A stretch of DNA of 64,000 nt. Source: Rhodocytophaga rosea (GTDB taxonomy: Bacteria > Bacteroidota > Bacteroidia > Cytophagales > 172606-1). The translations under genes and the position numbers were made by a program. This document shows, piece by piece, positions 1-64,000 of the stretch. The DNA lies in the NCBI RefSeq assembly GCF_010119975.1, contig NZ_CP048222.1:3242501-3306500 (forward strand), written 5' to 3'. A model generated the notes under the pieces. It saw only the letters and a list, made by a program, of their open reading frames with translations. It did not search any database and had not been told where the DNA came from. Within the stretch, counting starts at the first letter, position 1. Each line of letters starts with the position of its first letter.

Positions 1-175
1 TAATTAATAGTACTTGTATCGCTGATTGAACGCCCCATTTTTCTTTCAGGCGGTTTATAAAGCTTGGTTTTTGCCTCTCGTTTGTCATATCTGATTGTTT
101 TACTGGATGTAAAGTTGCCACCTGTGCTTGTATTTTTCCATGAGGTGCATCACTCCGGAAATTGATATTGGTCAT
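1..175 (-). CDS. 5' part of a small hypothetical protein, truncated by the window edge
   Basis: An open frame runs from an ATG at 175 on the minus strand to the edge of the window, 58 codons without a stop. The product starts MTNINFRSDAPHGK and contains FINRLKEKWGVQSAIQVLLI. The basic 'LKEKW' stretch followed by the start of a hydrophobic segment resembles small Bacteroidota inner-membrane proteins that have one amphipathic helix before the membrane spans. The C-terminus lies outside the window, so the family cannot be settled. It is divergent from the sensor gene at 322, with about 145 bp between the two starts. Confidence 0.5.
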   Translation of the reverse strand, partial: MTNINFRSDAPHGKIQAQVATLHPVKQSDMTNERQKPSFINRLKEKWGVQSAIQVLLI

Positions 176-321
176 GTTTTTATCAGGTTACAAGTGCTTG
201 TTTGCCCACAGTAAGTTGAAAATCAATCAGTATTCCAGATGATTATTATCATATTTTCCTGCAATGGTGCTTTTTAGTTTTGAAATAGTGCATACACACT
301 TTTCAGATAAACTATAGCATT

Positions 322-2313
322 ATGAACACACACTTTACCAGAATTAAATTGAAAACCATATACCTTCTTTTTACTCTTCTGCTAGGAATCATTATCCTTT
401 CAGGAATAGCTGCTTTATTGTATATAGATGAGTGGTTTCAAAACAAAACCATGTTACAAACTGGCTTATTGGTGGGGACACTATTACCTGTCGTATTGCT
501 TGTTTTCACATGTTGGGCCTTTCCTGCTTTTCTTTTTAAACCCTTGCAGCAGTTACAACACAGCATCCATCAAATGGCTCAGGGTAATACCTCAATACAA
601 CCCAACATATCTGCTACCCATGAAATCGGCGAAATAACAATAGCTATGCAGCAATTATCTACTAATATTCAGGAAGCTTCCCTGTTTGCCACTAGTATTG
701 GAGAAGGAAAACTGGATGTTGAATTTACACCAGTCAGCAAGCAGGATGTGCTGGGAAATGTATTGATACAAATGCGGGACAAACTCCTGCATGTTTCCGA
801 GGAAAGCCAGCAACGGAGCTGGGTAAATGAAGGAGTGGCTGTTTTTGCTGAAATTCTGCGTTCTATCCACAACATAGATGAACTAAGCCATAAAATCATT
901 TCGCAATTAGTCAGCTATATGAATGCAAACCAGGGCGGATTATTCATTGTAAATAATGAGAATACAGAAGATATTCATCTAGAATTAGCAGCTTGTTATG
1001 CCTACCAGAAGAAAAAACACCTCAAGAAACGTATTGATATTGGCGAAGGTCTCGTCGGACAAGTATATCTGGAAAAGGATACTATTTATATGACCGATGT
1101 ACCAGCCGAGTATGTACATATTACATCCGGATTAGGAGAAGCAACTCCAAGGAGTATTCTTCTCGTACCCATACAGGTGAATGATACTTTCGAAGGCGTG
1201 ATCGAACTGGCTTCTTTCCAGCAAATGCTTCCCTATCAAATTCAGTTTATTGAAAAGATCTCAGAAAATATAGCGTCTACCATTGCCAATGCTAAAATCA
1301 ATGAGCGAACAAAACATCTTCTGGAATCCTCGCAGCGACAGGCTGAACAACTGCGAGCCCAGGAAGAAGAAATGCGACAGAATATGGAAGAACTTTCTGC
1401 CATTCAGGAAGAGATGGGACGCAAACAGATAGAACTTTCCGGCCAGATTGCGGCGCTCAACCATGCAGCTATAGTATCGGAAGTAGACTTAAAAGGCAAT
1501 ATCATTTTTGCTAACGACGAGTTTTGCCGGATGGCTAAATATACCAGCGAAGAGTTAATTGGCCAGAAACAGAGTATCGTACGCCATCCGGATATGCCAG
1601 CCGAAGTGTTTATAGATTTATGGGCGACTATTACCAAAGGAAAAGTATGGAAAGGTGAAGTTAAAAACCGGGCCAAAGATGGTTCGCACTATTGGGTAGC
1701 TGCCACCATTACTCCTGTTTTGAATGAACATGGCCGTCCCGTGAAATATATTGGCGTACGTTTCGATATTACGGCCCAGAAAGATCAGGAGGATCAGATT
1801 AAAGAAGATTTTGTACAGCTGCAAACTTCGGCTGAAGAATTACAGGCACAGGAAGAAGAATTACGCCAGAACATGGAAGAACTGACTGCTATTCAGGAAG
1901 AAATGACCCGTAAACAGGTAGAACTCGATGGTCAGATTGCAGCGCTTAATAATGCCGCTATTGTATCAGAAGTGGACCTAAAAGGCAATATCATTTTTGT
2001 GAATGATGAATTTTGCCGCCTGGCCAAATACAGCCGGGAAGAATTAATAGGTCAGAAACAAAGCATCGTACGTCACCCGGATATGCCAGCCTCTCTATTC
2101 GATGACTTATGGGCTACCATTTCCAAAGGCAGGGTGTGGCAGGGAGAGGTTAAAAACCGGGCCAAAGATGGTTCGCACTATTGGGTAGCTGCCACCATTA
2201 CTCCTGTTTTGAATGAAATGGGAAGACCTGTAAAATATATCGGAGTCCGCTTTGATATTACGGCTCAGAAAGAGCACCAGGAAATAATAAATTCGAAGAT
2301 AGTTTCAGCGTAA
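322..2313 (+). CDS. Membrane sensor protein: TM-HAMP-GAF-PAS-PAS, no output domain
   Basis: 663 residues. Two membrane segments at about residues 10-32 and 45-70 are followed by a HAMP-like linker, a GAF domain at about 190-325 and two PAS domains. Each PAS is preceded by a coiled coil of the 'QEEEMRQNMEEL' type. The PAS domains are of the Aer type, with 'SIVRHPDMP', 'DLWATI' and 'KNRAKDGSHYW', a class that often binds flavin and senses redox state. No histidine kinase, cyclase, GGDEF or methyl-accepting signalling domain follows, so any signal must pass by protein contact. The coiled-coil plus PAS unit is an internal tandem duplication with a 489-bp period. A terminator follows at 2341. Domain calls are firm; the role is inferred. 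Confidence 0.85.
   Translation: MNTHFTRIKLKTIYLLFTLLLGIIILSGIAALLYIDEWFQNKTMLQTGLLVGTLLPVVLLVFTCWAFPAFLFKPLQQLQHSIHQMAQGNTSIQPNISATHEIGEITIAMQQLSTNIQEASLFATSIGEGKLDVEFTPVSKQDVLGNVLIQMRDKLLHVSEESQQRSWVNEGVAVFAEILRSIHNIDELSHKIISQLVSYMNANQGGLFIVNNENTEDIHLELAACYAYQKKKHLKKRIDIGEGLVGQVYLEKDTIYMTDVPAEYVHITSGLGEATPRSILLVPIQVNDTFEGVIELASFQQMLPYQIQFIEKISENIASTIANAKINERTKHLLESSQRQAEQLRAQEEEMRQNMEELSAIQEEMGRKQIELSGQIAALNHAAIVSEVDLKGNIIFANDEFCRMAKYTSEELIGQKQSIVRHPDMPAEVFIDLWATITKGKVWKGEVKNRAKDGSHYWVAATITPVLNEHGRPVKYIGVRFDITAQKDQEDQIKEDFVQLQTSAEELQAQEEELRQNMEELTAIQEEMTRKQVELDGQIAALNNAAIVSEVDLKGNIIFVNDEFCRLAKYSREELIGQKQSIVRHPDMPASLFDDLWATISKGRVWQGEVKNRAKDGSHYWVAATITPVLNEMGRPVKYIGVRFDITAQKEHQEIINSKIVSA
1357..2290 (+). 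repeat. Internal tandem duplication (coiled coil + Aer-type PAS), period 489 bp
   Basis: Two copies of a 163-codon unit begin near 1357 and 1846. Most of the unit has drifted at synonymous sites, but 1660-1728 and 2149-2217 are identical over 69 bp. This suggests a local gene conversion after an older duplication. Confidence 0.9.
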
Positions 2314-2340
2314 AAGTAAAAATACTCAGTCAAAGAAAAA

Positions 2341-2370
2341 GGCTCCTCAAAATATGAGAAGCCTTTTTTA
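2341..2370 (+). terminator. Rho-independent terminator of the sensor gene
   Basis: GGCT-C-CTCA (2341-2349) pairs with TGAG-A-AGCC (2355-2363), with one internal mismatch and a 5-nt loop. A run of seven T follows at 2364-2370. Confidence 0.8.
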
Positions 2371-2379
2371 TATTTTGAT

Positions 2380-2413
2380 AAAAGAAAACGCACCGGTTAA
2401 CCACTCCGGTGCG
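2380..2413 (-). terminator. Rho-independent terminator of the tRNA-like RNA (minus strand)
   Basis: A perfect 8-bp stem is formed by 2389-2396 (CGCACCGG) and 2406-2413 (CCGGTGCG). On the minus strand it is followed by TTTTCTTTT. It lies about 50 nt beyond the 3' end of the tRNA-like fold and would end a minus-strand transcript. Confidence 0.8.
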
Positions 2414-2462
2414 CACCTTACACTTCATCAACAAACTAAAAACCAAATAAATTATTAAATTG

Positions 2463-2603
2463 CTGTAGGAGAAGGGCTCGAACCTTCACGGAGCAGTTAG
2501 CCATAGCTCAAAATTGATTAGTGGTCAACCCGTTAAGCTACGTTTATCCCTTACCTCCACCCCCGAGACAGGAGGGCACGTCTGCCAATTTCATCACCCT
2601 ACA
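2463..2603 (-). tRNA. tRNA-like RNA with class II (Leu-type) body and ~72-nt variable region
   Basis: The minus strand folds into all four tRNA arms. The 7-bp acceptor pairs TGTAGGG (2603-2597) with TCCTACA (2470-2464). The D arm is ATG/CGT around AAATTGGCAGA, as in bacterial tRNA-Leu. The anticodon arm is CCCTC/GGGGG with loop CTGTCTC. The T arm is GAAGG/CCTTC with loop TTCGAGC. CCA is not encoded. The variable arm has the Leu layout (T, 4-bp stem GGAG/CTCC, GT), but the stem encloses 61 nt instead of 3-4, and part of that insert can pair with itself (CGTAGCT/AGCTATG). By position the anticodon is GUC (Asp), with an unusual U37. It has its own promoter and terminator. It could be a specialised tRNA, a tRNA-like regulatory RNA or a decayed tRNA. 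Confidence 0.6.
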
Positions 2604-2628
2604 GTGTGTGTTTCCTAATTGGATGATA

Positions 2629-2660
2629 CAAAACTAATATACTTTACATTATTTTGCAAA
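2629..2660 (-). promoter_or_regulatory. Bacteroidota-type promoter of the tRNA-like RNA
   Basis: On the minus strand TTTG (2660-2657) is followed after 20 nt by TAGTTTTG (2636-2629). This matches the Bacteroidota -33 TTTG / -7 TAnnTTTG promoter with normal spacing. Transcription should start near 2622, leaving a leader of about 18 nt before the acceptor stem. Confidence 0.7.
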
Positions 2661-2745
2661 TTTCGTATAAAAATTTCTTAAAATTTATATTATTATTAAT
2701 TTTATTATATATTTATTGTAAATTTTATAAATCGCCTATTTAAAA

Positions 2746-3234
2746 ATGGACAAAAATTTAGAAATTGACAATGTAGATCTGCAGATCCTGTCTTTGCTGA
2801 TGGAAGATGCCAATATGCCCTACACAGAGATTGGTAAAAAAGTATTTGTTTCCGGGGGTACGGTGCATGTACGCATGAACAAAATGGAGCAAATGGGAAT
2901 CGTAAAAGGTGCCCAGCTCGTGATCGATTATGCGAAATTAGGCTGGGACATCAGTGCATTTCTAGGCATCTACCTCGACAAAAGCTCCTTATATGAGGAG
3001 GTTTCTAAAGAATTGGAAAAAATTCCTGAAGTGGTGAATGCGCATTATACCACAGGAAATTATAGTATCTTTGCCAAGATCATTTGCCGTGACACCCAGC
3101 ATCTGCGGGAAGTACTTCACGACAAAATTCAGAAAGTAAAAGGCATACAACGTACAGAAACATTTATTTCATTGGATGAAAGTATTAACCGCTCGATTCC
3201 TTTACATAAAAAAGAAAACACAGTATTAAAATAA
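2746..3234 (+). CDS. Lrp/AsnC family transcriptional regulator
   Basis: 162 residues. The N-terminal winged helix-turn-helix covers about residues 8-65 (LQILSLLMEDANMPYTEIGK, then 'GGTVHVRMNKMEQMGIV'). A RAM/AsnC effector-binding domain follows at about 75-150. Length and layout are those of Lrp/AsnC proteins, which form dimers and octamers and usually sense amino acids. The recognition helix contains the unusual 'VSGGTVHVR'. The start is the ATG at 2746 in a very AT-rich stretch. It precedes the suf cluster by 160 bp on the same strand, which makes it a candidate local regulator, though nothing in the sequence proves this. The effector is unknown. Confidence 0.9.
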   Translation: MDKNLEIDNVDLQILSLLMEDANMPYTEIGKKVFVSGGTVHVRMNKMEQMGIVKGAQLVIDYAKLGWDISAFLGIYLDKSSLYEEVSKELEKIPEVVNAHYTTGNYSIFAKIICRDTQHLREVLHDKIQKVKGIQRTETFISLDESINRSIPLHKKENTVLK

Positions 3235-3349
3235 TTTATCAGGCATTTAGACAAGATTTTTGACTGCCTGCTGCGAAATATTCCCACAGAATGAATATTT
3301 CTTGAAAAATATTTAATAATATGTGAGCTTTTTAAAACAATTATTGTTA

Positions 3350-3357
3350 TAGTTTTG
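3350..3357 (+). promoter_or_regulatory. Probable -7 promoter element of the suf cluster
   Basis: TAGTTTTG fits TAnnTTTG and ends 37 bp before the sufB start. No clean -33 TTTG is present at 19-20 bp; a CTTTTT run sits there instead. Confidence 0.45.
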
Positions 3358-3394
3358 TACTTAATAAGAATGAATCTAAATAACACCTTTTGAA

Positions 3395-4840
3395 ATGAGC
3401 AAAGACACTCAGTTACTGGAGAATATTACGCAGTCGGAATATAAGTATGGCTTTGAGACGAAGATTGAGGCGGATGCCGCACCTAAAGGTTTAAGCGAAG
3501 ATATTGTACGGTTTATTTCCAATAAAAAGAATGAACCCCAATGGATGCTGGAATGGCGGCTAAAAGCCTACAAAACCTGGCTTACCATGCAGGAACCCAG
3601 GTGGCCGAATGTAAAATATCCAGAAATTAACTACCAGGATATTATTTACTACTCAGCTCCCAAACAGAAAATCAAACCAAACAGCCTCGACGAGATTGAT
3701 CCTGAATTGAGAGCTACTTTTGAAAAATTAGGCATTTCCTTAGACGAACAAAAACGACTGACCGGAGTTGCGGTGGATGCTGTAATTGATAGTGTATCTA
3801 TTGCTACCACTTTTAAAAAGAAGCTGGGCGAACTGGGTATTATCTTCTGCTCGATGAGCGAAGCAGTTGAAAATCACCCGGAACTAGTCAAAAAATACAT
3901 AGGCTCGGTTGTACCAGCTGGTGATAATTATTTTGCTGCCCTGAATTCAGCCGTATTTAGTGATGGTTCTTTCTGTTATATTCCCAAAGGTGTTCGCAGC
4001 CCCATGGAACTGTCTACGTATTTCAGGATCAACGCCGCTAATACTGGCCAGTTTGAACGGACATTAATTGTAGCTGATGAAGGTAGTTATGTGAGTTATC
4101 TGGAAGGTTGTACGGCTCCCATGCGGGACGAAAATCAGCTACATGCGGCCGTAGTAGAGATTGTAGCCCACGAAAAAGCGGAGGTGAAATATTCTACGGT
4201 ACAAAACTGGTATCCCGGAAGCAAAGAAGGCAAAGGCGGTATTTATAACTTTGTAACCAAACGGGGTATTTGTGCCGGAGCCCATTCTAAAATCTCCTGG
4301 ACGCAGGTAGAAACCGGTTCTGCCATTACCTGGAAATATCCATCTGTAATTCTGAAAGGCGATTACTCTATCGGTGAATTTTATTCTGTAGCTGTAACCA
4401 ATAATTACCAGCAGGCAGATACCGGCACTAAAATGATTCACATTGGTAAAAACACCAAAAGCCGGATCGTTTCCAAAGGTATCTCAGCCGGAAAAAGCCA
4501 GAACTCATATAGAGGGTTAGTACGTGTATTACGCCGTGCAGAAAATGCCCGTAATTACTCTCAATGCGACTCTTTGCTGATGGGCGACCGCTGTGGCGCT
4601 CATACGTTCCCTTATATTGAAGTAGATAACCCGACTGCCCAGGTAGAACATGAAGCGACTACTTCTAAAATTGGCGAAGACCAGATTTTCTATTGCAACC
4701 AGCGGGGTATTAATACCGAAACAGCCGTAGCACTTATTGTAAATGGCTATGCGAAAGAAGTATTAAACCAGTTGCCGATGGAATTTGCGGTGGAAGCACA
4801 AAAGCTCTTGGCCGTCAGCCTGGAAGGTAGCGTAGGATAA
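3395..4840 (+). CDS. sufB: Fe-S cluster assembly scaffold SufB
   Basis: 481 residues, the normal SufB length. SufB, SufC and SufD form the SufBC2D scaffold on which Fe-S clusters are built in the cytosol. Family hallmarks include 'YSAPKQK', '[19 protein letters not shown]' and 'YLEGCTAP', plus the C-terminal half of the right-handed parallel beta-helix with '[17 protein letters not shown]'. The C-terminal Cys and Glu/His residues of that core are the cluster assembly region in characterised homologues. It is the first gene of the suf set and is followed by a strong intercistronic terminator-like palindrome before sufC. Confidence 0.97.
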
Positions 4841-4848
4841 AATCTTCT

Positions 4849-4875
4849 AAAGACCTCAAAATTTTGAGGTCTTTT
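4849..4875 (+). terminator. Intercistronic terminator/attenuator between sufB and sufC
   Basis: A perfect 26-bp palindrome (AAAGACCTCAAAA, 4849-4861, with its complement at 4862-4874) ends in a short T run. It lies 9 bp after the sufB stop and 54 bp before sufC, so it could lower expression of the downstream suf genes relative to sufB. Confidence 0.65.
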
Positions 4876-4928
4876 CATACATATATTTTGAGAATAATAC
4901 CAGATTACAACCAAACCTAAGCGTAAAA

Positions 4929-5681
4929 ATGCTAAGTATAAAAAACCTACAAGCCTCTATTGGAGAGAAGCAAATATTGAAGGGCTTGAACCTGGAAGTG
5001 AAAGCAGGCGAAATACATGCGATTATGGGACCAAATGGCTCCGGCAAAAGTACACTCGCTTCCGTACTGGCTGGCCGGGAAGACTATGAAGTAACAGGCG
5101 GAGAAGTATCATTTCAGGGAAAAGATTTGCTGGAACTTTCTCCTGAAGAAAGGGCCAGAGAAGGAATATTTCTAGCTTTTCAATATCCGATTGAGATTCC
5201 CGGCGTAAGTACTACTAACTTCCTGAAAACGGCTGTAAATGAAATCCGCAAATCACGTGGACAGGAACCATTGGATGCGGTTCAGTTCCTGAAAAGAATG
5301 AAGGAAAAAATGAAGCTGGTACATATTGACCAGGCCTTACTCAGCCGCTCTTTGAACGAAGGTTTTTCGGGTGGAGAAAAGAAGCGGAATGAGATATTTC
5401 AGATGGCCATGCTCGAACCAAAACTGGCTATTCTGGACGAAACTGATTCAGGCCTGGATATAGATGCCTTGCGGATTGTAGCAGAAGGCGTAAATCAACT
5501 GCGGACCAAAGAAAATGCAACTATTGTAGTTACCCACTATCAGCGTTTGCTGGATTACATTGTGCCCGATTTTGTGCATGTGCTCTATCAGGGCCGGATT
5601 GTAAAATCAGGTACCAAAGAACTGGCCATGGAGCTCGAAGAAAAAGGCTACGACTGGATAAAAGACGAAGTATCAGTTTAA
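4929..5681 (+). CDS. sufC: Fe-S assembly ATPase SufC
   Basis: 250 residues, an ABC-type ATPase without membrane domains. The Walker A motif GPNGSGKS is at residues 34-41, the signature is '[11 protein letters not shown]', Walker B is '[12 protein letters not shown]', and the switch His is in 'VTHYQR'. SufC powers conformational change of the SufB-SufD pair during Fe-S cluster assembly. It sits between sufB and sufD with 88 and 127 bp gaps. Both gaps contain hairpins followed by T runs, which is unusual within a suf operon. Confidence 0.97.
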
Positions 5682-5738
5682 TTAGTGATCAACTTTTTAG
5701 ACTGTTAATCAGATACAATTAGCCCCAGAGTCAAAGAA

Positions 5739-5768
5739 GATGCTTTGTTTCATTTAAAGCATTTTTTC
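5739..5768 (+). terminator. Terminator-like hairpin between sufC and sufD
   Basis: ATGCTTT (5740-5746) pairs with AAAGCAT (5756-5762) over a 9-nt loop and is followed by TTTTTTC. The stem is short, so read-through is likely. Confidence 0.5.
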
Positions 5769-5808
5769 TTAACGGATAGATTTTAACCAGAATTGATATA
5801 GATAAGTG

Positions 5809-7134
5809 ATGAGCGATACCACCTTATACCAAACCGATTATAAATCAAAATTAGTAGCAGCTTTCGAAAACAGAGAAAAAGTGGCTGATACGGCTGCTTT
5901 ATATACCCGCAGACAGGAAGCCATCCGGCACTTCGACCGCCTGGGTTTTCCTACTACCAAAAACGAGGAATGGAAATACACAGATGTAAAGAATCTGCTT
6001 AAGAAGGATTTTGATTTTACACCTGCCCGGAATACACCAACCATACAACCCGACAAACTACATTCCCTGCTGATACCAGATACTGATGCGAATGTAATTG
6101 TATTTGTAAACGGAGTATTTAACTCTTCACTCTCCAATATAATTAGTCCGGCTGAAGAGCTGACGATACAGGATTTTTCTAAAGCAACCCAAACAAATAC
6201 AGAAATTGTAGAAAAATACTTTGGTACGCTGGCTTCTTATGATAAAGAAGCTTTTACCGCATTAAATACGGCTTTCGCCCGGCATGGCGCTTTTATTCAT
6301 GTGCCGGCTAATAAAGTGGTGAGCAAGCCTGTTATCCTGTATTTTATTGCGGACAGCGAAACACAAGCTGCCGCTGCTATGCCCAGAAATTTGTTTGTAG
6401 CCAGCCGCAATAGCCAGGTAACTATAGTAGAAGCTTTTCTTTCAAAAGGAAACCAGCCAAGTTTTACCAATGTTGTGACGGAAATTGTAGTACAGGAGAA
6501 TGCCAATGTAACCTATACGAAAATCCAGAATGAATCAGAACAATCCTATAATATAGGAACAACACAGGTACATCAGTCCAGAGACAGCAAATTTTCGGCT
6601 ATCACGGTTTCACTAAGCGGCGCTCTGATCCGCAATAATCTCAATATTGTACTGGATGCAGAGAATTGCGAATCTCATTTATATGGCTTATATATGCTAA
6701 ATGGTTCGCAACATGTAGATAACCATACCTTAGTAGATCATGCCAAGCCGCATTCCTATAGCAATGAGTTGTACAAAGGAATTATGGACGATAAATCTAC
6801 TGGTGTGTTCAATGGAAAGATATTTGTCCGGCAGGATGCCCAGAAAACAAATGCTTTCCAGTCCAACAAGAATATATTGCTTTCTAAAGAGGCTTCCATG
6901 AACACCAAACCTCAGCTGGAAATCTTTGCTGATGATGTAAAATGTTCGCATGGCGCTACTACCGGACAACTGGATGAAGATATGTTGTTTTATTTGCGCT
7001 CCAGAGGTATTGGGGTAAATGAAGCCAAAGCTTTATTAATGTATGCATTTGCTGCTGATATTATCAATCAGATTTCGATTGAAGCAATCCGGCTGTATGT
7101 AGAACGAGTAATAGCTAACCGACTCAATCAATAA
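5809..7134 (+). CDS. sufD: Fe-S cluster assembly protein SufD
   Basis: 441 residues from the ATG at 5809; an in-frame GTG lies directly before it, but ATG is preferred. The protein is the SufB paralogue that completes the SufBC2D scaffold. The N-terminus carries the helical segment 'NEEWKYTDVKNLL' typical of SufD. The centre is the beta-helix, and the C-terminus has 'CSHGATTGQLDEDMLFYLRSR', the conserved SufB/SufD signature. It lacks the Cys-rich stretch seen near the end of SufB, as expected for SufD. sufS follows after 69 bp. Confidence 0.95.
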   Translation: MSDTTLYQTDYKSKLVAAFENREKVADTAALYTRRQEAIRHFDRLGFPTTKNEEWKYTDVKNLLKKDFDFTPARNTPTIQPDKLHSLLIPDTDANVIVFVNGVFNSSLSNIISPAEELTIQDFSKATQTNTEIVEKYFGTLASYDKEAFTALNTAFARHGAFIHVPANKVVSKPVILYFIADSETQAAAAMPRNLFVASRNSQVTIVEAFLSKGNQPSFTNVVTEIVVQENANVTYTKIQNESEQSYNIGTTQVHQSRDSKFSAITVSLSGALIRNNLNIVLDAENCESHLYGLYMLNGSQHVDNHTLVDHAKPHSYSNELYKGIMDDKSTGVFNGKIFVRQDAQKTNAFQSNKNILLSKEASMNTKPQLEIFADDVKCSHGATTGQLDEDMLFYLRSRGIGVNEAKALLMYAFAADIINQISIEAIRLYVERVIANRLNQ

Positions 7135-7203
7135 GTGAGTATCACTTAAAATTCTAAATGTTGTGCCATACTTTCTCTGGCATAGTATATAAACAATACT
7201 CCT

Positions 7204-8427
7204 ATGTATAAAGTATTTGATGTGGCCGAAATCCGGAAAGATTTTCCCATTCTCCACCAGACCATTCATGGAAAACCCCTGGTATACTTTGATAATGCAG
7301 CTACCACCCAGAAACCTCAATCTGTGATTCAGGCGCTGAGTGATTACTATAATGAAATCAATGCCAATATCCACAGAGGAATTCATACATTGGCAGAACG
7401 GGCTACCGCAGAATATGAAGCCACCCGCGAAATATCTCGCCAGTTTATCAATGCTTCCTCTACAGAAGAAATTATTTTTACTCGGGGTACCACCGAAGGT
7501 ATCAACCTGGTAGCGGCTACGTTTGGCAAAAGCCTCAAAGCTGGTGATGAAGTGCTGGTTACTACGATGGAACACCATTCCAATATTGTGCCCTGGCAAA
7601 TGCTGTGTGAAGAAAAAGGAGCTACGTTAAAACCCATTCCTATTAATGATGCCGGTGAAGTTATTCTAGAAGAATATGAAAAACTACTGAGCGAAAAAAC
7701 CAAAATCGTAGCCATTGTATACGTTTCTAATAGCCTGGGAACCATCAATCCGGTAAAACAGATGATCGACATGGCGCACCAGCATGGCGCAACTGTATTG
7801 ATAGATGGGGCACAGGCTTCGGCTCACCTGGAAATCAACGTACAGGATCTGGATTGTGATTTCTATGTATTCTCTTCTCATAAGCTGTATGGCCCTACCG
7901 GCGTAGGCGTATTATATGGCAAGAAAGCCTTGCTGGAAGCCATGCCTCCATATCAAGGTGGTGGTGAAATGATTAAAGATGTTTCCTTCACCAGAACAAC
8001 TTATAACGAGTTGCCTTATAAATTTGAAGCTGGTACTCCTAACATTGCCGATACTGTCGCTTTCAAAAAAGCCCTGGAATACATCAATGAAATAGGCAAA
8101 CCAGTGATCAGTGAATATGAACATGAATTACTGACCTATGCAACGGAATCTTTGCAGGAAATAAATGGTTTACGCATTGTAGGTACGGCCAAAGAAAAGA
8201 TCAGTATTGTTTCTTTTATTGTAAAAGGCATACATCACCAGGATATTGGAATTATTCTGGATACACAGGGAATTGCCGTTCGGACTGGGCATCATTGTAC
8301 ACAACCTTTGATGAACCGCTTCGAAATTCCAGGTACTTCCCGTGCTTCGTTTGCGATGTATAACACAAAAGAGGAGATTGACAAACTGGTAAAAGGCCTG
8401 CATAAAGTAATTAAGATGTTTGCGTAA
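7204..8427 (+). CDS. sufS: Cysteine desulfurase SufS (SufS/CsdA type)
   Basis: 407 residues. This PLP enzyme removes sulfur from cysteine as an enzyme persulfide and delivers it to SufE. The cofactor lysine is K227 in 'FSSHKLYGPTG'. The catalytic cysteine is C365 in 'RTGHHCTQP', the position used by group II desulfurases. 'MEHHSN' and 'DGAQASAH' are the other cofactor-binding motifs. The stop codon is 4 bp before the ATG of the Uma2 gene, so the two are likely co-transcribed. Confidence 0.96.
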   Translation: MYKVFDVAEIRKDFPILHQTIHGKPLVYFDNAATTQKPQSVIQALSDYYNEINANIHRGIHTLAERATAEYEATREISRQFINASSTEEIIFTRGTTEGINLVAATFGKSLKAGDEVLVTTMEHHSNIVPWQMLCEEKGATLKPIPINDAGEVILEEYEKLLSEKTKIVAIVYVSNSLGTINPVKQMIDMAHQHGATVLIDGAQASAHLEINVQDLDCDFYVFSSHKLYGPTGVGVLYGKKALLEAMPPYQGGGEMIKDVSFTRTTYNELPYKFEAGTPNIADTVAFKKALEYINEIGKPVISEYEHELLTYATESLQEINGLRIVGTAKEKISIVSFIVKGIHHQDIGIILDTQGIAVRTGHHCTQPLMNRFEIPGTSRASFAMYNTKEEIDKLVKGLHKVIKMFA

Positions 8428-8431
8428 CCTT

Positions 8432-9046
8432 ATGGTGTTAGAAGAGATCAAAAAATCCCCAGAGCTACCCCAGTTGCTTAACGATTTGCAAGCATTTTGG
8501 ATAGCAGAACAGGAACGTCGGCATCAGTTCTGGGATTCTGTATGCGATGACCAGAAGGCAGAATTTATTAACGGGGCAGGGGTCATCTATCAGTCTCCTG
8601 TAAAGCGGAGGCATATTAAGGTATATCATAATCTGCTTACGAAACTTATCCCCTACGTGAAAGCAGGGCAATTAGGAGAAGTGGGTTCGGAAAAGACAAT
8701 GGTAAGAATGCTTCGGAATGATTATGAGCCTGATATTTGCTTTTTCGGCAAAGAGAAATCAGATTTGTTCGACGATGACCAGTACATTTTTCCAGTTCCG
8801 GATTTTGTCGTTGAAATTCTTTCAGATAAAACGGCAGCTATTGATAGGGGAATTAAATTTGAAGATTATGCACTGAATGGAGTAGCTGAATATTGGATTA
8901 TTGATCCCAAAAAAGGAGAAGGAGAACAGTATTTGCTCGATTCAGCTACCAGAAAATACGTTCTGGAATCAAAAAAAACAGATGGAACATTGTCTTCCCA
9001 GGCTGTAAAAGGTTTTCACGTACAAGTAACAAGCCTTTTTGAATAA
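8432..9046 (+). CDS. Uma2 family (DUF820) restriction-endonuclease-fold protein
   Basis: 204 residues from the ATG at 8432; an upstream TTG at 8420 would overlap sufS. The PD-(D/E)XK-like core is visible as 'EPDICFFG', then 'VPDFVVEILS', then 'KFEDYALNGVAEYWIID'. This is the layout of Uma2 proteins, which are abundant in cyanobacteria and Cytophagales and often move as single genes. No substrate is known for most of them. It is wedged between sufS and sufE, 4 bp after one and 6 bp before the other, so it looks integrated in the operon. Whether it serves Fe-S metabolism or is a passenger cannot be told from sequence. Confidence 0.85.
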   Translation: MVLEEIKKSPELPQLLNDLQAFWIAEQERRHQFWDSVCDDQKAEFINGAGVIYQSPVKRRHIKVYHNLLTKLIPYVKAGQLGEVGSEKTMVRMLRNDYEPDICFFGKEKSDLFDDDQYIFPVPDFVVEILSDKTAAIDRGIKFEDYALNGVAEYWIIDPKKGEGEQYLLDSATRKYVLESKKTDGTLSSQAVKGFHVQVTSLFE

Positions 9047-9052
9047 TTAGCG

Positions 9053-9481
9053 ATGACGATAAACGAGATACAGGACGAGATTATTGACGAGTTTTCGATG
9101 TTTGATGACTGGACGGATAAGTATGAGTATATCATTGATATTGGCAAGAAATTGAAGCCTTTACCGGAAGTATATAAAACAGAAGAGAATAAAATAAAAG
9201 GTTGCCAGTCGCAGGTATGGCTGCATCCTCATATAGAAAGCGATAAAGTGATTTTTGAAGGCGACAGTGATGCAGTGATTGTAAAAGGATTAATAGGCTT
9301 ACTGATTCGTACTTTATCAGGTCAGCGGCCGGAAGATATTGCGGGTTCAAACCTGTATTTTATAGATAAGATCGGAATGAGCCAGCATCTGGCACAAACC
9401 CGTTCCAATGGGCTGGCTTCTATGGTAAAGCAGATGAAATTGTATGGCCTGGCTTATCAGGCAAAGCAGGAAGTGAAGTAG
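9053..9481 (+). CDS. sufE: SufE family sulfur acceptor protein
   Basis: 142 residues. SufE takes the persulfide from SufS and passes it to SufB. The acceptor cysteine is C51 in 'IKGCQSQVW', the same residue number as in E. coli SufE. The downstream 'SDAVIVKGLIGLLIRTLSGQ' is the conserved central helix. It begins 6 bp after the Uma2 gene and is followed after 24 bp by the SufT-like gene. Confidence 0.95.
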   Translation: MTINEIQDEIIDEFSMFDDWTDKYEYIIDIGKKLKPLPEVYKTEENKIKGCQSQVWLHPHIESDKVIFEGDSDAVIVKGLIGLLIRTLSGQRPEDIAGSNLYFIDKIGMSQHLAQTRSNGLASMVKQMKLYGLAYQAKQEVK

Positions 9482-9505
9482 TAAAAGTTATAGTACTTTA
9501 AAGAG

Positions 9506-9817
9506 ATGACTGAAGCAGAAATCAGAGAGAAAACAATTGATGCCATTAAAACCGTATATGATCCCGAAATTCCGGTAGACGTATACGAATTGGGGCTGAT
9601 TTACGATATTAAAGTGTATCCGGTTAATAACGTATATGTACTGATGACGCTTACTTCTCCGGCTTGCCCTTCCGCAGGTACAATACCGGGTGAGGTAGAA
9701 GAACGGATTCGGGCAATTGAAGGCGTAAATGATGTGAATGTAGAGCTTACCTTTGATCCGCCGTATACCCAGGATATGATGTCGGAAGTGGCTAAGCTGG
9801 AATTAGGTTTTATGTAA
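9506..9817 (+). CDS. sufT: SufT-like MIP18 family (DUF59) Fe-S assembly protein
   Basis: 103 residues, a single DUF59/MIP18 domain. Family features are 'VYDPEIPVDVYELGLIYDI' and 'TSPACPSAGTIPGEVEERI'. In suf operons this protein (SufT, also annotated PaaD-like) helps mature Fe-S proteins; eukaryotic CIA2 is related. The cysteine in 'SPACP' is the usual reactive residue of the family. The position, 24 bp after sufE, supports the suf role over phenylacetate metabolism. Confidence 0.88.
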   Translation: MTEAEIREKTIDAIKTVYDPEIPVDVYELGLIYDIKVYPVNNVYVLMTLTSPACPSAGTIPGEVEERIRAIEGVNDVNVELTFDPPYTQDMMSEVAKLELGFM

Positions 9818-9901
9818 ACCAACCTATAGATTGCAAGCTGGAAGTGTAAGAAGCTTTTGAAGATATAATTAAATAAACTTAAATTTTTTAACTTTAATCA
9901 T

Positions 9902-10330
9902 ATGTATCCCGAACAATTAGTAGCTCCCATGCGCCAGGATTTAACCATTGCTGGTTTCCAGGAGCTGAAAACTGCCGATGAGGTAAAAAAAGTACTGGAT
10001 GAAACTTCAGGAACTACGCTGGTAGTCGTAAACTCTGTATGTGGCTGCGCTGCCGGAGCTGCCAGACCAGGTGTAAAGTTAGCTATTCAGAACAGTGAAG
10101 TAGCGCCAGACCGTCTGGTAACGGTGTTTGCCGGTGTAGATAAAGAAGCGGTGCAGACTGCCCGTGAATATATGCTGCCTTATCCTCCCTCCTCTCCTTC
10201 TATCGCTTTATTCAAAGATGGGGAGCTGGTACATTTTGTAGAAAGGCACCACATCGAAGGCCGTTCTGCCCAGATGATTGCCAATCATTTAATCAATGTA
10301 TTTGAAGAATTCTGCGACGAAGAAGACTAG
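9902..10330 (+). CDS. BrxA/BrxB family bacilliredoxin
   Basis: 142 residues. The active site is C47-G-C49 in 'NSVCGCAAGAARPG', the hallmark of the YphP/YqiW (BrxA/BrxB) family. In Firmicutes these thioredoxin-fold proteins remove bacillithiol from oxidised protein cysteines. Many Bacteroidota also carry the family. It lies 84 bp after the SufT-like gene and ends the suf run at a terminator, so a thiol-redox service to Fe-S assembly is a fair inference. Confidence 0.9.
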   Translation: MYPEQLVAPMRQDLTIAGFQELKTADEVKKVLDETSGTTLVVVNSVCGCAAGAARPGVKLAIQNSEVAPDRLVTVFAGVDKEAVQTAREYMLPYPPSSPSIALFKDGELVHFVERHHIEGRSAQMIANHLINVFEEFCDEED

Positions 10331-10354
10331 TAAACAGATTTTATAAAAATAAAA

Positions 10355-10385
10355 GAGCAGTGAAATTAATTTCACTGCCCTTTTA
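10355..10385. terminator. Bidirectional terminator between the suf run and purS
   Basis: The perfect palindrome at 10357-10378 (GCAGTGAAATT and its complement) is flanked by A and T runs. It can end transcription from both the bacilliredoxin side and the purS side. Confidence 0.8.
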
Positions 10386-10388
10386 TTT

Positions 10389-10643
10389 TTAAGCCATAAC
10401 CGTAATCTTATAACTATAATCCTCCATAATCAGATTAGCCAACAATTTTTTACAGGCAGACTTTACTAATTCTTCGGCTACGTTTTCATTATCTGCTTCC
10501 AGTTCCAGGCTAATGTGTTTGCCTATCCGTACATCCTCCACCTGCGAAATTCCCAGGTTTTTTAAACCCAGTTTTACAGCTTTTCCCTGAGGGTCCAGAA
10601 TTTCTTTGAGGGGCATTATATCAATTTCGGCAACAAATCTCAT
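10389..10643 (-). CDS. purS: Phosphoribosylformylglycinamidine synthase subunit PurS
   Basis: 84 residues, the normal length for PurS. It is the small subunit that assembles small-type PurL with the glutaminase PurQ in the fourth step of purine synthesis. 'DPQGKAVKLGLKNLG' and 'VRIGKHISLELEA' are the diagnostic strands. Its ATG (10643) overlaps the TGA stop of pssA in ATGA form, so the two are translationally coupled. purQ and purL are not in the window. Confidence 0.9.
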   Translation of the reverse strand: MRFVAEIDIMPLKEILDPQGKAVKLGLKNLGISQVEDVRIGKHISLELEADNENVAEELVKSACKKLLANLIMEDYSYKITVMA

Positions 10644-11347
10644 ACGGCTTTTCGGTTTGTAAATAGTGATAATACGATGTATAATAATATAATAAAGGGA
10701 ATGGCAATAAATTGTAAAGCAAAAATCAAAATTAAGGATAAAATCAGGAAAATATACTTGGTTCTGTTCGCAGCGAAAGAATAATTATCAAACTTTAAGG
10801 CAAACAGCGGAATTTCAGCTACCAGCAAATAAGACATCACCAGCGTAAGCCCAATCAAGAAATACAGGTTCAGAATAATCTCAGACGAAGCCGGATATTG
10901 CCACAAAATAAGCGGAAAAGAAGCGATCAACATGGCATTGGCTGGTGTAGGAACGCCGATAAAAGAACTCGTCTGCCTGGTATCCACATTGAATTTAGCC
11001 AGGCGCAGAGCAGAGAATATAGAAATGACAAAAGCGATATATGGCACTACCACAAACTCAAATAATCCATATTCTTCCCCTCCCATACTTTTGCGCAGCA
11101 AAGAAAAAATAATCATGCCTGGTAATACGCCAAATGTTACGCAATCGGCCAGAGAATCGAGTTCCTTCCCAATAGATGAATACGCTTTTAGCCAGCGGGC
11201 GACAAATCCGTCGAAGAAATCCAGTACAGCGGCAATGCCAGTCAGGTAGGCTGCCAGCATCAACTCATTATTCAGGGCGGCTACAATACCGACACACCCA
11301 CAAAACAGGTTGCCACACGTGAGCGCATTCGGAATATGCTTTTTCAA
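10640..11347 (-). CDS. pssA: CDP-diacylglycerol--serine O-phosphatidyltransferase
   Basis: 235 residues, an integral membrane enzyme that makes phosphatidylserine, the precursor of phosphatidylethanolamine. The CDP-alcohol phosphatidyltransferase motif D-x2-DG-x2-AR-x8-G-x3-D-x3-D is intact, from 'DFFDGFVAR' to 'GKELDSLAD'. 'NALTCGNLFCGC' at the N-terminus is typical of the PssA subgroup. About six hydrophobic segments can be seen. It overlaps purS by 4 bp; phospholipid and purine functions are not otherwise linked. Confidence 0.93.
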   Translation of the reverse strand: MKKHIPNALTCGNLFCGCVGIVAALNNELMLAAYLTGIAAVLDFFDGFVARWLKAYSSIGKELDSLADCVTFGVLPGMIIFSLLRKSMGGEEYGLFEFVVVPYIAFVISIFSALRLAKFNVDTRQTSSFIGVPTPANAMLIASFPLILWQYPASSEIILNLYFLIGLTLVMSYLLVAEIPLFALKFDNYSFAANRTKYIFLILSLILIFALQFIAIPFIILLYIVLSLFTNRKAV

Positions 11348-11436
11348 ATAGGTATGTTGATCTAGTAAGTATGATCGATTATCCGTACAAAGTTAAGTAT
11401 AATCCAAAAATAAATGCGAAGTTACATTTTCGCTGG

Positions 11437-12252
11437 TTATAATTCTTCTATCAGTTTTATAAATAACCTTGAAAGTTTGGCATCTGCTTTTCCGGCTACC
11501 TCAATAATTTCAGCAATATTCACCGGCTGCAAGTGGTCTGGATCACATTCATCAGTAACCACCGAAACAGCGGCACAAGGCAAGTTCATATGATTGGCTA
11601 CAATTACCTCAGGTACCGTAGACATGCCTACTACATCTCCTCCGATCAGCCTCAAAAAACGGTATTCTGCCCTTGTTTCCAGGTTAGGCCCGGAAACAGA
11701 AATGTATACACCTTGTTTTAAAGAAATATCTTCTTGTGAAGCAATACTTCGTAGTTTTTCATTCAGCTCAAGAGAATAAGGCTGGCTCATATCCGGAAAA
11801 CGGGGGCCAAATGCCTCAATATTCGCTCCGGTAAGTGGATTGGCAGGTTGCAGGTTAATATGATCTTCAAGCAGAACCAAGTCACCTTTTTTGAAACTCA
11901 GGTTCAATCCGCCAGCCGCATTAGATAAAAGCAAATATTTAATACACAGTAACTTCATCACCCGCACTGGAAAAGTAATCTGTTGCATGGTGTATCCTTC
12001 ATAATAATGAAACCTGCCTTGCATGGCCAGTACTTTCTTTGTGCCGATCGTACCATAAATCAATTTTCCCTTATGCATTTCTACGGTAGCTTCCGGGAAG
12101 TGAGGAATTTGTTTGTAATCAATGGATTTTTCAATCTGAATATGGCGCACCAATTCGCCTAAACCAGTACCCAATACAATACCCACTTCCGGACTGGTAA
12201 TGCCTTGCGCTTGGAGGTAGCGTACTGCTTCTTCGTATGTTTCTTTGGTCAT
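11437..12252 (-). CDS. Purine nucleoside phosphorylase (trimeric PNP family)
   Basis: 271 residues. The enzyme cleaves purine ribosides with phosphate. 'GIVLGTGLG' near the N-terminus binds phosphate, 'RFHYYEG' is a family strand, 'LLSNAAGGLN' lies at the active site, and 'SGPNLETRAE' and 'VGMSTVPEVIVANH' bind base and sugar. This is the human-like, low-molecular-mass PNP type. The start overlaps the stop of the DUF2064 gene upstream by 4 bp, so the pair is one transcript. Confidence 0.93.
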   Translation of the reverse strand: MTKETYEEAVRYLQAQGITSPEVGIVLGTGLGELVRHIQIEKSIDYKQIPHFPEATVEMHKGKLIYGTIGTKKVLAMQGRFHYYEGYTMQQITFPVRVMKLLCIKYLLLSNAAGGLNLSFKKGDLVLLEDHINLQPANPLTGANIEAFGPRFPDMSQPYSLELNEKLRSIASQEDISLKQGVYISVSGPNLETRAEYRFLRLIGGDVVGMSTVPEVIVANHMNLPCAAVSVVTDECDPDHLQPVNIAEIIEVAGKADAKLSRLFIKLIEEL

Positions 12253-12842
12253 ATATTTACTATCTTCAAATCTTCTTCGGTATCTATGTCTCTGAGCTCA
12301 TCCAACAGGTAAAAAGAGTATTCCAAACGATTGAGGTCAGCTAGTGTTTGCCGCAATACCTGATCAGAACTCCAAGCTTTATTTATAAATAATTCCGGTA
12401 TGAATTCACTCATTCCCAGTAAATAATATCCACCATCTACTGCCGGGCCGATTACTGCTCCGAAAGCATTTAATAAATCGAATGCTTCTTCAATATGTGC
12501 AGAGGTAAGCTGCGGACAGTCGCTTCCAATGATTACTACTTTTTCAAAACCTTCGGCAAATGCTGCAGCAAAAGCATTTTTCATTCGTTCGCCTAAATCA
12601 TCGCCAGTTTGCAGATATTTCTGGAATTGATCTTCTGGCCAGATATCGTTACTATCTATAAAATCTGTGTAGTACACCGCCCGGTTGGCTGCTACCTGTG
12701 AACTTATATCTTTTGTGTGATCAAGTAAGCGAAGATAAATCTCTAATGCCTGTTGGTTGCCAATTGTTTGGGCAAGCCTGGTTTTTACCTTGCCCAATTG
12801 GGGATTTTTTACAAATATAATTAAGCGGTTTTGTTCGTGCAT
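12249..12842 (-). CDS. TIGR04282/DUF2064 family glycosyltransferase-like protein
   Basis: 197 residues from the ATG at 12842; a TTG three codons upstream also exists. The fold is a nucleotide-diphospho-sugar transferase type: 'IIFVKNPQLGKVKTRLA' resembles the nucleotide-binding N-terminus, 'VIIGSDCPQL' holds the DxD-like metal site, and 'AVIGPAVDGGYYLLG' is diagnostic. Some relatives lie in arsenosugar clusters, but most have no known substrate and there are no arsenic genes here. It is coupled to the PNP gene by an ATGA overlap. Confidence 0.85.
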   Translation of the reverse strand: MHEQNRLIIFVKNPQLGKVKTRLAQTIGNQQALEIYLRLLDHTKDISSQVAANRAVYYTDFIDSNDIWPEDQFQKYLQTGDDLGERMKNAFAAAFAEGFEKVVIIGSDCPQLTSAHIEEAFDLLNAFGAVIGPAVDGGYYLLGMSEFIPELFINKAWSSDQVLRQTLADLNRLEYSFYLLDELRDIDTEEDLKIVNI

Positions 12843-13022
12843 AGGCGGCAAACAAGCGGCCTGAAGATTATAAATTATCCGTGAAAGTGCTAGTATTCTT
12901 ACACAATTTTCTGTATATTGGATAATATCTTTCTGTAAGTCTTTTATTTCGACTGATCAATATTTTTCTATCCACCTGGAATTCAACTTATTGACTTACA
13001 ACCAACTATCTTTATGCACATC

Positions 13023-13071
13023 TTATCCACACTTTGTCAACATTAATTTGTGGACAACCATATGTTGATAA
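13023..13071. promoter_or_regulatory. Cluster of DnaA-box-like sites upstream of nrdB
   Basis: A perfect DnaA box TTATCCACA lies at 13023-13031 (plus). TTGTCCACA (13049-13057) and TTATCAACA (13063-13071) lie on the minus strand, and TTGTCAACA (13034-13042) on the plus strand. All fall within 49 bp directly upstream of the nrdB promoter core at 13076. E. coli nrdAB is known to be controlled through DnaA boxes. Confidence 0.55.
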
Positions 13072-13075
13072 CTTC

Positions 13076-13083
13076 TAAGTTTG
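13076..13083 (+). promoter_or_regulatory. Probable -7 promoter element of nrdB
   Basis: TAAGTTTG fits TAnnTTTG and lies 81 bp before the nrdB ATG, just after the DnaA-box cluster. The nearest upstream TTTG (13047-13050) is 25 bp away, longer than ideal, so activation or alternative spacing is possible. The rest of the 322-bp gap (12843-13164) shows no gene. Confidence 0.5.
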
Positions 13084-13164
13084 TAGAACTCTTATGGAGA
13101 ATTATGGTTGATGTAAGGAAGAAGGTTAACTCCATTTTATTGTACTACTTAAATTGTTACACGC

Positions 13165-14145
13165 ATGAATTTAGCTCAAAACACCGAACCGCTCTTAGTG
13201 GAAAATAAAAACAGGTTTGTTTTGTTTCCCATCCAGCACAATGATATATGGCAAATGTACAAGCAAGCCGAAGCCAGTTTCTGGACAGCTGAAGAAATTG
13301 ACCTGTCGCCCGACCTGAAAGACTGGGCTACACTCAATGATGGCGAAAAGCACTTTGTTTCGCATGTACTTGCCTTTTTTGCTGCCAGCGATGGGATTGT
13401 GAATGAAAACCTGGCGACCAATTTCATGAACGAGGTGCAGTTTCCAGAGGCTAAATGTTTTTATGGATTTCAGATCATGATGGAAAACATCCATTCTGAA
13501 ACCTATTCCCTGCTGATTGATACCTACATTAAAGATTCCCGCGAAAAAGATAAATTATTTAATGCGCTTGAAACCGTTCCCTGTGTAACCAAAAAAGGCG
13601 AATGGGCGCTGCGCTGGATTCAGAGTGAAAGCTTCACAGAACGTATTATTGCTTTTGCCGCTATAGAAGGTATTTTCTTTTCCGGTAGCTTCTGTTCTAT
13701 TTTCTGGCTCAAGAAAAGAGGATTAATGCCTGGCTTAAGCTTCTCTAACCAGCTGATCTCCCGCGATGAAGGCCTGCATTGTGAATTTGCTTGTTTGCTT
13801 TATAATAATTATGTAGTAAATAAATTGTCACAGGAACGTGTATACGAAATTATAACAGATGCGGTAAAAATCGAAAAGGAATTCATTATAGATGCATTAC
13901 CGGCTGCACTAATCGGCATGAATTCTAACCTAATGTCGCAGTATATAGAGTATGTAGCGGATTTCTGGCTCAGCCGCCTGGGTTATAACAAATACTATAA
14001 TACACCCAATCCATTCGATTTTATGGATGCGATTTCTTTGCAGGGTAAAACAAATTTCTTTGAAAACCGTGTAGCAGAATATCAGAAAGCGGGTGTGATG
14101 GGCGAGAAAGAAGGAACCAAATTTAGTTTAGATGAAGATTTTTAG
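13165..14145 (+). CDS. nrdB: Class I ribonucleotide reductase, small (beta) subunit NrdB
   Basis: 326 residues. It supplies the radical for reduction of ribonucleotides to deoxyribonucleotides. The metal ligands D76, E107 and H110 can be placed in '[11 protein letters not shown]' and '[11 protein letters not shown]', and '[10 protein letters not shown]' gives the second set. The radical tyrosine aligns with Y100 in 'CFYGFQ', as in eukaryotic-type R2. The C-terminal tail, ending 'FSLDEDF', is the peptide that docks on the large subunit. nrdA follows after 265 bp with a terminator in between. Confidence 0.96.
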
Positions 14146-14167
14146 TATATCATATAACAAACCACTT

Positions 14168-14203
14168 AAAATGCCCCATCGCATTCATTTCATGGGGCAT
14201 TTT
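14168..14203. terminator. Bidirectional terminator between nrdB and nrdA
   Basis: A perfect 12-bp stem (AAAATGCCCCAT, 14168-14179, with 14192-14203) has a 12-nt loop and A/T runs on both sides. It separates nrdB and nrdA into two transcripts or attenuates nrdA. The rest of the 265-bp gap is AT-rich and shows no gene. Confidence 0.8.
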
Positions 14204-14410
14204 CATTTTCTTTAAAATTTCTTTTGCGATTTACTTATATAAATGCCATATATTTTATAATATTAAATCTTTAAACTGATATTTATATACATAATTTTAT
14301 CTGTTGAAGTAAGCTTGTGGCGATACCAACTTAGTATCAAAGGTTTACCAGCTAATGCAGTTTAATATGTCTTTGAACTAATATAATTATTCACTTATAA
14401 TCTTAACCTT

Positions 14411-16804
14411 ATGTTTGTAATCAAAAGAGACGGAAGGCGCGAGTCTGTCAAGTTTGACAAGATTACGGCACGCATAGAAAGGCTTTGCTATGGCCTGGAT
14501 GCCAATTATGTACAACCTCTTGAAATTGCCAAAAAGGTAATTGCTGGTTTATATGATGGAGTAAGCACGGCGGAGCTGGATAATCTGGCGGCTGAAACGG
14601 CTGCTTCCATGACCACCACTCATCCGGACTATGCCATACTTGCGGCCCGTATCGCTGTTTCTAACCTGCACAAAACTACGAGTAAGTCTTTCTCCAATAC
14701 CATGAAAAGGCTGTATACCTATGTAGATCCGAAAACAGGGGAAAACGCCTCAATGATTTCAAAAGAAGTATATGAGGTGGTACGTAAACATGCTGCCCTT
14801 TTCGACTCTTCTATCATCTATGACCGTGATTTTGGCTATGATTATTTTGGCTTTAAAACCCTGGAAAAATCGTATCTGCTTAGAGTAGATGGCAGAGTAG
14901 CCGAGCGTCCGCAGCACCTGTTGATGCGGGTGGCAGTGGGTATACACATGGAAGATGTAGAAGCGGCGGTAGAAACCTATAATCTGCTTTCAGAAAAATG
15001 GTTCACCCATGCTACGCCTACCTTGTTCAATGCCGGTACACCTAAGCCACAATTATCCAGCTGCTTCCTGCTCACCATGCAGAACGACAGTATTGATGGC
15101 ATTTATGATACCTTAAAACAATGTGCTAAAATCTCCCAGTCTGCCGGAGGTATTGGCTTGAGCATACACAATGTACGGGCTACTGGTTCCTATATTAAAG
15201 GCACCAATGGTACTTCTAATGGTATCATTCCGATGCTGAAAGTATTCAACGATACAGCCCGTTATGTGGATCAGGGAGGTGGCAAGCGTAAAGGTGCCTT
15301 TGCTGTATACCTGGAACCATGGCATGCTGATATCTTCGAATTCCTGCAACTGAAAAAGAACCACGGGAAAGAAGAAATGCGTGCCCGTGATTTGTTCTAT
15401 GCGCTCTGGATTCCCGATCTGTTTATGAAACGGGTAGAAGACAATGGAACATGGTCGCTGATGTGCCCCAATGAATGCCCTGGCTTGTCGGATTGCTATG
15501 GTGACGAGTTCGAGAAATTGTACGAGAAATACGAACGTGAAGGAAGAGCCAGAAAGACGGTGCAAGCGCAGGAACTATGGTTTGAAATCCTGGAATCGCA
15601 AACAGAGACAGGCACACCATACATGCTGTTTAAAGACCATGCCAACCGCAAGTCAAACCAGAAGAACCTGGGTACCATTAAATCGTCGAATCTGTGTACC
15701 GAAATTATGGAATACACGTCCCTAGACGAGGTAGCGGTTTGTAACCTGGCTTCTATTGCGCTGCCTAAGTTTATTAATAATGGCAAATTCGACCATCAGA
15801 AGTTATTTGAAGTAACCAGAGTAGTTACCAAAAACCTGAATAAGATCATCGACATCAACTATTATCCGGTACCCGAGGCCCGTAATTCCAATATGCGCCA
15901 CCGCCCGATTGGATTGGGTGTACAAGGTCTGGCGGATACCTTTATTATGCTGCGTATGCCTTTTGAGTCAGACGAAGCACAAGGCCTGAACCGGGATATT
16001 TTTGAAACCATTTACTTTGGTGCCATGACGGCTTCTATGGAGCTGGCTAAAAAGAATGGACCTTATGAAAGCTTCAAAGGCTCTCCCATTTCCAAAGGTA
16101 TTTTCCAGTTTGATATGTGGGGCGTAGAACCCAAATCCAACCGCTGGGACTGGAACGCCTTACGTAAACAAGTAAAAGAACATGGCGTACGCAACTCTCT
16201 GTTATTAGCACCAATGCCAACCGCTTCTACCTCACAGATCCTGGGTAATAATGAGTGCTTTGAGCCCTATACTTCCAATATTTACACCCGCCGGGTATTA
16301 TCCGGTGAGTTTACGGTAGTGAACAAACACTTGCTGAAAGACCTCGTTCGTTTGAACCTGTGGAATGAAGGGATGAAGAATAAAGTAATTAAGTCAAATG
16401 GCTCTATTCAGAACATCAATGAGATTCCGCAGCATATTAAAGACCTGTACAAAACCGTATGGGAAATCAAGCAGAAAACCATTATTGATATGGCTGCTGA
16501 CCGGGGTGCGTTCATCTGCCAGAGCCAGAGCCTGAACATTCATATTCAGGACCCGAACTTTGGTAAACTGACTTCTATGCACTTCTATGCCTGGAAGAAA
16601 GGCCTGAAAACCGGTATGTATTACCTGCGTACCAAAGCTGCTGCCGATGCCGTGAAGTTCACTGTGGTAGAAAAACAAGCCGAAGTAGCCTTACAACCGG
16701 TACTCGTAAGCCAGGAAGATACCCTGCGCCTGAAAGAGCAAAATGCAAGCGACATGACTTGTTCCTTAGACAATCCGGAGGGCTGCGAAGCTTGCGGAAG
16801 TTAA
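14411..16804 (+). CDS. nrdA: Class I ribonucleotide reductase, large (alpha) subunit NrdA
   Basis: 797 residues. An ATP-cone domain starts the protein ([18 protein letters not shown]), so dATP feedback is likely. The catalytic barrel includes 'SSCFLLTM' with the active-site cysteine, '[12 protein letters not shown]', 'NLCTEIMEY' and '[19 protein letters not shown]'. The C-terminal redox pair is C792-x-x-C795, as expected for delivery of electrons from thioredoxin. It probably has its own promoter because a strong terminator separates it from nrdB. A terminator follows at 16834. Confidence 0.97.
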
Positions 16805-16833
16805 TTTTAAACTAAGAAATATCCTTAAACCTT

Positions 16834-16866
16834 AGCCTGTCATAAACTATATGGCAGGCTTCTTTT
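16834..16866 (+). terminator. Terminator of nrdA
   Basis: An 11-bp stem with one G-T pair (16834-16844 with 16850-16860) and a 5-nt loop is followed by TCTTTT. Confidence 0.75.
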
Positions 16867-17015
16867 AAAGACTTATTTATATTAAGTAGAATAAAAACAG
16901 TACTGGATTCAGATGTAATGCTGAATAGAGTATTATTAAAATATTGCTTTGGGTGAGAGCAAAAAGAAACCTAACCAAGGTCGCAACTTGATTAGGCTAT
17001 TTAAATTTCAGGAAA

Positions 17016-17147
17016 ATGGACAAATCGCAAAAAGCGAATCACCCAGATTATGTTGAGATTTATACCATGTTTATTACCATTAAAGGTAAGCGCGTGCACC
17101 GTGCAAATGGTAGACCTTTCCATTTTTACGTAAAACGTAAAAAGTAG
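17016..17147 (+). CDS. Small basic protein, 43 residues, unknown function
   Basis: A short open frame starts at the ATG at 17016, preceded by the purine-rich CAGGAAA. The product begins MDKSQKANHPDYVEIYTMF and ends FHFYVKRKK, with eight Lys and four Arg in 43 residues. It is separated from nrdA by a terminator. A good terminator lies at 18372, just beyond the IS630 element. Removing that element puts the terminator about 25 bp after this gene, so the gene plus terminator looks like an old transcription unit that the IS later split. I do not recognise the family. Confidence 0.5.
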   Translation: MDKSQKANHPDYVEIYTMFITIKGKRVHRANGRPFHFYVKRKK

Positions 17148-17214
17148 GTTTCTCAACTAGTGTTTTAGCAATTTAATTTTAGTTATTAATTTTGAGGATA
17201 AACTTTTTATTCTC

Positions 17215-17658
17215 ATGGCACGGATCGCTACTAAAGTAAGTTTGTCAGAATCAGAAAAAACCGAACTGAGCTCAATTATAAAAAAAGGAACGCACAAGAG
17301 TCGCAAAATAACTCGTGCAAGAGCCTTATTATTAATGAATTCAGGTAAATCAAGGATTGAAGTTCAATCAGAATTAGGCATCGACAGTAACCATTATTAT
17401 CGCATTAAAAAGCGATACTTTGCCGGAGGGCTATCTAATGCTTTGGAAGAACGCCCCAGAAGTGGTCAACCCCCTATCGTTACACAACGCTTGGAAGCAC
17501 AGATTACCAGTATGGCTTGTAGTGAGTCGCCTGCCGGCTCTGCCCGTTGGACTTTATCCTTATTGAACCAAAAAATGGTTGAACTTAACTATGTTGAAAC
17601 TATATCCAATGAATCCATCCGGCAAGTTTTAAAAAAAGCAGGCTTAAGCCTTGGTTAA
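17215..17658 (+). CDS. IS630 transposase OrfA (helix-turn-helix part)
   Basis: 147 residues. It contains the N-terminal DNA-binding region of IS630 transposases: 'KITRARALLLMNSGKS', then a second HTH with 'LEERPRSGQPP'. The frame stops at 17656-17658. Just before the end the sequence TTTT-A7-G (17627-17638) places an A-AAA-AAA heptamer (17631-17637) in the correct phase for a -1 ribosomal shift. The shifted frame reads 'KKSRLKPWLKQMWC', the joint found in full-length IS630 transposases. Confidence 0.9.
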   Translation: MARIATKVSLSESEKTELSSIIKKGTHKSRKITRARALLLMNSGKSRIEVQSELGIDSNHYYRIKKRYFAGGLSNALEERPRSGQPPIVTQRLEAQITSMACSESPAGSARWTLSLLNQKMVELNYVETISNESIRQVLKKAGLSLG

Positions 17659-18341
17659 AGCAAATGTGGTGCATTGGTATCATCAATGGCGAATATGTTG
17701 CCACTATGGAAGATGTTTTAGATTTGTACGCTCAACCTCAAGAGGAAGGGATTGTCCGTTTATGCTTTGATGAACGTCCTTGTCAACTTATTGACCATGT
17801 GTTGACACCCATTCCGGCTAAAGCTAATTGCACACAAAAACAACATCAGGAATACCTAAGAAATGGCGTTTGTAATGTGCTACTGGCTTACAATATGGAT
17901 ACCGGGCAACGGCATATAAAGGTTACCACCACAAAAACTAAAGCTGATTATAGCCACTTTATGCAGTGGGTGGTCAAAGAACATTATCCAACTGAAACTA
18001 AAATCAAACTTGTTCAGGATAATTATCAAACCCATTCCTATGGGGCATTTTATGAAAATTTACCCTTCGAAGAGGCCCGGCAACTCAAAAATAAGCTGGA
18101 ATTCCATTTTACACCTAAACACGGCTCGTGGTTAAACATGGCAGAAATGGAATTTTCATCCCTTGCACGCCAGTGCTTAGACAGACGAATCGCAAATCAG
18201 GAAATACTTGAATCCGAGACTCTTATTTGGCAAAAGAATCGAAATCTAAAAGCGGTAAAAGTCAACTGGTCGTTTACAACTGAGAAAGCTCGTGTAAAAC
18301 TAAAAAACAGATACATAGAAATTAGCAAAATTAATACATGA
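17637..18341 (+). CDS. IS630 transposase OrfB (DDE catalytic part, read by -1 frameshift)
   Basis: The frame is open from the slippery run at 17631-17637 to the stop at 18339-18341. An internal ATG at 17664 could give 225 residues on its own. The DDE triad is visible as D in 'LCFDERP', D in 'VQDNYQTHS' and E in 'SWLNMAEMEFSSL'. 'MEDVLDLYAQP' is a family signature. It is probably made as an OrfA-OrfB fusion through programmed -1 frameshifting. No inactivating mutation is seen. Confidence 0.88.
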   Translation, partial: SRLKPWLKQMWCIGIINGEYVATMEDVLDLYAQPQEEGIVRLCFDERPCQLIDHVLTPIPAKANCTQKQHQEYLRNGVCNVLLAYNMDTGQRHIKVTTTKTKADYSHFMQWVVKEHYPTETKIKLVQDNYQTHSYGAFYENLPFEEARQLKNKLEFHFTPKHGSWLNMAEMEFSSLARQCLDRRIANQEILESETLIWQKNRNLKAVKVNWSFTTEKARVKLKNRYIEISKINT

Positions 18342-18371
18342 AATTAAATTGCTAGAACACTAGTTGGTTAA

Positions 18372-18407
18372 GGGGCTGTTTCTAGGAAACGGTCCCTTTT
18401 CTTTTTC
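18372..18407 (+). terminator. Terminator displaced from the 43-codon gene by IS630
   Basis: GGGGCTGTTTC (18372-18382) pairs with GAAACGGTCCC (18386-18396), two G-T pairs included, over a 3-nt loop. TTTTCTTTTTC follows. It lies 9 bp outside the IS630 right end. Confidence 0.75.
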
Positions 18408-18533
18408 GTTGATGTAAATAAAGAAGATAAGAGCCACATTTGCAATATCAATATTCGTTTTTATGTAAAAATAAAATTTATAAAAAACGGTTTGAAATGT
18501 TCAAATAAATATTAGACAAGGATAAATGTGGTT

Positions 18534-19739
18534 TACTCTACCCAACTAAAAAGCTACTATTATGAAAATAAAAAAGGGAAGTGGAATTTTGTGGTGACCA
18601 AACTACAAAAAACACATTCCCTATGAAGCAATACTTCACCAACGAAGTTAAACAAGTTTTGGACAAAGTAGCAATCGTTAAAAACTTAGCCCGCAAGAAA
18701 TTTATTACCAGCTTTGTGCTGGCTTTGATTCAGAGCAGAAAGGTACAGTTTTCTCATCTGGCTCATTATCTCAATGATGAAGCCAAAATAAGTTGTAATC
18801 AGGTAAGGATACAGGATTTCTTTCGGGAAGTAGACTTGGATTATCAAGCCTTAGCCTGCTTGCTGTTATGCTTTCTGCCTCAAGGAAAGATTAGCTTGTG
18901 TATAGATCGAACGGAATGGGATTTTGGTCAGTGCCAAGTCAATATATTGATGGTAGTTGCCACAAGTGGAGTGCTGCATGTGCCGCTGTATTGGCAGTTA
19001 TTGGAGAATGAAAGTGGTAATTCGGCTACAGATGATAGGAAAGCCTTCCTTAGTCAATGCATTGCTTTAGTAGGCAAAGAACGCATTGGTATGGTAGTGG
19101 CTGACAGAGAATTTATTGGCCACAACTGGCTTTCTTACTTGAAGAGCCATGGTATTCTGTTCTGCATCCGTGTGCCCAAACATCATCTGATCACACGCCT
19201 GGATGGCAGACAGCACCGGGTAGAAGAGTTGCTTACTAAAGCTAGCGAATTGTCTTTAGCCGATTGTCTGGTAGATGGTGTCTGGGCTAATGTATATATA
19301 AAGAAACTCAGAAGTGGAGACATTCTGTTTTTATTAGGTACAGTTAAGGTAGGTCTGCTTGGACAACTCTATAGAAAAAGATGGACCATTGAAACCTTAT
19401 TTCAGAATATGAAAGGAAGAGGCTTTGATTTGGAGTCTACTCACTTGAAGCTTACAGACAAACTCAAAAAATTGATCGGTCTGGTAAGCATTGCCTATGG
19501 CTTTTGTTTAACTTATGGCTTGTATTGTCATCAAAAAATTAAAGCCATACCAAAAAAGAAACACGGTTACAAAGCTAATAGTTTTTTCAGGTATGGTCTT
19601 GATTGTATCGGCTATGCTATCAGAGTAGAATGGAACAAAGATTTGATTGCTTTTCAAACCCTTATGCGATTGTTGAGCCGGACTTTAAGACAAGTATTTC
19701 AGTCTAGTAGATTGCCTAATAAAATAGTTGGGTAGAGTA
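18534..19739 (+). mobile_element. IS4 family insertion sequence, complete
   Basis: The terminal inverted repeats begin TACTCTACCCAACTA at the left end (18534) and occur reverse-complemented at the right end (to 19739). The 9-bp sequence AATGTGGTT is directly repeated at 18525-18533 and 19740-19748, which fits an IS4-family target duplication. The element is 1206 bp with one intact transposase gene. A perfect target duplication suggests a recent insertion. Confidence 0.9.
18623..19735 (+). CDS. IS4 family transposase
   Basis: 370 residues from the ATG at 18623; an in-frame GTG at 18581 is less likely. The catalytic Asp residues are in 'LCIDRTEWDFG' and 'VVADREFIG'. The Y-2-R-3-E-6-K signature of the family is present in 'YRKRWTIETLFQNMK'. 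The stop codon lies inside the right inverted repeat. The frame is intact and probably active. Confidence 0.9.
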   Translation: MKQYFTNEVKQVLDKVAIVKNLARKKFITSFVLALIQSRKVQFSHLAHYLNDEAKISCNQVRIQDFFREVDLDYQALACLLLCFLPQGKISLCIDRTEWDFGQCQVNILMVVATSGVLHVPLYWQLLENESGNSATDDRKAFLSQCIALVGKERIGMVVADREFIGHNWLSYLKSHGILFCIRVPKHHLITRLDGRQHRVEELLTKASELSLADCLVDGVWANVYIKKLRSGDILFLLGTVKVGLLGQLYRKRWTIETLFQNMKGRGFDLESTHLKLTDKLKKLIGLVSIAYGFCLTYGLYCHQKIKAIPKKKHGYKANSFFRYGLDCIGYAIRVEWNKDLIAFQTLMRLLSRTLRQVFQSSRLPNKIVG

Positions 19740-19855
19740 AATGTGGTTACACAACCAATATAAAATAAATATTCCATGCGTGATGGCCCGAAAAAACAGC
19801 GGGCAATGCGTTGGCCCTGAGCAGGGAAGCATTGTTTTTTCTAGATTTTTCTTTG

Positions 19856-19890
19856 CTTACTTTCTTTGTAGCAATGACAAAGAAAGTAAG
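19856..19890. repeat. Perfect 14-bp stem-loop
   Basis: CTTACTTTCTTTGT (19856-19869) and its exact complement (19877-19890) enclose a 7-nt loop. No T run follows on either strand, so it is not a standard terminator. It lies between the IS4 element and a lipoprotein gene and may be an interspersed palindrome. Confidence 0.7.
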
Positions 19891-19941
19891 GACGGCGTAA
19901 GAGTTAATCGACTATATAATCAACTAAATTTAGATATTACC

Positions 19942-20238
19942 TCAGATAATCACATGCAGCAGATTCTGCTGGCTGTCCATGTGACGTGCGTATAAGATCG
20001 TATCGGTATAGCCGATCCAGATTTCCGTATTATCTGCCAATTTGTATACATAAATGTGAATGCCGCTGCCTAAATCCTGATCCGGCTCGCCAAACCTCTC
20101 CACAATAGCCTCATACTTCATTTGGGAATGTATCTGTGTAAAATTTTCGTACTTCCGGCTTTTTACACCGACTTCTTCCTTGGAACAGGCGGTAGTGGTT
20201 AACACCAGCAGAAGGGTGATCAGGAGAATTCTATTCAT
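19942..20238 (-). CDS. Small SmpA/OmlA-like lipoprotein
   Basis: 98 residues. The signal peptide ends in the lipobox 'LTTTACS', so the mature protein is a lipid-anchored envelope protein of about 80 residues. The rest ('MKYEAIVERFGEPDQDLGSG', then 'YVYKLADNTEIWIGY') has the pattern of the SmpA/OmlA and BLIP-like fold, where a helix with 'VxxxxGxPd' leads into strands. No precise function can be assigned. It is a single gene, convergent with the IS-bearing region. Confidence 0.7.
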   Translation of the reverse strand: MNRILLITLLLVLTTTACSKEEVGVKSRKYENFTQIHSQMKYEAIVERFGEPDQDLGSGIHIYVYKLADNTEIWIGYTDTILYARHMDSQQNLLHVII

Positions 20239-20403
20239 GGCTTACGCTTAAAGGATATATACCTATGACCCGCTTTTGCCGGAAAAGGTTGTATGGCTTG
20301 CTCTGTAAGCAAGCTTTTTCAAACAGGGTTAAACAAGAATTATCCAGTTTGTTGTTTGATACATACAATTTCATTTATTTGCAGAAAACCATTTTTTTCA
20401 ATT

Positions 20404-21312
20404 ATGAGATTGCTACCTATTCTTAAATCTATTGTTTTCTTTATTACCTTAAGCGTACTGGGAATTCTTTCCCAGCCTTATACCGCATTTGCCCAGAAAA
20501 AAGACAAAGCCGGTAAATCATCCGGTTCTTTTACCAGCGAAGTGGGTTTACAGTTATATAGCCTCCGGGCAGAATTTCCCAAAGATGTAGAAGGCACCCT
20601 GGCTAAAATTCAGCAGATGGGCATTAAAGAAATTGAAGGAGGAGGTTTCTATGATATGAAACCAGAAGATTTCAAAAAACTGACTGAAAAATACGGCTTG
20701 GTTTGCCCCAGCATTGGTGCAGGCTATGAACGGTTCGATAAAGACATGGAAGGTATCATCCGGGATGCCAAAACTATGGGTGCAACTTATATAATGGTTG
20801 CATGGATTCCCCACAAAGGCGATGATTTTACAATTGAAGACGCAAAAAAAGCTGTAAGCGATTTTAACCGCTGGGGCGAAAAACTGAAAGCCAGTGGCAT
20901 TAATTTTTGCTATCACATTCACGGCTACGAGTTCAGGCCCTATGAGAATGGTACACTGTTCGATTATATCGTAAAAAACACCAACCCCAAGTTTGTAAAT
21001 TTTGAAATGGATGTATTCTGGACATTCCATGGCGGCGAAGATCCATTGAGATTGCTCAAAAAATATCCAAACCGCTTTAGCCTGATGCACCTGAAAGACA
21101 TGAAAAAAGGCGAAAAAGGAAATAATACCGGCCATGCACCAGATGAATGGAATGTGCCTCTGGGAACCGGTCAGATCGCTTACAAGCCCCTATTACTGGA
21201 AGCACAGCGCCTGGGAGTAAAACATTATTTTATTGAAGACGAACATCCGGAAGCCATACACCAGATTCCGCAATCGTTGGAATACATCAAAAGCCTGAAT
21301 GCGAGTAAGTAA
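20404..21312 (+). CDS. Exported sugar phosphate isomerase/epimerase-like TIM-barrel protein
   Basis: 302 residues from the ATG at 20404. An upstream in-frame start would put about 37 extra residues in front of a clear signal peptide, so 20404 is preferred. The signal peptide ends near 'AFAQKKDK'. The mature part is the xylose isomerase-like (AP endonuclease 2) barrel, from 'GLQLYSLRAEFPKDVEGTL' on. Metal-binding acidic and His residues are in 'CYHIHGYEF', 'EMDVFW', 'MHLKDM' and 'FIEDEHPE'. Relatives in Bacteroidota act in the periplasm on sugars or inositols; the substrate is unknown. Confidence 0.85.
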   Translation: MRLLPILKSIVFFITLSVLGILSQPYTAFAQKKDKAGKSSGSFTSEVGLQLYSLRAEFPKDVEGTLAKIQQMGIKEIEGGGFYDMKPEDFKKLTEKYGLVCPSIGAGYERFDKDMEGIIRDAKTMGATYIMVAWIPHKGDDFTIEDAKKAVSDFNRWGEKLKASGINFCYHIHGYEFRPYENGTLFDYIVKNTNPKFVNFEMDVFWTFHGGEDPLRLLKKYPNRFSLMHLKDMKKGEKGNNTGHAPDEWNVPLGTGQIAYKPLLLEAQRLGVKHYFIEDEHPEAIHQIPQSLEYIKSLNASK

Positions 21313-21393
21313 TATAAGTATGAAGTAGTGAGTATTATCTGTGCAATATTAATTTGATAATCGTATTCGTATTCTCTTAATAAATATCATAGT

Positions 21394-21422
21394 AAGCCGG
21401 CTTGCATAAAACTAGCCGGCTT
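21394..21422. terminator. Bidirectional terminator between convergent genes
   Basis: AAGCCGGCT (21394-21402) and AGCCGGCTT (21414-21422) form a 9-bp stem over an 11-nt loop, with A/T-rich flanks. Confidence 0.75.
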
Positions 21423-22510
21423 TATTTTCTTCCAAGCACTTCGTATACCTGAATCTTATCCCGCTTTCCTTTCAGGCTCATCGGCTCCCAGGTTTTGAGT
21501 TGCAACAGGTGTTCTACTTTATGGCATACGGAGTCGCTGATGAGAATAGTATCCGGAAAATCTTTAGTAAGGCTTTCAATGCGTTTGCCGGTGTTTACCG
21601 TATCGCCAGTAATAGAATAACCTATATGGTCTTCGGAGCCTGTATTTCCAACAACTACTTCGCCAGCATTAATGCCGATGCCAATTTCAATCTTTTGCCC
21701 CAGCTTATCAAAGAAAACTTCATTGAGTTTATCGAGACGTTTCATCATTTCCAGGGCACAAAATACCGCATTCTGCTCGTTGTTCACCTGCGAAACCGGT
21801 GCTCCAAAACAAGCAAAGATCTCATCACCCACAAACTGGTTCACGGTGCCATTATGCCGCCGGATAGATTCCGTCATGGTGCCATAATAGGCGTTAAGCA
21901 GCGCCACCACTTCTTTTGGCGTAATTTGCTCACTAATGGTGGTAAAACCCCGGATATCGCAGAATAATACGGTAACTTCCTTTGTTTCTCCCTCAAAAAT
22001 AGACTCTTCCGTGGATAGCAGCGCTTTTCGTACCACTTCTTCCGGAACGTATTTTTGAAATAGTTTGAGGGTTCTTTCCTGCTCATGCACCCTGGTATGC
22101 AATTCTTCCAGCAACGACTTATTATTCTGTTGCAGTCGGAATAACTGGCAGGCATTATCAATGGTCATTTTTAGTTCGCCACTGTCCCAGGGTTTTGTAA
22201 TATAGCGGAATACCCGGCCAGTGTTAATGGCATCAATAATTACTTCAATATCACTGAAACCAGTCAGAATCATGCGAATGGTATCCGGATAGGCAGGAAT
22301 CACTTTTTCCAGAAACTGTACGCCGGTCATCTCAGGCATACGCTGGTCAGTAATGATCAGGCTGACTTTTTCATTCTGGAGAATTTCCAATCCAGCCTTG
22401 CCGCTGTTGGCTGTATAAATGGTATAATGCCGGCGGAATGCAGCCTTAAACGAAATCAGGTTCTGCTCTTCATCGTCCACATATAATATACTTAGTTTTT
22501 CGTCTTGCAT
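21422..22510 (-). CDS. Response regulator with class III adenylate/guanylate cyclase domain
   Basis: 362 residues. A receiver domain (1-125) has its phospho-acceptor at D55 in 'IITDQRMPEM' and the Lys in 'YITKPWD'. A linker helix leads to a class III nucleotide cyclase domain (about 175-355), with metal-binding Asp residues in 'VLFCDIRGFTTIS' and 'VNQFVGDEIFACFG', and 'SITGDTVNTGKRIES' in the nucleotide pocket. The product is probably cAMP, inferred from family frequency. It lies downstream of a three-PAS kinase on the same strand (133 bp gap), its likely phosphodonor. Confidence 0.9.
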   Translation of the reverse strand: MQDEKLSILYVDDEEQNLISFKAAFRRHYTIYTANSGKAGLEILQNEKVSLIITDQRMPEMTGVQFLEKVIPAYPDTIRMILTGFSDIEVIIDAINTGRVFRYITKPWDSGELKMTIDNACQLFRLQQNNKSLLEELHTRVHEQERTLKLFQKYVPEEVVRKALLSTEESIFEGETKEVTVLFCDIRGFTTISEQITPKEVVALLNAYYGTMTESIRRHNGTVNQFVGDEIFACFGAPVSQVNNEQNAVFCALEMMKRLDKLNEVFFDKLGQKIEIGIGINAGEVVVGNTGSEDHIGYSITGDTVNTGKRIESLTKDFPDTILISDSVCHKVEHLLQLKTWEPMSLKGKRDKIQVYEVLGRK

Positions 22511-22643
22511 CTGTTTGATAATAGTTTATTCTGTAGTCGGTTTTCCTTCACTTACATTGTATTTCCCATGTACCACATATTTAAGGTAAGACAGCAAACC
22601 AGTCATTTACCCTCCCTTATATCCTAAAAAAATTCATGTAGCC

Positions 22644-24869
22644 TTATGTAACTGGTAAAGTGATGATGAATTCCGTTCCTTTACCTGGCTGCGAAAATAC
22701 CCGGATTTCTCCTCTGTGTTTCTGAATAATGCCATAACTGATAGATAAGCCCAGGCCAGTTCCCATCCCCACTTCCTTGGTGGTAAAAAAAGGCTCAAAA
22801 ATACGTTCCTTCACCTCCGTGCTCATGCCCGAACCAGTATCTTTGATAGAAATATGCACCAGCTTGCCTTCCTGCCAGGTTTTAATATAAATATAGCCTT
22901 CGCCGGAAATTGCCTGAATCGCATTAGTAAGAATATTCATAAACACCTGGTTCAGCTTACCCGGATAACTTTCGATCAGCGGAATGTTGCCATAGTCTTT
23001 TTCGATGGTGACACGGTTTTTAAACTTATGGCGTAATAACATTAAGGTAGAATCCAGTCCGTCATGGATGTTGGCAAGTTTGGTTTCACTTTCATCCAGC
23101 CTGGAAAAATTCCGGAGGCCGATTACAATTTCCTTGGTCCGTTTGGCACCTTCATCAATGCCGGTGAGAAGTGCTTTTATTTCCTCCATCAGATAAGGAA
23201 CATCTATATGCTCCATTCCCTGCTCAATGTATTGCAGATCAGCCGGTACATCTGGCGACTGGTGCAAGGCAATATACTGTTCAAGCAACGTTTGCAATTC
23301 CTCAAAATCGTGTTTGAGCGGGTCAATATTGGCCGACACAAAGTTGATCGGGTTATTAATTTCATGGGCAATACCGGCCGTAAGCTGACCCAAAGAGGCC
23401 ATTTTTTCCGACTGGATAAGCTGCATCTGGGCATTTTTCAGGTCTTCCAGAATAGTATGCAGTTCTTCATTTTTTTTCAGCAGTGAATCTGTTTGCCGGG
23501 CTACTTCTGCTTTCAGCACTTCATTGTAATCTCTAAGTACCTCTTCGGCTTTTTTCCGCTCAGAAATCTCCCTGGAATTCATCACAATACCTTTTACGTC
23601 TTCATCCTGCAGCATATTTTTCAAGATTACCTCCAGAAATACATAGTGCCCTTTTTTATGCCGGAAAGGAAACTCAATTTTAGCCAGTGCGCCTGCCTGT
23701 TGTACTACACTAATATAAGTATCACTCACCATGGGCAGATAATCGGGGTGTACCAGTTCTGCGCCATTCAGGGTAATGTATTCGTCCATCGTATAGCCAA
23801 TAATCCGTTCTACTGCCGGGCTGGCATAAAAGAAATTTACATCAGCATCTGCAATAGAAACTATATCAGTGGAATTTTCTATCAGTGAACGGAAGTATTT
23901 CTCTCTGGTAATGAGTTGTTTTTCAGCATATAAGCGGTCGGTAATATCATGCAGGGTAATAAGAAAACCCTGTACCGTTTCTTCCTGCAACAGATTCCGG
24001 ATCATGGCTTCTACTTCTATCGCTCTTCCGTCTTTGCGTATCATCTGAATGCGTCTCAGGTAACTGCCGGTATGAGGAGCTTCCTGAGTAGTAAATCGTA
24101 CATAGTCATCCAGAATGCCTTGTATGGCTTCAGGATGATACATATCCATACCAAATCCTCCGATCAATTCTTCTGGCGCATAGCCTAATACCCGTTCTAC
24201 CGAAGGAGAAACATAGGTAATCACCCCATCTGCATTCCTGGTAAAAGTAACATCGAATGAATTTTCGAGCAGCGTTCTGAAATACTTTTCCTTCCGCACG
24301 ATTTCTTCTTTGGCCTCTTGCTGCTCGGTAATATCTCTGAAATTAACTACCATTCCCTGCACCGCTTTATCTTCCAGTAGGTTTTTGCCAATTACTTCCA
24401 GACTCCGGTACTGTCCATTACTCAGGCGTACCCGCATCATATCTCTGAAAACAGTGCCCGGCTGAATAACGGTCTGATACATTTGTGCTTCCATACTCTG
24501 CCTGTCTTCGGGGTGTATCAGTTCCATTTCTGACTTGCCAATCAGGTATTCTGGTTCGTAACCATACTTGCGGATGCCAGGCGTAATGTAGGTGATAATT
24601 CCATTGGCATCGCACACCATTACATCGTCAAAGGTATTTTCAAGCAAGGAGCGGTAGAACTGTTCTTTCCGGCGCATTTCCTCCTGAGCTTCCATAAGCA
24701 AATTTTCATAGGCAGGTGGCTGAGCGTCTGTTTCAGATGGCAAAGAATCCATAGGCTGAACAGTAATCAGATACGTTGCCGGATCATCTGGCCGCCTGGC
24801 TTTATAGACCCTATGCGTTTGGCTGGTGTCAACCTGTTCTATAATGGTAAAATCATGCAGGTGTTGCAT
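22644..24869 (-). CDS. Three-PAS sensor histidine kinase with a protein-kinase N-lobe stub
   Basis: 741 residues, with no membrane segment. PAS domains cover about 70-183, 196-312 and 326-437. A coiled coil (440-488) leads to the HisKA domain with the phospho-acceptor H502 in '[10 protein letters not shown]'. The ATPase domain has '[10 protein letters not shown]', 'IKDTGSGM' and 'GTGLGLSIS'. The first 45 residues ('[20 protein letters not shown]') look like the first strands of a Ser/Thr protein kinase, but the catalytic lobe is missing. It pairs with the downstream REC-cyclase gene. The 453-bp gap to 25322 is divergent. Confidence 0.88.
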
Positions 24870-25322
24870 ACATATTGAATTTTGGAATCCTCACCCTTGA
24901 ATTGCCTGCGCAAGGACCAATACTGGTTTTGGCCTGTGTCTCTAATGAAGAGACTTTTACATGTATGGCTCCCTCTCAATTATCGCTGACTATGGGAATT
25001 CAAAAAGAAGAAGCGTAACTCAGAAACCCAGGGATGAGATTACAATGATAATCAAAAAGCACCGCATTCTTCTGAATCTGCCTGACAATCTCAATAGCCA
25101 TGATATTAACCTACCCTTCGGTCTGTGATTGGAGAAGTATGATATAAATCATATTTTATTTTGCACTTTATCATTGGCTTCATAAAATTTATGTGTAAAA
25201 TTTGTAAGGCAAATGCACCTGACCGTGCTGGCAAAAAGCCGTTGCAATTGATCAGCGAAGGCTGTAGTTATTGCATAGACTTTAAATGACTGATCTGCTC
25301 ACCTATTTTCTCTGAATGCCTT
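24870..25322. other. Intergenic region between divergent kinase and universal stress genes
   Basis: No gene, hairpin terminator or clean TAnnTTTG promoter core was recognised in this 453-bp stretch. It must carry the promoters of two divergent genes. Confidence 0.5.
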
Positions 25323-26156
25323 ATGAAAACCATTCTTGTACCTACCGATTGCTCCAAAGAAGCCATTCATGCCCTGGAAACGGCCGTTGTTATTGCCCGG
25401 CAAACCGGAGCTTCTGTACAGCTACTGCACGTAATTCAGACAGCTTACGACCGTGAGTATAACAGTGGATCCAGTATTCCAAAGGATATGAAAGAGAAAT
25501 TAGACTATGCCAGAGAAGAAGTGTTCAGCAAATTAGAGAACATTATTAAACCGTTCCGGGAAAAAGACATTCAGATAGCGCCATATATTAAAATGGGCAG
25601 TGTGTTCCAGCAGGTATCTGAAATAATTACCAAAGAGAAAATAGATATGATTGTAATGGGTACCGGAGGTGCCAGTGGCTTGCTGGAATTGCTGGATGGT
25701 TCTAATACAGAAAGAGTGGTGCGCTATGCAAATTGCCTGGTATTGACAGTGGCCAGGAAAATTAATGACTTCAAACTCCGGAAAACAGTACTGGCTACCA
25801 ATTTCAAAGATATTCCAAAAGCGTTTATCAGCAAGCTCAACCAGTTACAAGATAGTTTTGGCTTTGAACTACAAATCCTCTACGTAAACACTCCGCTCGA
25901 CTACCAGACTACTTTTGCCATAGAAAAGCGCCTGGAAGCATTTTTAGATAAGCATGAGTTTAAAAATTATACCACCCATATTGTAGACCATTACAGCGTA
26001 GAAGATGGCATTACGGCTTTTGCCAAAAAAACAGGTGCCGATATTATAGCAATGGCTACCCACGGACGTACCGGATTAGCACACCTACTGGATGGCAGCG
26101 TAACAGAAAATATAGTGAATCATGCTGATAGGCCAGTATTAACATTTCATAGCTAA
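25323..26156 (+). CDS. Tandem-domain universal stress protein (UspA family)
   Basis: 277 residues, two UspA domains in tandem. Both carry the ATP-binding G-2x-G-9x-G-S/T pattern: 'GTGGASGLLELLDGSNTERV' in the first and 'THGRTGLAHLLDGSVTENIV' in the second. Such cytosolic proteins bind ATP and often respond to oxygen limitation or redox stress. It is followed after 89 bp by a second protein of the same length. Confidence 0.92.
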   Translation: MKTILVPTDCSKEAIHALETAVVIARQTGASVQLLHVIQTAYDREYNSGSSIPKDMKEKLDYAREEVFSKLENIIKPFREKDIQIAPYIKMGSVFQQVSEIITKEKIDMIVMGTGGASGLLELLDGSNTERVVRYANCLVLTVARKINDFKLRKTVLATNFKDIPKAFISKLNQLQDSFGFELQILYVNTPLDYQTTFAIEKRLEAFLDKHEFKNYTTHIVDHYSVEDGITAFAKKTGADIIAMATHGRTGLAHLLDGSVTENIVNHADRPVLTFHS

Positions 26157-26245
26157 GTTTAATGCTGAAGGGAATAGCCTGACAGCCATTTCATCATTTA
26201 TTCAACTATAACCTGCTGCATTTTCCACTATCTGATAAAGCTGCC

Positions 26246-27079
26246 ATGAAAAATATACTCTGCCCCATAGACTTTTCTGAAGCGGCTACCAATGCCCTGT
26301 TGTATGCCAGCGATCTTGCCATAAAAAGTGGTGCCTGCTTACACTTGTTTCATACTTATTATTTTCCCAGCATCATTCCCTTTACGGAACTGTACTTGCA
26401 GCCGGAAATAAACCATGAATATGAGCCGGAGGTAAAAGCCAGACTCGAACACCTCATCAACTGGATCAATAAAGTAAATGCGCCTGCCAGTTTACAGGCT
26501 TCCTGCACAGTAAGATGCGGCCTGGCGGCTGATGGGATTGCAACCATGGCCAATGAAATAAAGGCAGATCTGATTGTAATGGGTACGGAGGGAGCCAATA
26601 CTATAGCAGAAGAATGGATGGGAACGCATACCTCTAGTGTAATTAAACAAACCCGTTGTCCGGTGCTGGTGGTTCCGGCAAAGGCTATTTACCGGGAAAT
26701 CAAACAGATGGTATACGCCACAGAGCTGGATGAGGCAGAAGAAAAGCAGGTAAAATTTGTTGCCAGGTTAGCCGGATACTTTGGCGCAGAACTCTTATTT
26801 CTGCATGTAGAGAAGGAGGAAATGGAAGCGGTACAGAACAATACCCTGCATAACATCCGGAAGTTATCCCGCCAGTTGCCTTATGATCATATCTCTTTTT
26901 TTATAAACGGAAACCGGGATGTACAGAAAGGAATTGACACCTTTGTACTTCAAAAGCAAGCGGATTTACTGGTAACAGTTACACATCACCGCAATTTTCT
27001 TCAGCAGCTGGTTGATAAGAGCCTGAGCAAAAAACAGGTTTTTCACAGCCGGATACCTGTACTAGTATTGCATAAATAG
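26246..27079 (+). CDS. Tandem-domain universal stress protein, second domain degenerate
   Basis: 277 residues, a paralogue of the preceding gene. The first domain keeps a near-normal nucleotide motif (GTEGANTIAEEWMGTHTSSV). In the second domain the motif is replaced by 'VTHHRNFLQQLVDKSLSKKQ', which lacks the glycines, so only one ATP site is likely. Spacing to the upstream gene suggests a two-gene operon. A terminator follows at 27115. Confidence 0.9.
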   Translation: MKNILCPIDFSEAATNALLYASDLAIKSGACLHLFHTYYFPSIIPFTELYLQPEINHEYEPEVKARLEHLINWINKVNAPASLQASCTVRCGLAADGIATMANEIKADLIVMGTEGANTIAEEWMGTHTSSVIKQTRCPVLVVPAKAIYREIKQMVYATELDEAEEKQVKFVARLAGYFGAELLFLHVEKEEMEAVQNNTLHNIRKLSRQLPYDHISFFINGNRDVQKGIDTFVLQKQADLLVTVTHHRNFLQQLVDKSLSKKQVFHSRIPVLVLHK

Positions 27080-27114
27080 AAAACTTGCTTAAAATCATTT
27101 CAGAGGACAGACTC

Positions 27115-27141
27115 AAAAGCGGCACCTGCCGCTTTTGCATT
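27115..27141 (+). terminator. Terminator of the universal stress operon
   Basis: AAAAGCGGC (27115-27123) pairs with GCCGCTTTT (27128-27136) over a 4-nt loop and is followed by GCATTTTC. The stretch from here to the next start holds no other recognisable gene. Confidence 0.75.
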
Positions 27142-27397
27142 TTCAGTAGCTCCGTACCTTTTCCATGAAAATTACAATACTTTGGAACGGAAAGCCTGTT
27201 AATTTAGCTATTACGATTGCTTGTTTACCAATTGTCAACCCACCATAAGCAGATGTAAACCTGCAGTACACCTTTGAAAATGAATGTGTTTACCTGGAGT
27301 GTACCCTATAAAATTGAATACTGATCTGTTGCGCTTTTACTTTGCCGGTACAATCTGACACACAAATTTTTAAGCCATCATGACACGCGTATCCTAC

Positions 27398-27535
27398 AAA
27401 ACTACCAGTTCTACCTGTCCATCTGCAACCACATCCGTTTCCAAATATTTACTTACGCATACAAATAACCATCCTCTTACCCAACCAGAGGTGGTGACCA
27501 ATAATAAAAGTATACTTGACAAAACTGGTAGTTTT
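27398..27535 (+). repeat. 13-bp inverted repeat flanking the possible leader of the L,D-transpeptidase gene
   Basis: AAAACTACCAGTT (27398-27410) is exactly complementary to AACTGGTAGTTTT (27523-27535). The right arm ends one base before the preferred ATG at 27536. The arms are 112 nt apart. They could pair in the mRNA and hide or present the start. Confidence 0.6.
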
Positions 27536-28783
27536 ATGAAAGGAATCTCTTATAGTGCATTTAATATCTATAATATATATCTCCGGCTATTCATCATCTT
27601 TCTTTGTTTATTAACCGCTGCCATCATGCCTGCATTTGGCCAGCAAGCAGCTCAACCTTCTGCAACTGATAGTGTAACAAAGGCCTATTTGCAGCTAAAA
27701 TTGTATCACCAGTTTTATAGCCAGATCGATGCCGAACAACGCTGGACCTATTTCCCGGCTGATACCGTGATACGTCCCGGGCAAGCCAGTGATCTGATTT
27801 ATGGCATTCGTTCAAACCTGCTGCTGACAGGCGATCTTTCTGCCACACAAGACCTGGCAACCAATACCCTGGATTCATTGCTGGTGAAAGCACTTGCCAA
27901 ATTCCAGTTTCGACATGGGTTAACGACTGATGGCATTTTCGGAAATAGTACGCTTCAGGCGATGAATGTGCCGGTAAGTAAACGGGTAGAACAGATTTCA
28001 ATCAATATGGAACGCTGGCGGACTTATACCGGTGTAGCCACACAACCCTATATATTTGTAAACATTCCTGACTTTACCCTGCAAGTAATAGAAGGTGATT
28101 CGGTAGCCCTGAAAATGAAAGTAATTGTAGGCAAAAAAACCAGCAAAACGGTGCTGATGCAAAGTGAAGTAAAATACATCGTACTCAATCCTTCCTGGAA
28201 TGTACCCCAGGGGATTGCAGCCAAAGAAATTTTACCCTTGTTGAAGAAAAATCCTCATTATTTGACGGATCACCAGATGCGTATTTACAGCAAACAAGCT
28301 GGTCAGCGTACCGAAATTCACCCCGACTCTGTAGACTGGCAAAGCATGACTCCGGCTAACTTCCATTACCTGGTTGAACAGATTCCCGGAGAAACCAATG
28401 CATTAGGCAAAGTAAAATTTATATTCCCCAATGAGTATGATATTTACCTGCATGATACGGCTCAAAGAGGCTTATTCAGCAAAACGGTACGTGCGATGAG
28501 TCACGGATGTGTCCGGGTAGAAAAACCTATCGAACTGGCCGCTTTCCTGCTACGTAATGATGCCGCATGGTCTGCTAAAAAGATCAATGAGTTTATTGCC
28601 AAAGGCACCGAAAGTACTGGTATCCGTTTGCGTACGCCTGTTCCGGTTTCTATCAATTATTTCACTGCCTGGACAGATAACAATTCTCAGCTTCATTTCC
28701 GCAATGATATTTATAACTACGATATTCCTGTTACAAAACCTGCTTTAAGCAGCCTGACCAGCAAAAAAATACAAGCAGACTAA
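27536..28783 (+). CDS. L,D-transpeptidase (YcbB/LdtD-like) with peptidoglycan-binding domain
   Basis: 415 residues from the ATG at 27536, which places a signal-anchor (about residues 18-36, ending 'PAFGQQ') at the N-terminus. An in-frame ATG at 27380 would add 52 residues of polar sequence. A peptidoglycan-binding domain ('LAKFQFRHGLTTDGIFGNST') precedes the YkuD catalytic domain, with 'HDTAQRGLF' and the nucleophile cysteine in 'MSHGCVRVEKP'. The enzyme makes 3-3 cross-links in peptidoglycan or attaches proteins to it, in the periplasm. A terminator follows. Confidence 0.9.
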   Translation: MKGISYSAFNIYNIYLRLFIIFLCLLTAAIMPAFGQQAAQPSATDSVTKAYLQLKLYHQFYSQIDAEQRWTYFPADTVIRPGQASDLIYGIRSNLLLTGDLSATQDLATNTLDSLLVKALAKFQFRHGLTTDGIFGNSTLQAMNVPVSKRVEQISINMERWRTYTGVATQPYIFVNIPDFTLQVIEGDSVALKMKVIVGKKTSKTVLMQSEVKYIVLNPSWNVPQGIAAKEILPLLKKNPHYLTDHQMRIYSKQAGQRTEIHPDSVDWQSMTPANFHYLVEQIPGETNALGKVKFIFPNEYDIYLHDTAQRGLFSKTVRAMSHGCVRVEKPIELAAFLLRNDAAWSAKKINEFIAKGTESTGIRLRTPVPVSINYFTAWTDNNSQLHFRNDIYNYDIPVTKPALSSLTSKKIQAD

Positions 28784-28888
28784 TATTAAATCATTGGTGG
28801 GTATTGATGGATATTTGTTAGAAGTATAGGGTAAATAGATAAAATATAGGAATCAAGATACGTAAAATTCATCTGTTGTTTCGAGTCA

Positions 28889-28924
28889 AACCTCACAGCC
28901 TGACAAGTGTTGTGAGGTTTTTTC
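28889..28924 (+). terminator. Terminator of the L,D-transpeptidase gene
   Basis: AACCTCACA (28889-28897) pairs with TGTGAGGTT (28911-28919) and is followed by TTTTTC. Confidence 0.75.
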
Positions 28925-29074
28925 GTTATCTCTTGACCAGCTCATTTATACAGTTATATTGCATAAAAAGTGTATGCAGTACTTGAGCAAAAGTATGGAT
29001 GAACCCAAATTATTTACTATTGACTGGTACTACCTACCTATTATGTACCTTTACAATAAACCATCCTTTCGATT

Positions 29075-30604
29075 ATGGAAATAAATGAGTCTGAAAAAAC
29101 CGAAAGTCTTGTTGCATTTAGGCAAATTCTGGAGCATGTAACGGATGGCATTGTTACTTTTAATGAGACAGGCATCATTGATTCTGTTAATCCGGCCATT
29201 ACAGTGCTGTTTCACTATACAGCAGAAGAGTTAATAGGGAAAAGTATCCATGAAATTATACCTCAGATACAGGTAACGAATGATCAAACTCTGGCTTCAG
29301 CCTTACTTGCTTTTACAGAAAAACCGCAGGAAGTACAAGGCCGGAAAAAAGATAGCTCGTTGTTCATTTGCCTTTTGCAGATCAGTCAGATGGAAACTGT
29401 AGGCAAACTCAAATTTACGGCTATTATTCATGATATTTCAGAATTGAGGCGGGTAGAATCTGCCCTGCGGGTGAGTGAAAACAAGATAAACGCCATTATT
29501 CAGAGTGCAGTAGATGGCGTAATTACCATTAATGAACGCGGCCAGATTGAAATGGTGAATCCTGCTGCTTCAAAGCTTTTTGGATACCATCCTGATGAAC
29601 TCATGGGCAAAAGTGTAAACATGCTGATGCCCGAACCAGATAAGAGCCGTCATGACGGCTATCTGCATAACTATTACCGTAGCGGCATTGGCCGGATTAT
29701 TGGCATCGGCCGGGAAGTAACCGGCTTGCGAAAAAACGGAACTACTTTTCCTTTTTACCTGAGTATAAGCGAAGTGAATCTGCCGGATAAACGCGTATTT
29801 ACCGGTTTTATTCATGACATTACCAACCAGAAAATGGCGGAAGAAAAACTCCGGCGTTATGCGGCCGAACTGGAACGGAGCAACCGGGAATTACAGGATT
29901 TTGCTTATGTGTCGTCGCACGATTTGCAGGAACCTTTACGCAAGATACAGGCCTTTGGCGACAGGCTGAAAGCCAAAGAAGCAGAACACCTCAGTGATCA
30001 AGGCAAAGATTATATCGACCGTATGCTGAATGCGGCCTTCCGCATGCAGCGGCTCATTAACGATCTGCTTTCTTTTTCCAGGGTAACTACCCAGTCGCAG
30101 CCCTTTATCAAAGTAGACCTGAATATACTCCTCCGGGAAGTGCTTTCCGACCTGGAAGTAATGATTGATAAAACCGGAGCCAGAATAGAATTTGAAACCC
30201 TGCCAGCCATTGAAGCCGAAGCCATTCAGATGCGGCAGCTTTTTCAGAATCTGATTTCAAATGCGCTTAAATTCCGAAAAGAGGATGAAGCGCCTGTCAT
30301 AAAAATATCTTCAAAACTTATTCAGCGTAAAGCACACCTGATCAGTACGCCCGGCGACGAGCAGGTGCAAATTTATGTGCAGGATAATGGAATCGGGTTT
30401 GATGAAAAATATTTAGACCGCATCTTTAATGTATTCCAGCGGCTGGATGGCCAGAAATACGAAGGTTCCGGAATCGGACTGGCCATTTGCCGCAAGATCG
30501 CTATTCGGCATGGAGGGGATATAACGGCCAGAAGTGAACCCGGAAAAGGTTCGGTATTTATAGTAACCCTGGCTTTAAAACAACCTAAAGAGGCAGTTTC
30601 TTAA
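29075..30604 (+). CDS. Sensor histidine kinase with FixL-like PAS domain
   Basis: 509 residues, soluble. PAS1 covers about 15-122 and PAS2 about 133-250. HisKA has H282 in 'VSSHDLQEPLRK', and the ATPase domain is complete, with 'NLISNALKF', 'VQDNGIGFDE' and 'GSGIGLAICRKI'. PAS2 is strikingly like the heme PAS of FixL: 'MLMPEPDKSRHDGYLHNY' then 'RIIGIGREVTGLRKNGTTFP'. H193 and R213 are 20 residues apart, the spacing of proximal His200 and distal Arg220 in Bradyrhizobium FixL. Heme binding and oxygen sensing are therefore plausible, but many non-heme PAS kinases also keep these residues. Three receiver-type genes follow on the same strand. Confidence 0.9.
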   Translation: MEINESEKTESLVAFRQILEHVTDGIVTFNETGIIDSVNPAITVLFHYTAEELIGKSIHEIIPQIQVTNDQTLASALLAFTEKPQEVQGRKKDSSLFICLLQISQMETVGKLKFTAIIHDISELRRVESALRVSENKINAIIQSAVDGVITINERGQIEMVNPAASKLFGYHPDELMGKSVNMLMPEPDKSRHDGYLHNYYRSGIGRIIGIGREVTGLRKNGTTFPFYLSISEVNLPDKRVFTGFIHDITNQKMAEEKLRRYAAELERSNRELQDFAYVSSHDLQEPLRKIQAFGDRLKAKEAEHLSDQGKDYIDRMLNAAFRMQRLINDLLSFSRVTTQSQPFIKVDLNILLREVLSDLEVMIDKTGARIEFETLPAIEAEAIQMRQLFQNLISNALKFRKEDEAPVIKISSKLIQRKAHLISTPGDEQVQIYVQDNGIGFDEKYLDRIFNVFQRLDGQKYEGSGIGLAICRKIAIRHGGDITARSEPGKGSVFIVTLALKQPKEAVS

Positions 30605-30843
30605 TTTTCTGTTGCAAATTTCCTATTGCATGTAAGCCGGCAATCTGCTTATTTTGGCATATACATGTGGTTACTGGTTTATTTTAGTAACGCTTACCAG
30701 CAGCCATGCATCCTTTTTTCGGGGTGTGAAGCTTATATAATTATTTTTTCATATTTCCTGCCATTAACTGAATGATACAAAAAGGGGAAGGAAACTAAAT
30801 AACAACGCATCATTGAAGTATACACTTAAACTTCTGATTTCTT

Positions 30844-31293
30844 ATGGCCAGTAAAAGACCTATTGTAATATTAGTAGCCGATGATGATGAGGAAGACCGG
30901 ATGCTGGTAAAAGAAGCCCTGGAAGAAAGCCGGCTTGCCAATAACTTACAGTTTGTAGTAGATGGCGAAGACTTACTTTCCTATCTGCGCAACCAGGGAA
31001 AATATGCCGATAAACAGCGCTATCCTACTCCCGGACTTATTCTACTTGATTTGAATATGCCTCGCAAAGATGGCCGGGAAGCGGTACGGGAAATTAAAGC
31101 TGATCCGCATTTGCGTATTATTCCCATTGTCGTGCTTACTACTTCCAAAGCAGAAGAAGATGTAATTAAAACCTATGATCTGGGGGTAAGTTCTTTCATT
31201 ACAAAGCCTATTACGTTTTCTGCCTTGGTAGATATTATGCGGACACTGGGCAAATACTGGTTTGAGATAGTGGAGCTGCCAAAAAATTTCTGA
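30844..31293 (+). CDS. Stand-alone receiver protein (Rcp1-type response regulator)
   Basis: 149 residues, a single receiver domain. Acidic pocket 'ADDDEED', phospho-acceptor D69 in 'LILLDLNMPRKDG', then 'LTTSKAEED' and 'FITKPITF'. There is no output domain, as in Rcp1-type proteins that work with phytochrome-like kinases. The next gene begins 1 bp after its stop, so the two are co-translated. It probably shuttles phosphate within the relay. Confidence 0.93.
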   Translation: MASKRPIVILVADDDEEDRMLVKEALEESRLANNLQFVVDGEDLLSYLRNQGKYADKQRYPTPGLILLDLNMPRKDGREAVREIKADPHLRIIPIVVLTTSKAEEDVIKTYDLGVSSFITKPITFSALVDIMRTLGKYWFEIVELPKNF

Positions 31294-31294
31294 T

Positions 31295-32530
31295 ATGGAG
31301 ACAAGCCACCATGTTCTCAATATTTTGCTGGTAGATGATGACGAAGAGGATTTTATTCTGACCAGAGATATTCTCAGCGACATTCCCCAGCGGAAAATGA
31401 AACTTCACTGGATTGCCAATTATCAAGATGCCTTGGAAGAGATTCCCAGAAATGCCTATGATGTATACCTGATCGATTATCGCCTGGGTGCAGAAAGTGG
31501 CCTGAATCTTATTAAAGAATCGCTGCGGGAAGGCTGTACCAAACCACTCATTCTGCTTACCGGGCAAGGCGACCTGGAAATCGACCAGCAAGCCATGAAG
31601 GCTGGTGCTGCTGATTATATGGTCAAGGGAAATTTTAATCCTTTTCACCTGGAACGTTCTATCCGCTACAGCATCGAACATACCAAAAATCTCAACCAGA
31701 TCCGGAGTTTAAATGCCGACCTGGAGAAACGGGTAGAACAACGTACCCAGGATCTGGCGCAAGCATTAACCAAACTGGAACAAACCAACCAGGACCTGAA
31801 ACGGGCAGAAGCCGAAATTCTGAAAGCACTCGACAAGGAACGCGAACTAAATGTAATGAAAACCAAATTCGTTACCATCGCCTCACATGAATTCCGTACG
31901 CCACTCAGCACGATTTTATCTTCGGCTTCATTGATTGCCAGGTACAATAACCCGGATGATACAGACAAGCGCCACAAGCATATAGATCGCATCAAATCTG
32001 CCGTACATAACCTGACTAGTATTCTGAATGACTTTTTATCTATTGGCCAGCTCGAAGAAGGAAAAACGGCTTACAACCCCGTATGGCTGGATGTGGTACA
32101 CCTGTCAGAAGAAATAACAGAAGAAATGTCTACAGTAACGAAAGAAACCCAGCATATTCTCTACCGGCATACCGGCCCGAAAAAAGAACTGCTGGTAGAT
32201 AAACAAGTGTTAAAAAATATCCTGATCAATCTGCTTTCTAATGCCATTAAGTATTCCGGACCAGGCCAGGATATAGCCTTTACAACTGTTTGTACGGAGA
32301 AAGAGTATATTTTTTCTATTACGGATAAAGGCATTGGCATTCCGGACGTAGATAAGCCGCATTTGTTCAGCCAGTTTTACCGGGCACATAATGTAACCAA
32401 TATCCAGGGAACTGGCCTTGGGCTGATTATAGTAAAAAAATATGTAGAGCTTGCCCAGGGCACCATAGAATATACCAGCCAGGAACATAAAGGAAGTACA
32501 TTTACCGTAAAAATTCCGATGACTACTTAA
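31295..32530 (+). CDS. Receiver-histidine kinase hybrid
   Basis: 411 residues. An N-terminal receiver has D61 in 'VYLIDYRLGAESG'. A long coiled coil (about 135-190) leads to HisKA with H198 in 'TIASHEFRTPLSTIL' and an ATPase domain with 'NILINLLSNAIKYSG', 'TDKGIGIP' and 'GTGLGLIIVKKY'. The receiver-first layout suggests that its kinase activity is itself set by an upstream kinase. It starts 1 bp after the stand-alone receiver gene. Confidence 0.92.
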   Translation: METSHHVLNILLVDDDEEDFILTRDILSDIPQRKMKLHWIANYQDALEEIPRNAYDVYLIDYRLGAESGLNLIKESLREGCTKPLILLTGQGDLEIDQQAMKAGAADYMVKGNFNPFHLERSIRYSIEHTKNLNQIRSLNADLEKRVEQRTQDLAQALTKLEQTNQDLKRAEAEILKALDKERELNVMKTKFVTIASHEFRTPLSTILSSASLIARYNNPDDTDKRHKHIDRIKSAVHNLTSILNDFLSIGQLEEGKTAYNPVWLDVVHLSEEITEEMSTVTKETQHILYRHTGPKKELLVDKQVLKNILINLLSNAIKYSGPGQDIAFTTVCTEKEYIFSITDKGIGIPDVDKPHLFSQFYRAHNVTNIQGTGLGLIIVKKYVELAQGTIEYTSQEHKGSTFTVKIPMTT

Positions 32531-32658
32531 AAGTAGCTTGGTTTGAAATTGATCACTTTACTAAATATTTATTAGCTTCACCACCAGCCACTAGAGAAAG
32601 TTTAGGTATAATTTAGCCCTTTTGAGTTGATTTTAAGTAATGTATAGGCAGCCTTGTT

Positions 32659-33714
32659 ATGAAAAAAATATTATTAATAGAAGATAACACGGAAGTCCGT
32701 GAGAATACAGCTGAAATCCTGGAACTGGCCAATTACCAGGTATTTACAGCGCCCCATGGAAAAATCGGGGTAGAACTGGCCAGAAAAGAACACCCCGACC
32801 TGATCATCTGCGATATTATGATGCCCGAACTAGATGGGTATGGGGTATTGCATTTGTTAAGTAAAAATCCTGCTACGGCCGGTATCCCCTTTATCTTCCT
32901 GACTGCCAAAGCCGAGAAAGATGATTTCCGCAAAGGCATGAACCTGGGTGCCGACGACTATCTCACCAAACCTTTCGATGACCTGACCTTGCTGGATGCC
33001 ATAGAAATGCGCCTGAAAAAGAATGACCTGTTCCGGGCAGAATCACGCAAAGAATCGGCCGGGACAGCTGGCGAAGGGAGCCGAGGTCTGGCTGAACTGA
33101 ACCGCCTGCTGAATGAGGACAAAAAAACAGTGCATATTAAAAAGAAACAACAGGTATTTTCTGAACACAGCTTTCCGAATGCCTTGTACTATATTAGTAA
33201 AGGAAAGATAAAAACATACAAAACCAATGAAGAAGGCCGGGAATTTATTACCGGATTACATGCTGCCGGAGATTTTATCGGCTATATAGAACTACTGGAA
33301 AATTGTAATTATAAAGAATCGGCTACGGCCCTGGAAGATTCTGAATTATGCGTGATCAACAAACCGGAGTTTTTTACCTTGCTTGAACAAAACCGGGAAG
33401 TTTCACAAAAATTTATCAAACTACTTTCCAATAACGTAATAGAACAGGAAGAGCGTTTGTTGCAGTTAGCCTATAATTCTGTCCGCAAGCGGGTTGCCGA
33501 GGCTTTGCTACTGCTATACAACCGCTATCATGGGCAAGAAACTGGTGAAACTGCTATTCAGGTATCCAGAGAAGATTTATCCAGTATTGCAGGTGCTTCC
33601 AAAGAAACGGTTATCCGCACCTTATCTGATTTTAAAGATGAAAAGTTAATTGAGATTTCCGGAAAGAGCATAAAGATTCTCAATATGAATAAACTGTTGA
33701 AAATGAAGAATTGA
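32659..33714 (+). CDS. Receiver fused to a Crp/Fnr family transcription regulator
   Basis: 351 residues. A receiver (1-120; D52 in 'IICDIMMPELDGYG', 'LTAKAEKDD', 'YLTKPFDD') is joined by a linker to a cyclic-nucleotide-binding fold (about 150-265) and a C-terminal Crp-type HTH with 'VSREDLSSIAGASKETVIRTL'. FNR-type N-terminal cysteines are absent. The pocket lacks the full 'GE..RSA' cAMP signature, so the ligand is uncertain. It is the only DNA-binding output of the cluster. It begins 128 bp after the hybrid kinase. Such fusion would let phosphorylation and the Crp domain act on one protein. Confidence 0.92.
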   Translation: MKKILLIEDNTEVRENTAEILELANYQVFTAPHGKIGVELARKEHPDLIICDIMMPELDGYGVLHLLSKNPATAGIPFIFLTAKAEKDDFRKGMNLGADDYLTKPFDDLTLLDAIEMRLKKNDLFRAESRKESAGTAGEGSRGLAELNRLLNEDKKTVHIKKKQQVFSEHSFPNALYYISKGKIKTYKTNEEGREFITGLHAAGDFIGYIELLENCNYKESATALEDSELCVINKPEFFTLLEQNREVSQKFIKLLSNNVIEQEERLLQLAYNSVRKRVAEALLLLYNRYHGQETGETAIQVSREDLSSIAGASKETVIRTLSDFKDEKLIEISGKSIKILNMNKLLKMKN

Positions 33715-33865
33715 TGCCAGTATTAAGTAGTGAGTGCTAAGATTGGAAAGCCTTACATTCATAGCATTCATGTTAAACCCGTTTAATATTCAATTGCCAT
33801 TCCTCATTCCTGGGAATGAAAGCCCATACAAAATTTCAGAATGATAATACTATATTTGACCATTC

Positions 33866-34582
33866 ATGAATAAAACACACAAAGGAGCCAATCAGACCTA
33901 TCTGGGGAATATCAAGGAAGGTATTAGCTCTTCCTGGCAAGGGTTAAAGATTTCTATCAAACATATTTTTGAAGCCAGGAAAAGCCGTACGCCTATAGGT
34001 ATAGCTAATGAAAAATACTTTGAACAGGAAACTGGTATTGTTACCTTACAATATCCCTATGAAGCCATTCCGGTACCAGATAACGGCCGCTACCGCCTGC
34101 ACAACGAAATGGAAGATTGTATTGTATGCGATAAATGCGCAGAAATCTGTCCGGTAAATTGTATTGAGATTGAGGCCGTGAAATCTACAGAAGAAATCCG
34201 TAAAACTTCCGATGGCCATTCCGTTCGTTTGTATGCGGCCAAATTCGATATTGATATGGCCAAGTGCTGCTTCTGCGGTTTATGCACCACCGTATGCCCG
34301 ACCGAATGCCTCACTATGACCAAAGCCTACGATTTTAGTGAGTTTGTGCTTGCCAATATGAACTACCATTTCTCCGACCTTTCTCCAGAGCAGGCCGAAG
34401 AGAAAAAGAAGGTATACGAAGAACAACATGCTGCTAAATTAGCCGCAAAACAAGCTGCTAAAGCGGTAAATGAAGTTGCAAAACCTGAAGAAGGAGCCAC
34501 ACCTCCGCCAAGCAAGCCAGCTATTAAACGGCCGATGATAAAACCTGTGATTAAAAAACAAGACCCACCTTCCGGAGAATGA
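33866..34582 (+). CDS. nuoI: NADH-quinone oxidoreductase subunit NuoI-like 2x[4Fe-4S] protein
   Basis: 238 residues. Two ferredoxin motifs are complete: C85-x2-C-x2-C-x3-C in 'CIVCDKCAEICP' and C134/135 onward in 'CCFCGLCTTVCP'. They carry clusters N6a and N6b in complex I. The C-terminal 60 residues are an Ala/Lys/Glu/Pro-rich tail not needed in other NuoI. The stop overlaps the start of nuoJ by 4 bp. No other nuo gene is next to it in the window. It could also serve a related ferredoxin-linked complex. Confidence 0.88.
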   Translation: MNKTHKGANQTYLGNIKEGISSSWQGLKISIKHIFEARKSRTPIGIANEKYFEQETGIVTLQYPYEAIPVPDNGRYRLHNEMEDCIVCDKCAEICPVNCIEIEAVKSTEEIRKTSDGHSVRLYAAKFDIDMAKCCFCGLCTTVCPTECLTMTKAYDFSEFVLANMNYHFSDLSPEQAEEKKKVYEEQHAAKLAAKQAAKAVNEVAKPEEGATPPPSKPAIKRPMIKPVIKKQDPPSGE

Positions 34583-35085
34583 ATCTGCTACAGCTTCTAT
34601 TTTATGTATTTGCCGGAATTACCATTATTGGTGCGCTGGGCGTTTTACTGGCACGGAATATTTTGTATGCCGCTTTTTCACTGGTAGCTTGCCTGCTGGG
34701 GATTGCGGCTTTATATGTACTGGCAGCAGCTGATTTTCTGGCTATTACCCAGATTATGATTTATGTAGGTGGTGTACTGGTGCTAATTATTTTTGGCATT
34801 ATGCTTACCAGCAAAACGTCTGAAACCTATTTAGTTTCACAAACTTATAACCGGCTGGCAGGTTTACTGACCGGTGGAGCGATGTTTGTCGTATTTATAT
34901 TGGCTATTACCCAGGCGAATTTTTCAGCTATTGGGCGGATACAAACTGCACAGCCTACAACCGGATCATCCCTGTCTGGCATTGGTATTGGCTTAATGAC
35001 ACATGCTTTACTGCCTTTCGAAATTGCCGGTATATTAATTCTGGCGGCATTAATGGGAGCTGCTTATATTGCCGGGAGGAAGTGA
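34579..35085 (+). CDS. nuoJ: NADH-quinone oxidoreductase subunit NuoJ
   Basis: 168 residues with five hydrophobic segments. The NuoJ hallmark is the kinked third helix, seen here as 'AITQIMIYVGGVLVLIIFGIM'. It is coupled to nuoI by an ATGA overlap. nuoK would normally follow, but the next gene starts on the opposite strand 4 bp after the stop. Confidence 0.9.
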   Translation: MNLLQLLFYVFAGITIIGALGVLLARNILYAAFSLVACLLGIAALYVLAAADFLAITQIMIYVGGVLVLIIFGIMLTSKTSETYLVSQTYNRLAGLLTGGAMFVVFILAITQANFSAIGRIQTAQPTTGSSLSGIGIGLMTHALLPFEIAGILILAALMGAAYIAGRK

Positions 35086-35088
35086 CGA

Positions 35089-35721
35089 TCAAATGCTATT
35101 CTTCTTATACATGATTCTTCCATCAAATAGCCATACTCTTTCGAGAATAAATACCTCATTGTCATATAATGTTATACTCTTGGGAAGATTTTCATAGTAA
35201 ATAGGATAATCTAATGCTTGACTCTCTATTAATTTTTCAACGCTAAAAACAGCTTCTTCAAATTCTCTGAAAGCTGTATTTATATTATCTACTCTAATTG
35301 TTCTCCAATTTGGTTTTCCTGTTATTCCTGTCTCATAATATTGGATAATAAGTTTTTTAGTAGGGTAATTTTCGGAATAATAAATGATTCTATCTTGTTT
35401 AAAAATCCCCAGTTCTCCATAAAATAAAGCAGCCCAGAAACCAAAGAACAACAATAAGATCCCCGATCCACTACTAATCAATAGGCCCTTTATTACCTTA
35501 CCATAAAAAAGCAGGTATAGTCCTCTAAAAATTCCAAATATAATTACTAACAAAATCAAAGTGATAAAAATATAACCTTCTACAAGTATTTGTGCAAAAA
35601 TAGTTCTGGGTTCGGTATGTGCTGAAAATGTAAATGGGAGAATAATTGAACCTACAAATACCATAGCAGGAATATATGCTAAGGCTCTAATTACGAAAGG
35701 CTTTATTTTATTAGTAATCAT
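35089..35721 (-). CDS. Membrane protein of unknown function
   Basis: 210 residues. Three to four hydrophobic segments occupy roughly residues 12-115 (for example 'YIFITLILLVIIFGIF' and 'GILLLFFGFWAALFY'). The C-terminal half is soluble and polar, with 'YYETGITGKPNWRTIRVDN'. I do not recognise the family. It is convergent with nuoJ, with 3 bp between the stop codons. Local base composition is more AT-rich than neighbouring genes, which suggests acquisition or weak constraint. Confidence 0.7.
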   Translation of the reverse strand: MITNKIKPFVIRALAYIPAMVFVGSIILPFTFSAHTEPRTIFAQILVEGYIFITLILLVIIFGIFRGLYLLFYGKVIKGLLISSGSGILLLFFGFWAALFYGELGIFKQDRIIYYSENYPTKKLIIQYYETGITGKPNWRTIRVDNINTAFREFEEAVFSVEKLIESQALDYPIYYENLPKSITLYDNEVFILERVWLFDGRIMYKKNSI

Positions 35722-35757
35722 TTTAATAAGTAATCTAATTCTTGTTGCATCATTACC

Positions 35758-36378
35758 TTACTTCTCACTCCAGGTCGACATCAATTCAATGGCATAGCGA
35801 TTTACTACTTCCTGCGTAATTTTTTTCTCCTGCTTCACCCGAAGCAAATAAGGATAGCCGGAATGTTTGAGAATAATATCTTCGGTTTCGGTATTTTCCG
35901 GTCCATTGAATACAATGCCTTTTACTTTTATTTTTCTTCGTTTCAGCTCGTTAATCGTAAGCAGCGAATGGTTAATGCTGCCTAAGTAAATATTACACAC
36001 CAGAATTACTTCCAGCTTAAACTTCGCCGCAATGTCAATCACAAACTGTGTATCGCTGATGGGTGCGAGTATTCCTCCGGCGCCTTCTACAATCAGGGTA
36101 TTTTCTGTTCTGGGCATTAGTATATTGTCCAGATGGATTTCTATATGCTCCAGCCTGGCTGCGGCATGCGGCGACATAGGAGCTTGCAGTAAATAAGCTT
36201 CTTTGTGGAACCTGGATTTGTTATTATGAACAAATTTCATCACGGTATCCGTATCTCTTGGATAACCGGCTTGTATAGGTTTCCAGTAATCGGCATGGAG
36301 TGCCTGGGTGAAAATAGAACTTACCAGCGTTTTGCCGCTATCTGTATGAATGGCTGTAATAAAATAAGACTTGCTCAT
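35758..36378 (-). CDS. bioD: Dethiobiotin synthetase
   Basis: 206 residues. The enzyme carboxylates 7,8-diaminononanoate to dethiobiotin with ATP. The P-loop is the BioD form 'HTDSGKTLVSS' (residues 11-21), followed by 'YWKPIQAG' and 'VEGAGGILAPI', both typical active-site segments. Other biotin genes are not in the window. Confidence 0.9.
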   Translation of the reverse strand: MSKSYFITAIHTDSGKTLVSSIFTQALHADYWKPIQAGYPRDTDTVMKFVHNNKSRFHKEAYLLQAPMSPHAAARLEHIEIHLDNILMPRTENTLIVEGAGGILAPISDTQFVIDIAAKFKLEVILVCNIYLGSINHSLLTINELKRRKIKVKGIVFNGPENTETEDIILKHSGYPYLLRVKQEKKITQEVVNRYAIELMSTWSEK

Positions 36379-36483
36379 AGAGATAAAGGGTTAAGAATAC
36401 ATATCATAAATGTATTAACTCTGCGAATATGAAGCTACAATTAAAAAACTAAGCTTTATTTTTCAACAGCCATCATATATGCA

Positions 36484-37359
36484 TTATCCCGCGCCTACAA
36501 TAAAGTTTTTATCCGGTATCCAACGTCCATCTATATATATTAACTGCCCGGATGCCATAAGCCCAGTCATATCTAAGGTTACTAATACCTTGGCAGCATT
36601 TTCTGTATAATCAATTATTTTAAATATATAGCAAGGTTTGTCAGGAGTAGGATTAGTATTCAAAACCTGAAGTGAATAGCCTGCCTGAATAATAGGAAAA
36701 TGTATATCTTCAGATGGAAGCTGGTCTATATAAATAAAGATGCTGCCATATTTATTTTTAAGATTTTCAAACTTTGCAAATCTGATTACATCCGGTATAT
36801 TCAAAACAGTTTCTATCAGCTGCTTCTTTTTAAAATCCGAAGAGATAGAATTGTCCCTTGTTACTGCTGAATCACTGCGGGAATTAATTGAATCATTAAC
36901 GTGCTGCTCATTAACCTTAGACTGAGAACATGCCCCCAAAGCAATGATGAGAATACTTGTTAAAAAAGAATGTTTCATTAATTGCCAGATTTTATTCCCA
37001 AAAACCAATAATCCAATAATAGCGGCCATAATAGAAGTAACTAGAACAGCCGCAGCAGCAATGTCTTTGATAGCACCAGCTTTGGGATTAAATTCTGGAG
37101 AAACCAGATCTACTATTTTCTCAATGGCTGTATTAAACACTTCAGCCGTCCAGACTAAGCCAATCTGCGTAAGGATGATCGCCCATTCTACAACGGAGAA
37201 TTCAACCATAAAACCAGCTCCTATTACAGCCAGAGATGCAAACAAATGAAATCTGGTATTATTTTCAAAGCGGAGCACCAGATACAATCCATGAAAAGCA
37301 AAGCGGAAGCTTTTAATTGTTTTAATCAGGCTATTACCGGCGCTTTTCAGGAGACGCAT
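36484..37359 (-). CDS. Diacylglycerol kinase fused to a lipoprotein-like domain
   Basis: 291 residues. Residues 1-125 are a complete small DAGK family membrane kinase (undecaprenol or diacylglycerol kinase type), with three helices and the signature 'AEVFNTAIEKIVDLVSPEF'. From residue 128 the frame continues into MKHSFLTSILIIALGACSQS, which reads as a lipoprotein signal peptide with lipobox 'ALGACS', then about 145 polar residues. Either the stop codon between two genes was lost, or the second part is translated separately from its ATG at 36978. The soluble domain is not recognised. The start overlaps the upstream DUF1361 gene by 26 bp. Confidence 0.8.
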   Translation of the reverse strand: MRLLKSAGNSLIKTIKSFRFAFHGLYLVLRFENNTRFHLFASLAVIGAGFMVEFSVVEWAIILTQIGLVWTAEVFNTAIEKIVDLVSPEFNPKAGAIKDIAAAAVLVTSIMAAIIGLLVFGNKIWQLMKHSFLTSILIIALGACSQSKVNEQHVNDSINSRSDSAVTRDNSISSDFKKKQLIETVLNIPDVIRFAKFENLKNKYGSIFIYIDQLPSEDIHFPIIQAGYSLQVLNTNPTPDKPCYIFKIIDYTENAAKVLVTLDMTGLMASGQLIYIDGRWIPDKNFIVGAG

Positions 37360-38023
37360 TTATTTTCAGGTGGATGAGGCTTAAAAATAACAGGTAAAAA
37401 AACAGAAGCAAACAGGTAAATCCTATTGTCATCTTAATAGCCACCGGATTGGATATTTGTTGCAGGGAATCCATAAGCAGCTGGACAGGATTGGTGAATA
37501 AATCCCAGCTGTTCCATCGTTCCACCCGCCCCAGATATATTCCAAACCCGGTAAGCCCAACACAACCTACAATACTCAGCCAGCCAGTGATTTCATTAAA
37601 TAGCCGGTCGATGATCAGATGTGCCAGATACAAAGAAAATAATCCACATAATAAACCAGCCAACGCAAAAGAAAATACCAGAATAGAATCAAACCAGATG
37701 GGCACATGGGTATTGCCTTTCAGATGCAGCAGGTCGGTAATAATGTACGGCGAATTGGGCAGAAATAATAACCAGACCAGTAAACCCAGGCCAAAACAAT
37801 ACCTGTTCTGTGATCCGGTTTTCAGGCGTTCACTCAGAAAAAGCGTGATGAGCAAAGGTACCCAGGCCAGAAACAAATTCCAGGCAAGAAAAATATACCT
37901 GATCTGGTCGGCCACGATCATTCTGACCAGTAAAATACCGGTACAAAAACAGGAAAAGATGAATAATAACACAACAGGATTTATAACACGCTGACGGGCG
38001 TAACGGATTACTTGCATATGCAA
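37334..38023 (-). CDS. DUF1361 family membrane protein
   Basis: 229 residues with about six membrane segments. The DUF1361 hallmarks are 'LAWVPLLITLFL', 'LFLPNSPYIITDLLHL' and 'GRVERWNSWDLF'. The function of the family is unknown. It overlaps the DagK fusion gene by 26 bp, so the two are probably co-expressed. An ATG at 38017 is an equally good start. Confidence 0.88.
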   Translation of the reverse strand: MHMQVIRYARQRVINPVVLLFIFSCFCTGILLVRMIVADQIRYIFLAWNLFLAWVPLLITLFLSERLKTGSQNRYCFGLGLLVWLLFLPNSPYIITDLLHLKGNTHVPIWFDSILVFSFALAGLLCGLFSLYLAHLIIDRLFNEITGWLSIVGCVGLTGFGIYLGRVERWNSWDLFTNPVQLLMDSLQQISNPVAIKMTIGFTCLLLFFYLLFLSLIHLKINASPEKRR

Positions 38024-38198
38024 TATTTATTTTTTAAAGTACTTTGCATTACAAAGTTATTAGTAATATTTGAATTTGCAATAGGCCTATCAATATTGAT
38101 TTACAGACAAATATTAAAAAACTGCAACAGCCGTTTAACATTTCCATATTACAGGAAGATATCACTACAGGACTGTACAACTTAATTAAAGATAGAAC

Positions 38199-38603
38199 CT
38201 ATATATCCCGGTAACTAAGTACGTTACGGATACTATCTTCGGTAAGAGGCTTTTCCAGATAACAGGCAACTTTATATTTGCGGGCTTTTTCTGTATCCCG
38301 TTGATTACTGGAAGTGGTCAGCATCACAATAGTAGTATTTTCATGTTTGAGGGCCGACATTTTATAAAATTCTTCCAGGAATTCAAATCCATCCATCACA
38401 GGCATATTCACATCCAGCAGAATTAAGTCAGGGCAAAAAGTATCAGTAGCCAGGCAATTTTGTTTCATAAAATGCAGCGCTTCTTCCCCGTTGGTAGTCG
38501 TATGGATTTTCTCGGTAATATCCATATCCTGAATGATGGTACGTGTCAGGTAGTTACTGGCAAAATCATCATCAATGAGCAACACACTTTGTAATTTTTT
38601 CAT
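38199..38603 (-). CDS. Stand-alone receiver protein
   Basis: 134 residues, one receiver domain with 'LIDDDFASN', D64 in 'LILLDVNMPVMDG' and 'YLEKPLTED'. There is no output domain. Its start overlaps the stop of the CHASE3-type kinase in ATGA form, so it is translationally coupled and is the obvious partner of that kinase. Confidence 0.93.
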   Translation of the reverse strand: MKKLQSVLLIDDDFASNYLTRTIIQDMDITEKIHTTTNGEEALHFMKQNCLATDTFCPDLILLDVNMPVMDGFEFLEEFYKMSALKHENTTIVMLTTSSNQRDTEKARKYKVACYLEKPLTEDSIRNVLSYRDI

Positions 38604-41083
38604 ATTTCTTTAAAATAAATCATAAAGGTGGTTCCAACACCTTCCTGGCTTTCTACTGTTATTTTACCTCCACTGTTTTCAATGATTCTTTTTACGATAT
38701 ATAACCCGATTCCGGTTCCTTCTACATGGGTATGTGCCCGTTTAAACATCATAAATATTTTATCTAACTGATCTTTCCGGATTCCCAGGCCATTATCCCG
38801 AACCGATAACCGTATATATTCATCTACTTTGTCTGTAGCAAGGCTAATTTCCGGTTGCCGGCCGGTTGCTTTGTATTTAATGGCATTGGTAAGCAGGTTA
38901 TACAATATACTTCTTAAATTTTTCCTGGCAAAGTGAATTTGTTCCACCTTAAAATCTGTAGTAATCAGCGCACCCGATGTTTCTATAACGTCGGCAATAT
39001 CAGTTTTGATATCTGCAAATATTTCTGGGAACGATAAAGGCTCTACTGAACTTTCTACATCTTTCTGTACTTTGGTGATTTCCGTTAAGTCAACTATGGT
39101 TTGTTTAAGCCTGGTTACTGAAAGCTGGATCATGCGGAAAAGTTCTTTTTCCGGCTCACTTAACTTCCCACGGAGTTTATTGCCCATCATGGTAGTTAAG
39201 CCTTCAATATTAGTAACGGGTGCTTTCAAATCGTGGGAAGCTGTATATATAAAATTATCCAGGTCGGTGTTAATGCGGTTGAGCTGCTCGTTTTTCTGAT
39301 ACAATTCCTCCCTGGATTGCTCTAAATGTCCGACTAGTATCTTCTGTTCATGAATATCTGTACAGGTACCAAACCACTTTATAATTTCTCCATTCTCATT
39401 ATACATGGGCAGAGCCCTGCCCAGAAACCAGCGGTAGGTTCCATCGTATTTTTTAAAGCGGTATTCTATTTCATATTGTTCACCAGTAGCCAGGCAATGG
39501 CTCCAGATTTGCTGTGTACGTTTAAAATCGTCGGGGTGTAATACCAGCGCCCAGCCTTTGTCTTTGGTTTCTTCATAGGTTAAGCCGGTATAATCGTACC
39601 ATCGCTGGTTAAAATAATCGTGATCGCCATTAGGTTTGGTACGCCACACCAGTTGAGGCATAAATTCAGCCAGAAACTGAAATTGTTTTTGGGCTTCGGC
39701 CAGCTGTTCATTATTTAACCGGAGGGCTATATTGGCCTCATTGAGCAAATGTGTACTTTCCTCCACTTTTCGGCGGGCCATAAGATGTTCGGTTACTTCA
39801 TACCCAAATGTGATCAAGCCAGATACTTTGCCATCCGATTCATGCAAAGGTTCATATATTAGGTTAAAATACTTTGTATAAGGTTTTCCATTATGTTCCC
39901 AATCTATCGTGATAGGCATTTCCTTGCCGATAAAACGTTCGCCTGTCTGGTACACCTGCCTGAGAATATCCATAACAGCAGGTTCCAGATTTGGAATTGC
40001 TTCTGCCAAAGGTCTGCCATCAATCGACTGGTCTGCAACGAAGGTTTTCAGGTACAAAGGATTAGCCAGCTCATAAATAAAATCTGGTCCTTTGTTTATG
40101 GCAAGCAATGCTGGCGCCTGTAAGAACAAAGTTTCCAGGCGATTGCGCTGTGTTTCCGCTTCCAGCAAGGCGGCTTTTTCCCGTTCCAGTAATATACTTT
40201 TAGCCTGGTTTGCTCTTTGCAAGGATTTAGTACGCTCTTGAATCTTGGTTTCCAGTTCAGTATTCAGATTGAGCAGGAGTTGTCTGGCCAGGGTCAGCTC
40301 TTCATTGGTTACGATTAATTCCTCATTGCTGGCGGCAACTTCTTCATTGCTTGACTTCAGCTCTTCATTCACGGTGCTAAGTTCTTCATTGCTGGTTGCC
40401 AGTTCCCTATTTAATGTGTCCATTTCCCGGGCATACACCTCTCTTTCCTGCAATTGCCGTTTGGTAGAGAAATATAGAAAAACAGCAATACCAAAAGTAG
40501 TGGCCAGAACGATCAAAATAAGGTACCTGGTAAAGGCAATAGAACGATTCAAGGCAACGGTTCTGGCAGCCAGAAGTCTGCTTTCTTCGTCTGCGATGTT
40601 ATCAAATGTTTGCTGAATCTGCTCCGTCTTTCTCAAGCCCGGTTTGGCAGAAAAAAATTTTACCAGATTATCTGAATTACCAGCTTCTCTCAGCTGAATG
40701 GTCCGTTCAAAAAGGGCATATCTGTCCTGGATAAGTTTTCTCAGGGTTTGAATCTGCTTTTGCTGGACAGGGTTATTTCCGGTGAGCGAATCAATCAACT
40801 TCAGTTCATTATCTATAAGGGCAGTGCTGTTAATATACGGCTTTAAATAAGCACTATCCAGGCTGAGCACATACCCCCTAACAGCAGATTCAGCTTGAGT
40901 AATTACATTATCTATACTGGCACTGGTAGCAATGATCTGGTTTGTATTTTCTACCAGGCGGTTTCTGTCGGCCAATGAAGTAAAGCTTACATAAGCGGCT
41001 GATGAAATAGTAATAAGTACCAGAAATCCTATCACATAGGCTATTTTAATATAATACTTCAGGTCTTTTTCGGGCGCTTGCAT
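38600..41083 (-). CDS. Membrane-bound CHASE3-type sensor histidine kinase
   Basis: 827 residues from the ATG at 41083. One membrane helix (about 12-32), a CHASE3-like extracellular helical domain (about 38-180), and a second helix (about 185-206). A long coiled coil with repeated 'SNEEL' blocks (215-320) leads to two PAS domains (about 320-435 and 465-580). HisKA has its His at about 617 in 'YTASHDLKAPVTNI'. The ATPase domain ends with 'GTGIGLYIVKRI'. CHASE3 domains report on extracellular conditions; the ligand is unknown. It pairs with the receiver gene downstream. Confidence 0.9.
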   Translation of the reverse strand: MQAPEKDLKYYIKIAYVIGFLVLITISSAAYVSFTSLADRNRLVENTNQIIATSASIDNVITQAESAVRGYVLSLDSAYLKPYINSTALIDNELKLIDSLTGNNPVQQKQIQTLRKLIQDRYALFERTIQLREAGNSDNLVKFFSAKPGLRKTEQIQQTFDNIADEESRLLAARTVALNRSIAFTRYLILIVLATTFGIAVFLYFSTKRQLQEREVYAREMDTLNRELATSNEELSTVNEELKSSNEEVAASNEELIVTNEELTLARQLLLNLNTELETKIQERTKSLQRANQAKSILLEREKAALLEAETQRNRLETLFLQAPALLAINKGPDFIYELANPLYLKTFVADQSIDGRPLAEAIPNLEPAVMDILRQVYQTGERFIGKEMPITIDWEHNGKPYTKYFNLIYEPLHESDGKVSGLITFGYEVTEHLMARRKVEESTHLLNEANIALRLNNEQLAEAQKQFQFLAEFMPQLVWRTKPNGDHDYFNQRWYDYTGLTYEETKDKGWALVLHPDDFKRTQQIWSHCLATGEQYEIEYRFKKYDGTYRWFLGRALPMYNENGEIIKWFGTCTDIHEQKILVGHLEQSREELYQKNEQLNRINTDLDNFIYTASHDLKAPVTNIEGLTTMMGNKLRGKLSEPEKELFRMIQLSVTRLKQTIVDLTEITKVQKDVESSVEPLSFPEIFADIKTDIADVIETSGALITTDFKVEQIHFARKNLRSILYNLLTNAIKYKATGRQPEISLATDKVDEYIRLSVRDNGLGIRKDQLDKIFMMFKRAHTHVEGTGIGLYIVKRIIENSGGKITVESQEGVGTTFMIYFKEI

Positions 41084-41321
41084 CAATTTTTTTGTAGCTT
41101 AAATCTCTTCCTGGTTATTTATGAGTTAACTATTTATTTTTCTTTCAGATCTTATTCCCGGCAAATATTCAATATTTCCTGTTATTCATTATTAGTTACT
41201 TGTAAACTTTAAATTTAGTTATTGCGTAAGCATTAATTATCTCAAGCAACCAGCATAGTACTACAAACCAGCCTATTATATATGAAATTATGCATACACA
41301 ACCCATCGGCTTACCCAAGCA

Positions 41322-42434
41322 ATGATAAAACTAACCGAAAATGCTGAAAATTTCTTCATTTTAGAACAGGTAGCAGAAAAATCTGCACAAGCTTTTTTCA
41401 TATTTGATGTTACTCAGCAACATTTACATTATGTAAATCCTGCCTTTGAACAGATCTGGCAACGGAGCAGGCAATCTATTTATCCAAACCTGCACGTAAT
41501 TATGGATACGATCCATCCTGAAGACAGGGTGTACTTATCCGAACAATATCAACGTTTGCTTCATCATGAGGAGAACAAAAGTGTAGAATGCCGGATTGTT
41601 TTGCCAGATGGTTCACTCAAATGGGTATGTTTTACGGCTTACCTTATCCATCAGCACAGAACGGTCCGGTATATAGCTGGTTATGCCGAAGATATAAGCA
41701 AAAGCAAAGAGTACAGCTATAATTTATTAAAGTTCAATGCAAAAAAAAATGCAGTGCTTGAAATAATCTCTCATGACCTGGCTGCCCCTTTTAATACCAT
41801 ACAAGGCATTGCTGGTCTGATAGAAAATAAACTGGCACAACAGGACTATACCGGTGTACAAAATTTATTAAAACACATCAAGGATAGCAGTAAGCGAGGT
41901 TCTGATTTGATACGTGATTTTGTGACCCAGGAATTTCTGGAATCTTCTGAAGTAGTGCTTAATAAATCCAGAATTGATATTGTAGAAAAAATCAGGCTGA
42001 TCATTGAGGATTATAAAAATGGGCAAAAACTCATTCCCAAACAGTTTGAACTCACTACCTCTCATGATTCTATTTTTATAGAATTAGATGAAATGAAATT
42101 TGTACAGGTACTCAATAACCTGATTTCCAATGCTATCAAATTTACACGTGACAATGGCACCATCAGCCTGCATGTAGAAGAAAAGCAGGATACCATTCTG
42201 ATTACGGTTGCCGACAATGGGATCGGTATTCCTAAAACATCGCAGCCGGTATTATTCGAAAAATTCACCAAAGCCCGGAGGCCAGGTTTACGGGGAGAAA
42301 AATCTGTTGGATTAGGAATGTCGGTAATAAAAACCATTGTAGAATTGCACCAAGGCACTATCTGGTTTGAAAGTGAAGAAGATGAAGGCAGCCAGTTTTT
42401 TATCGAAATACCTAAAATAGATCAGACTCAGTAA
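41322..42434 (+). CDS. PAS sensor histidine kinase
   Basis: 370 residues, soluble. A PAS fold with PAC end (about 15-128, 'YAEDISKSKEY') precedes HisKA with H151 in 'IISHDLAAPFNTIQG' and a complete ATPase domain ('NNLISNAIKFTRDNG', 'VADNGIGIP', 'GLGMSVIKTIVEL'). No receiver gene is adjacent on this strand. It is divergent from the CHASE3 kinase with 238 bp between. Confidence 0.9.
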   Translation: MIKLTENAENFFILEQVAEKSAQAFFIFDVTQQHLHYVNPAFEQIWQRSRQSIYPNLHVIMDTIHPEDRVYLSEQYQRLLHHEENKSVECRIVLPDGSLKWVCFTAYLIHQHRTVRYIAGYAEDISKSKEYSYNLLKFNAKKNAVLEIISHDLAAPFNTIQGIAGLIENKLAQQDYTGVQNLLKHIKDSSKRGSDLIRDFVTQEFLESSEVVLNKSRIDIVEKIRLIIEDYKNGQKLIPKQFELTTSHDSIFIELDEMKFVQVLNNLISNAIKFTRDNGTISLHVEEKQDTILITVADNGIGIPKTSQPVLFEKFTKARRPGLRGEKSVGLGMSVIKTIVELHQGTIWFESEEDEGSQFFIEIPKIDQTQ

Positions 42435-42506
42435 TACTAAATCGTTGTGGGTTATTAGCTTCGCTGAACTGACGCTATGTTGTTAGTTATGGGTTGTAAT
42501 TCCTCA

Positions 42507-45500
42507 TTATTGAATAAACTTTGCATGTTTGCGGTAAGCCTGAATTGGCTGGCCATTAATCCCAACCAGTAAGGTATTATTAATAGTAACTATACTTCTG
42601 ACATCTCCTTTAATCTGTAATCCGGAGCTGCGTTGGGGAATATAGGTAAAATTTCCATTGCCCTCCCCTTTGAGTAATACGCCATAATTGGCATCATACT
42701 TTCCGAAACGCAAACGGGCTTTATTAATATTGCCACACAGCAGCAGATCTTCATGGCCATCTTCATTATAATCCAGAGCAGTAATACTAAAAACCGGCGA
42801 AAGCTGCGCCTCCAGTGGTAGTGCCTTTTCCTGGAATTTCCCATTAGCATCCTGGATAAATAAAACAGTTTGCAGATAGTTTGCCGTTAAGTGGCCTGCT
42901 CCTTTTAGTTCTTCCGGTGAAAATATATCGTTTAGCGTAGCATCTGCATAGCTTTTATAATCTTTAAAACGGGTACGCATAATGCTCATCTGGTCGAGTA
43001 ATTCATCGCGGGTTACGTAGGGATACGATTTATCCTGAATATAGAAACAGAAAACAGGATCAATGGAACCATTGTCATCAAAATCCTTGTAGTACAATTC
43101 AGCTGGCTGTTTTTCACTGGCCCGGCACTGGGTATTCAGCCCCTGGTTTCCGATCACCAGATCAGGTTTTCCATCTTTATTCAGGTCTTCCACGAGCAAT
43201 TTATTCCACCAGCCAGAATAAGTTTTAGAAAAATAAGCACTGGTCTGATCGCTGAGTTTTCCATTGACCAGGCCAAGAACAGTTATAGGCATCCACTCTC
43301 CAACGATAATCAATTCGGGTTGTTTGTCTCCATTCAAGTCATGCCAGGCCGCATCGGTAACCATCCCTATCTTCTGCATGGTTGCGGCCAGAGTAGCGGT
43401 CATATCTTTAAAATGGCCTTTTCCATCATTGATTAACAAATAACTCCTGGGTATTTCGGGATAGCTACCTGGAATCATTCTTCCACCCACAAATAAATCC
43501 AGGTAGCCATCCTGGTTTATATCTGCTGCCCTTACGCAGCTGGTGCTGGTGTGCATTTTCGGCAATGCTTCTTTGTTTTTTGTATAATTGCCAGTCCCAT
43601 CGTTGATATAGAGTCTGTCCTGCAACAGTGCATCGTCGGGCATAAAGTTGTGGTAGCCGCCACTGGCTACATATAAGTCCGGAAATGTATCGCCATTGGC
43701 ATCGAAGAACAAGGCATTTGTATCTTCACTTAATTTATCCGCCTCAAAAGCTGCAACAGGTTTGCTGCTAAACTGCCCGGTTTTCGTTTGCAGATACAAT
43801 CCTCCAGCCTGTCCGGCGCTACCGCCTGCGAAAACATCTTCCAGGCCATCGCCATTCACATCGCCTTTTACCAGGCATGGCCCGGAATATGATAAAGGAT
43901 TGATCAGCAAAGGCTGGCGTTTAAAATCATTTATCTGACTGGCCTGATGTACAAACTTGAGGGGTGATTGCGCTTCTTCAAATACCGGAACCGGAACAGG
44001 TTCTGCTACCGGCTTTCCTGATCTGGCCTGTTTTTCCTCCAATACAAGCAATGTATCCGCCTTCACATGGGTCAGGAGCTGTGTTTTGCCGCTTTGCCAG
44101 GTTACATACAACGAATCTATATTTTTTTCTGTACCTAAGCCAATATGTAAAACCGGCGAAACACTGGACTGATAGCCTCTTGCTGGCATTTGTTCCAGAT
44201 ATTGAATTTTACCTTTGCGATGTACACGTATTTTGGCACCGATACCTGAAGTATTTTTCCCTTCTCCCAGCAGTTTCACTTGCAGATAATGGCGTTTGAG
44301 CAGTTTTTCAGCCTGGTTCTGATACACAAAAGCAGGGCTATTGATATTATTTACAATCAGGTCAAGATCTCCATCATTATCTAAATCTGCATAAACGGCA
44401 CCATTGCTATTAGATGCGGCAGTCATTCCCCAGGCTGTTGTTTGATCTATAAAGGTAGAGCCACTGTTATTTTTATAGAGGTAGTTTTTTACATTGGAAG
44501 CAGGGATCTGGTGAACCAGTTGTAGCAGATCGTTGCGCACCATATTGCCTGCTTTCTGCTGAATGAAATCGCTCATGTATTTCATAAAATCCATATTGGT
44601 AAAATCCCTGGTAAAACCATTGGTTACAAACAGGTCTTTCCAGCCATCGTTGTCATAGTCAGCAAAAAGAGGTGCCCAGCTCCAGTCGGTATTGGAAACA
44701 CCAGATAATTGTCCTGTTTCTGAAAAAGAGCCATTGCCATTATTTATATGCAACATATTGCGCATATACTGGTAATAGAAACCGGAGCGAAGGCTGAGAT
44801 CAAATTTTTCATAATTATCTGGTGCAAAGAGCAGTTTTTGCCTCCGGTTATCTTCCGGCAACATATCCAGGGTATAAATATCAGGCAGGGCATCGTTGTT
44901 GATGTCTGCTATTTCATTCCCCATAGAGAAGTGGGAAGTTTGTCCCAGATGCGCCTGTACTTTATCAGTGAAAGTACCGTTTTTGTTATTGATATATAGA
45001 TAATCTGGCACCGTATAATCATTTCCTATATAGATATCTGGCCATCCATCTGCATTGATATCTGCAATAGCAGCTCCAAGGCCATAAGAAAGGGTTGAAC
45101 TATGTATTCCTGCCTGCTTGGTAATGTCAGTAAAAACATTGTTGTTATTTTTAAATAACCGGCTTCCACTCTGAGTATCTGCTTGTTTTAATAAATGTGC
45201 TGTAGATACATCGTCGAGTATGGGTAATCTCTCAGGATTATGATTCAATAAAAGCAGATCAAGATCAGTATCTTTATCAAAATCGAAAAAAAGTGCATGC
45301 GTACTGTAAGCAGTACTGGCCAGGCCATAAGTTGAGGCCTGCTCTGCAAAATGAGGTATGCCTGTTGAATCCTTTCCCTGGTTAATAAATAACTCGTTTA
45401 CCCGCTTAGGAGCTGGCAATTTACCGGAATAGCATACATATATATCCAGTAAACCATCTCCATTCACATCAGCCATGGTTACACCTGTTTTCCAGGGGCC

Positions 45501-45890
45501 TTCCCTACCAGCCACACCAGCTTTAGTTGTAACATCTTCAAAGCGCATATACCCCTTATTGAGATACAGTTTATTAGGTTGCATATTCGCTGAGAAATAA
45601 ATATCATCCAATCCATCTCCATTTACATCGCCCACCGCTACCCCGCCACCATTGTAAAAGTATTCGTACATCAGCACATTCGTGTTAGGCCCTTCTGTTA
45701 AATTATTGCTAAACGTAATTCCGGTTTCTGCTGACGGCAGTAAAGTAAAAAGTGGAGGAGTTGAAGGAGCAGTTTCAGACGTTTTTGCAGGCTTTTCTGC
45801 ATCTGTAGCCGTTTTCTGTCTGCAAGCATCCAGACTCAAAGTCAGAATGATCAGACAGACAAGGAATAAATGATATCTGATTTGTAACAA
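42507..45890 (-). CDS. FG-GAP/VCBS repeat lipoprotein with ASPIC/UnbV domain
   Basis: 1127 residues. The signal peptide ends in the lipobox 'SLDACRQ'. Many FG-GAP/VCBS blades carry calcium-loop motifs of the form DxNxDGxxDIY ('DVNGDGLDDIYF', 'DINADGWPDIYI'), which points to one or two seven-bladed propellers. An ASPIC/UnbV (CRTAC1-like) domain is in the centre ('GIGAKIRVHRKGKIQYLEQM'). Such surface lipoproteins are frequent beside SusCD pairs, probably binding glycans or proteins. It is downstream of susD on the same strand, but a terminator lies between. Confidence 0.88.
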   Translation of the reverse strand: MLQIRYHLFLVCLIILTLSLDACRQKTATDAEKPAKTSETAPSTPPLFTLLPSAETGITFSNNLTEGPNTNVLMYEYFYNGGGVAVGDVNGDGLDDIYFSANMQPNKLYLNKGYMRFEDVTTKAGVAGREGPWKTGVTMADVNGDGLLDIYVCYSGKLPAPKRVNELFINQGKDSTGIPHFAEQASTYGLASTAYSTHALFFDFDKDTDLDLLLLNHNPERLPILDDVSTAHLLKQADTQSGSRLFKNNNNVFTDITKQAGIHSSTLSYGLGAAIADINADGWPDIYIGNDYTVPDYLYINNKNGTFTDKVQAHLGQTSHFSMGNEIADINNDALPDIYTLDMLPEDNRRQKLLFAPDNYEKFDLSLRSGFYYQYMRNMLHINNGNGSFSETGQLSGVSNTDWSWAPLFADYDNDGWKDLFVTNGFTRDFTNMDFMKYMSDFIQQKAGNMVRNDLLQLVHQIPASNVKNYLYKNNSGSTFIDQTTAWGMTAASNSNGAVYADLDNDGDLDLIVNNINSPAFVYQNQAEKLLKRHYLQVKLLGEGKNTSGIGAKIRVHRKGKIQYLEQMPARGYQSSVSPVLHIGLGTEKNIDSLYVTWQSGKTQLLTHVKADTLLVLEEKQARSGKPVAEPVPVPVFEEAQSPLKFVHQASQINDFKRQPLLINPLSYSGPCLVKGDVNGDGLEDVFAGGSAGQAGGLYLQTKTGQFSSKPVAAFEADKLSEDTNALFFDANGDTFPDLYVASGGYHNFMPDDALLQDRLYINDGTGNYTKNKEALPKMHTSTSCVRAADINQDGYLDLFVGGRMIPGSYPEIPRSYLLINDGKGHFKDMTATLAATMQKIGMVTDAAWHDLNGDKQPELIIVGEWMPITVLGLVNGKLSDQTSAYFSKTYSGWWNKLLVEDLNKDGKPDLVIGNQGLNTQCRASEKQPAELYYKDFDDNGSIDPVFCFYIQDKSYPYVTRDELLDQMSIMRTRFKDYKSYADATLNDIFSPEELKGAGHLTANYLQTVLFIQDANGKFQEKALPLEAQLSPVFSITALDYNEDGHEDLLLCGNINKARLRFGKYDANYGVLLKGEGNGNFTYIPQRSSGLQIKGDVRSIVTINNTLLVGINGQPIQAYRKHAKFIQ

Positions 45891-45923
45891 GTTAATAAAA
45901 TAAGTATTAGCCCTAAAATAAAA

Positions 45924-45957
45924 AATCTATGCCAGTGATAATAAACTGGCATAGATT
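45924..45957 (-). terminator. Terminator after susD (minus strand)
   Basis: A 13-bp perfect stem (45924-45936 with 45945-45957) has an 8-nt loop. On the minus strand it is followed by a T-rich run (TTTTTATTTT type), so it limits expression of the FG-GAP gene from the susCD transcript. Confidence 0.8.
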
Positions 45958-45977
45958 ATAAAATTACTCAAAAAATC

Positions 45978-47840
45978 TTACTGTTGGTGACCAGGATTGT
46001 TAACTAATTTATTATTTCTGTTCATTTCATCCCGGTGAATAGGCATGAAGTACATTTTATCGTCCCACTTACGGTTTTCTACGCCCGGATCTATATCCTG
46101 CACAGTATAAGTATATGTATAATTATCTTTGCTATACGCATACGCTGGTACCGTTTTTCCTGGTTTCAGTGTACCGGAAATTCTGATAATTCTTGCTTTC
46201 TGGCCAAGAGTTTCAGGCGCAATCATCCAGCGGCGGGCATCATAGAAACGTTGCTCTTCAAAGGCCATTTCTACATTCTTCTCATTTCTGTAACGATCCA
46301 TCAAAGCAGGTCCGGAATCATCAACAGCAGGCATGCCGGCCCGGAAACGGATTTTGTTTAACCATGCCAACGCTTCTGCTTCTTCACCTAATTCAATACA
46401 AGCTTCTATGTAATGGAACACAATTTCTGTAAACCTGATCTGAGGAGAAGGCACTGACTGTCTGGTATTCTGATCCTGAAAAGTTACGTTATCAATGGTA
46501 TTGTTGATAAATTTCCGTATTCCATATCCGGTACGGGTTCCATTCCAGTTTTCTATAGAGCTTTGCCGGGTATCCAGTCCCTGGTGAACAGTTGGACTGG
46601 CGGCACTTCCTATCTGGTATGTACCCATTTGTATCTCACCTCTTGGATCTATACCTTTTCCATCGGGGGTGCGGGTCTTAAAGGGTGCACCATCATACAA
46701 TACAGTAGCATAAAAACGTGGATCTCTATTGTCGTAAGGGGCAGCGGCATGTGCAGGATTAGTCCAGTCGAATTTGGTACCATCCATCATTTCATAATCA
46801 TCTACCAGGTTTTGAGTAGGCTCAGAGGAGGTCCAGCCGTGATAGCCATTAGGCATGTTATTGCGGGCAAACCAGGCGCCGTCTTCACTTTTTAAATCAT
46901 TAAAATATCTGATAAATATTCCATCTTTCTCGCCACCACCTGTAGAAAGATACATATTTGTGTAATTCTGGCGGCCTTGTTCAGGGGTAACCGGGGCAGC
47001 TAAATCAAGTGAATAGCCATATTGATTCAGATCGATTACAGCTTTAGCAGCATCTTTGGCCTTTTGCCATCTGGCTGCCTGATCACCACTGGTATACCCT
47101 AGTAATTCTTTATTGGAATACCCAGCTATTAAACCAGATTTAGCACTGGCAGCAGGAATATCATGCAGGTCGCTGGCTGCATAGGTTAGCACACGGGCTT
47201 TCAAAGCCAGTGCAGCGCCATAAGTTGCACGTCCTGCTTCCATAGATTTGCCCTGTAAGAGCAGAGCAGCTGAATCCAGGTCGCTCACAATAAAGTTCAC
47301 ACACTCCTCATAAGTATTTCTGGCTATGGTATAATCCGGATCGCCTAAAAGATATGGTGTTTTTACAATAGGAACTGCTCCATAATAACGCAGCATCTGG
47401 TTGTAAAAATAAGCTCTCATAAAATAACTTTCTCCTTTCAACCGGTCAGCAATTCCATTTGTACTTTCAAATTTAGGCACTGCCAGGTTTTGTAAGGCAA
47501 GATTTGCTGCCCGGATCATAGCGTACATATTACCCCAGGCATACGTATCGTTTACCCATCCGGTATTGGCAGGGCTAATAATAGATTCCATAATATCCTG
47601 TTTGCCAAAATTGTACAAGGCATTATCTGTAATGGTTTCCATATTCTGCTGGTCCAGTATTCCATCACGTAAGCCATTATACAATTCTGTAACAGCGGCA
47701 TCAGCAAGTGCAGCATCGCTCCAGACTGCCGTTCCCGGAGCTTTATCCAGGGGCTGTGTATTTAAGAAGTCATCCTTACAACCTAGCAGGACGGCTCCAG
47801 AAATCACCATGACTACAATATAATTTAGTATTTTTTTCAT
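45978..47840 (-). CDS. SusD/RagB family nutrient-binding outer membrane lipoprotein
   Basis: 620 residues. The signal peptide ends in the lipobox 'VLLGCKDD'. 'FLNTQPLDKAP' is the usual mature start. The TPR-like N-terminal half ('AEVKGESYFMRAYFYNQMLR'-type segment) and the C-terminal 'FEEQRFYDARRWM' signature of SusD are present. It forms the lid of the SusC transporter at the cell surface. The nutrient, probably a glycan or oligopeptide, cannot be inferred. It lies 94 bp after susC. Confidence 0.95.
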   Translation of the reverse strand: MKKILNYIVVMVISGAVLLGCKDDFLNTQPLDKAPGTAVWSDAALADAAVTELYNGLRDGILDQQNMETITDNALYNFGKQDIMESIISPANTGWVNDTYAWGNMYAMIRAANLALQNLAVPKFESTNGIADRLKGESYFMRAYFYNQMLRYYGAVPIVKTPYLLGDPDYTIARNTYEECVNFIVSDLDSAALLLQGKSMEAGRATYGAALALKARVLTYAASDLHDIPAASAKSGLIAGYSNKELLGYTSGDQAARWQKAKDAAKAVIDLNQYGYSLDLAAPVTPEQGRQNYTNMYLSTGGGEKDGIFIRYFNDLKSEDGAWFARNNMPNGYHGWTSSEPTQNLVDDYEMMDGTKFDWTNPAHAAAPYDNRDPRFYATVLYDGAPFKTRTPDGKGIDPRGEIQMGTYQIGSAASPTVHQGLDTRQSSIENWNGTRTGYGIRKFINNTIDNVTFQDQNTRQSVPSPQIRFTEIVFHYIEACIELGEEAEALAWLNKIRFRAGMPAVDDSGPALMDRYRNEKNVEMAFEEQRFYDARRWMIAPETLGQKARIIRISGTLKPGKTVPAYAYSKDNYTYTYTVQDIDPGVENRKWDDKMYFMPIHRDEMNRNNKLVNNPGHQQ

Positions 47841-47866
47841 CTGTTTAGATTTTAAACCTTTTATGT

Positions 47867-47918
47867 GAACCTTGCTATTACTTAGTATTTTATTAGTAGA
47901 CCGCTAATAACAAGGTTC
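47867..47918 (-). promoter_or_regulatory. Intercistronic hairpin between susC and susD
   Basis: GAACCTTG (47867-47874) pairs with CAAGGTTC (47911-47918), and TATTA (47876-47880) with TAATA (47905-47909), with one mismatch between. The loop is 24 nt. No T run follows on the minus strand. It may stabilise or separate the two messages. Confidence 0.5.
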
Positions 47919-47934
47919 AAGTATGTACTTTTAA

Positions 47935-50900
47935 TTAAAAAGTTAAGCTTATACCAGTATTAATAATTCTGGATTGTGGATAGTACTGCACATTTCCGTT
48001 GAGTGATTCAGGGTCGAAAATGTCTGTTTTATCCCAGGTAAGCAGGTTCAGCCCATTTACATATACTCTCAGGTAGTTCAATCCTACTTTTTGTCCCAGA
48101 GTTACTGGAAGGGTATAGCCTATTTCCAGGTTTTTCAAACGGATATAATCTGTATTCTTCAGCCAATAAGTATTGTTATTAGAGAAGTATTGATTATTTC
48201 TGTCAACGGTACGTGGATGCTCAGTGCTGGGATTATCTACGGTCCAGCGGTTTTCATAGCTCCAGGCCAGGAAGTTACCAATTGTACCTGATTCTGTTTG
48301 CAAATAGATTTCTCCTCCGGCAGCTCCCTGAAACAACACTGATAAATCAAAGTTTTTATACCTGGCTCCAATATTAAGACCTCCCTGGAAAGTAGGCTGG
48401 CTGTTTTTGTTTCTTCTCACCATATCATCCCCATTTAGTTTGCCATCCCCATTTATATCCTTAAACTTCATGTCTCCCGGACGAAGTGTACTAGCACCTA
48501 CGCCACTATAATCCAGTGTATTAGCATCTATATCAGCTTGTGTAGCAAAAATACCGTCATACTCATAAAAATTTCCGGTATTAATAGGCTTTCCGGTAGA
48601 TCTCTGATATTCAGGTGCGCCTGGTGTTTCATCCCAGAATATAATTTTATTCTTAGCATATCCACCATTTACACTCACGTTATAGCTGAAATCACCTACC
48701 TGGTCATTATAGCCAATATTGAATTCAAATCCGCGGTTTTTAACTTTTCCTATATTTTCGGCAGGCAATGTCATACCTGTAGTTTGAGGAATAGAAGCAC
48801 TTCTGCGCCATAAGATATTAGAACGGTTATTCTCGAATACATCAAGTTCAAAGAATATTTTTCCGTCCAGCATTTGTCCATCTAAACCTAATCCGGCATT
48901 ATTAGCTACTTCCCAGGTAAGAGCAGTGTTAGGTACTCCATTTTCACGCAGGGTTTTTGCAAGCTGTCCTCCTATAGGATAGGTATTATAAGCATAAGTA
49001 GCCAGGTAATCGTACTCCCTTAATGCACCTTCAAATTCTACATAATCATTACCCAGCTGCCCCCAGGAACCTCTTAGTTTTAAGTTACTGATAAAGCGGA
49101 TATTGTTTTTAAAGAAAGCTTCTTCAGAAATTCTCCATCCGGCTGTAATTCCTGGGAAAAATCCGTAGCGGGTATTTTCCGGGAACATATACGAGCCATC
49201 ATAACGCCATAAAAATTCTGCTATATATTTCTCTTTAAAGTTATATCCGACACGGCCGAAATAGCTCAAACGGGCACGTTCCCAGGCACTTCCACTATTA
49301 TCTTTTTCACGGTCGCCCCCGGCAAACAGCTGATCAATAGCTGTTGAGGGGAAGAATCTGCGGCTTGCATTGAAAAATTGTCTATTAGATGTTTCTCTGT
49401 TTATACCAGCGAGTAAGGTTATCGCATGCTGCTCAGCAAAGGTACGGTCATAGGAGATGATACCTGTAAGCAAGGCATTAATCTGATCGCCGCTGCCCTG
49501 ATTCATCTGTGCCTGAGAAGGCCCACGTTGTACCTTTTGCAATTTAGGCGTTACTCCGTCAGCTTCTAATGTTTTATTATCCCAGCTATAGATATACCAT
49601 GGAATCTCAAATCTTTTGGTTTGCTGTATATATTTATCAAGGGCGGCTGTTCCGCTCACTTTCAATCCCTGTACCCAAGGAATGGAGATATTGATTGTAC
49701 CATTGCTCTGTAAATAATACCGGGTATCTTTATCATATCCCGACTGACTTGTAGTGATTAACACAGGTTGTTCACCATTCTCAATGTCAGGACCTGGCAA
49801 GCCATTAGGCCAGTAGGCCGGGCGGTAAGGATACCCACGCATTAACATCCTGAAAATTGTTCCGGCCGATCTGGTAGGAAATTCACGGTTTTCCTGGCGG
49901 CCTACCACACCGAGTGAGGTAGTAATGTATTTATTTACTGTTGCATCCAGATTTAAACGCAGGTCGAATTGCTTGTAGCCAGTTGCTGAATTTCTATAAA
50001 AGGCATCCTGATTTTGATAACCTATAGAAGCCAGATATTTTACATTTTCAGAACCACCATTAAGTTGCAGATTATGACGTGACTGAGGAGACCACGGCTT
50101 TAACGCTGCATCGAACCAGTCTGTATTTGGATGTGTCCATTGATTAGAACCATCTCTGAACTTCTGCATGTCGTCCGGTTTGAATGTAGCATTGGTTACT
50201 GCTCCATTATCGGGCCTTGTAAAAGTTCCGTTAGTTTTAAAAGCTTCGGAGGCTGCACTCCAGTATTGAGAAGGTAGATTATACAAATCTATTTCATTTA
50301 CCATCTGGGCATATTGTGCAGCTGTAGCCATTTTAGGTATAATGGTTGGTTGCGCCCATCCCTGATTAAACGTATATGACAACTCAGGTTTGCCGGTTTT
50401 ACCACGTTTGGTAGTTACCAGAATAACTCCATTTGCTGCTCTGGAACCATAAATAGCGGCAGCTGCATCTTTTAATACAGAAATGCTTTCAATATCAGCC
50501 GGATTTAACCTTTCAAGACCACCCTCTCTGGCGGGAACCCCATCAATTACAATTAAAGCATTATTATTTCCTAAGGTATTAGAACCTCTGATACGGATGG
50601 TAGATCCATCATATCCTGGTTCACCGCTTCTGTTGGTAGCAATAACACCGGGCATACGGCCAGCAATGGAATTTGAAATATTAACAGAAGGAGATTTTTG
50701 TAATTCGGCTCCCTTTACAGTAGCTACAGAGCCAGTTACTGTTACTTTTTTCTGTTCGCCATAGCCTACTACTACTACTTCTTCCAAAGATTGTATATCG
50801 TCAGCCATAGTAATATTTATGGAAGTCCGGTTGTTAATCGGAACTTCCTGTGTAGCATATCCAATAAAGGAGAACACCAACGTTCCATTACCATCTGGTG

Positions 50901-51498
50901 CAGTCAAAGTATATTTACCGTCCGCATCAGTAGTAGTCCCAGTTGTAGTTCCTTTAATAATTACGTTTACACCGGGCAAGCCACTATTCTGGTCATCTAC
51001 GACTGTTCCTGTAATAGTTACATCAGCAAATAAACTTCTTGTTCTTTGAAGCGCTATTTTTTCCAGCGAAACTCTACTCACCTGCTGCATTGCTTCGGAT
51101 TGGGAATTGGAAGCCAGCAGGAAATTGTTTTCTATTTTTTGCAGGCCGGATGTTTCTTTGTTGGCTACTATAATATAAAAGTTATCAGCTGTCTTTTTAT
51201 ATTTTAGAGAAAATGACCTCAGCACTTGTGTGAGCGCATCTTCCAGAGAATTGAACTTTGTTTCAGATATACTTACTTCTTTGTCTTCTATCAGTTCCGA
51301 TTTATAGGCAATAGAAACCCTGTATTTTGTTTCCAGGTCTTTTAAAATACTTTTTAAAGTACGCTTACTGGCTTGCTCTACTGCATAGGTTTCGCTTGCC
51401 ACATCGGGTTTGTAGGAAGCAAACACCTGTCCGCTGGAAGATAAACCGTAGCAGCACACAACCATGATGAGGCTGCAGCGTTGTAGGATTTGTTTCAT
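47935..51498 (-). CDS. SusC/RagA family TonB-dependent transporter with STN signalling domain
   Basis: 1187 residues. A signal peptide is followed by a secretin/TonB N-terminal short (STN) domain (about 42-112), which talks to a FecR anti-sigma factor. Next come a carboxypeptidase-regulatory-like domain (about 158-232, 'GTVVDDQNSGLPGVNVIIKG'), the plug ('VVVGYGEQKK', then 'RIRGSNTLGNNNALIVIDGV') and a long beta-barrel ending 'INTGISLTF', the C-terminal aromatic signature. It imports a SusD-bound nutrient with energy from TonB. FecR lies directly upstream. Confidence 0.96.
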   Translation of the reverse strand: MKQILQRCSLIMVVCCYGLSSSGQVFASYKPDVASETYAVEQASKRTLKSILKDLETKYRVSIAYKSELIEDKEVSISETKFNSLEDALTQVLRSFSLKYKKTADNFYIIVANKETSGLQKIENNFLLASNSQSEAMQQVSRVSLEKIALQRTRSLFADVTITGTVVDDQNSGLPGVNVIIKGTTTGTTTDADGKYTLTAPDGNGTLVFSFIGYATQEVPINNRTSINITMADDIQSLEEVVVVGYGEQKKVTVTGSVATVKGAELQKSPSVNISNSIAGRMPGVIATNRSGEPGYDGSTIRIRGSNTLGNNNALIVIDGVPAREGGLERLNPADIESISVLKDAAAAIYGSRAANGVILVTTKRGKTGKPELSYTFNQGWAQPTIIPKMATAAQYAQMVNEIDLYNLPSQYWSAASEAFKTNGTFTRPDNGAVTNATFKPDDMQKFRDGSNQWTHPNTDWFDAALKPWSPQSRHNLQLNGGSENVKYLASIGYQNQDAFYRNSATGYKQFDLRLNLDATVNKYITTSLGVVGRQENREFPTRSAGTIFRMLMRGYPYRPAYWPNGLPGPDIENGEQPVLITTSQSGYDKDTRYYLQSNGTINISIPWVQGLKVSGTAALDKYIQQTKRFEIPWYIYSWDNKTLEADGVTPKLQKVQRGPSQAQMNQGSGDQINALLTGIISYDRTFAEQHAITLLAGINRETSNRQFFNASRRFFPSTAIDQLFAGGDREKDNSGSAWERARLSYFGRVGYNFKEKYIAEFLWRYDGSYMFPENTRYGFFPGITAGWRISEEAFFKNNIRFISNLKLRGSWGQLGNDYVEFEGALREYDYLATYAYNTYPIGGQLAKTLRENGVPNTALTWEVANNAGLGLDGQMLDGKIFFELDVFENNRSNILWRRSASIPQTTGMTLPAENIGKVKNRGFEFNIGYNDQVGDFSYNVSVNGGYAKNKIIFWDETPGAPEYQRSTGKPINTGNFYEYDGIFATQADIDANTLDYSGVGASTLRPGDMKFKDINGDGKLNGDDMVRRNKNSQPTFQGGLNIGARYKNFDLSVLFQGAAGGEIYLQTESGTIGNFLAWSYENRWTVDNPSTEHPRTVDRNNQYFSNNNTYWLKNTDYIRLKNLEIGYTLPVTLGQKVGLNYLRVYVNGLNLLTWDKTDIFDPESLNGNVQYYPQSRIINTGISLTF

Positions 51499-51603
51499 GA
51501 GGTTAATGGTTTAGATAAATACATTTTAAATAATAGGAAAACTTAGAAATATACAATTTTTATCCAGACATAAGAGTAGAAAGATTTAGGTTCATACTTG
51601 AAA

Positions 51604-52674
51604 TTATTTAGTTGTTTGCATTTTACGAACAGTAACCTGGTTGCCGGTACGGGTAATTTTTATTTCGAACGTCTGGGCAATGTACTGTAGCAGAATATCG
51701 GTATTGCCTAACGGAATGGAGCCCGATACCTGTTGCTGTAATAACTCAGGGTGAATCACTTTCACATCGAATCCATAATTGGTTTCCAATAGCTGTGTAA
51801 TCTCAAGCAGGCTGGTGTTATCCAGCAGAAGTTTTTCTGATTTCCAGGAAGAATAAATTTCGGGATCTACTTTCTTCTTGATATACCTGTCAGAATCTTC
51901 GTTAAATTCCACTAGTTCGCCGGGTTGCATCAGAAAGCTGGTTTCTGTCTGGTTCATCTCATGGGTTTCTGAAATATTTAGTTTGATGCTGCCTGACTGA
52001 AGTACAATACGGGTTTTGTTTTTTCTCCGGGATACATCGAATTCTGTTCCCAGTACTTCTACCTGCAGAAAATCATCCGTATGTACAATAAATTTCTGGT
52101 GGCTTGCCGTATGCACAACCGAAAAAAATGCTTCCCCTTCCAGCCATACTTCCCGCAGCATATTTCCTGACCAGTCTTCCGCAAAAGAAAGGGTAGAATT
52201 GGCATTCAATGTGACAACAGACCCGTCTGGCAAGGTTATTTTTTTAGTTTCTCCATAAGCAGTAGTATACTTATTTGTATGTGTCCAATCTTTCAGCAGA
52301 AAATAAGCCAGGGCTACTACTAATATACCAGCGATACCGGCAGCAATCTTTTGCATATTGAATATAAAGCTGTCGGCCTGTTTTTTTACAGAGATTTCAG
52401 AAAAAAATGTTTTGTCTCTGGCAATGGTTTGTGCAGTAATCGTATTTTCCAGAATAGTCCATATCTGATTTGCTTTATGTGCAGGCATTATTTTGCGCTC
52501 AAACGGAATAGCTTCAATAATACTTCTTGCGTCGGCGATGGCTTGCTGCTGCCCGGGATGTTCCACAATCCATTTGTGCCAGAAAGCCTCAGACTCCCTG
52601 GTCGGACGCTGTACCCATTCCTGGAAACAGGCATCCATTACAAAATCATCGGTGGTATACCCTTCAAACTGCAT
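51604..52674 (-). CDS. FecR family anti-sigma factor
   Basis: 356 residues. The N-terminal cytoplasmic part with the sigma-binding helices is followed by one membrane helix (about 112-130, 'AAGIAGILVVALAYFLL'). The periplasmic FecR domain has 'TAYGETKKITLPDGSVVTLNANS' and 'REVWLEGEAFF'. A DUF4974-like C-terminal domain ('LLLDNTSLLEITQLLETNYGF') is the part that meets the STN domain of SusC. It holds the ECF sigma factor inactive until the transporter signals. Confidence 0.94.
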   Translation of the reverse strand: MQFEGYTTDDFVMDACFQEWVQRPTRESEAFWHKWIVEHPGQQQAIADARSIIEAIPFERKIMPAHKANQIWTILENTITAQTIARDKTFFSEISVKKQADSFIFNMQKIAAGIAGILVVALAYFLLKDWTHTNKYTTAYGETKKITLPDGSVVTLNANSTLSFAEDWSGNMLREVWLEGEAFFSVVHTASHQKFIVHTDDFLQVEVLGTEFDVSRRKNKTRIVLQSGSIKLNISETHEMNQTETSFLMQPGELVEFNEDSDRYIKKKVDPEIYSSWKSEKLLLDNTSLLEITQLLETNYGFDVKVIHPELLQQQVSGSIPLGNTDILLQYIAQTFEIKITRTGNQVTVRKMQTTK

Positions 52675-52902
52675 AGAGGTCGGTATATATTGTACCAGAA
52701 TGGTGTTGATATAGCGGTTGTATTACTAAAGAGGGAAAGTATAGTGGTTTGTCCCTGCTTTTCTCAATAATATTTTCATTTTTTTCTAAAACCCCAAATA
52801 CCTGCCTGGTTTCTTGTATATGCGCATAATAAGGTTAACTATTTCTATGAAAGTGGAAGGCCTCACGGCTGTGGTAATGTACAGAATGTATAGGTAAAGG
52901 AA

Positions 52903-53544
52903 TTAAATACCAATAAATACACTAAGCAGAAGACTGTAAAAGAAATCCTGTTTGTGTAATTCTTTGCGTAGCACTTGTATGGCCAAAGAAACCAGATTTC
53001 TTACCGATTTATAGGAAAGTGACATCACCTCCATTATTTCTTCGTAGCTCAATTTCTCGTAATAACGTAGATAGAGTGCTTCTTTCTGACGTTTGGGTAA
53101 ATGATTCATAGAAAGCGCAAGCTTATCGTGCCCCTCTTCCAGGATTTGCTCATGAATTAATTCGGCTTCGCTAGATTCAGCATGGGTTGTCTCCAGGAAG
53201 TCAGCGGCTTGCCGGGATAGATTCATTTGTTTTTTTCTGTTTTCAATTTTACTAATTAACTGCCGCCTGAATGCAACCAGCAAATAATATTTGATTGTTT
53301 TCACCTGAGCCAGATTCTTTCTTCTCAGCCACAAATCCAGAAATAATTCCTGAATACAATCGCATACCATTTCCTCGTCTGAAACTATGGTGAGCCCATA
53401 TCCATACAGCATATCCTTGTACTGCACAAATATGTACGAATATGCCTGCTGGTTGCCTCCTGTAAAAGAACGCCATATCTCAGGTTCATTCTCAGGAATG
53501 AACAGATCAGGGATGACAGCAGGTTTTTCTATGGGCGTAAACAT
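52903..53544 (-). CDS. ECF RNA polymerase sigma factor (sigma-70 family)
   Basis: 213 residues. Region 2 includes 'YKDMLYGYGLTIVSDEEM' and 'CDCIQELFLDLW' for core and -10 binding. Region 4 includes 'LPKRQKEALYLRYYEKLSYEEIMEVMSLSY' with the HTH that reads the -35 element. It is upstream of fecR and susC, the usual arrangement in which substrate import switches on the locus. The gap of 228 bp to fecR may hold its own target promoter. Confidence 0.93.
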   Translation of the reverse strand: MFTPIEKPAVIPDLFIPENEPEIWRSFTGGNQQAYSYIFVQYKDMLYGYGLTIVSDEEMVCDCIQELFLDLWLRRKNLAQVKTIKYYLLVAFRRQLISKIENRKKQMNLSRQAADFLETTHAESSEAELIHEQILEEGHDKLALSMNHLPKRQKEALYLRYYEKLSYEEIMEVMSLSYKSVRNLVSLAIQVLRKELHKQDFFYSLLLSVFIGI

Positions 53545-53953
53545 AACATAACAATTAGATCAGGCGTGCCGGTAAGACTATAGAAATAACTGGCAATAAT
53601 TATAAATTAAAACAATAAAATCAAATCAAACAACTTCTAAATTTTAGCTTTAGTAAAAGCCAATAAAAAACAGCTATGCTCTTGCGGATAGTAATACTTC
53701 TTATTTTATCAATTCCATTTATTTTTTTCACAAAAGGCTATGCTCCATCAACCAGCATAAGACACAGAATAGGCAATTTATTAGTACTATAGTTTAATAA
53801 CAATAATAGATACTTAAAGAATGAAAATCTTTCTATATATTATCCAGTTCTGACTATATTTTATCTTTTTGAAGCGCCTTATTTAGTTGCCAGGCTATAA
53901 AATTATAAACCTTTGAATGATGAGCAACAAAGGTTAGCTCTCAATGTTATAGA
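53545..53953. other. Intergenic region with a possible 38-codon ORF (53676-53792, plus)
   Basis: The stretch upstream of the sigma gene is AT-rich. The only coding hint is a plus-strand frame from ATG 53676 to TAG 53792. It encodes a hydrophobic N-terminus (LLRIVILLILSIPFIFF) like a signal or anchor segment. There is no convincing ribosome site, so coding status is doubtful. Confidence 0.3.
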
Positions 53954-53993
53954 AACAAAAAGGCTGAAACCTTGCGATTTCAGCCTTTTTGTT
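53954..53993. terminator. Strong bidirectional terminator after aconitase
   Basis: A 16-bp perfect stem (53954-53969 with 53978-53993) encloses 8 nt, with A and T runs in the stem ends. It ends the aconitase transcript, which runs towards it on the minus strand. Confidence 0.85.
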
Positions 53994-54008
53994 ATAACTG
54001 ACGATAAC

Positions 54009-56294
54009 CTATTTCGCCACCTCAGTCTCCTGGCGATTTTGTAAACGGATCAGATTAAGCGCAGAACCAGCCTTAAACCATTCGATCTGGCCTTCATTGT
54101 AGGTATGATTGGCCAGTACATAATCCTTAGAACCGTTGGCATGATTCAGGATAATGATCAATGGAACACCGGGCGTAAAATCTTTCAGACCTATAATGTC
54201 AATCGAATCATCCTCCTGTACTTTATCATAATCCTTAGGATTCATAAATGTTAGTCCCAGCATCCCCTGTTTTTTCAGGTTGGTTTCATGAATACGGGCA
54301 AATGATTTCACCAGTATCGCCCGAACGCCTAAATGTCTGGGTTCCATCGCTGCATGTTCCCGGGAAGAACCTTCTCCATAATTCTCATCTCCAATTACTA
54401 CAGAACCAATACCAGAAGCTTTATAGGCACGGGCAACGGCCGGCACTTCCGCATACGTTCCAGAAAGCTGGTTTTTTACACTATTGGTGCGGTCGTTATA
54501 GGCATTGGTAGCTCCAATCAGCATATTATTAGATATGTTATCCAGATGACCTCTGTATTTGAGCCAGGGACCAGCCATAGAAATATGGTCAGTAGTACAT
54601 TTGCCTTTCGCTTTAATCAACAGTTTTAAGCCGGTCAGGTCGGTGCCTTCCCAGGGTTTAAATCCTTCGAGCAGTTGCAGGCGGTCGGAAAGCGGATCTA
54701 CTTTCACCTGTACGCCAGTGCCATCTTCTGCGGGAGCCAGATACCCGGCATCTTCTACGGCAAATCCTTTAATCGGCAATTCCAGTCCTTTTGGTTCATC
54801 GAGTTTTACCTGCTTGCCTTCTTCATTGGTTAACGTATCAGTTACTGGATTAAAAGTAAGATCACCTGCCAGGGCCAAAGCTGTAACAATTTCCGGAGAG
54901 GCTACAAAGGCATGTGTATTGGGGTTGCCATCATTGCGTTTGGCAAAATTCCGGTTAAATGACGTAATAATAGAATTTTTACGGTTGGGATCATCCATAT
55001 GCCGTGCCCACTGTCCGATACATGGTCCGCAGGCATTGGCCAGCACGACACCGCCCATCTCATCAAAAGTTTGCAGCAAACCGTCTCTTTCAGTGGTATA
55101 ACGCACCAGTTCAGAACCTGGTGTAACAGTAAATTCAGATTTTGCCTTCAGATTTTTAGAAACGGCCTGTTCAGCAATAGAAGCTGCCCTGGTCATATCT
55201 TCATAGGAAGAGTTGGTACAGGAACCGATCAAACCTACTTCCAGTTTAGCCGGCCAGCCATGCTCTTTTACCGCTTTTGAAAACTGCGATAAAGGCCATG
55301 CCGCATCAGGCGTAAACGGTCCGTTGATGTGTGGTTCCAGTTCAGAAAGGTTGATCTCAATCAGCTGGTCATAGTATTTAGCCGGATCAGCATATACTTC
55401 ATCATCAGCCCGTAAATATCTGGCTACTTTGTCCGCTTCAGCCGCTATATCCGCCCGTTCAGTACCTTCCAGGTATTCTTTCATTTTCTTATCATAGGCA
55501 AATACCGAAGTGGTAGCTCCGATTTCAGCACCCATGTTACAAATAGTGGCTTTGCCGGTACAGGAAATACTTTCCGCTCCATCGCCAAAATATTCTACAA
55601 TATATCCGGTTCCTCCTTTTACGGTCAGAATGCCAGCTACTTTCAGAATTACGTCTTTGGCAGCTGTCCAGCCACTGAGTTTACCGGTTAGCTTTACGCC
55701 AATAAATTTAGGAAACTTCAACTCCCAGGCCATTCCGGCCATTACGTCTACCGCATCAGCACCCCCTACCCCAATCGCAATCATTCCCAAACCACCGGCA
55801 TTGGGCGTATGAGAGTCCGTTCCGATCATCATCCCACCAGGAAAAGCATAATTTTCCAGTACCACCTGGTGAATAATACCAGCACCGGCTTTCCAGAAAC
55901 CAATGCCATATTTATTAGAAACAGAAGCCAGGAAATCATATACTTCCTTGTTCTGGTTATTGGCGGTTGCCAGATCCTGGTCTGCACCAATTTTTGCCTG
56001 TATCAGGTGATCGCAATGCACCGTTGAAGGCACAGAGACTTTGGATTTACCGGCTTGCATAAACTGCAATAATGCCATTTGAGCCGTTGCATCCTGCATG
56101 GCTACCCGATCCGGCGCAAAATCAACATAGGTTTTACCTCTGTCGAAAGCTTTGGTAGGCGTGCCTTCATACAAGTGGGCATACAATATTTTTTCGGACA
56201 AGGTAAGCGGACGGCCAACTACTTTTCTGGCTGCTTCTACACGTTCCCCGAAACGGGCATATACTGCCCTGATCATTTCTATATCAAAAGCCAT
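54009..56294 (-). CDS. acn: Aconitate hydratase (mitochondrial-type)
   Basis: 761 residues, the length of mitochondrial-type aconitase. It interconverts citrate and isocitrate in the TCA cycle with a labile [4Fe-4S] cluster. The cluster cysteines are in '[13 protein letters not shown]' and '[10 protein letters not shown]'. '[14 protein letters not shown]' and '[18 protein letters not shown]' are the other active-site signatures. It is a client of the SUF system at the start of the window. A TAnnTTTG promoter core is found upstream, together with a single perfect DnaA-box-like TTATCCACA at 56392-56400. Confidence 0.97.
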
Positions 56295-56346
56295 ATTTGT
56301 TATATATTTAAAGGAATAACAATTGTATTATGCAAAATGGTGCGAA

Positions 56347-56354
56347 CAAAATTA
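56347..56354 (-). promoter_or_regulatory. Probable -7 promoter element of the aconitase gene
   Basis: On the minus strand TAATTTTG fits TAnnTTTG, with transcription expected near 56340 and a leader of about 45 nt. No clean -33 TTTG is seen. Confidence 0.5.
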
Positions 56355-56528
56355 TTAAAATATAAATGATTTAAAAATAAATCATATGGACTTATCCACA
56401 GAACCCAAAAACAGTTTCTAAGCAAAAGAAGTAAGAAATAGCAGAGAAAATTATCAGTTTAACTGAAAACTTTATATAAAATTCTGCCGTCGCATCATCC
56501 TGAAAAACGAACTCTTTGCCTGATTTTA

Positions 56529-57146
56529 TTATTTCTGAACAGGCTTTGCCCATATCAGATAAATGATTCCCATAAACTTGCGTTCACATTTTATAATTTC
56601 CAATCCGGCCCGATGAACGAGCTGCAACATATCACGGTCGGCATGACAGCCGATAAAACGGTATTGCAGGGGATCATAGGCATGCTGCACCCATTGGAGT
56701 AGCTTGTAAGAACTTTGTCCATGTTCCATCAGCAATATATTTCCGTCTTTTTTACACCAGCTATTCATTTTTTGTAATACACTCACCGGATCAGAATAGG
56801 CACAAATGGAGAGTGTAGAAACGATGGTATCAAAAGAATGTGGTGCAAATTCCAGTTCTTCCAAAGCTGAAACTATGAATTGGGCAGGAATGCCGGTTTC
56901 TGCGGCAGCTTCTTTCGCTTTTTCAATCATGGCCGGACTTATGTCTACACCGGTTATGACAGCATCTGGCGGATAAAACTTAAAATTAGCTCCAGCTCCT
57001 ACTGATACTTCCAGAATATTGCCCCTGGCAAAAGCCAGTAATTCTTTTCGCCACTCCTGGTCAAAGCCATTTTTGCGTTTCCGTAAGCGGGCATATTGTT
57101 TTGCCTGTTTATTATATAGGGTAATAATCCTTTCCCTTTCCTCCAT
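56529..57146 (-). CDS. Class I SAM-dependent methyltransferase
   Basis: 205 residues, Rossmann-type. Motif I is 'ILEVSVGAGANFKFYP', motif II 'ITGVDISPAMIEKA', and 'FDTIVSTLSICAYSDP' is motif IV. The C-terminus resembles the UbiE/Mettl7-like small-molecule methyltransferases ('LMEHGQSSYKLLQWVQ'). The substrate is unknown. It starts 11 bp after the stop of the upstream gene (57158), so the two form an operon. Confidence 0.88.
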   Translation of the reverse strand: MEERERIITLYNKQAKQYARLRKRKNGFDQEWRKELLAFARGNILEVSVGAGANFKFYPPDAVITGVDISPAMIEKAKEAAAETGIPAQFIVSALEELEFAPHSFDTIVSTLSICAYSDPVSVLQKMNSWCKKDGNILLMEHGQSSYKLLQWVQHAYDPLQYRFIGCHADRDMLQLVHRAGLEIIKCERKFMGIIYLIWAKPVQK

Positions 57147-57157
57147 GACTCAGCTAT

Positions 57158-58888
57158 TTACAACTTTTCCGGAACGGCTTCTGACTGGGTATGGCAAAGA
57201 ATTTTGCTGAGGCATTTTAGGGTAATCAGATAGGTAGGTTTCACTCCCACCGTACCCAGGCTTCCCGAAGCCAGCGTAGCCCCGGTCACCAGCGGATTAT
57301 CCGAAGCATAATAGGCATAACGGACTTTTACATTATGATTGACGCTGCTGCGGATCATGGATTGTGCCTGAATGGCTTTCTGATAATGGGCACCCTCCAT
57401 CTCCAGGCCAATGGCTTTCCAGGAAGAATTGCGGAAATACGACAATACATCCCGGTTTTGCAGCGAAGTACCCAGCACCGTAATCATCGCTCCTTCATAG
57501 GTATCAATGCCATCTCCATCAAAATCGGCTTTGGTAAATTCATTCTGCAAGGGATAATTATCTGCAGTACCTTCAAAAATATGAGCAGTTGGAATCATCA
57601 GGTCGCCTTTGCCGCCGGTAAGAATGCCTGCTTTTCCCATAATAGAAATGGAAGCCACATTCATGAGAAACCCATGAATAGCATCGTCAAAAGGTTTCAG
57701 CAGCTCATCCATCGTTTCAAAAGCCTGTTCGCCAAAAGCATAATCCATCACCAGTATTACCGGCTGGCTTTTCTTTACATAATCTGCCTGGCAGGCAAGC
57801 TGGGCAGGCAATTTTTTAAGGTTGATCCTGGCTGTGTCTATCAGTTGTATCAGAATATTGGTTCCTGAAACATCTTCCAGCTGGTGCAGGCCATGCTCCG
57901 TGGCATATTGCATCACTTGTTTGCGTAAACTTCCATTTTCTGCTCTGCTCAGCGTCATTGCCAGTTCATACATATCACCCTCGGCCTGTGCATCCCTGAG
58001 CGCTGCTGGCGCATACAAACAATTCATCACACTATGCGGATTGGCAGAAATGATATGAAGCGGGCGTTCATGCAACTGTTTATCAAGTAAATACTGCTTA
58101 ATGTGCCTTGCCCAGCGTTCCCCATACATATGGTGGCCTATGCGTTCCCGTAAAGTAGGCGTAAAGCTGATTTCCCGGTCCAGACGTTGTTTTTCTTCAA
58201 GCATCGAAGTTCTGCCCAGAGCATATACAATCTGGAATAAGCCACTGTTTGCACTTGCATTTTCGTTGAAACGATGGTAAGCTCTTTCGGTCTCATGAAA
58301 AGTACGTCCGAGAATGGTGCTTACATAGGTTAAGGCAAGCTCTCTTTCCTCATCTTCCACAATACCGCCAGCCTGAATAATAGCCTCCAGTTTTTCCCAT
58401 TCCCTGGTCATGCCGCCTCTTTCATGAAAAGCATGTTGACGGATTTTGTCGGCTTCCATGAACATAAAGGTAAGATGGGTAAGAATATCATAAATTTCAC
58501 TGCGGCCATTGGTTACTTCAATTACCATTTGTTCCTCATCCACCCGGTAACAGTTGCGGCGGCGTTTGGCAGGCACCAGTACCGGAAAACGTGAAGACTC
58601 ATATCCTTCCCTGGAAGTTAAGGTAATAAACCGGCAGGATTCTATGCCTTTGGGCAAACGGTCCATCACATATACTAATCCTTCCAGTTCCACTTTCTGC
58701 GGATCATTTACCGAACCATAAATTTCAGGACGGAGCGTAAGTAAAGACCTGCGCATTTCCTCACCAGATACTTTGGAAGGTTTATAATATCCCCGGTTAA
58801 ACAGGTGACGCATCGTAACATATAGGCGCTCAATAGCAGCCCTGGACTCTTGCGCTCTGGTCAATATAGGATCGTGGGTATGTTTCAT
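57158..58888 (-). CDS. Protein with nucleoside-phosphorylase-like C-terminal domain (DUF6909-like)
   Basis: 576 residues. The N-terminal 300 residues are helical and unfamiliar ('FMEADKIRQHAFHERGG', 'RYHRFNEN'-type segments). The C-terminal part looks like the nucleoside phosphorylase/nucleosidase fold. 'LTGGKGDLMIPTAHIFEG' resembles the phosphate/base strand, and 'IGLEMEGAHYQKAIQ' (E496, E498) matches the 'MExxxY' ribose-binding stretch of AMP nucleosidase-type enzymes. I believe it belongs to a Bacteroidota-restricted DUF family, but the name is from memory. A nucleotide- or nucleoside-cleaving role is inference. Confidence 0.6.
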   Translation of the reverse strand: MKHTHDPILTRAQESRAAIERLYVTMRHLFNRGYYKPSKVSGEEMRRSLLTLRPEIYGSVNDPQKVELEGLVYVMDRLPKGIESCRFITLTSREGYESSRFPVLVPAKRRRNCYRVDEEQMVIEVTNGRSEIYDILTHLTFMFMEADKIRQHAFHERGGMTREWEKLEAIIQAGGIVEDEERELALTYVSTILGRTFHETERAYHRFNENASANSGLFQIVYALGRTSMLEEKQRLDREISFTPTLRERIGHHMYGERWARHIKQYLLDKQLHERPLHIISANPHSVMNCLYAPAALRDAQAEGDMYELAMTLSRAENGSLRKQVMQYATEHGLHQLEDVSGTNILIQLIDTARINLKKLPAQLACQADYVKKSQPVILVMDYAFGEQAFETMDELLKPFDDAIHGFLMNVASISIMGKAGILTGGKGDLMIPTAHIFEGTADNYPLQNEFTKADFDGDGIDTYEGAMITVLGTSLQNRDVLSYFRNSSWKAIGLEMEGAHYQKAIQAQSMIRSSVNHNVKVRYAYYASDNPLVTGATLASGSLGTVGVKPTYLITLKCLSKILCHTQSEAVPEKL

Positions 58889-59169
58889 ACACTATGTTGT
58901 TTTTATGGAATCTGGCAATCTCCTTTTCAGATTTTATCTCTGGCTGGATCAAAATACGACGACGATGTTCTGTAAAGAAATCTACATTCAGCTATGCCTT
59001 GTTAGATAATACCTAACTGTGTTTTGAGAAAGTGATGCCTTTATTTCGCGGTGTAAGTTTACTCAATAAGTATAGACTAATAAAATTAAACAAATTAGAA
59101 CATGGTAAAACCCTTATACTTTATTCCTATTAGCCTTTTGTTATTATTTCTAACAAACTAATTTTTTTG
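58889..59169. other. Intergenic region without recognised feature
   Basis: No gene, terminator or repeat was recognised between the nucleoside-phosphorylase-like gene and the decayed IS3 element. Confidence 0.5.
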
Positions 59170-59969
59170 GGTAGATTAAGTAAATGGAGGCAAAGCCAGG
59201 AGAATGATTTAGCAAGTATTGAAAACCTGTACTCTCTACAGAACAGTTAGAAATTAGACGTTTGGCAAAAGGAAATGAAGGTGGCTCAGGCAGAATGAGA
59301 TATACTAAATCAGCATCTTTTGCAAGGACAAGGGGAAATACTGGGATTTATAAAGGAGTATAGAATATGTATACAACTATATTAAATTGCTTCGGCTCCC
59401 GCCATGCAAGCGTTGAAAAGATGTGTAAAGTGATGAAAGTAAGTGTTACTGGCTCTACAATTGCAATGTTCGCCTCTGGGCTCTATTGTGGCTCAAACAA
59501 CCTGTCGGTTGCCCAATAATCAACAAAGAAAAATTATTAGCAGATATACACAAAGTATATAATAATAGCAAAGTGCGGAACCGATGATGCTTACGGGCAT
59601 GGAAGGTCCATGTATACCTTAGGATCACCAGTGAATTAAGAGAACAGGTATCCAAGTTACGGACATCGGTAGCCAGACAGATCTACGACAGATGCTGTAC
59701 ATCTGTCGTTGGATTTATGAAGAAAACAAACATTAAATCATGTATTATGAGTAGAGAACTGTTGGGATAAGGCGATAGCAGAAATCATCTTCAAAACCTT
59801 GAAAACTGAATTGATTTATCATGTTCATTACTATACAAAGCAACAGGCTAAACTAGCCGTATTTGACCATATAGAGGGATGGTATAACAAAAGAAAACGC
59901 CATTCTGCCTTAGGAAATAGAAACCCTAAACAATTTCAATATTATTTAGAAGAAAAAATAGCTGCCTAA
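59170..59969 (+). pseudogene. Decayed IS3 family insertion sequence (orfA and orfB remnants)
   Basis: No long frame is open, but IS3 transposase sequence is visible in pieces. An orfA-like zipper follows near 59230-59300 ('EQLEIRRLAK' in one frame). The start of orfB is at 59408 ('MCKVMKVSVTGS'), then 'INKEKLLADIHKVYNN' near 59520. The C-terminal rve part from 59766 reads 'WDKAIAEIIFKTLKTELIYH' and 'HIEGWYNKRKRHSALGNRNP', ending at the TAA at 59967. Several frameshifts and stops separate the pieces. The exact ends were not found. Confidence 0.75.
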
Positions 59970-60175
59970 AAACTTCCTATAATAAACCCTTACAATTCCA
60001 ACTTGAAGGATTGAGCTCCCATTTTATGCTATCTACAACCGATCTGGCCGATAGGTTACTGGAAAAGTCAAAATAGCTTGCGCAAGCGAGTGAAAAAGAA
60101 AAACGGCACAAGGATTTACAAACCCTTAGAAAAATTATACTTGAATTTACCAATAAAAATTATTTAATCACATTT

Positions 60176-60205
60176 TGTATGTATAATAAAAATATTATAC
60201 ATACA
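60176..60205. promoter_or_regulatory. 12-bp inverted-repeat operator upstream of padR
   Basis: TGTATGTATAAT (60176-60187) and its exact complement (60194-60205) are separated by 6 bp and end 21 bp before the padR start. The ATGTA/TACAT arms match the known type of PadR operators. Autorepression is the likely role. Confidence 0.65.
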
Positions 60206-60226
60206 TTTACGTAATTAATCTTAGAA

Positions 60227-60559
60227 ATGAAGGGTACAAACCTTGGCGAATTCGAAGAACTGGTATTGCTCACTGTTGCGGCATTGATGGAAGAAGCATA
60301 TAGCGTAGCGGTATGTGACGAACTCTCCAATCATACGGGACGTTCAGTGAAACTTGGCGTGGTCCATGCGGTGCTCAACCGGCTCGAAGAGAAAGGATTG
60401 GTGAAAAGCCAGCTGGGTGAAGCAACGAAAACACGTGGTGGTAAACGCAAAAGATTCTATCAACTCACCATACCGGGAAAGGCAGCATTGGTCAACGCTA
60501 AATCTATGCGTGATCAACTGTGGGACCGGATACCGTCGCTTGCCTGGAAAAACGTGTAG
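60227..60559 (+). CDS. PadR family transcriptional regulator
   Basis: 110 residues. It is a minimal PadR protein, with a winged helix from 'LGEFEELVLLTVAALMEEAYSV' through 'VVHAVLNRLEEKGLVKSQLG' and the wing 'KTRGGKRKRFYQLT'. The start is the ATG at 60227, just after a palindromic operator. Its stop is 1 bp before the ATG of the permease gene. In Cytophagales such PadR-permease pairs are frequent, and the regulator probably controls the permease and itself. Confidence 0.92.
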   Translation: MKGTNLGEFEELVLLTVAALMEEAYSVAVCDELSNHTGRSVKLGVVHAVLNRLEEKGLVKSQLGEATKTRGGKRKRFYQLTIPGKAALVNAKSMRDQLWDRIPSLAWKNV

Positions 60560-60560
60560 C

Positions 60561-63209
60561 ATGAAAGAACAACGCCAACACCATCCACCCTCCTGGGCAC
60601 AGCGATTTGTAGAGTGGTATTGTAAGCCCGGGCTCGCCGAGGATCTTATCGGTGACCTCAACGAATACTTCGAGCGGAATGTAGAATCCATCGGACCAGC
60701 TCGTGCGAAGTTAATCTACATGATTGATGCCTTTAAGTTCTTCAGAAGTTATACGGTAAGAAAACCAACATTTGTCAACTTTTTTATCAACTGGATCATG
60801 ATTGGAAGCTACATTAAAATATCGGCACGCAACTTAATGCGCAACAAGTTGTTTTCGTCAATCAATATCGTTGGCCTTGCCATCAGTATGTCCATCGGTT
60901 TATTGCTGATCGCGTTCGTGCTCGACCTGCATTCATACGACAGGTTCCACAAGAATGGGGAGAGGATCTACCGCATTACCAACGTACTCACTTTCAATGA
61001 TGAACAAAGCAAGTATGCATCTACTTCCATAAAGGCCGGAAAGCTTATCCGGGAGAAAATGACCGGCATTGAAGAAGTGACGATTGTGCGCGACTTTTCG
61101 CAGGATGCCAAGGTTGGCGATAAGATTCTTCCAATTGAGGGGTACTGGGCGGAGCCGTCGCTGCTAAGGATATTTACATTTCCCATGCTGGAAGGAAATC
61201 CTGAAACGGTGCTGAAAGATCCTTACTCGATCGTTCTCACGGAGGCAGCAGCAAAAAAACTATTCGGGAATGAATCTGCGCTTGGCAAGGCGGTCCAATT
61301 CGATACACTCACTTACCAGGTAACTGGTGTAATGAAGGACGTTCCCTTCTTTTCTCATATCAACTTCGAAGCCTTGGTATCGCTATCGACGGCCGAGCAG
61401 CTTAACAGGAACGACAAGAACTTCGAGACATGGACAAGCATGGGGTCGAACTACGTGTACCTGCTGCTGCCTCCAGTTGCCAACATGGCTTCCATCCAGT
61501 CGCAGCTCGATGCCCTTGCAAAGGAAGAAAACCGCTTCGATGAAAGCACGAAGATCCAGCTTGAGCTTCTTCCTTTATATAAGATCGTTGTTGGAGAGAA
61601 CCTCGGGGATATGCGTGGCTCTGTGCAGGTTCACATGCCTCCGGTTGTGCTTTGGATACTTGGCGGGCTTGCACTCGTGGTGATTTTGTCTGCGTGTTTC
61701 AACTATACCAATCTCTCGATCGCTCGTGCCATGCGCCGCTTTAAGGAAGTTGGCGTTCGCAAAGCGATTGGTGCCGGCAAGAGCCAGATACGGCAACAGT
61801 TTCTTGCGGAGGCGATTCTAATCTCGCTGGCGGCTCTTATTCTTTCATACTTCATTTTTCTTGTATTGCGGCCGCAGCTAATAAACCTGGCTCCAGAGAT
61901 GCAGCGCACAGTAAAGCTTGAGCTTACTCCGTCTATGGTGTTGGCTTTTATTGTCTTTTCGGTCACCGTAGGTGTTATTGCCGGCTTCATGCCTGCCCTA
62001 TTCTTTTCGAAAGTCAGCGCGATCAATGCGCTTAGGAATGTATCGTCGGTGAAAGTATTCAAACACACAACTCTCAGGCGTGCATTAGTACTGATTCAAT
62101 ATACGTTCACACTGATCTTTATCACAACAACTGCCATCGGCTATGTGCAGTATAAAAACATACTTGCCTTCGACCTGGGATTCAACACGGAAAATATTCT
62201 GAACATCCATATGCAGGGCAATAAACCGGAAGTGCTTCTAAAAGAACTAAGCGAGATACCGGAAGTAACCGAATTATCCCGGTCGTTAATTATTACCAGC
62301 GTTGGGAACGCCTGGGGCGGCTTTATGAAATACAAAGATTCGGGTGACTCAGCACTGGTCTTGACCAACCACGTCGACGAAAACTACTTGTCTGTGCATG
62401 AATACAAGCTTATTGCCGGGGGAAATTTTAAGGCACGGCCCACAACCGCCAAAGGGGTCAGAGAAGTGATTGTTAATGAGCAGGTCTTAAAACAATTTAA
62501 CATAGGTAATGGCGACCCTGGGAAGGCAATCGGGGAGGAAATCACATTCAGTAGTTTCGCAATAAATGGACGCAAGATGACCATTGTTGGTGTAATGAAA
62601 GACTTCCACTATGGCAAGGTCGACAATCTCGTTGGGCCGGTAGCATTCATGTACTGGACACCGGAAAACAGGGGAATCATTAATGCCAAAATACGAAGCA
62701 CTGACATGCCGGCGACCATGGCTAAGATTGAGTCGGTCTGGAAGAAGATCGATCGTGTTCATCCATTTCAGGCTAAATTCTATGACCAGGAAATAGAAGA
62801 TGCATATAGCGAAATGTCATCCATGATCAAGATCATCGGCTTTCTTTCATTCCTCACTATTTCTATCGCCTCCATGGGATTGTTCGCCATGGTCGTATTC
62901 ACCACTGAGACAAGACTAAAAGAGATTGGCATTCGCAAAGTGATGGGGGCCAGCACCGGCAATCTTATATTCCTATTAAGCCGTGGTTTTCTATGGCTCC
63001 TGTCGATATCAGCACTGATTGCCCTGCCGGTCACTTACTTCTTCTTCAAAAAAATTGTGCTCACCAATTTCCCCTATCATACACCTGTGCAAATCACCGA
63101 GCTATTCGCTGGCTTGCTGGCGGTATTGCTGATCTCATTTATTATGATCGGGTGGCAAACGATGAAGGCGGCGAGAAGTAATCCTGCGAAGGTCCTGAAG
63201 AGCCAATAG
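60561..63209 (+). CDS. FtsX/MacB-type ABC transporter permease with N-terminal prefix domain
   Basis: 882 residues from the ATG at 60561, one base after the padR stop. The first 75 residues ('WAQRFVEWYCKPGLAEDLIGDLNEYF') are a permease prefix domain found in Bacteroidota. Then come eight likely membrane helices in two FtsX units around MacB-like periplasmic domains: 'NLMRNKLFSSINIVGLAISM' starts the first, 'RFKEVGVRKAIGAGKSQI' ends it, and 'RLKEIGIRKVMGASTGNL' marks the second. No ATPase gene is adjacent. Base composition is visibly more GC-rich than the genes before 58.9 kb, with IS remnants on both sides, suggesting transfer. Confidence 0.9.
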   Translation: MKEQRQHHPPSWAQRFVEWYCKPGLAEDLIGDLNEYFERNVESIGPARAKLIYMIDAFKFFRSYTVRKPTFVNFFINWIMIGSYIKISARNLMRNKLFSSINIVGLAISMSIGLLLIAFVLDLHSYDRFHKNGERIYRITNVLTFNDEQSKYASTSIKAGKLIREKMTGIEEVTIVRDFSQDAKVGDKILPIEGYWAEPSLLRIFTFPMLEGNPETVLKDPYSIVLTEAAAKKLFGNESALGKAVQFDTLTYQVTGVMKDVPFFSHINFEALVSLSTAEQLNRNDKNFETWTSMGSNYVYLLLPPVANMASIQSQLDALAKEENRFDESTKIQLELLPLYKIVVGENLGDMRGSVQVHMPPVVLWILGGLALVVILSACFNYTNLSIARAMRRFKEVGVRKAIGAGKSQIRQQFLAEAILISLAALILSYFIFLVLRPQLINLAPEMQRTVKLELTPSMVLAFIVFSVTVGVIAGFMPALFFSKVSAINALRNVSSVKVFKHTTLRRALVLIQYTFTLIFITTTAIGYVQYKNILAFDLGFNTENILNIHMQGNKPEVLLKELSEIPEVTELSRSLIITSVGNAWGGFMKYKDSGDSALVLTNHVDENYLSVHEYKLIAGGNFKARPTTAKGVREVIVNEQVLKQFNIGNGDPGKAIGEEITFSSFAINGRKMTIVGVMKDFHYGKVDNLVGPVAFMYWTPENRGIINAKIRSTDMPATMAKIESVWKKIDRVHPFQAKFYDQEIEDAYSEMSSMIKIIGFLSFLTISIASMGLFAMVVFTTETRLKEIGIRKVMGASTGNLIFLLSRGFLWLLSISALIALPVTYFFFKKIVLTNFPYHTPVQITELFAGLLAVLLISFIMIGWQTMKAARSNPAKVLKSQ

Positions 63210-63573
63210 TTTACTGACTTGCACGTTCGCGCCATCCATTCTGAGCCATTCAGAAGCCAGGAACAGAATAGTAAAAAGAATGAATACTCATTTGCTATTT
63301 TGGGCATCGAGTACTAGGCTGTTATTATTTCGCTTGGTTGCCAAATATGGCTTGGCCATCATAATCCTTATAGGGCAGCATTTTAGTGAGCGATGTTCCC
63401 AGCAGCCTGTATAAAGCGCCAGGCTGTAGTCCTATTTTTATCATCAGATGGTTATGGCCTAGGGAAAGAATGTTGCTTTCCGTTTGCGGACCGGTAAGGG
63501 TGCAGGCTACAGTGTGCGAAACTTTTTTGTATTGATATCTTGGGTAGTTGGTTTATTAAAAGGATAAAATACT
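63210..63573. other. Intergenic region without recognised feature
   Basis: No gene or repeat could be recognised between the permease gene and the likely left end of the IS5 element. Confidence 0.4.
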
Positions 63574-64000
63574 GAAGCTGTTTAGGATAAATAAAAAGAT
63601 TTCCAAAGAAGTGCGAATTTTGTGTTGCAAAGCATAAAAACACACTCCAATGAAAATCTTAGATAAAGATAGCATAGACAGATATATATTAGCAAATCTT
63701 TCAGTAGGAGAAACAGGCAAAGCATGTAGCAAAGAATTGATGAGAGAAGTGGTAGCATTGATTTTATATCGGTTAAAAACAGGTTGTTAATGGCGAATGC
63801 TGCCTCTACAGCAGTTTTTTACTACAGAAAGCTTAAGCTGGCAAGGCACTTATTATCATTTTAATGAATGGGTCAAAGATGGTTCCTGGAGTAAAGTATG
63901 GATTGCTATTCTGTCTGCTCATAAAGATAAACTGGATTTGTCAAGCATGCAGTTGGACGGCAGTCATACCCCTTGTAAACAAGGTGGAGAGGCAATAGGC
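63574..64000 (+). mobile_element. IS5 family insertion sequence, left part, cut by the window edge
   Basis: A likely left terminal repeat begins GAAGCTGTTTAGGA at 63574, similar to ends of IS5-group elements. The transposase frame starts 76 bp inside. The right end is outside the window, so the end assignment is tentative. Confidence 0.55.
63650..64000 (+). pseudogene. IS5 family transposase with in-frame nonsense codon, 3' end outside window
   Basis: From the ATG at 63650 the frame encodes 46 residues typical of an IS5-family N-terminus, ending 'LYRLKTGC', then TAA at 63788-63790. The same frame continues without shift as 'WRMLPLQQFFTTESLSWQG', then 'FNEWVKDGSWSKVW' and 'LDGSHTPCKQGGEAIG'. 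Related proteins read 'KTGCQWRMLP', so a CAA to TAA change explains the stop. A catalytic Asp is present in 'QLDGSHT'. The copy is probably inactive unless the stop is suppressed. Confidence 0.8.

What the first reader, a model, noticed from the sequence alone, without database searches (positions are those of the whole stretch)
2463..2603. tRNA-like RNA of 141 nt with a giant variable arm and its own promoter and terminator
Seen: a complete cloverleaf with acceptor, D, anticodon and T arms on the minus strand. The variable arm stem (GGAG/CTCC) holds 61 nt instead of 3-4. The body is Leu-like, the anticodon by position is GUC (Asp), and position 37 is U. A -33/-7 promoter with 20-bp spacing and a hairpin-T terminator bracket it, so it should be an independent transcript. 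Known: bacterial class II tRNAs have variable arms up to about 24 nt. Inference: this is either a tRNA-derived regulatory RNA or a non-standard tRNA, and I know of no described family like it.
Basis: partly seen in the sequence, partly recalled or inferred. Interest (0 to 1): 0.8.

Follow-up and report, generated by a model that had tools for sequence, protein, structure and literature searches.

The report
Non-decoding tRNA for making asparagine
A strange tRNA gene with a giant extra arm belongs to a large, apparently undescribed RNA family in bacteria and phages, and the evidence suggests that it is not used to read the genetic code but to carry aspartate while an enzyme turns it into asparagine.

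Summary
The 141-nt RNA ("X") has 218 distinct homologues with strong covariation, in Cytophagales, Saprospiraceae, Chitinophagaceae, a few records titled Flavobacteriales, an Ignavibacteriales genome, and phage contigs, about half of these with tRNA genes nearby. Rfam and ARAGORN do not report it.

The giant arm varies, and one relative lacks it. What is conserved is the aspartate identity set (G73, U35, C36, C38 in 218/218; G34 in 187/218) joined to U1-A72 (214/218) and a D loop without U20a, the signals by which the amidotransferase GatCAB turns Asp-tRNA into Asn-tRNA. Decoding features are degraded (variable position 33, U37). The divergent neighbour is AsnC-like, the asparagine-sensing regulator type.

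GatB occurs in 45/45 chosen X+ genomes but 1/16 chosen X- genomes of the class; canonical asparagine synthase B in 0/45 versus 9/16. In 151 genomes of one family X and GatB are both present in 90, both absent in 45, discordant in 16.

Best explanation: a dedicated, non-decoding tRNA for Asp-to-Asn conversion under AsnC control, carried by phages as a metabolic RNA gene. Charging, amidation and Asn release are inferred, not shown.

The parts
2463..2603 (-). X: tRNA-like RNA, U1 (2603) to discriminator G73 (2463), 141 nt
   Evidence: homologues
2462..2462 (-). C74, the only encoded base of CCA; 218 of 218 distinct homologues
2597..2603 (-). acceptor stem 5' strand, pairs with 2464-2470; U1-A72 in 214/218, G2-C71 in 218/218, U3-A70 nearly invariant
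2581..2591 (-). D loop AAATTGGCAGA: G18G19 followed directly by C20-A21, no base 20a
   Evidence: GGCAG/GGTAG in 239 of 240 rows (one of them a non-member), the remaining row GGCAA
2560..2576 (-). anticodon arm CCCTC-CTGTCTC-GGGGG; U35, C36, C38 in 218/218, G34 187/218, position 33 variable, U37 205/218
2490..2558 (-). variable arm: stem GGAG/CTCC around 61 nt
   Evidence: the highest mutual information of all column pairs lies in this stem
2543..2550 (-). GGGATAAA, 5' side of the conserved internal loop of the variable arm
2496..2500 (-). CTAAC, 3' side of the conserved internal loop
2521..2531 (-). GGGTTGACCAC distal motif; pattern G-(0-2)-TTGACCAC in 38 of 158 host and 40 of 63 phage distinct sequences (near variants such as GGGGTAGACCAC not counted)
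   Evidence: one non-member phage row left out
2629..2660 (-). promoter TTTG...TAGTTTTG (Bacteroidota type, recalled), 25 nt before X
2379..2414 (-). terminator hairpin with T-rich tail
2746..3234 (+). asnC-like regulator, divergent from X (AsnC model NF008384 173 bits, Lrp model 50 bits)
   Evidence: conserved neighbour

Best explanation
X is a dedicated, non-decoding tRNA that works as the carrier for asparagine synthesis. It is transcribed from its own promoter, trimmed and given CCA like a tRNA (inferred), charged with aspartate by the ordinary AspRS through G73, GUC and C38 (inferred), and the aspartate is amidated to asparagine by GatCAB, which accepts X because of U1-A72 and the missing U20a (inferred). 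Asn-X is kept off Asp codons because the anticodon loop (U37, unconstrained 33) and, in most members, the huge variable arm spoil decoding; asparagine is then released by hydrolysis and used by AsnRS and the cell (inferred, weakest step). The AsnC-type regulator next door presumably sets X levels by asparagine, as AsnC does for asnA in E. coli. Phages carry X as an RNA version of an auxiliary metabolic gene. Shown here: the RNA family, its conserved identity signals, the AsnC-like neighbour, the co-occurrence with GatB and the anti-occurrence with canonical AsnB in the genomes sampled.
For: Structured family. AspRS determinants in 218 members: G73, U35, C36, C38 and G2-C71 in 218/218, G34 in 187/218, against the published set G73/G34/U35/C36/C38 with G2-C71 a minor one (PMC9976931, passages). 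GatCAB determinants: U1-A72 in 214/218 and no 20a in every row looked at; the same review says U1-A72 confers Asp-tRNAAsn amidation while G1-C72 and U20a of tRNA-Asp block it (passages). Own tRNA-Asp has G1-C72 and U20a; own tRNA-Asn has U1-A72 but also U20a (read by eye). Decoding features relaxed or lost while a normal tRNA-Asp GUC exists. Beside X: AsnC-like gene in 72 of 110 host loci (70 by clustering; 2 more by tblastn); 68 of the 70 are divergent; 11 of 11 scanned score best as AsnC. GatB: 45/45 chosen X+ versus 1/16 chosen X- in the class; among class genomes that have GlnRS, 28/28 versus 0/15; AsnRS in all 59 class genomes, so GatCAB is not required there for Asn- or Gln-tRNA. Canonical AsnB 0/45 X+ versus 9/16 X-. 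Family f23, 151 genomes: 90 both, 45 neither, 2 X only, 14 GatB only. G034, G016 and G320 are X+, GatB+, AsnRS+, GlnRS+ with no AsnA hit and no TIGR01536 protein above cut-off.
Against: U1-A72 departs from the G1-C72 of bacterial tRNA-Asp, which the review calls crucial for Asp identity. G34 is A, C or U in 31/218, where AspRS should work poorly. 42 of 45 X+ genomes hold an AsnB-like protein above the TIGR01536 cut-off, possibly a working synthetase; in G000 all three exceed it, two score higher still (under cut-off) to an XrtA-type amidotransferase model, and none reaches the cut-off of canonical AsnB. AsnA is present in 4/45 X+ (one below cut-off). GatCAB in such bacteria has been explained without X: a non-discriminating AspRS acting on ordinary tRNAAsn, suggested for some Bacteroidetes genera too (PMC4206432, passages). 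In f23, 14 of 151 genomes have GatB without X (six in one small-genome genus) and 2 have X without GatB. Associations are not corrected for phylogeny; the 80 genomes were picked by me, and 14 same-order genomes with no clear X by blastn were not tested further, so the X- class controls come from other orders. Other classes: 18 of 19 X- genomes have GatB. AsnC scores lie below the curated cut-off (140-179 versus 227), and 38 of 110 host loci show no AsnC gene, some on short or edge stretches. No transcript, charging or amidation data. The conserved internal loop and the GGGUUGACCAC motif are unexplained. Phage copies inside tRNA sets also fit a translation role.
Confidence: 0.6

Rival explanations
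1. X is a regulatory decoy: an uncharged or charged tRNA mimic that binds AspRS or GatCAB and tunes their activity when asparagine is scarce, without net asparagine production.
For: AsnC-like neighbour, own promoter and terminator, GatB co-occurrence and retained aaRS/GatCAB signals fit a binder as well as a substrate.
Against: C74 in 218/218 and the conserved top of the acceptor stem point to use of the 3' end; absence of canonical AsnB in 45/45 X+ genomes is not predicted.
Confidence: 0.14
2. GatCAB in these bacteria makes Asn on ordinary tRNAAsn with a non-discriminating AspRS, as in Bdellovibrio; X is something else that happens to share GatB's distribution.
For: Known route, proposed for Bacteroidetes genera lacking Asn synthetases (PMC4206432, passages).
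Against: Does not explain U1-A72 with GUC/C38/G73 in X, the AsnC-like neighbour, or concordance of X and GatB within family f23; own tRNA-Asn carries U20a.
Confidence: 0.06
3. X hands Asn (or Asp) to a non-ribosomal acceptor such as a lipid, peptide or cell-wall precursor, like the non-proteinogenic glycine tRNAs of staphylococci (recalled).
For: Non-decoding features with retained charging signals.
Against: No transferase-like gene was seen among the 25 most recurrent neighbour clusters in 110 host loci, judged by eye from the listed sequences; phage carriage is harder to explain.
Confidence: 0.08
4. X is a true decoding tRNA, an extra Asp or Asn isoacceptor reading GAC/GAU.
For: U33-G34-U35-C36 in most members and nearly all phage copies; in 26 of 77 viral loci a tRNA on the same strand lies within 150 nt.
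Against: Position 33 is not U in 34/218, 37 is U in 205/218, 34 is not G in 31/218; a normal tRNA-Asp is present.
Confidence: 0.06
5. X serves glutamine rather than asparagine: charged with Glu by GluRS and amidated to Gln by GatCAB.
For: N34-U35-C36 is also the Glu anticodon frame where 34 is C or U; U1-A72 is shared with tRNA-Gln.
Against: C38 and G34 are Asp signals; the regulator is AsnC-like; GatCAB's ammonia donor is usually glutamine itself (recalled).
Confidence: 0.04

Closest known systems
tRNA-dependent asparagine synthesis / Asn transamidosome (AspRS-GatCAB-tRNAAsn; Thermus, Deinococcus, Bdellovibrio, Staphylococcus)
   Same: Asp loaded on an RNA with U1-A72 and amidated by GatCAB; seen where AsnA/AsnB are missing (PMC4206432, PMC9976931, passages).
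   Different: There the RNA is the ordinary decoding tRNAAsn and AspRS must be non-discriminating. Here the RNA is separate, keeps the Asp anticodon and looks unable to decode.
E. coli asnC-asnA
   Same: AsnC-type gene beside a gene for asparagine supply; regulation from PMC8707732 (passage), divergent layout in E. coli recalled.
   Different: The partner is an RNA gene, not a synthetase gene.
tRNA-Asp (GUC)
   Same: G73, GUC, C38, G2-C71.
   Different: U1-A72, no U20a, U37, variable 33, Leu-like D arm, giant variable arm.
Bacillus cereus pseudo-tRNA tRNAOther (PMC3399842, abstract)
   Same: tRNA-like RNA outside translation.
   Different: Island-associated element within a larger RNA, iron-responsive; not known (to me) as a multi-family RNA with amidotransferase signals.
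selC* tRNA-Cys / allo-tRNA (PMC7609411, passages)
   Same: Non-canonical tRNAs with long variable arms.
   Different: Longer acceptor and anticodon stems; X keeps 7-bp acceptor and 5-bp anticodon stems.

Membership tests
tRNA (RF00005) | cloverleaf with 7/5/5-bp stems, T loop UUCRA, G18G19 | tested here: met
   a few members have a bulged T stem
tRNA (RF00005) | scores above Rfam gathering / found by ARAGORN | tested here: not met
   no ARAGORN hit overlaps X in the 77 viral loci compared
tRNA (RF00005) | decoding loop: U33 and purine 37 | tested here: not met
   33 = T184 G22 C8 A4; 37 = T205 C10 A2 G1 of 218
AspRS substrate | G73, G34, U35, C36, C38 (PMC9976931) | tested here: met
   four of five in 218/218; G34 in 187/218
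AspRS substrate | G1-C72 pair of bacterial tRNA-Asp | tested here: not met
   U1-A72 in 214/218
AspRS substrate | is aspartylated | not testable with these tools
   needs an in vitro charging assay
GatCAB (Asp-tRNAAsn) substrate | U1-A72 and no U20a | tested here: met
   214/218; no 20a in the rows
GatCAB (Asp-tRNAAsn) substrate | GatCAB (as GatB) present in the same genome | tested here: met
   45/45; 90/92 in family f23; GatA and GatC not searched
GatCAB (Asp-tRNAAsn) substrate | Asp-RNA is amidated | not testable with these tools
   needs an assay
class II tRNA-Leu | discriminator A73 | tested here: not met
   G73 in 218/218
tRNA-Sec / allo-tRNA | extended acceptor or anticodon stem | tested here: not met
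   7 and 5 bp
tmRNA | no anticodon arm, tag ORF | tested here: not met
   anticodon arm covaries; separate tmRNA genes in some of the same phage stretches
bacterial Y RNA | Ro-binding stem (GGUCCGA/UUGACC, recalled) | tested here: inconclusive
   UUGACC occurs in a subset; no 5' partner seen by eye; Ro protein not searched

The most novel reading that the evidence does not exclude
A large group of bacteria makes asparagine on a purpose-built RNA: a tRNA that has merged the aspartate anticodon identity with the amidotransferase acceptor identity, given up decoding, sits under AsnC control in the place of an asparagine synthetase gene, and has been picked up by phages as an auxiliary metabolic RNA.
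Probability: 0.55. Interest if true: 0.93.

Novelty: new variant of a known kind. Interest (0 to 1): 0.88.

Why it matters
It would be a tRNA that has left the genetic code to become a metabolic cofactor, showing how Asp and Asn identities can be combined when decoding is switched off. It would explain why many of these Bacteroidota with both AsnRS and GlnRS keep GatCAB and lack canonical asparagine synthase B, fill an annotation gap for amino-acid prototrophy, and give the first phage metabolic gene known to me that is an RNA. It is testable with one charging assay and one deletion.

Tried and rejected
Single-sequence folding (z -0.42) says nothing. Rfam lax hits are below gathering by wide margins; several lie on the terminator hairpins. 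A pairing of the loop GUCUC with the GGGAU of the arm was judged by eye and dropped because variants do not follow each other; the mutual-information table does not include the GGGAU columns, so this was not tested numerically. A Ro/Y-RNA reading of UUGACC was dropped for lack of the 5' partner (by eye). Ribosome-rescue and stringent-response ideas had no supporting neighbour. A SerRS reading (class II arm, G73; in 12 of 26 viral loci with a tRNA within 150 nt the nearest is tRNA-Ser) was set aside because G1-C72 is absent and the conserved UC/C38 would be unexplained; it is not excluded. The model search over phylum genomes at E <= 0.01 (290/296) is not specific: hits of about 47-54 bits coincide with ARAGORN tRNA-Leu genes in phage loci, and the 50-62-bit hits in genomes look alike. 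I counted only matches above 90 bits (31 of 296) plus G018 at 71.5, so other arm-less members could be missed. Named phage and plasmid collections: one phage hit (LR756504.1, unannotated), none with the window copy. Literature: ten searches in an open-access library without bioRxiv listed no paper that I recognised as describing this RNA; I read listings, passages and one abstract only, so this is not proof that none exists. Rows dropped: identical copies; in A1, L071 (N run), L080 and L085 (contig ends), L078 (aberrant arm);-50 sequences under 108 nt or without a recognisable T loop. One of the 219 rows (L248:7681-7830, 49.6 bits, loop GTATATG) is not a member; one search recounts without it.

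Full report
Observation. The minus strand of 2463-2603 carries the cloverleaf as described, with 61 nt inside GGAG/CTCC, loop CTGTCTC and discriminator G. ARAGORN and Rfam miss it. Its own folding energy is not unusual, so I looked for relatives.

Family. A DNA search of 59 relatives gave matches at E <= 1 in 54, many of them chance-level, but clear ones (E < 1e-6) across many families of the order, often in tandem. Sixty full-length homologues align. The 26-pair structure has 98.3% standard pairs, 16 pairs changed on both sides, and no shuffle of 500 reaches it. All 80 viral loci hold X, 75 complete and 5 cut by a sequence end; the 80 genome loci gave 102 complete copies. Record titles include Hymenobacter, Pontibacter, Spirosoma, Dyadobacter, Algoriphagus, Cyclobacterium, Echinicola, Chitinophaga, Saprospiraceae, Ignavibacteriales UTCHB1, and also two 'Flavobacteriales' MAGs and one 'Cellulophaga' strain, although the Flavobacteria-like family f26 of the genome draw showed none above 90 bits (family names are hidden there; this likeness is my guess). 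Among 219 distinct rows the eight strongest mutual-information pairs are all base pairs of the structure. In a phylum-wide draw 31 of 296 genomes exceed 90 bits.

Anatomy (218 members, 157 host and 61 phage). U1-A72 214; G2-C71, U35, C36, C38, G73 and C74 218 each. Position 33 is T184 G22 C8 A4; 34 is G187 A18 C10 T3; 37 is T205 C10 A2 G1. The D loop has no base 20a. The variable arm has a covarying basal stem, a conserved internal loop (GGAUAAA / CUAAC) and a distal part that ranges from GC-GAAA-GC to long hairpins, with a GGGUUGACCAC motif in a subset. G018 carries a 78-nt version without the arm that still has U1-A72, loop CTATCTC, G73 and C74. In this genome 31 of 34 other tRNA genes that I read also lack a full CCA, so X has a normal tRNA 3' end.

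Reading of the signals. A review gives aspartate identity as G73, G34, U35, C36, C38, with G1-C72 and G2-C71 also contributing in bacteria (PMC9976931, passages), and says Asp-tRNAAsn amidation depends on U1-A72 and is blocked in tRNA-Asp by G1-C72 and U20a. X combines the anticodon and discriminator part of the first set with the second. Own tRNA-Asp has G1-C72 and U20a; own tRNA-Asn has U1-A72 but also U20a; X has U1-A72 and no 20a (by eye). A normal tRNA-Asp GUC is present, so X is not needed for decoding, and U37 with a free position 33 suggests that it does not decode. If it carried Asn and decoded GAC/GAU it would mistranslate, so loss of decoding is what the hypothesis needs (inference).

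Neighbour. In 110 host loci an Lrp/AsnC-type gene clusters in 70 and two more have it by tblastn; 38 show none, some on short or edge stretches. In 68 of the 70 it is divergent from X, 98-328 nt away; one (L165) is an over-long ORF call overlapping X and one (L018) had no X row because its copy duplicated another. The own gene scores 173 bits to AsnC and 50 to Lrp; ten others score 140-179 to AsnC, always best, though under the curated cut-off of 227. E. coli AsnC activates asnA, less so when asparagine is present (PMC8707732, passage); that asnC and asnA are divergent there is recalled. Suf-like genes occur in 30 loci.

Genome associations. I chose 80 genomes: 45 X+ (43 in the class, 2 outside) and 35 X- (16 in the class, 19 outside). 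GatB: 45/45 X+; 1/16 X- in class (G099); 18/19 outside. GlnRS: 28/43 X+ in class, 0/2 X+ outside, 15/16 X- in class, 9/19 outside. AsnRS: all 59 class genomes. So in class genomes that have both AsnRS and GlnRS, GatB is 28/28 with X and 0/15 without. AsnA: 4/45 X+ (one below cut-off), 4/16, 1/19. Canonical AsnB (query an NF006949 equivalog): 0/45 X+, 9/16 X- in class at 69% identity or more (a tenth, G110, at 41% not counted), 1/19 outside. The broad TIGR01536 family is above cut-off in 42/45 X+ genomes, so another synthetase cannot be ruled out there; G034, G016 and G320 have none above it, and no AsnA. Within one family I drew 151 genomes of f23: X+ 92, GatB+ 104, both 90, X only 2, GatB only 14, neither 45 (Fisher p 2e-23, uncorrected for phylogeny). 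That searches drew the same 151 rests on their shared handles, since each lists only 20 of the genomes without a match.

Phages. Of 77 viral loci compared, 38 also have tRNA or tmRNA genes in the held stretch (7 tmRNA), 39 have none, and in 26 a tRNA lies within 150 nt, always on the same strand. Neighbouring genes look like terminase, portal, PhoH, ThyX and helicase (by eye), so these look like phages. A blastp with the own AsnC against ORFs of the held phage stretches found none. A 636-kb uncultured phage record also has a copy.

Conclusion. The family, its structure, its paired identity signals and the genome associations are shown. That X is charged with Asp, amidated by GatCAB and yields free asparagine is the best-supported inference. 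I lowered its confidence from 0.62 to 0.60 on checking, because a known route (GatCAB with a non-discriminating AspRS on ordinary tRNAAsn) was missing from my rivals. A regulatory decoy is the main rival.

Noticed in passing
G000:C1:3897501-3897650 (L058, L331): Two tRNA-like genes 4 nt apart with 8-nt anticodon loops (ARAGORN: tRNA-??? cgag and ctta).
   Followed up: partly
G000:C1:3904935-3905050 (L331): A 116-nt tRNA match (50.4 bits to RF00005) with a long insert around the anticodon arm, 7 kb from the two odd tRNAs.
   Followed up: partly
L006, L009, L024, L082, L010, L011, L076: In these X copies the T stem seems to carry a 1-2 nt bulge (GGGuuGG against CCCCC), unusual for any tRNA.
   Followed up: no
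window 2423-2438, minus strand; 18 of 240 rows: TAGTTTGTTGATGAAG is conserved downstream of X, before the terminator, in several genera; a different conserved tail occurs in L027, L081, L083.
   Followed up: partly
L175 (Phaeodactylibacter), L008/L061, L030/L063, G350: Tandem arrays of X: five in a row in L175 and on G350 contig C33, with differing arms in some arrays.
   Followed up: no
window 3395-8427: SufB, SufC, SufD, SufS-like genes follow the AsnC-like gene (named by eye); Suf-like neighbours recur in 30 of 110 host loci.
   Followed up: no
L248:7681-7830: A 150-nt tRNA-like match (49.6 bits) in a phage tRNA array that is not a member of the family; perhaps an intron-bearing tRNA-Leu.
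   Followed up: no
G075: A class genome without X, GatB, AsnA or any TIGR01536 hit at the limits used: possible asparagine auxotroph.
   Followed up: no
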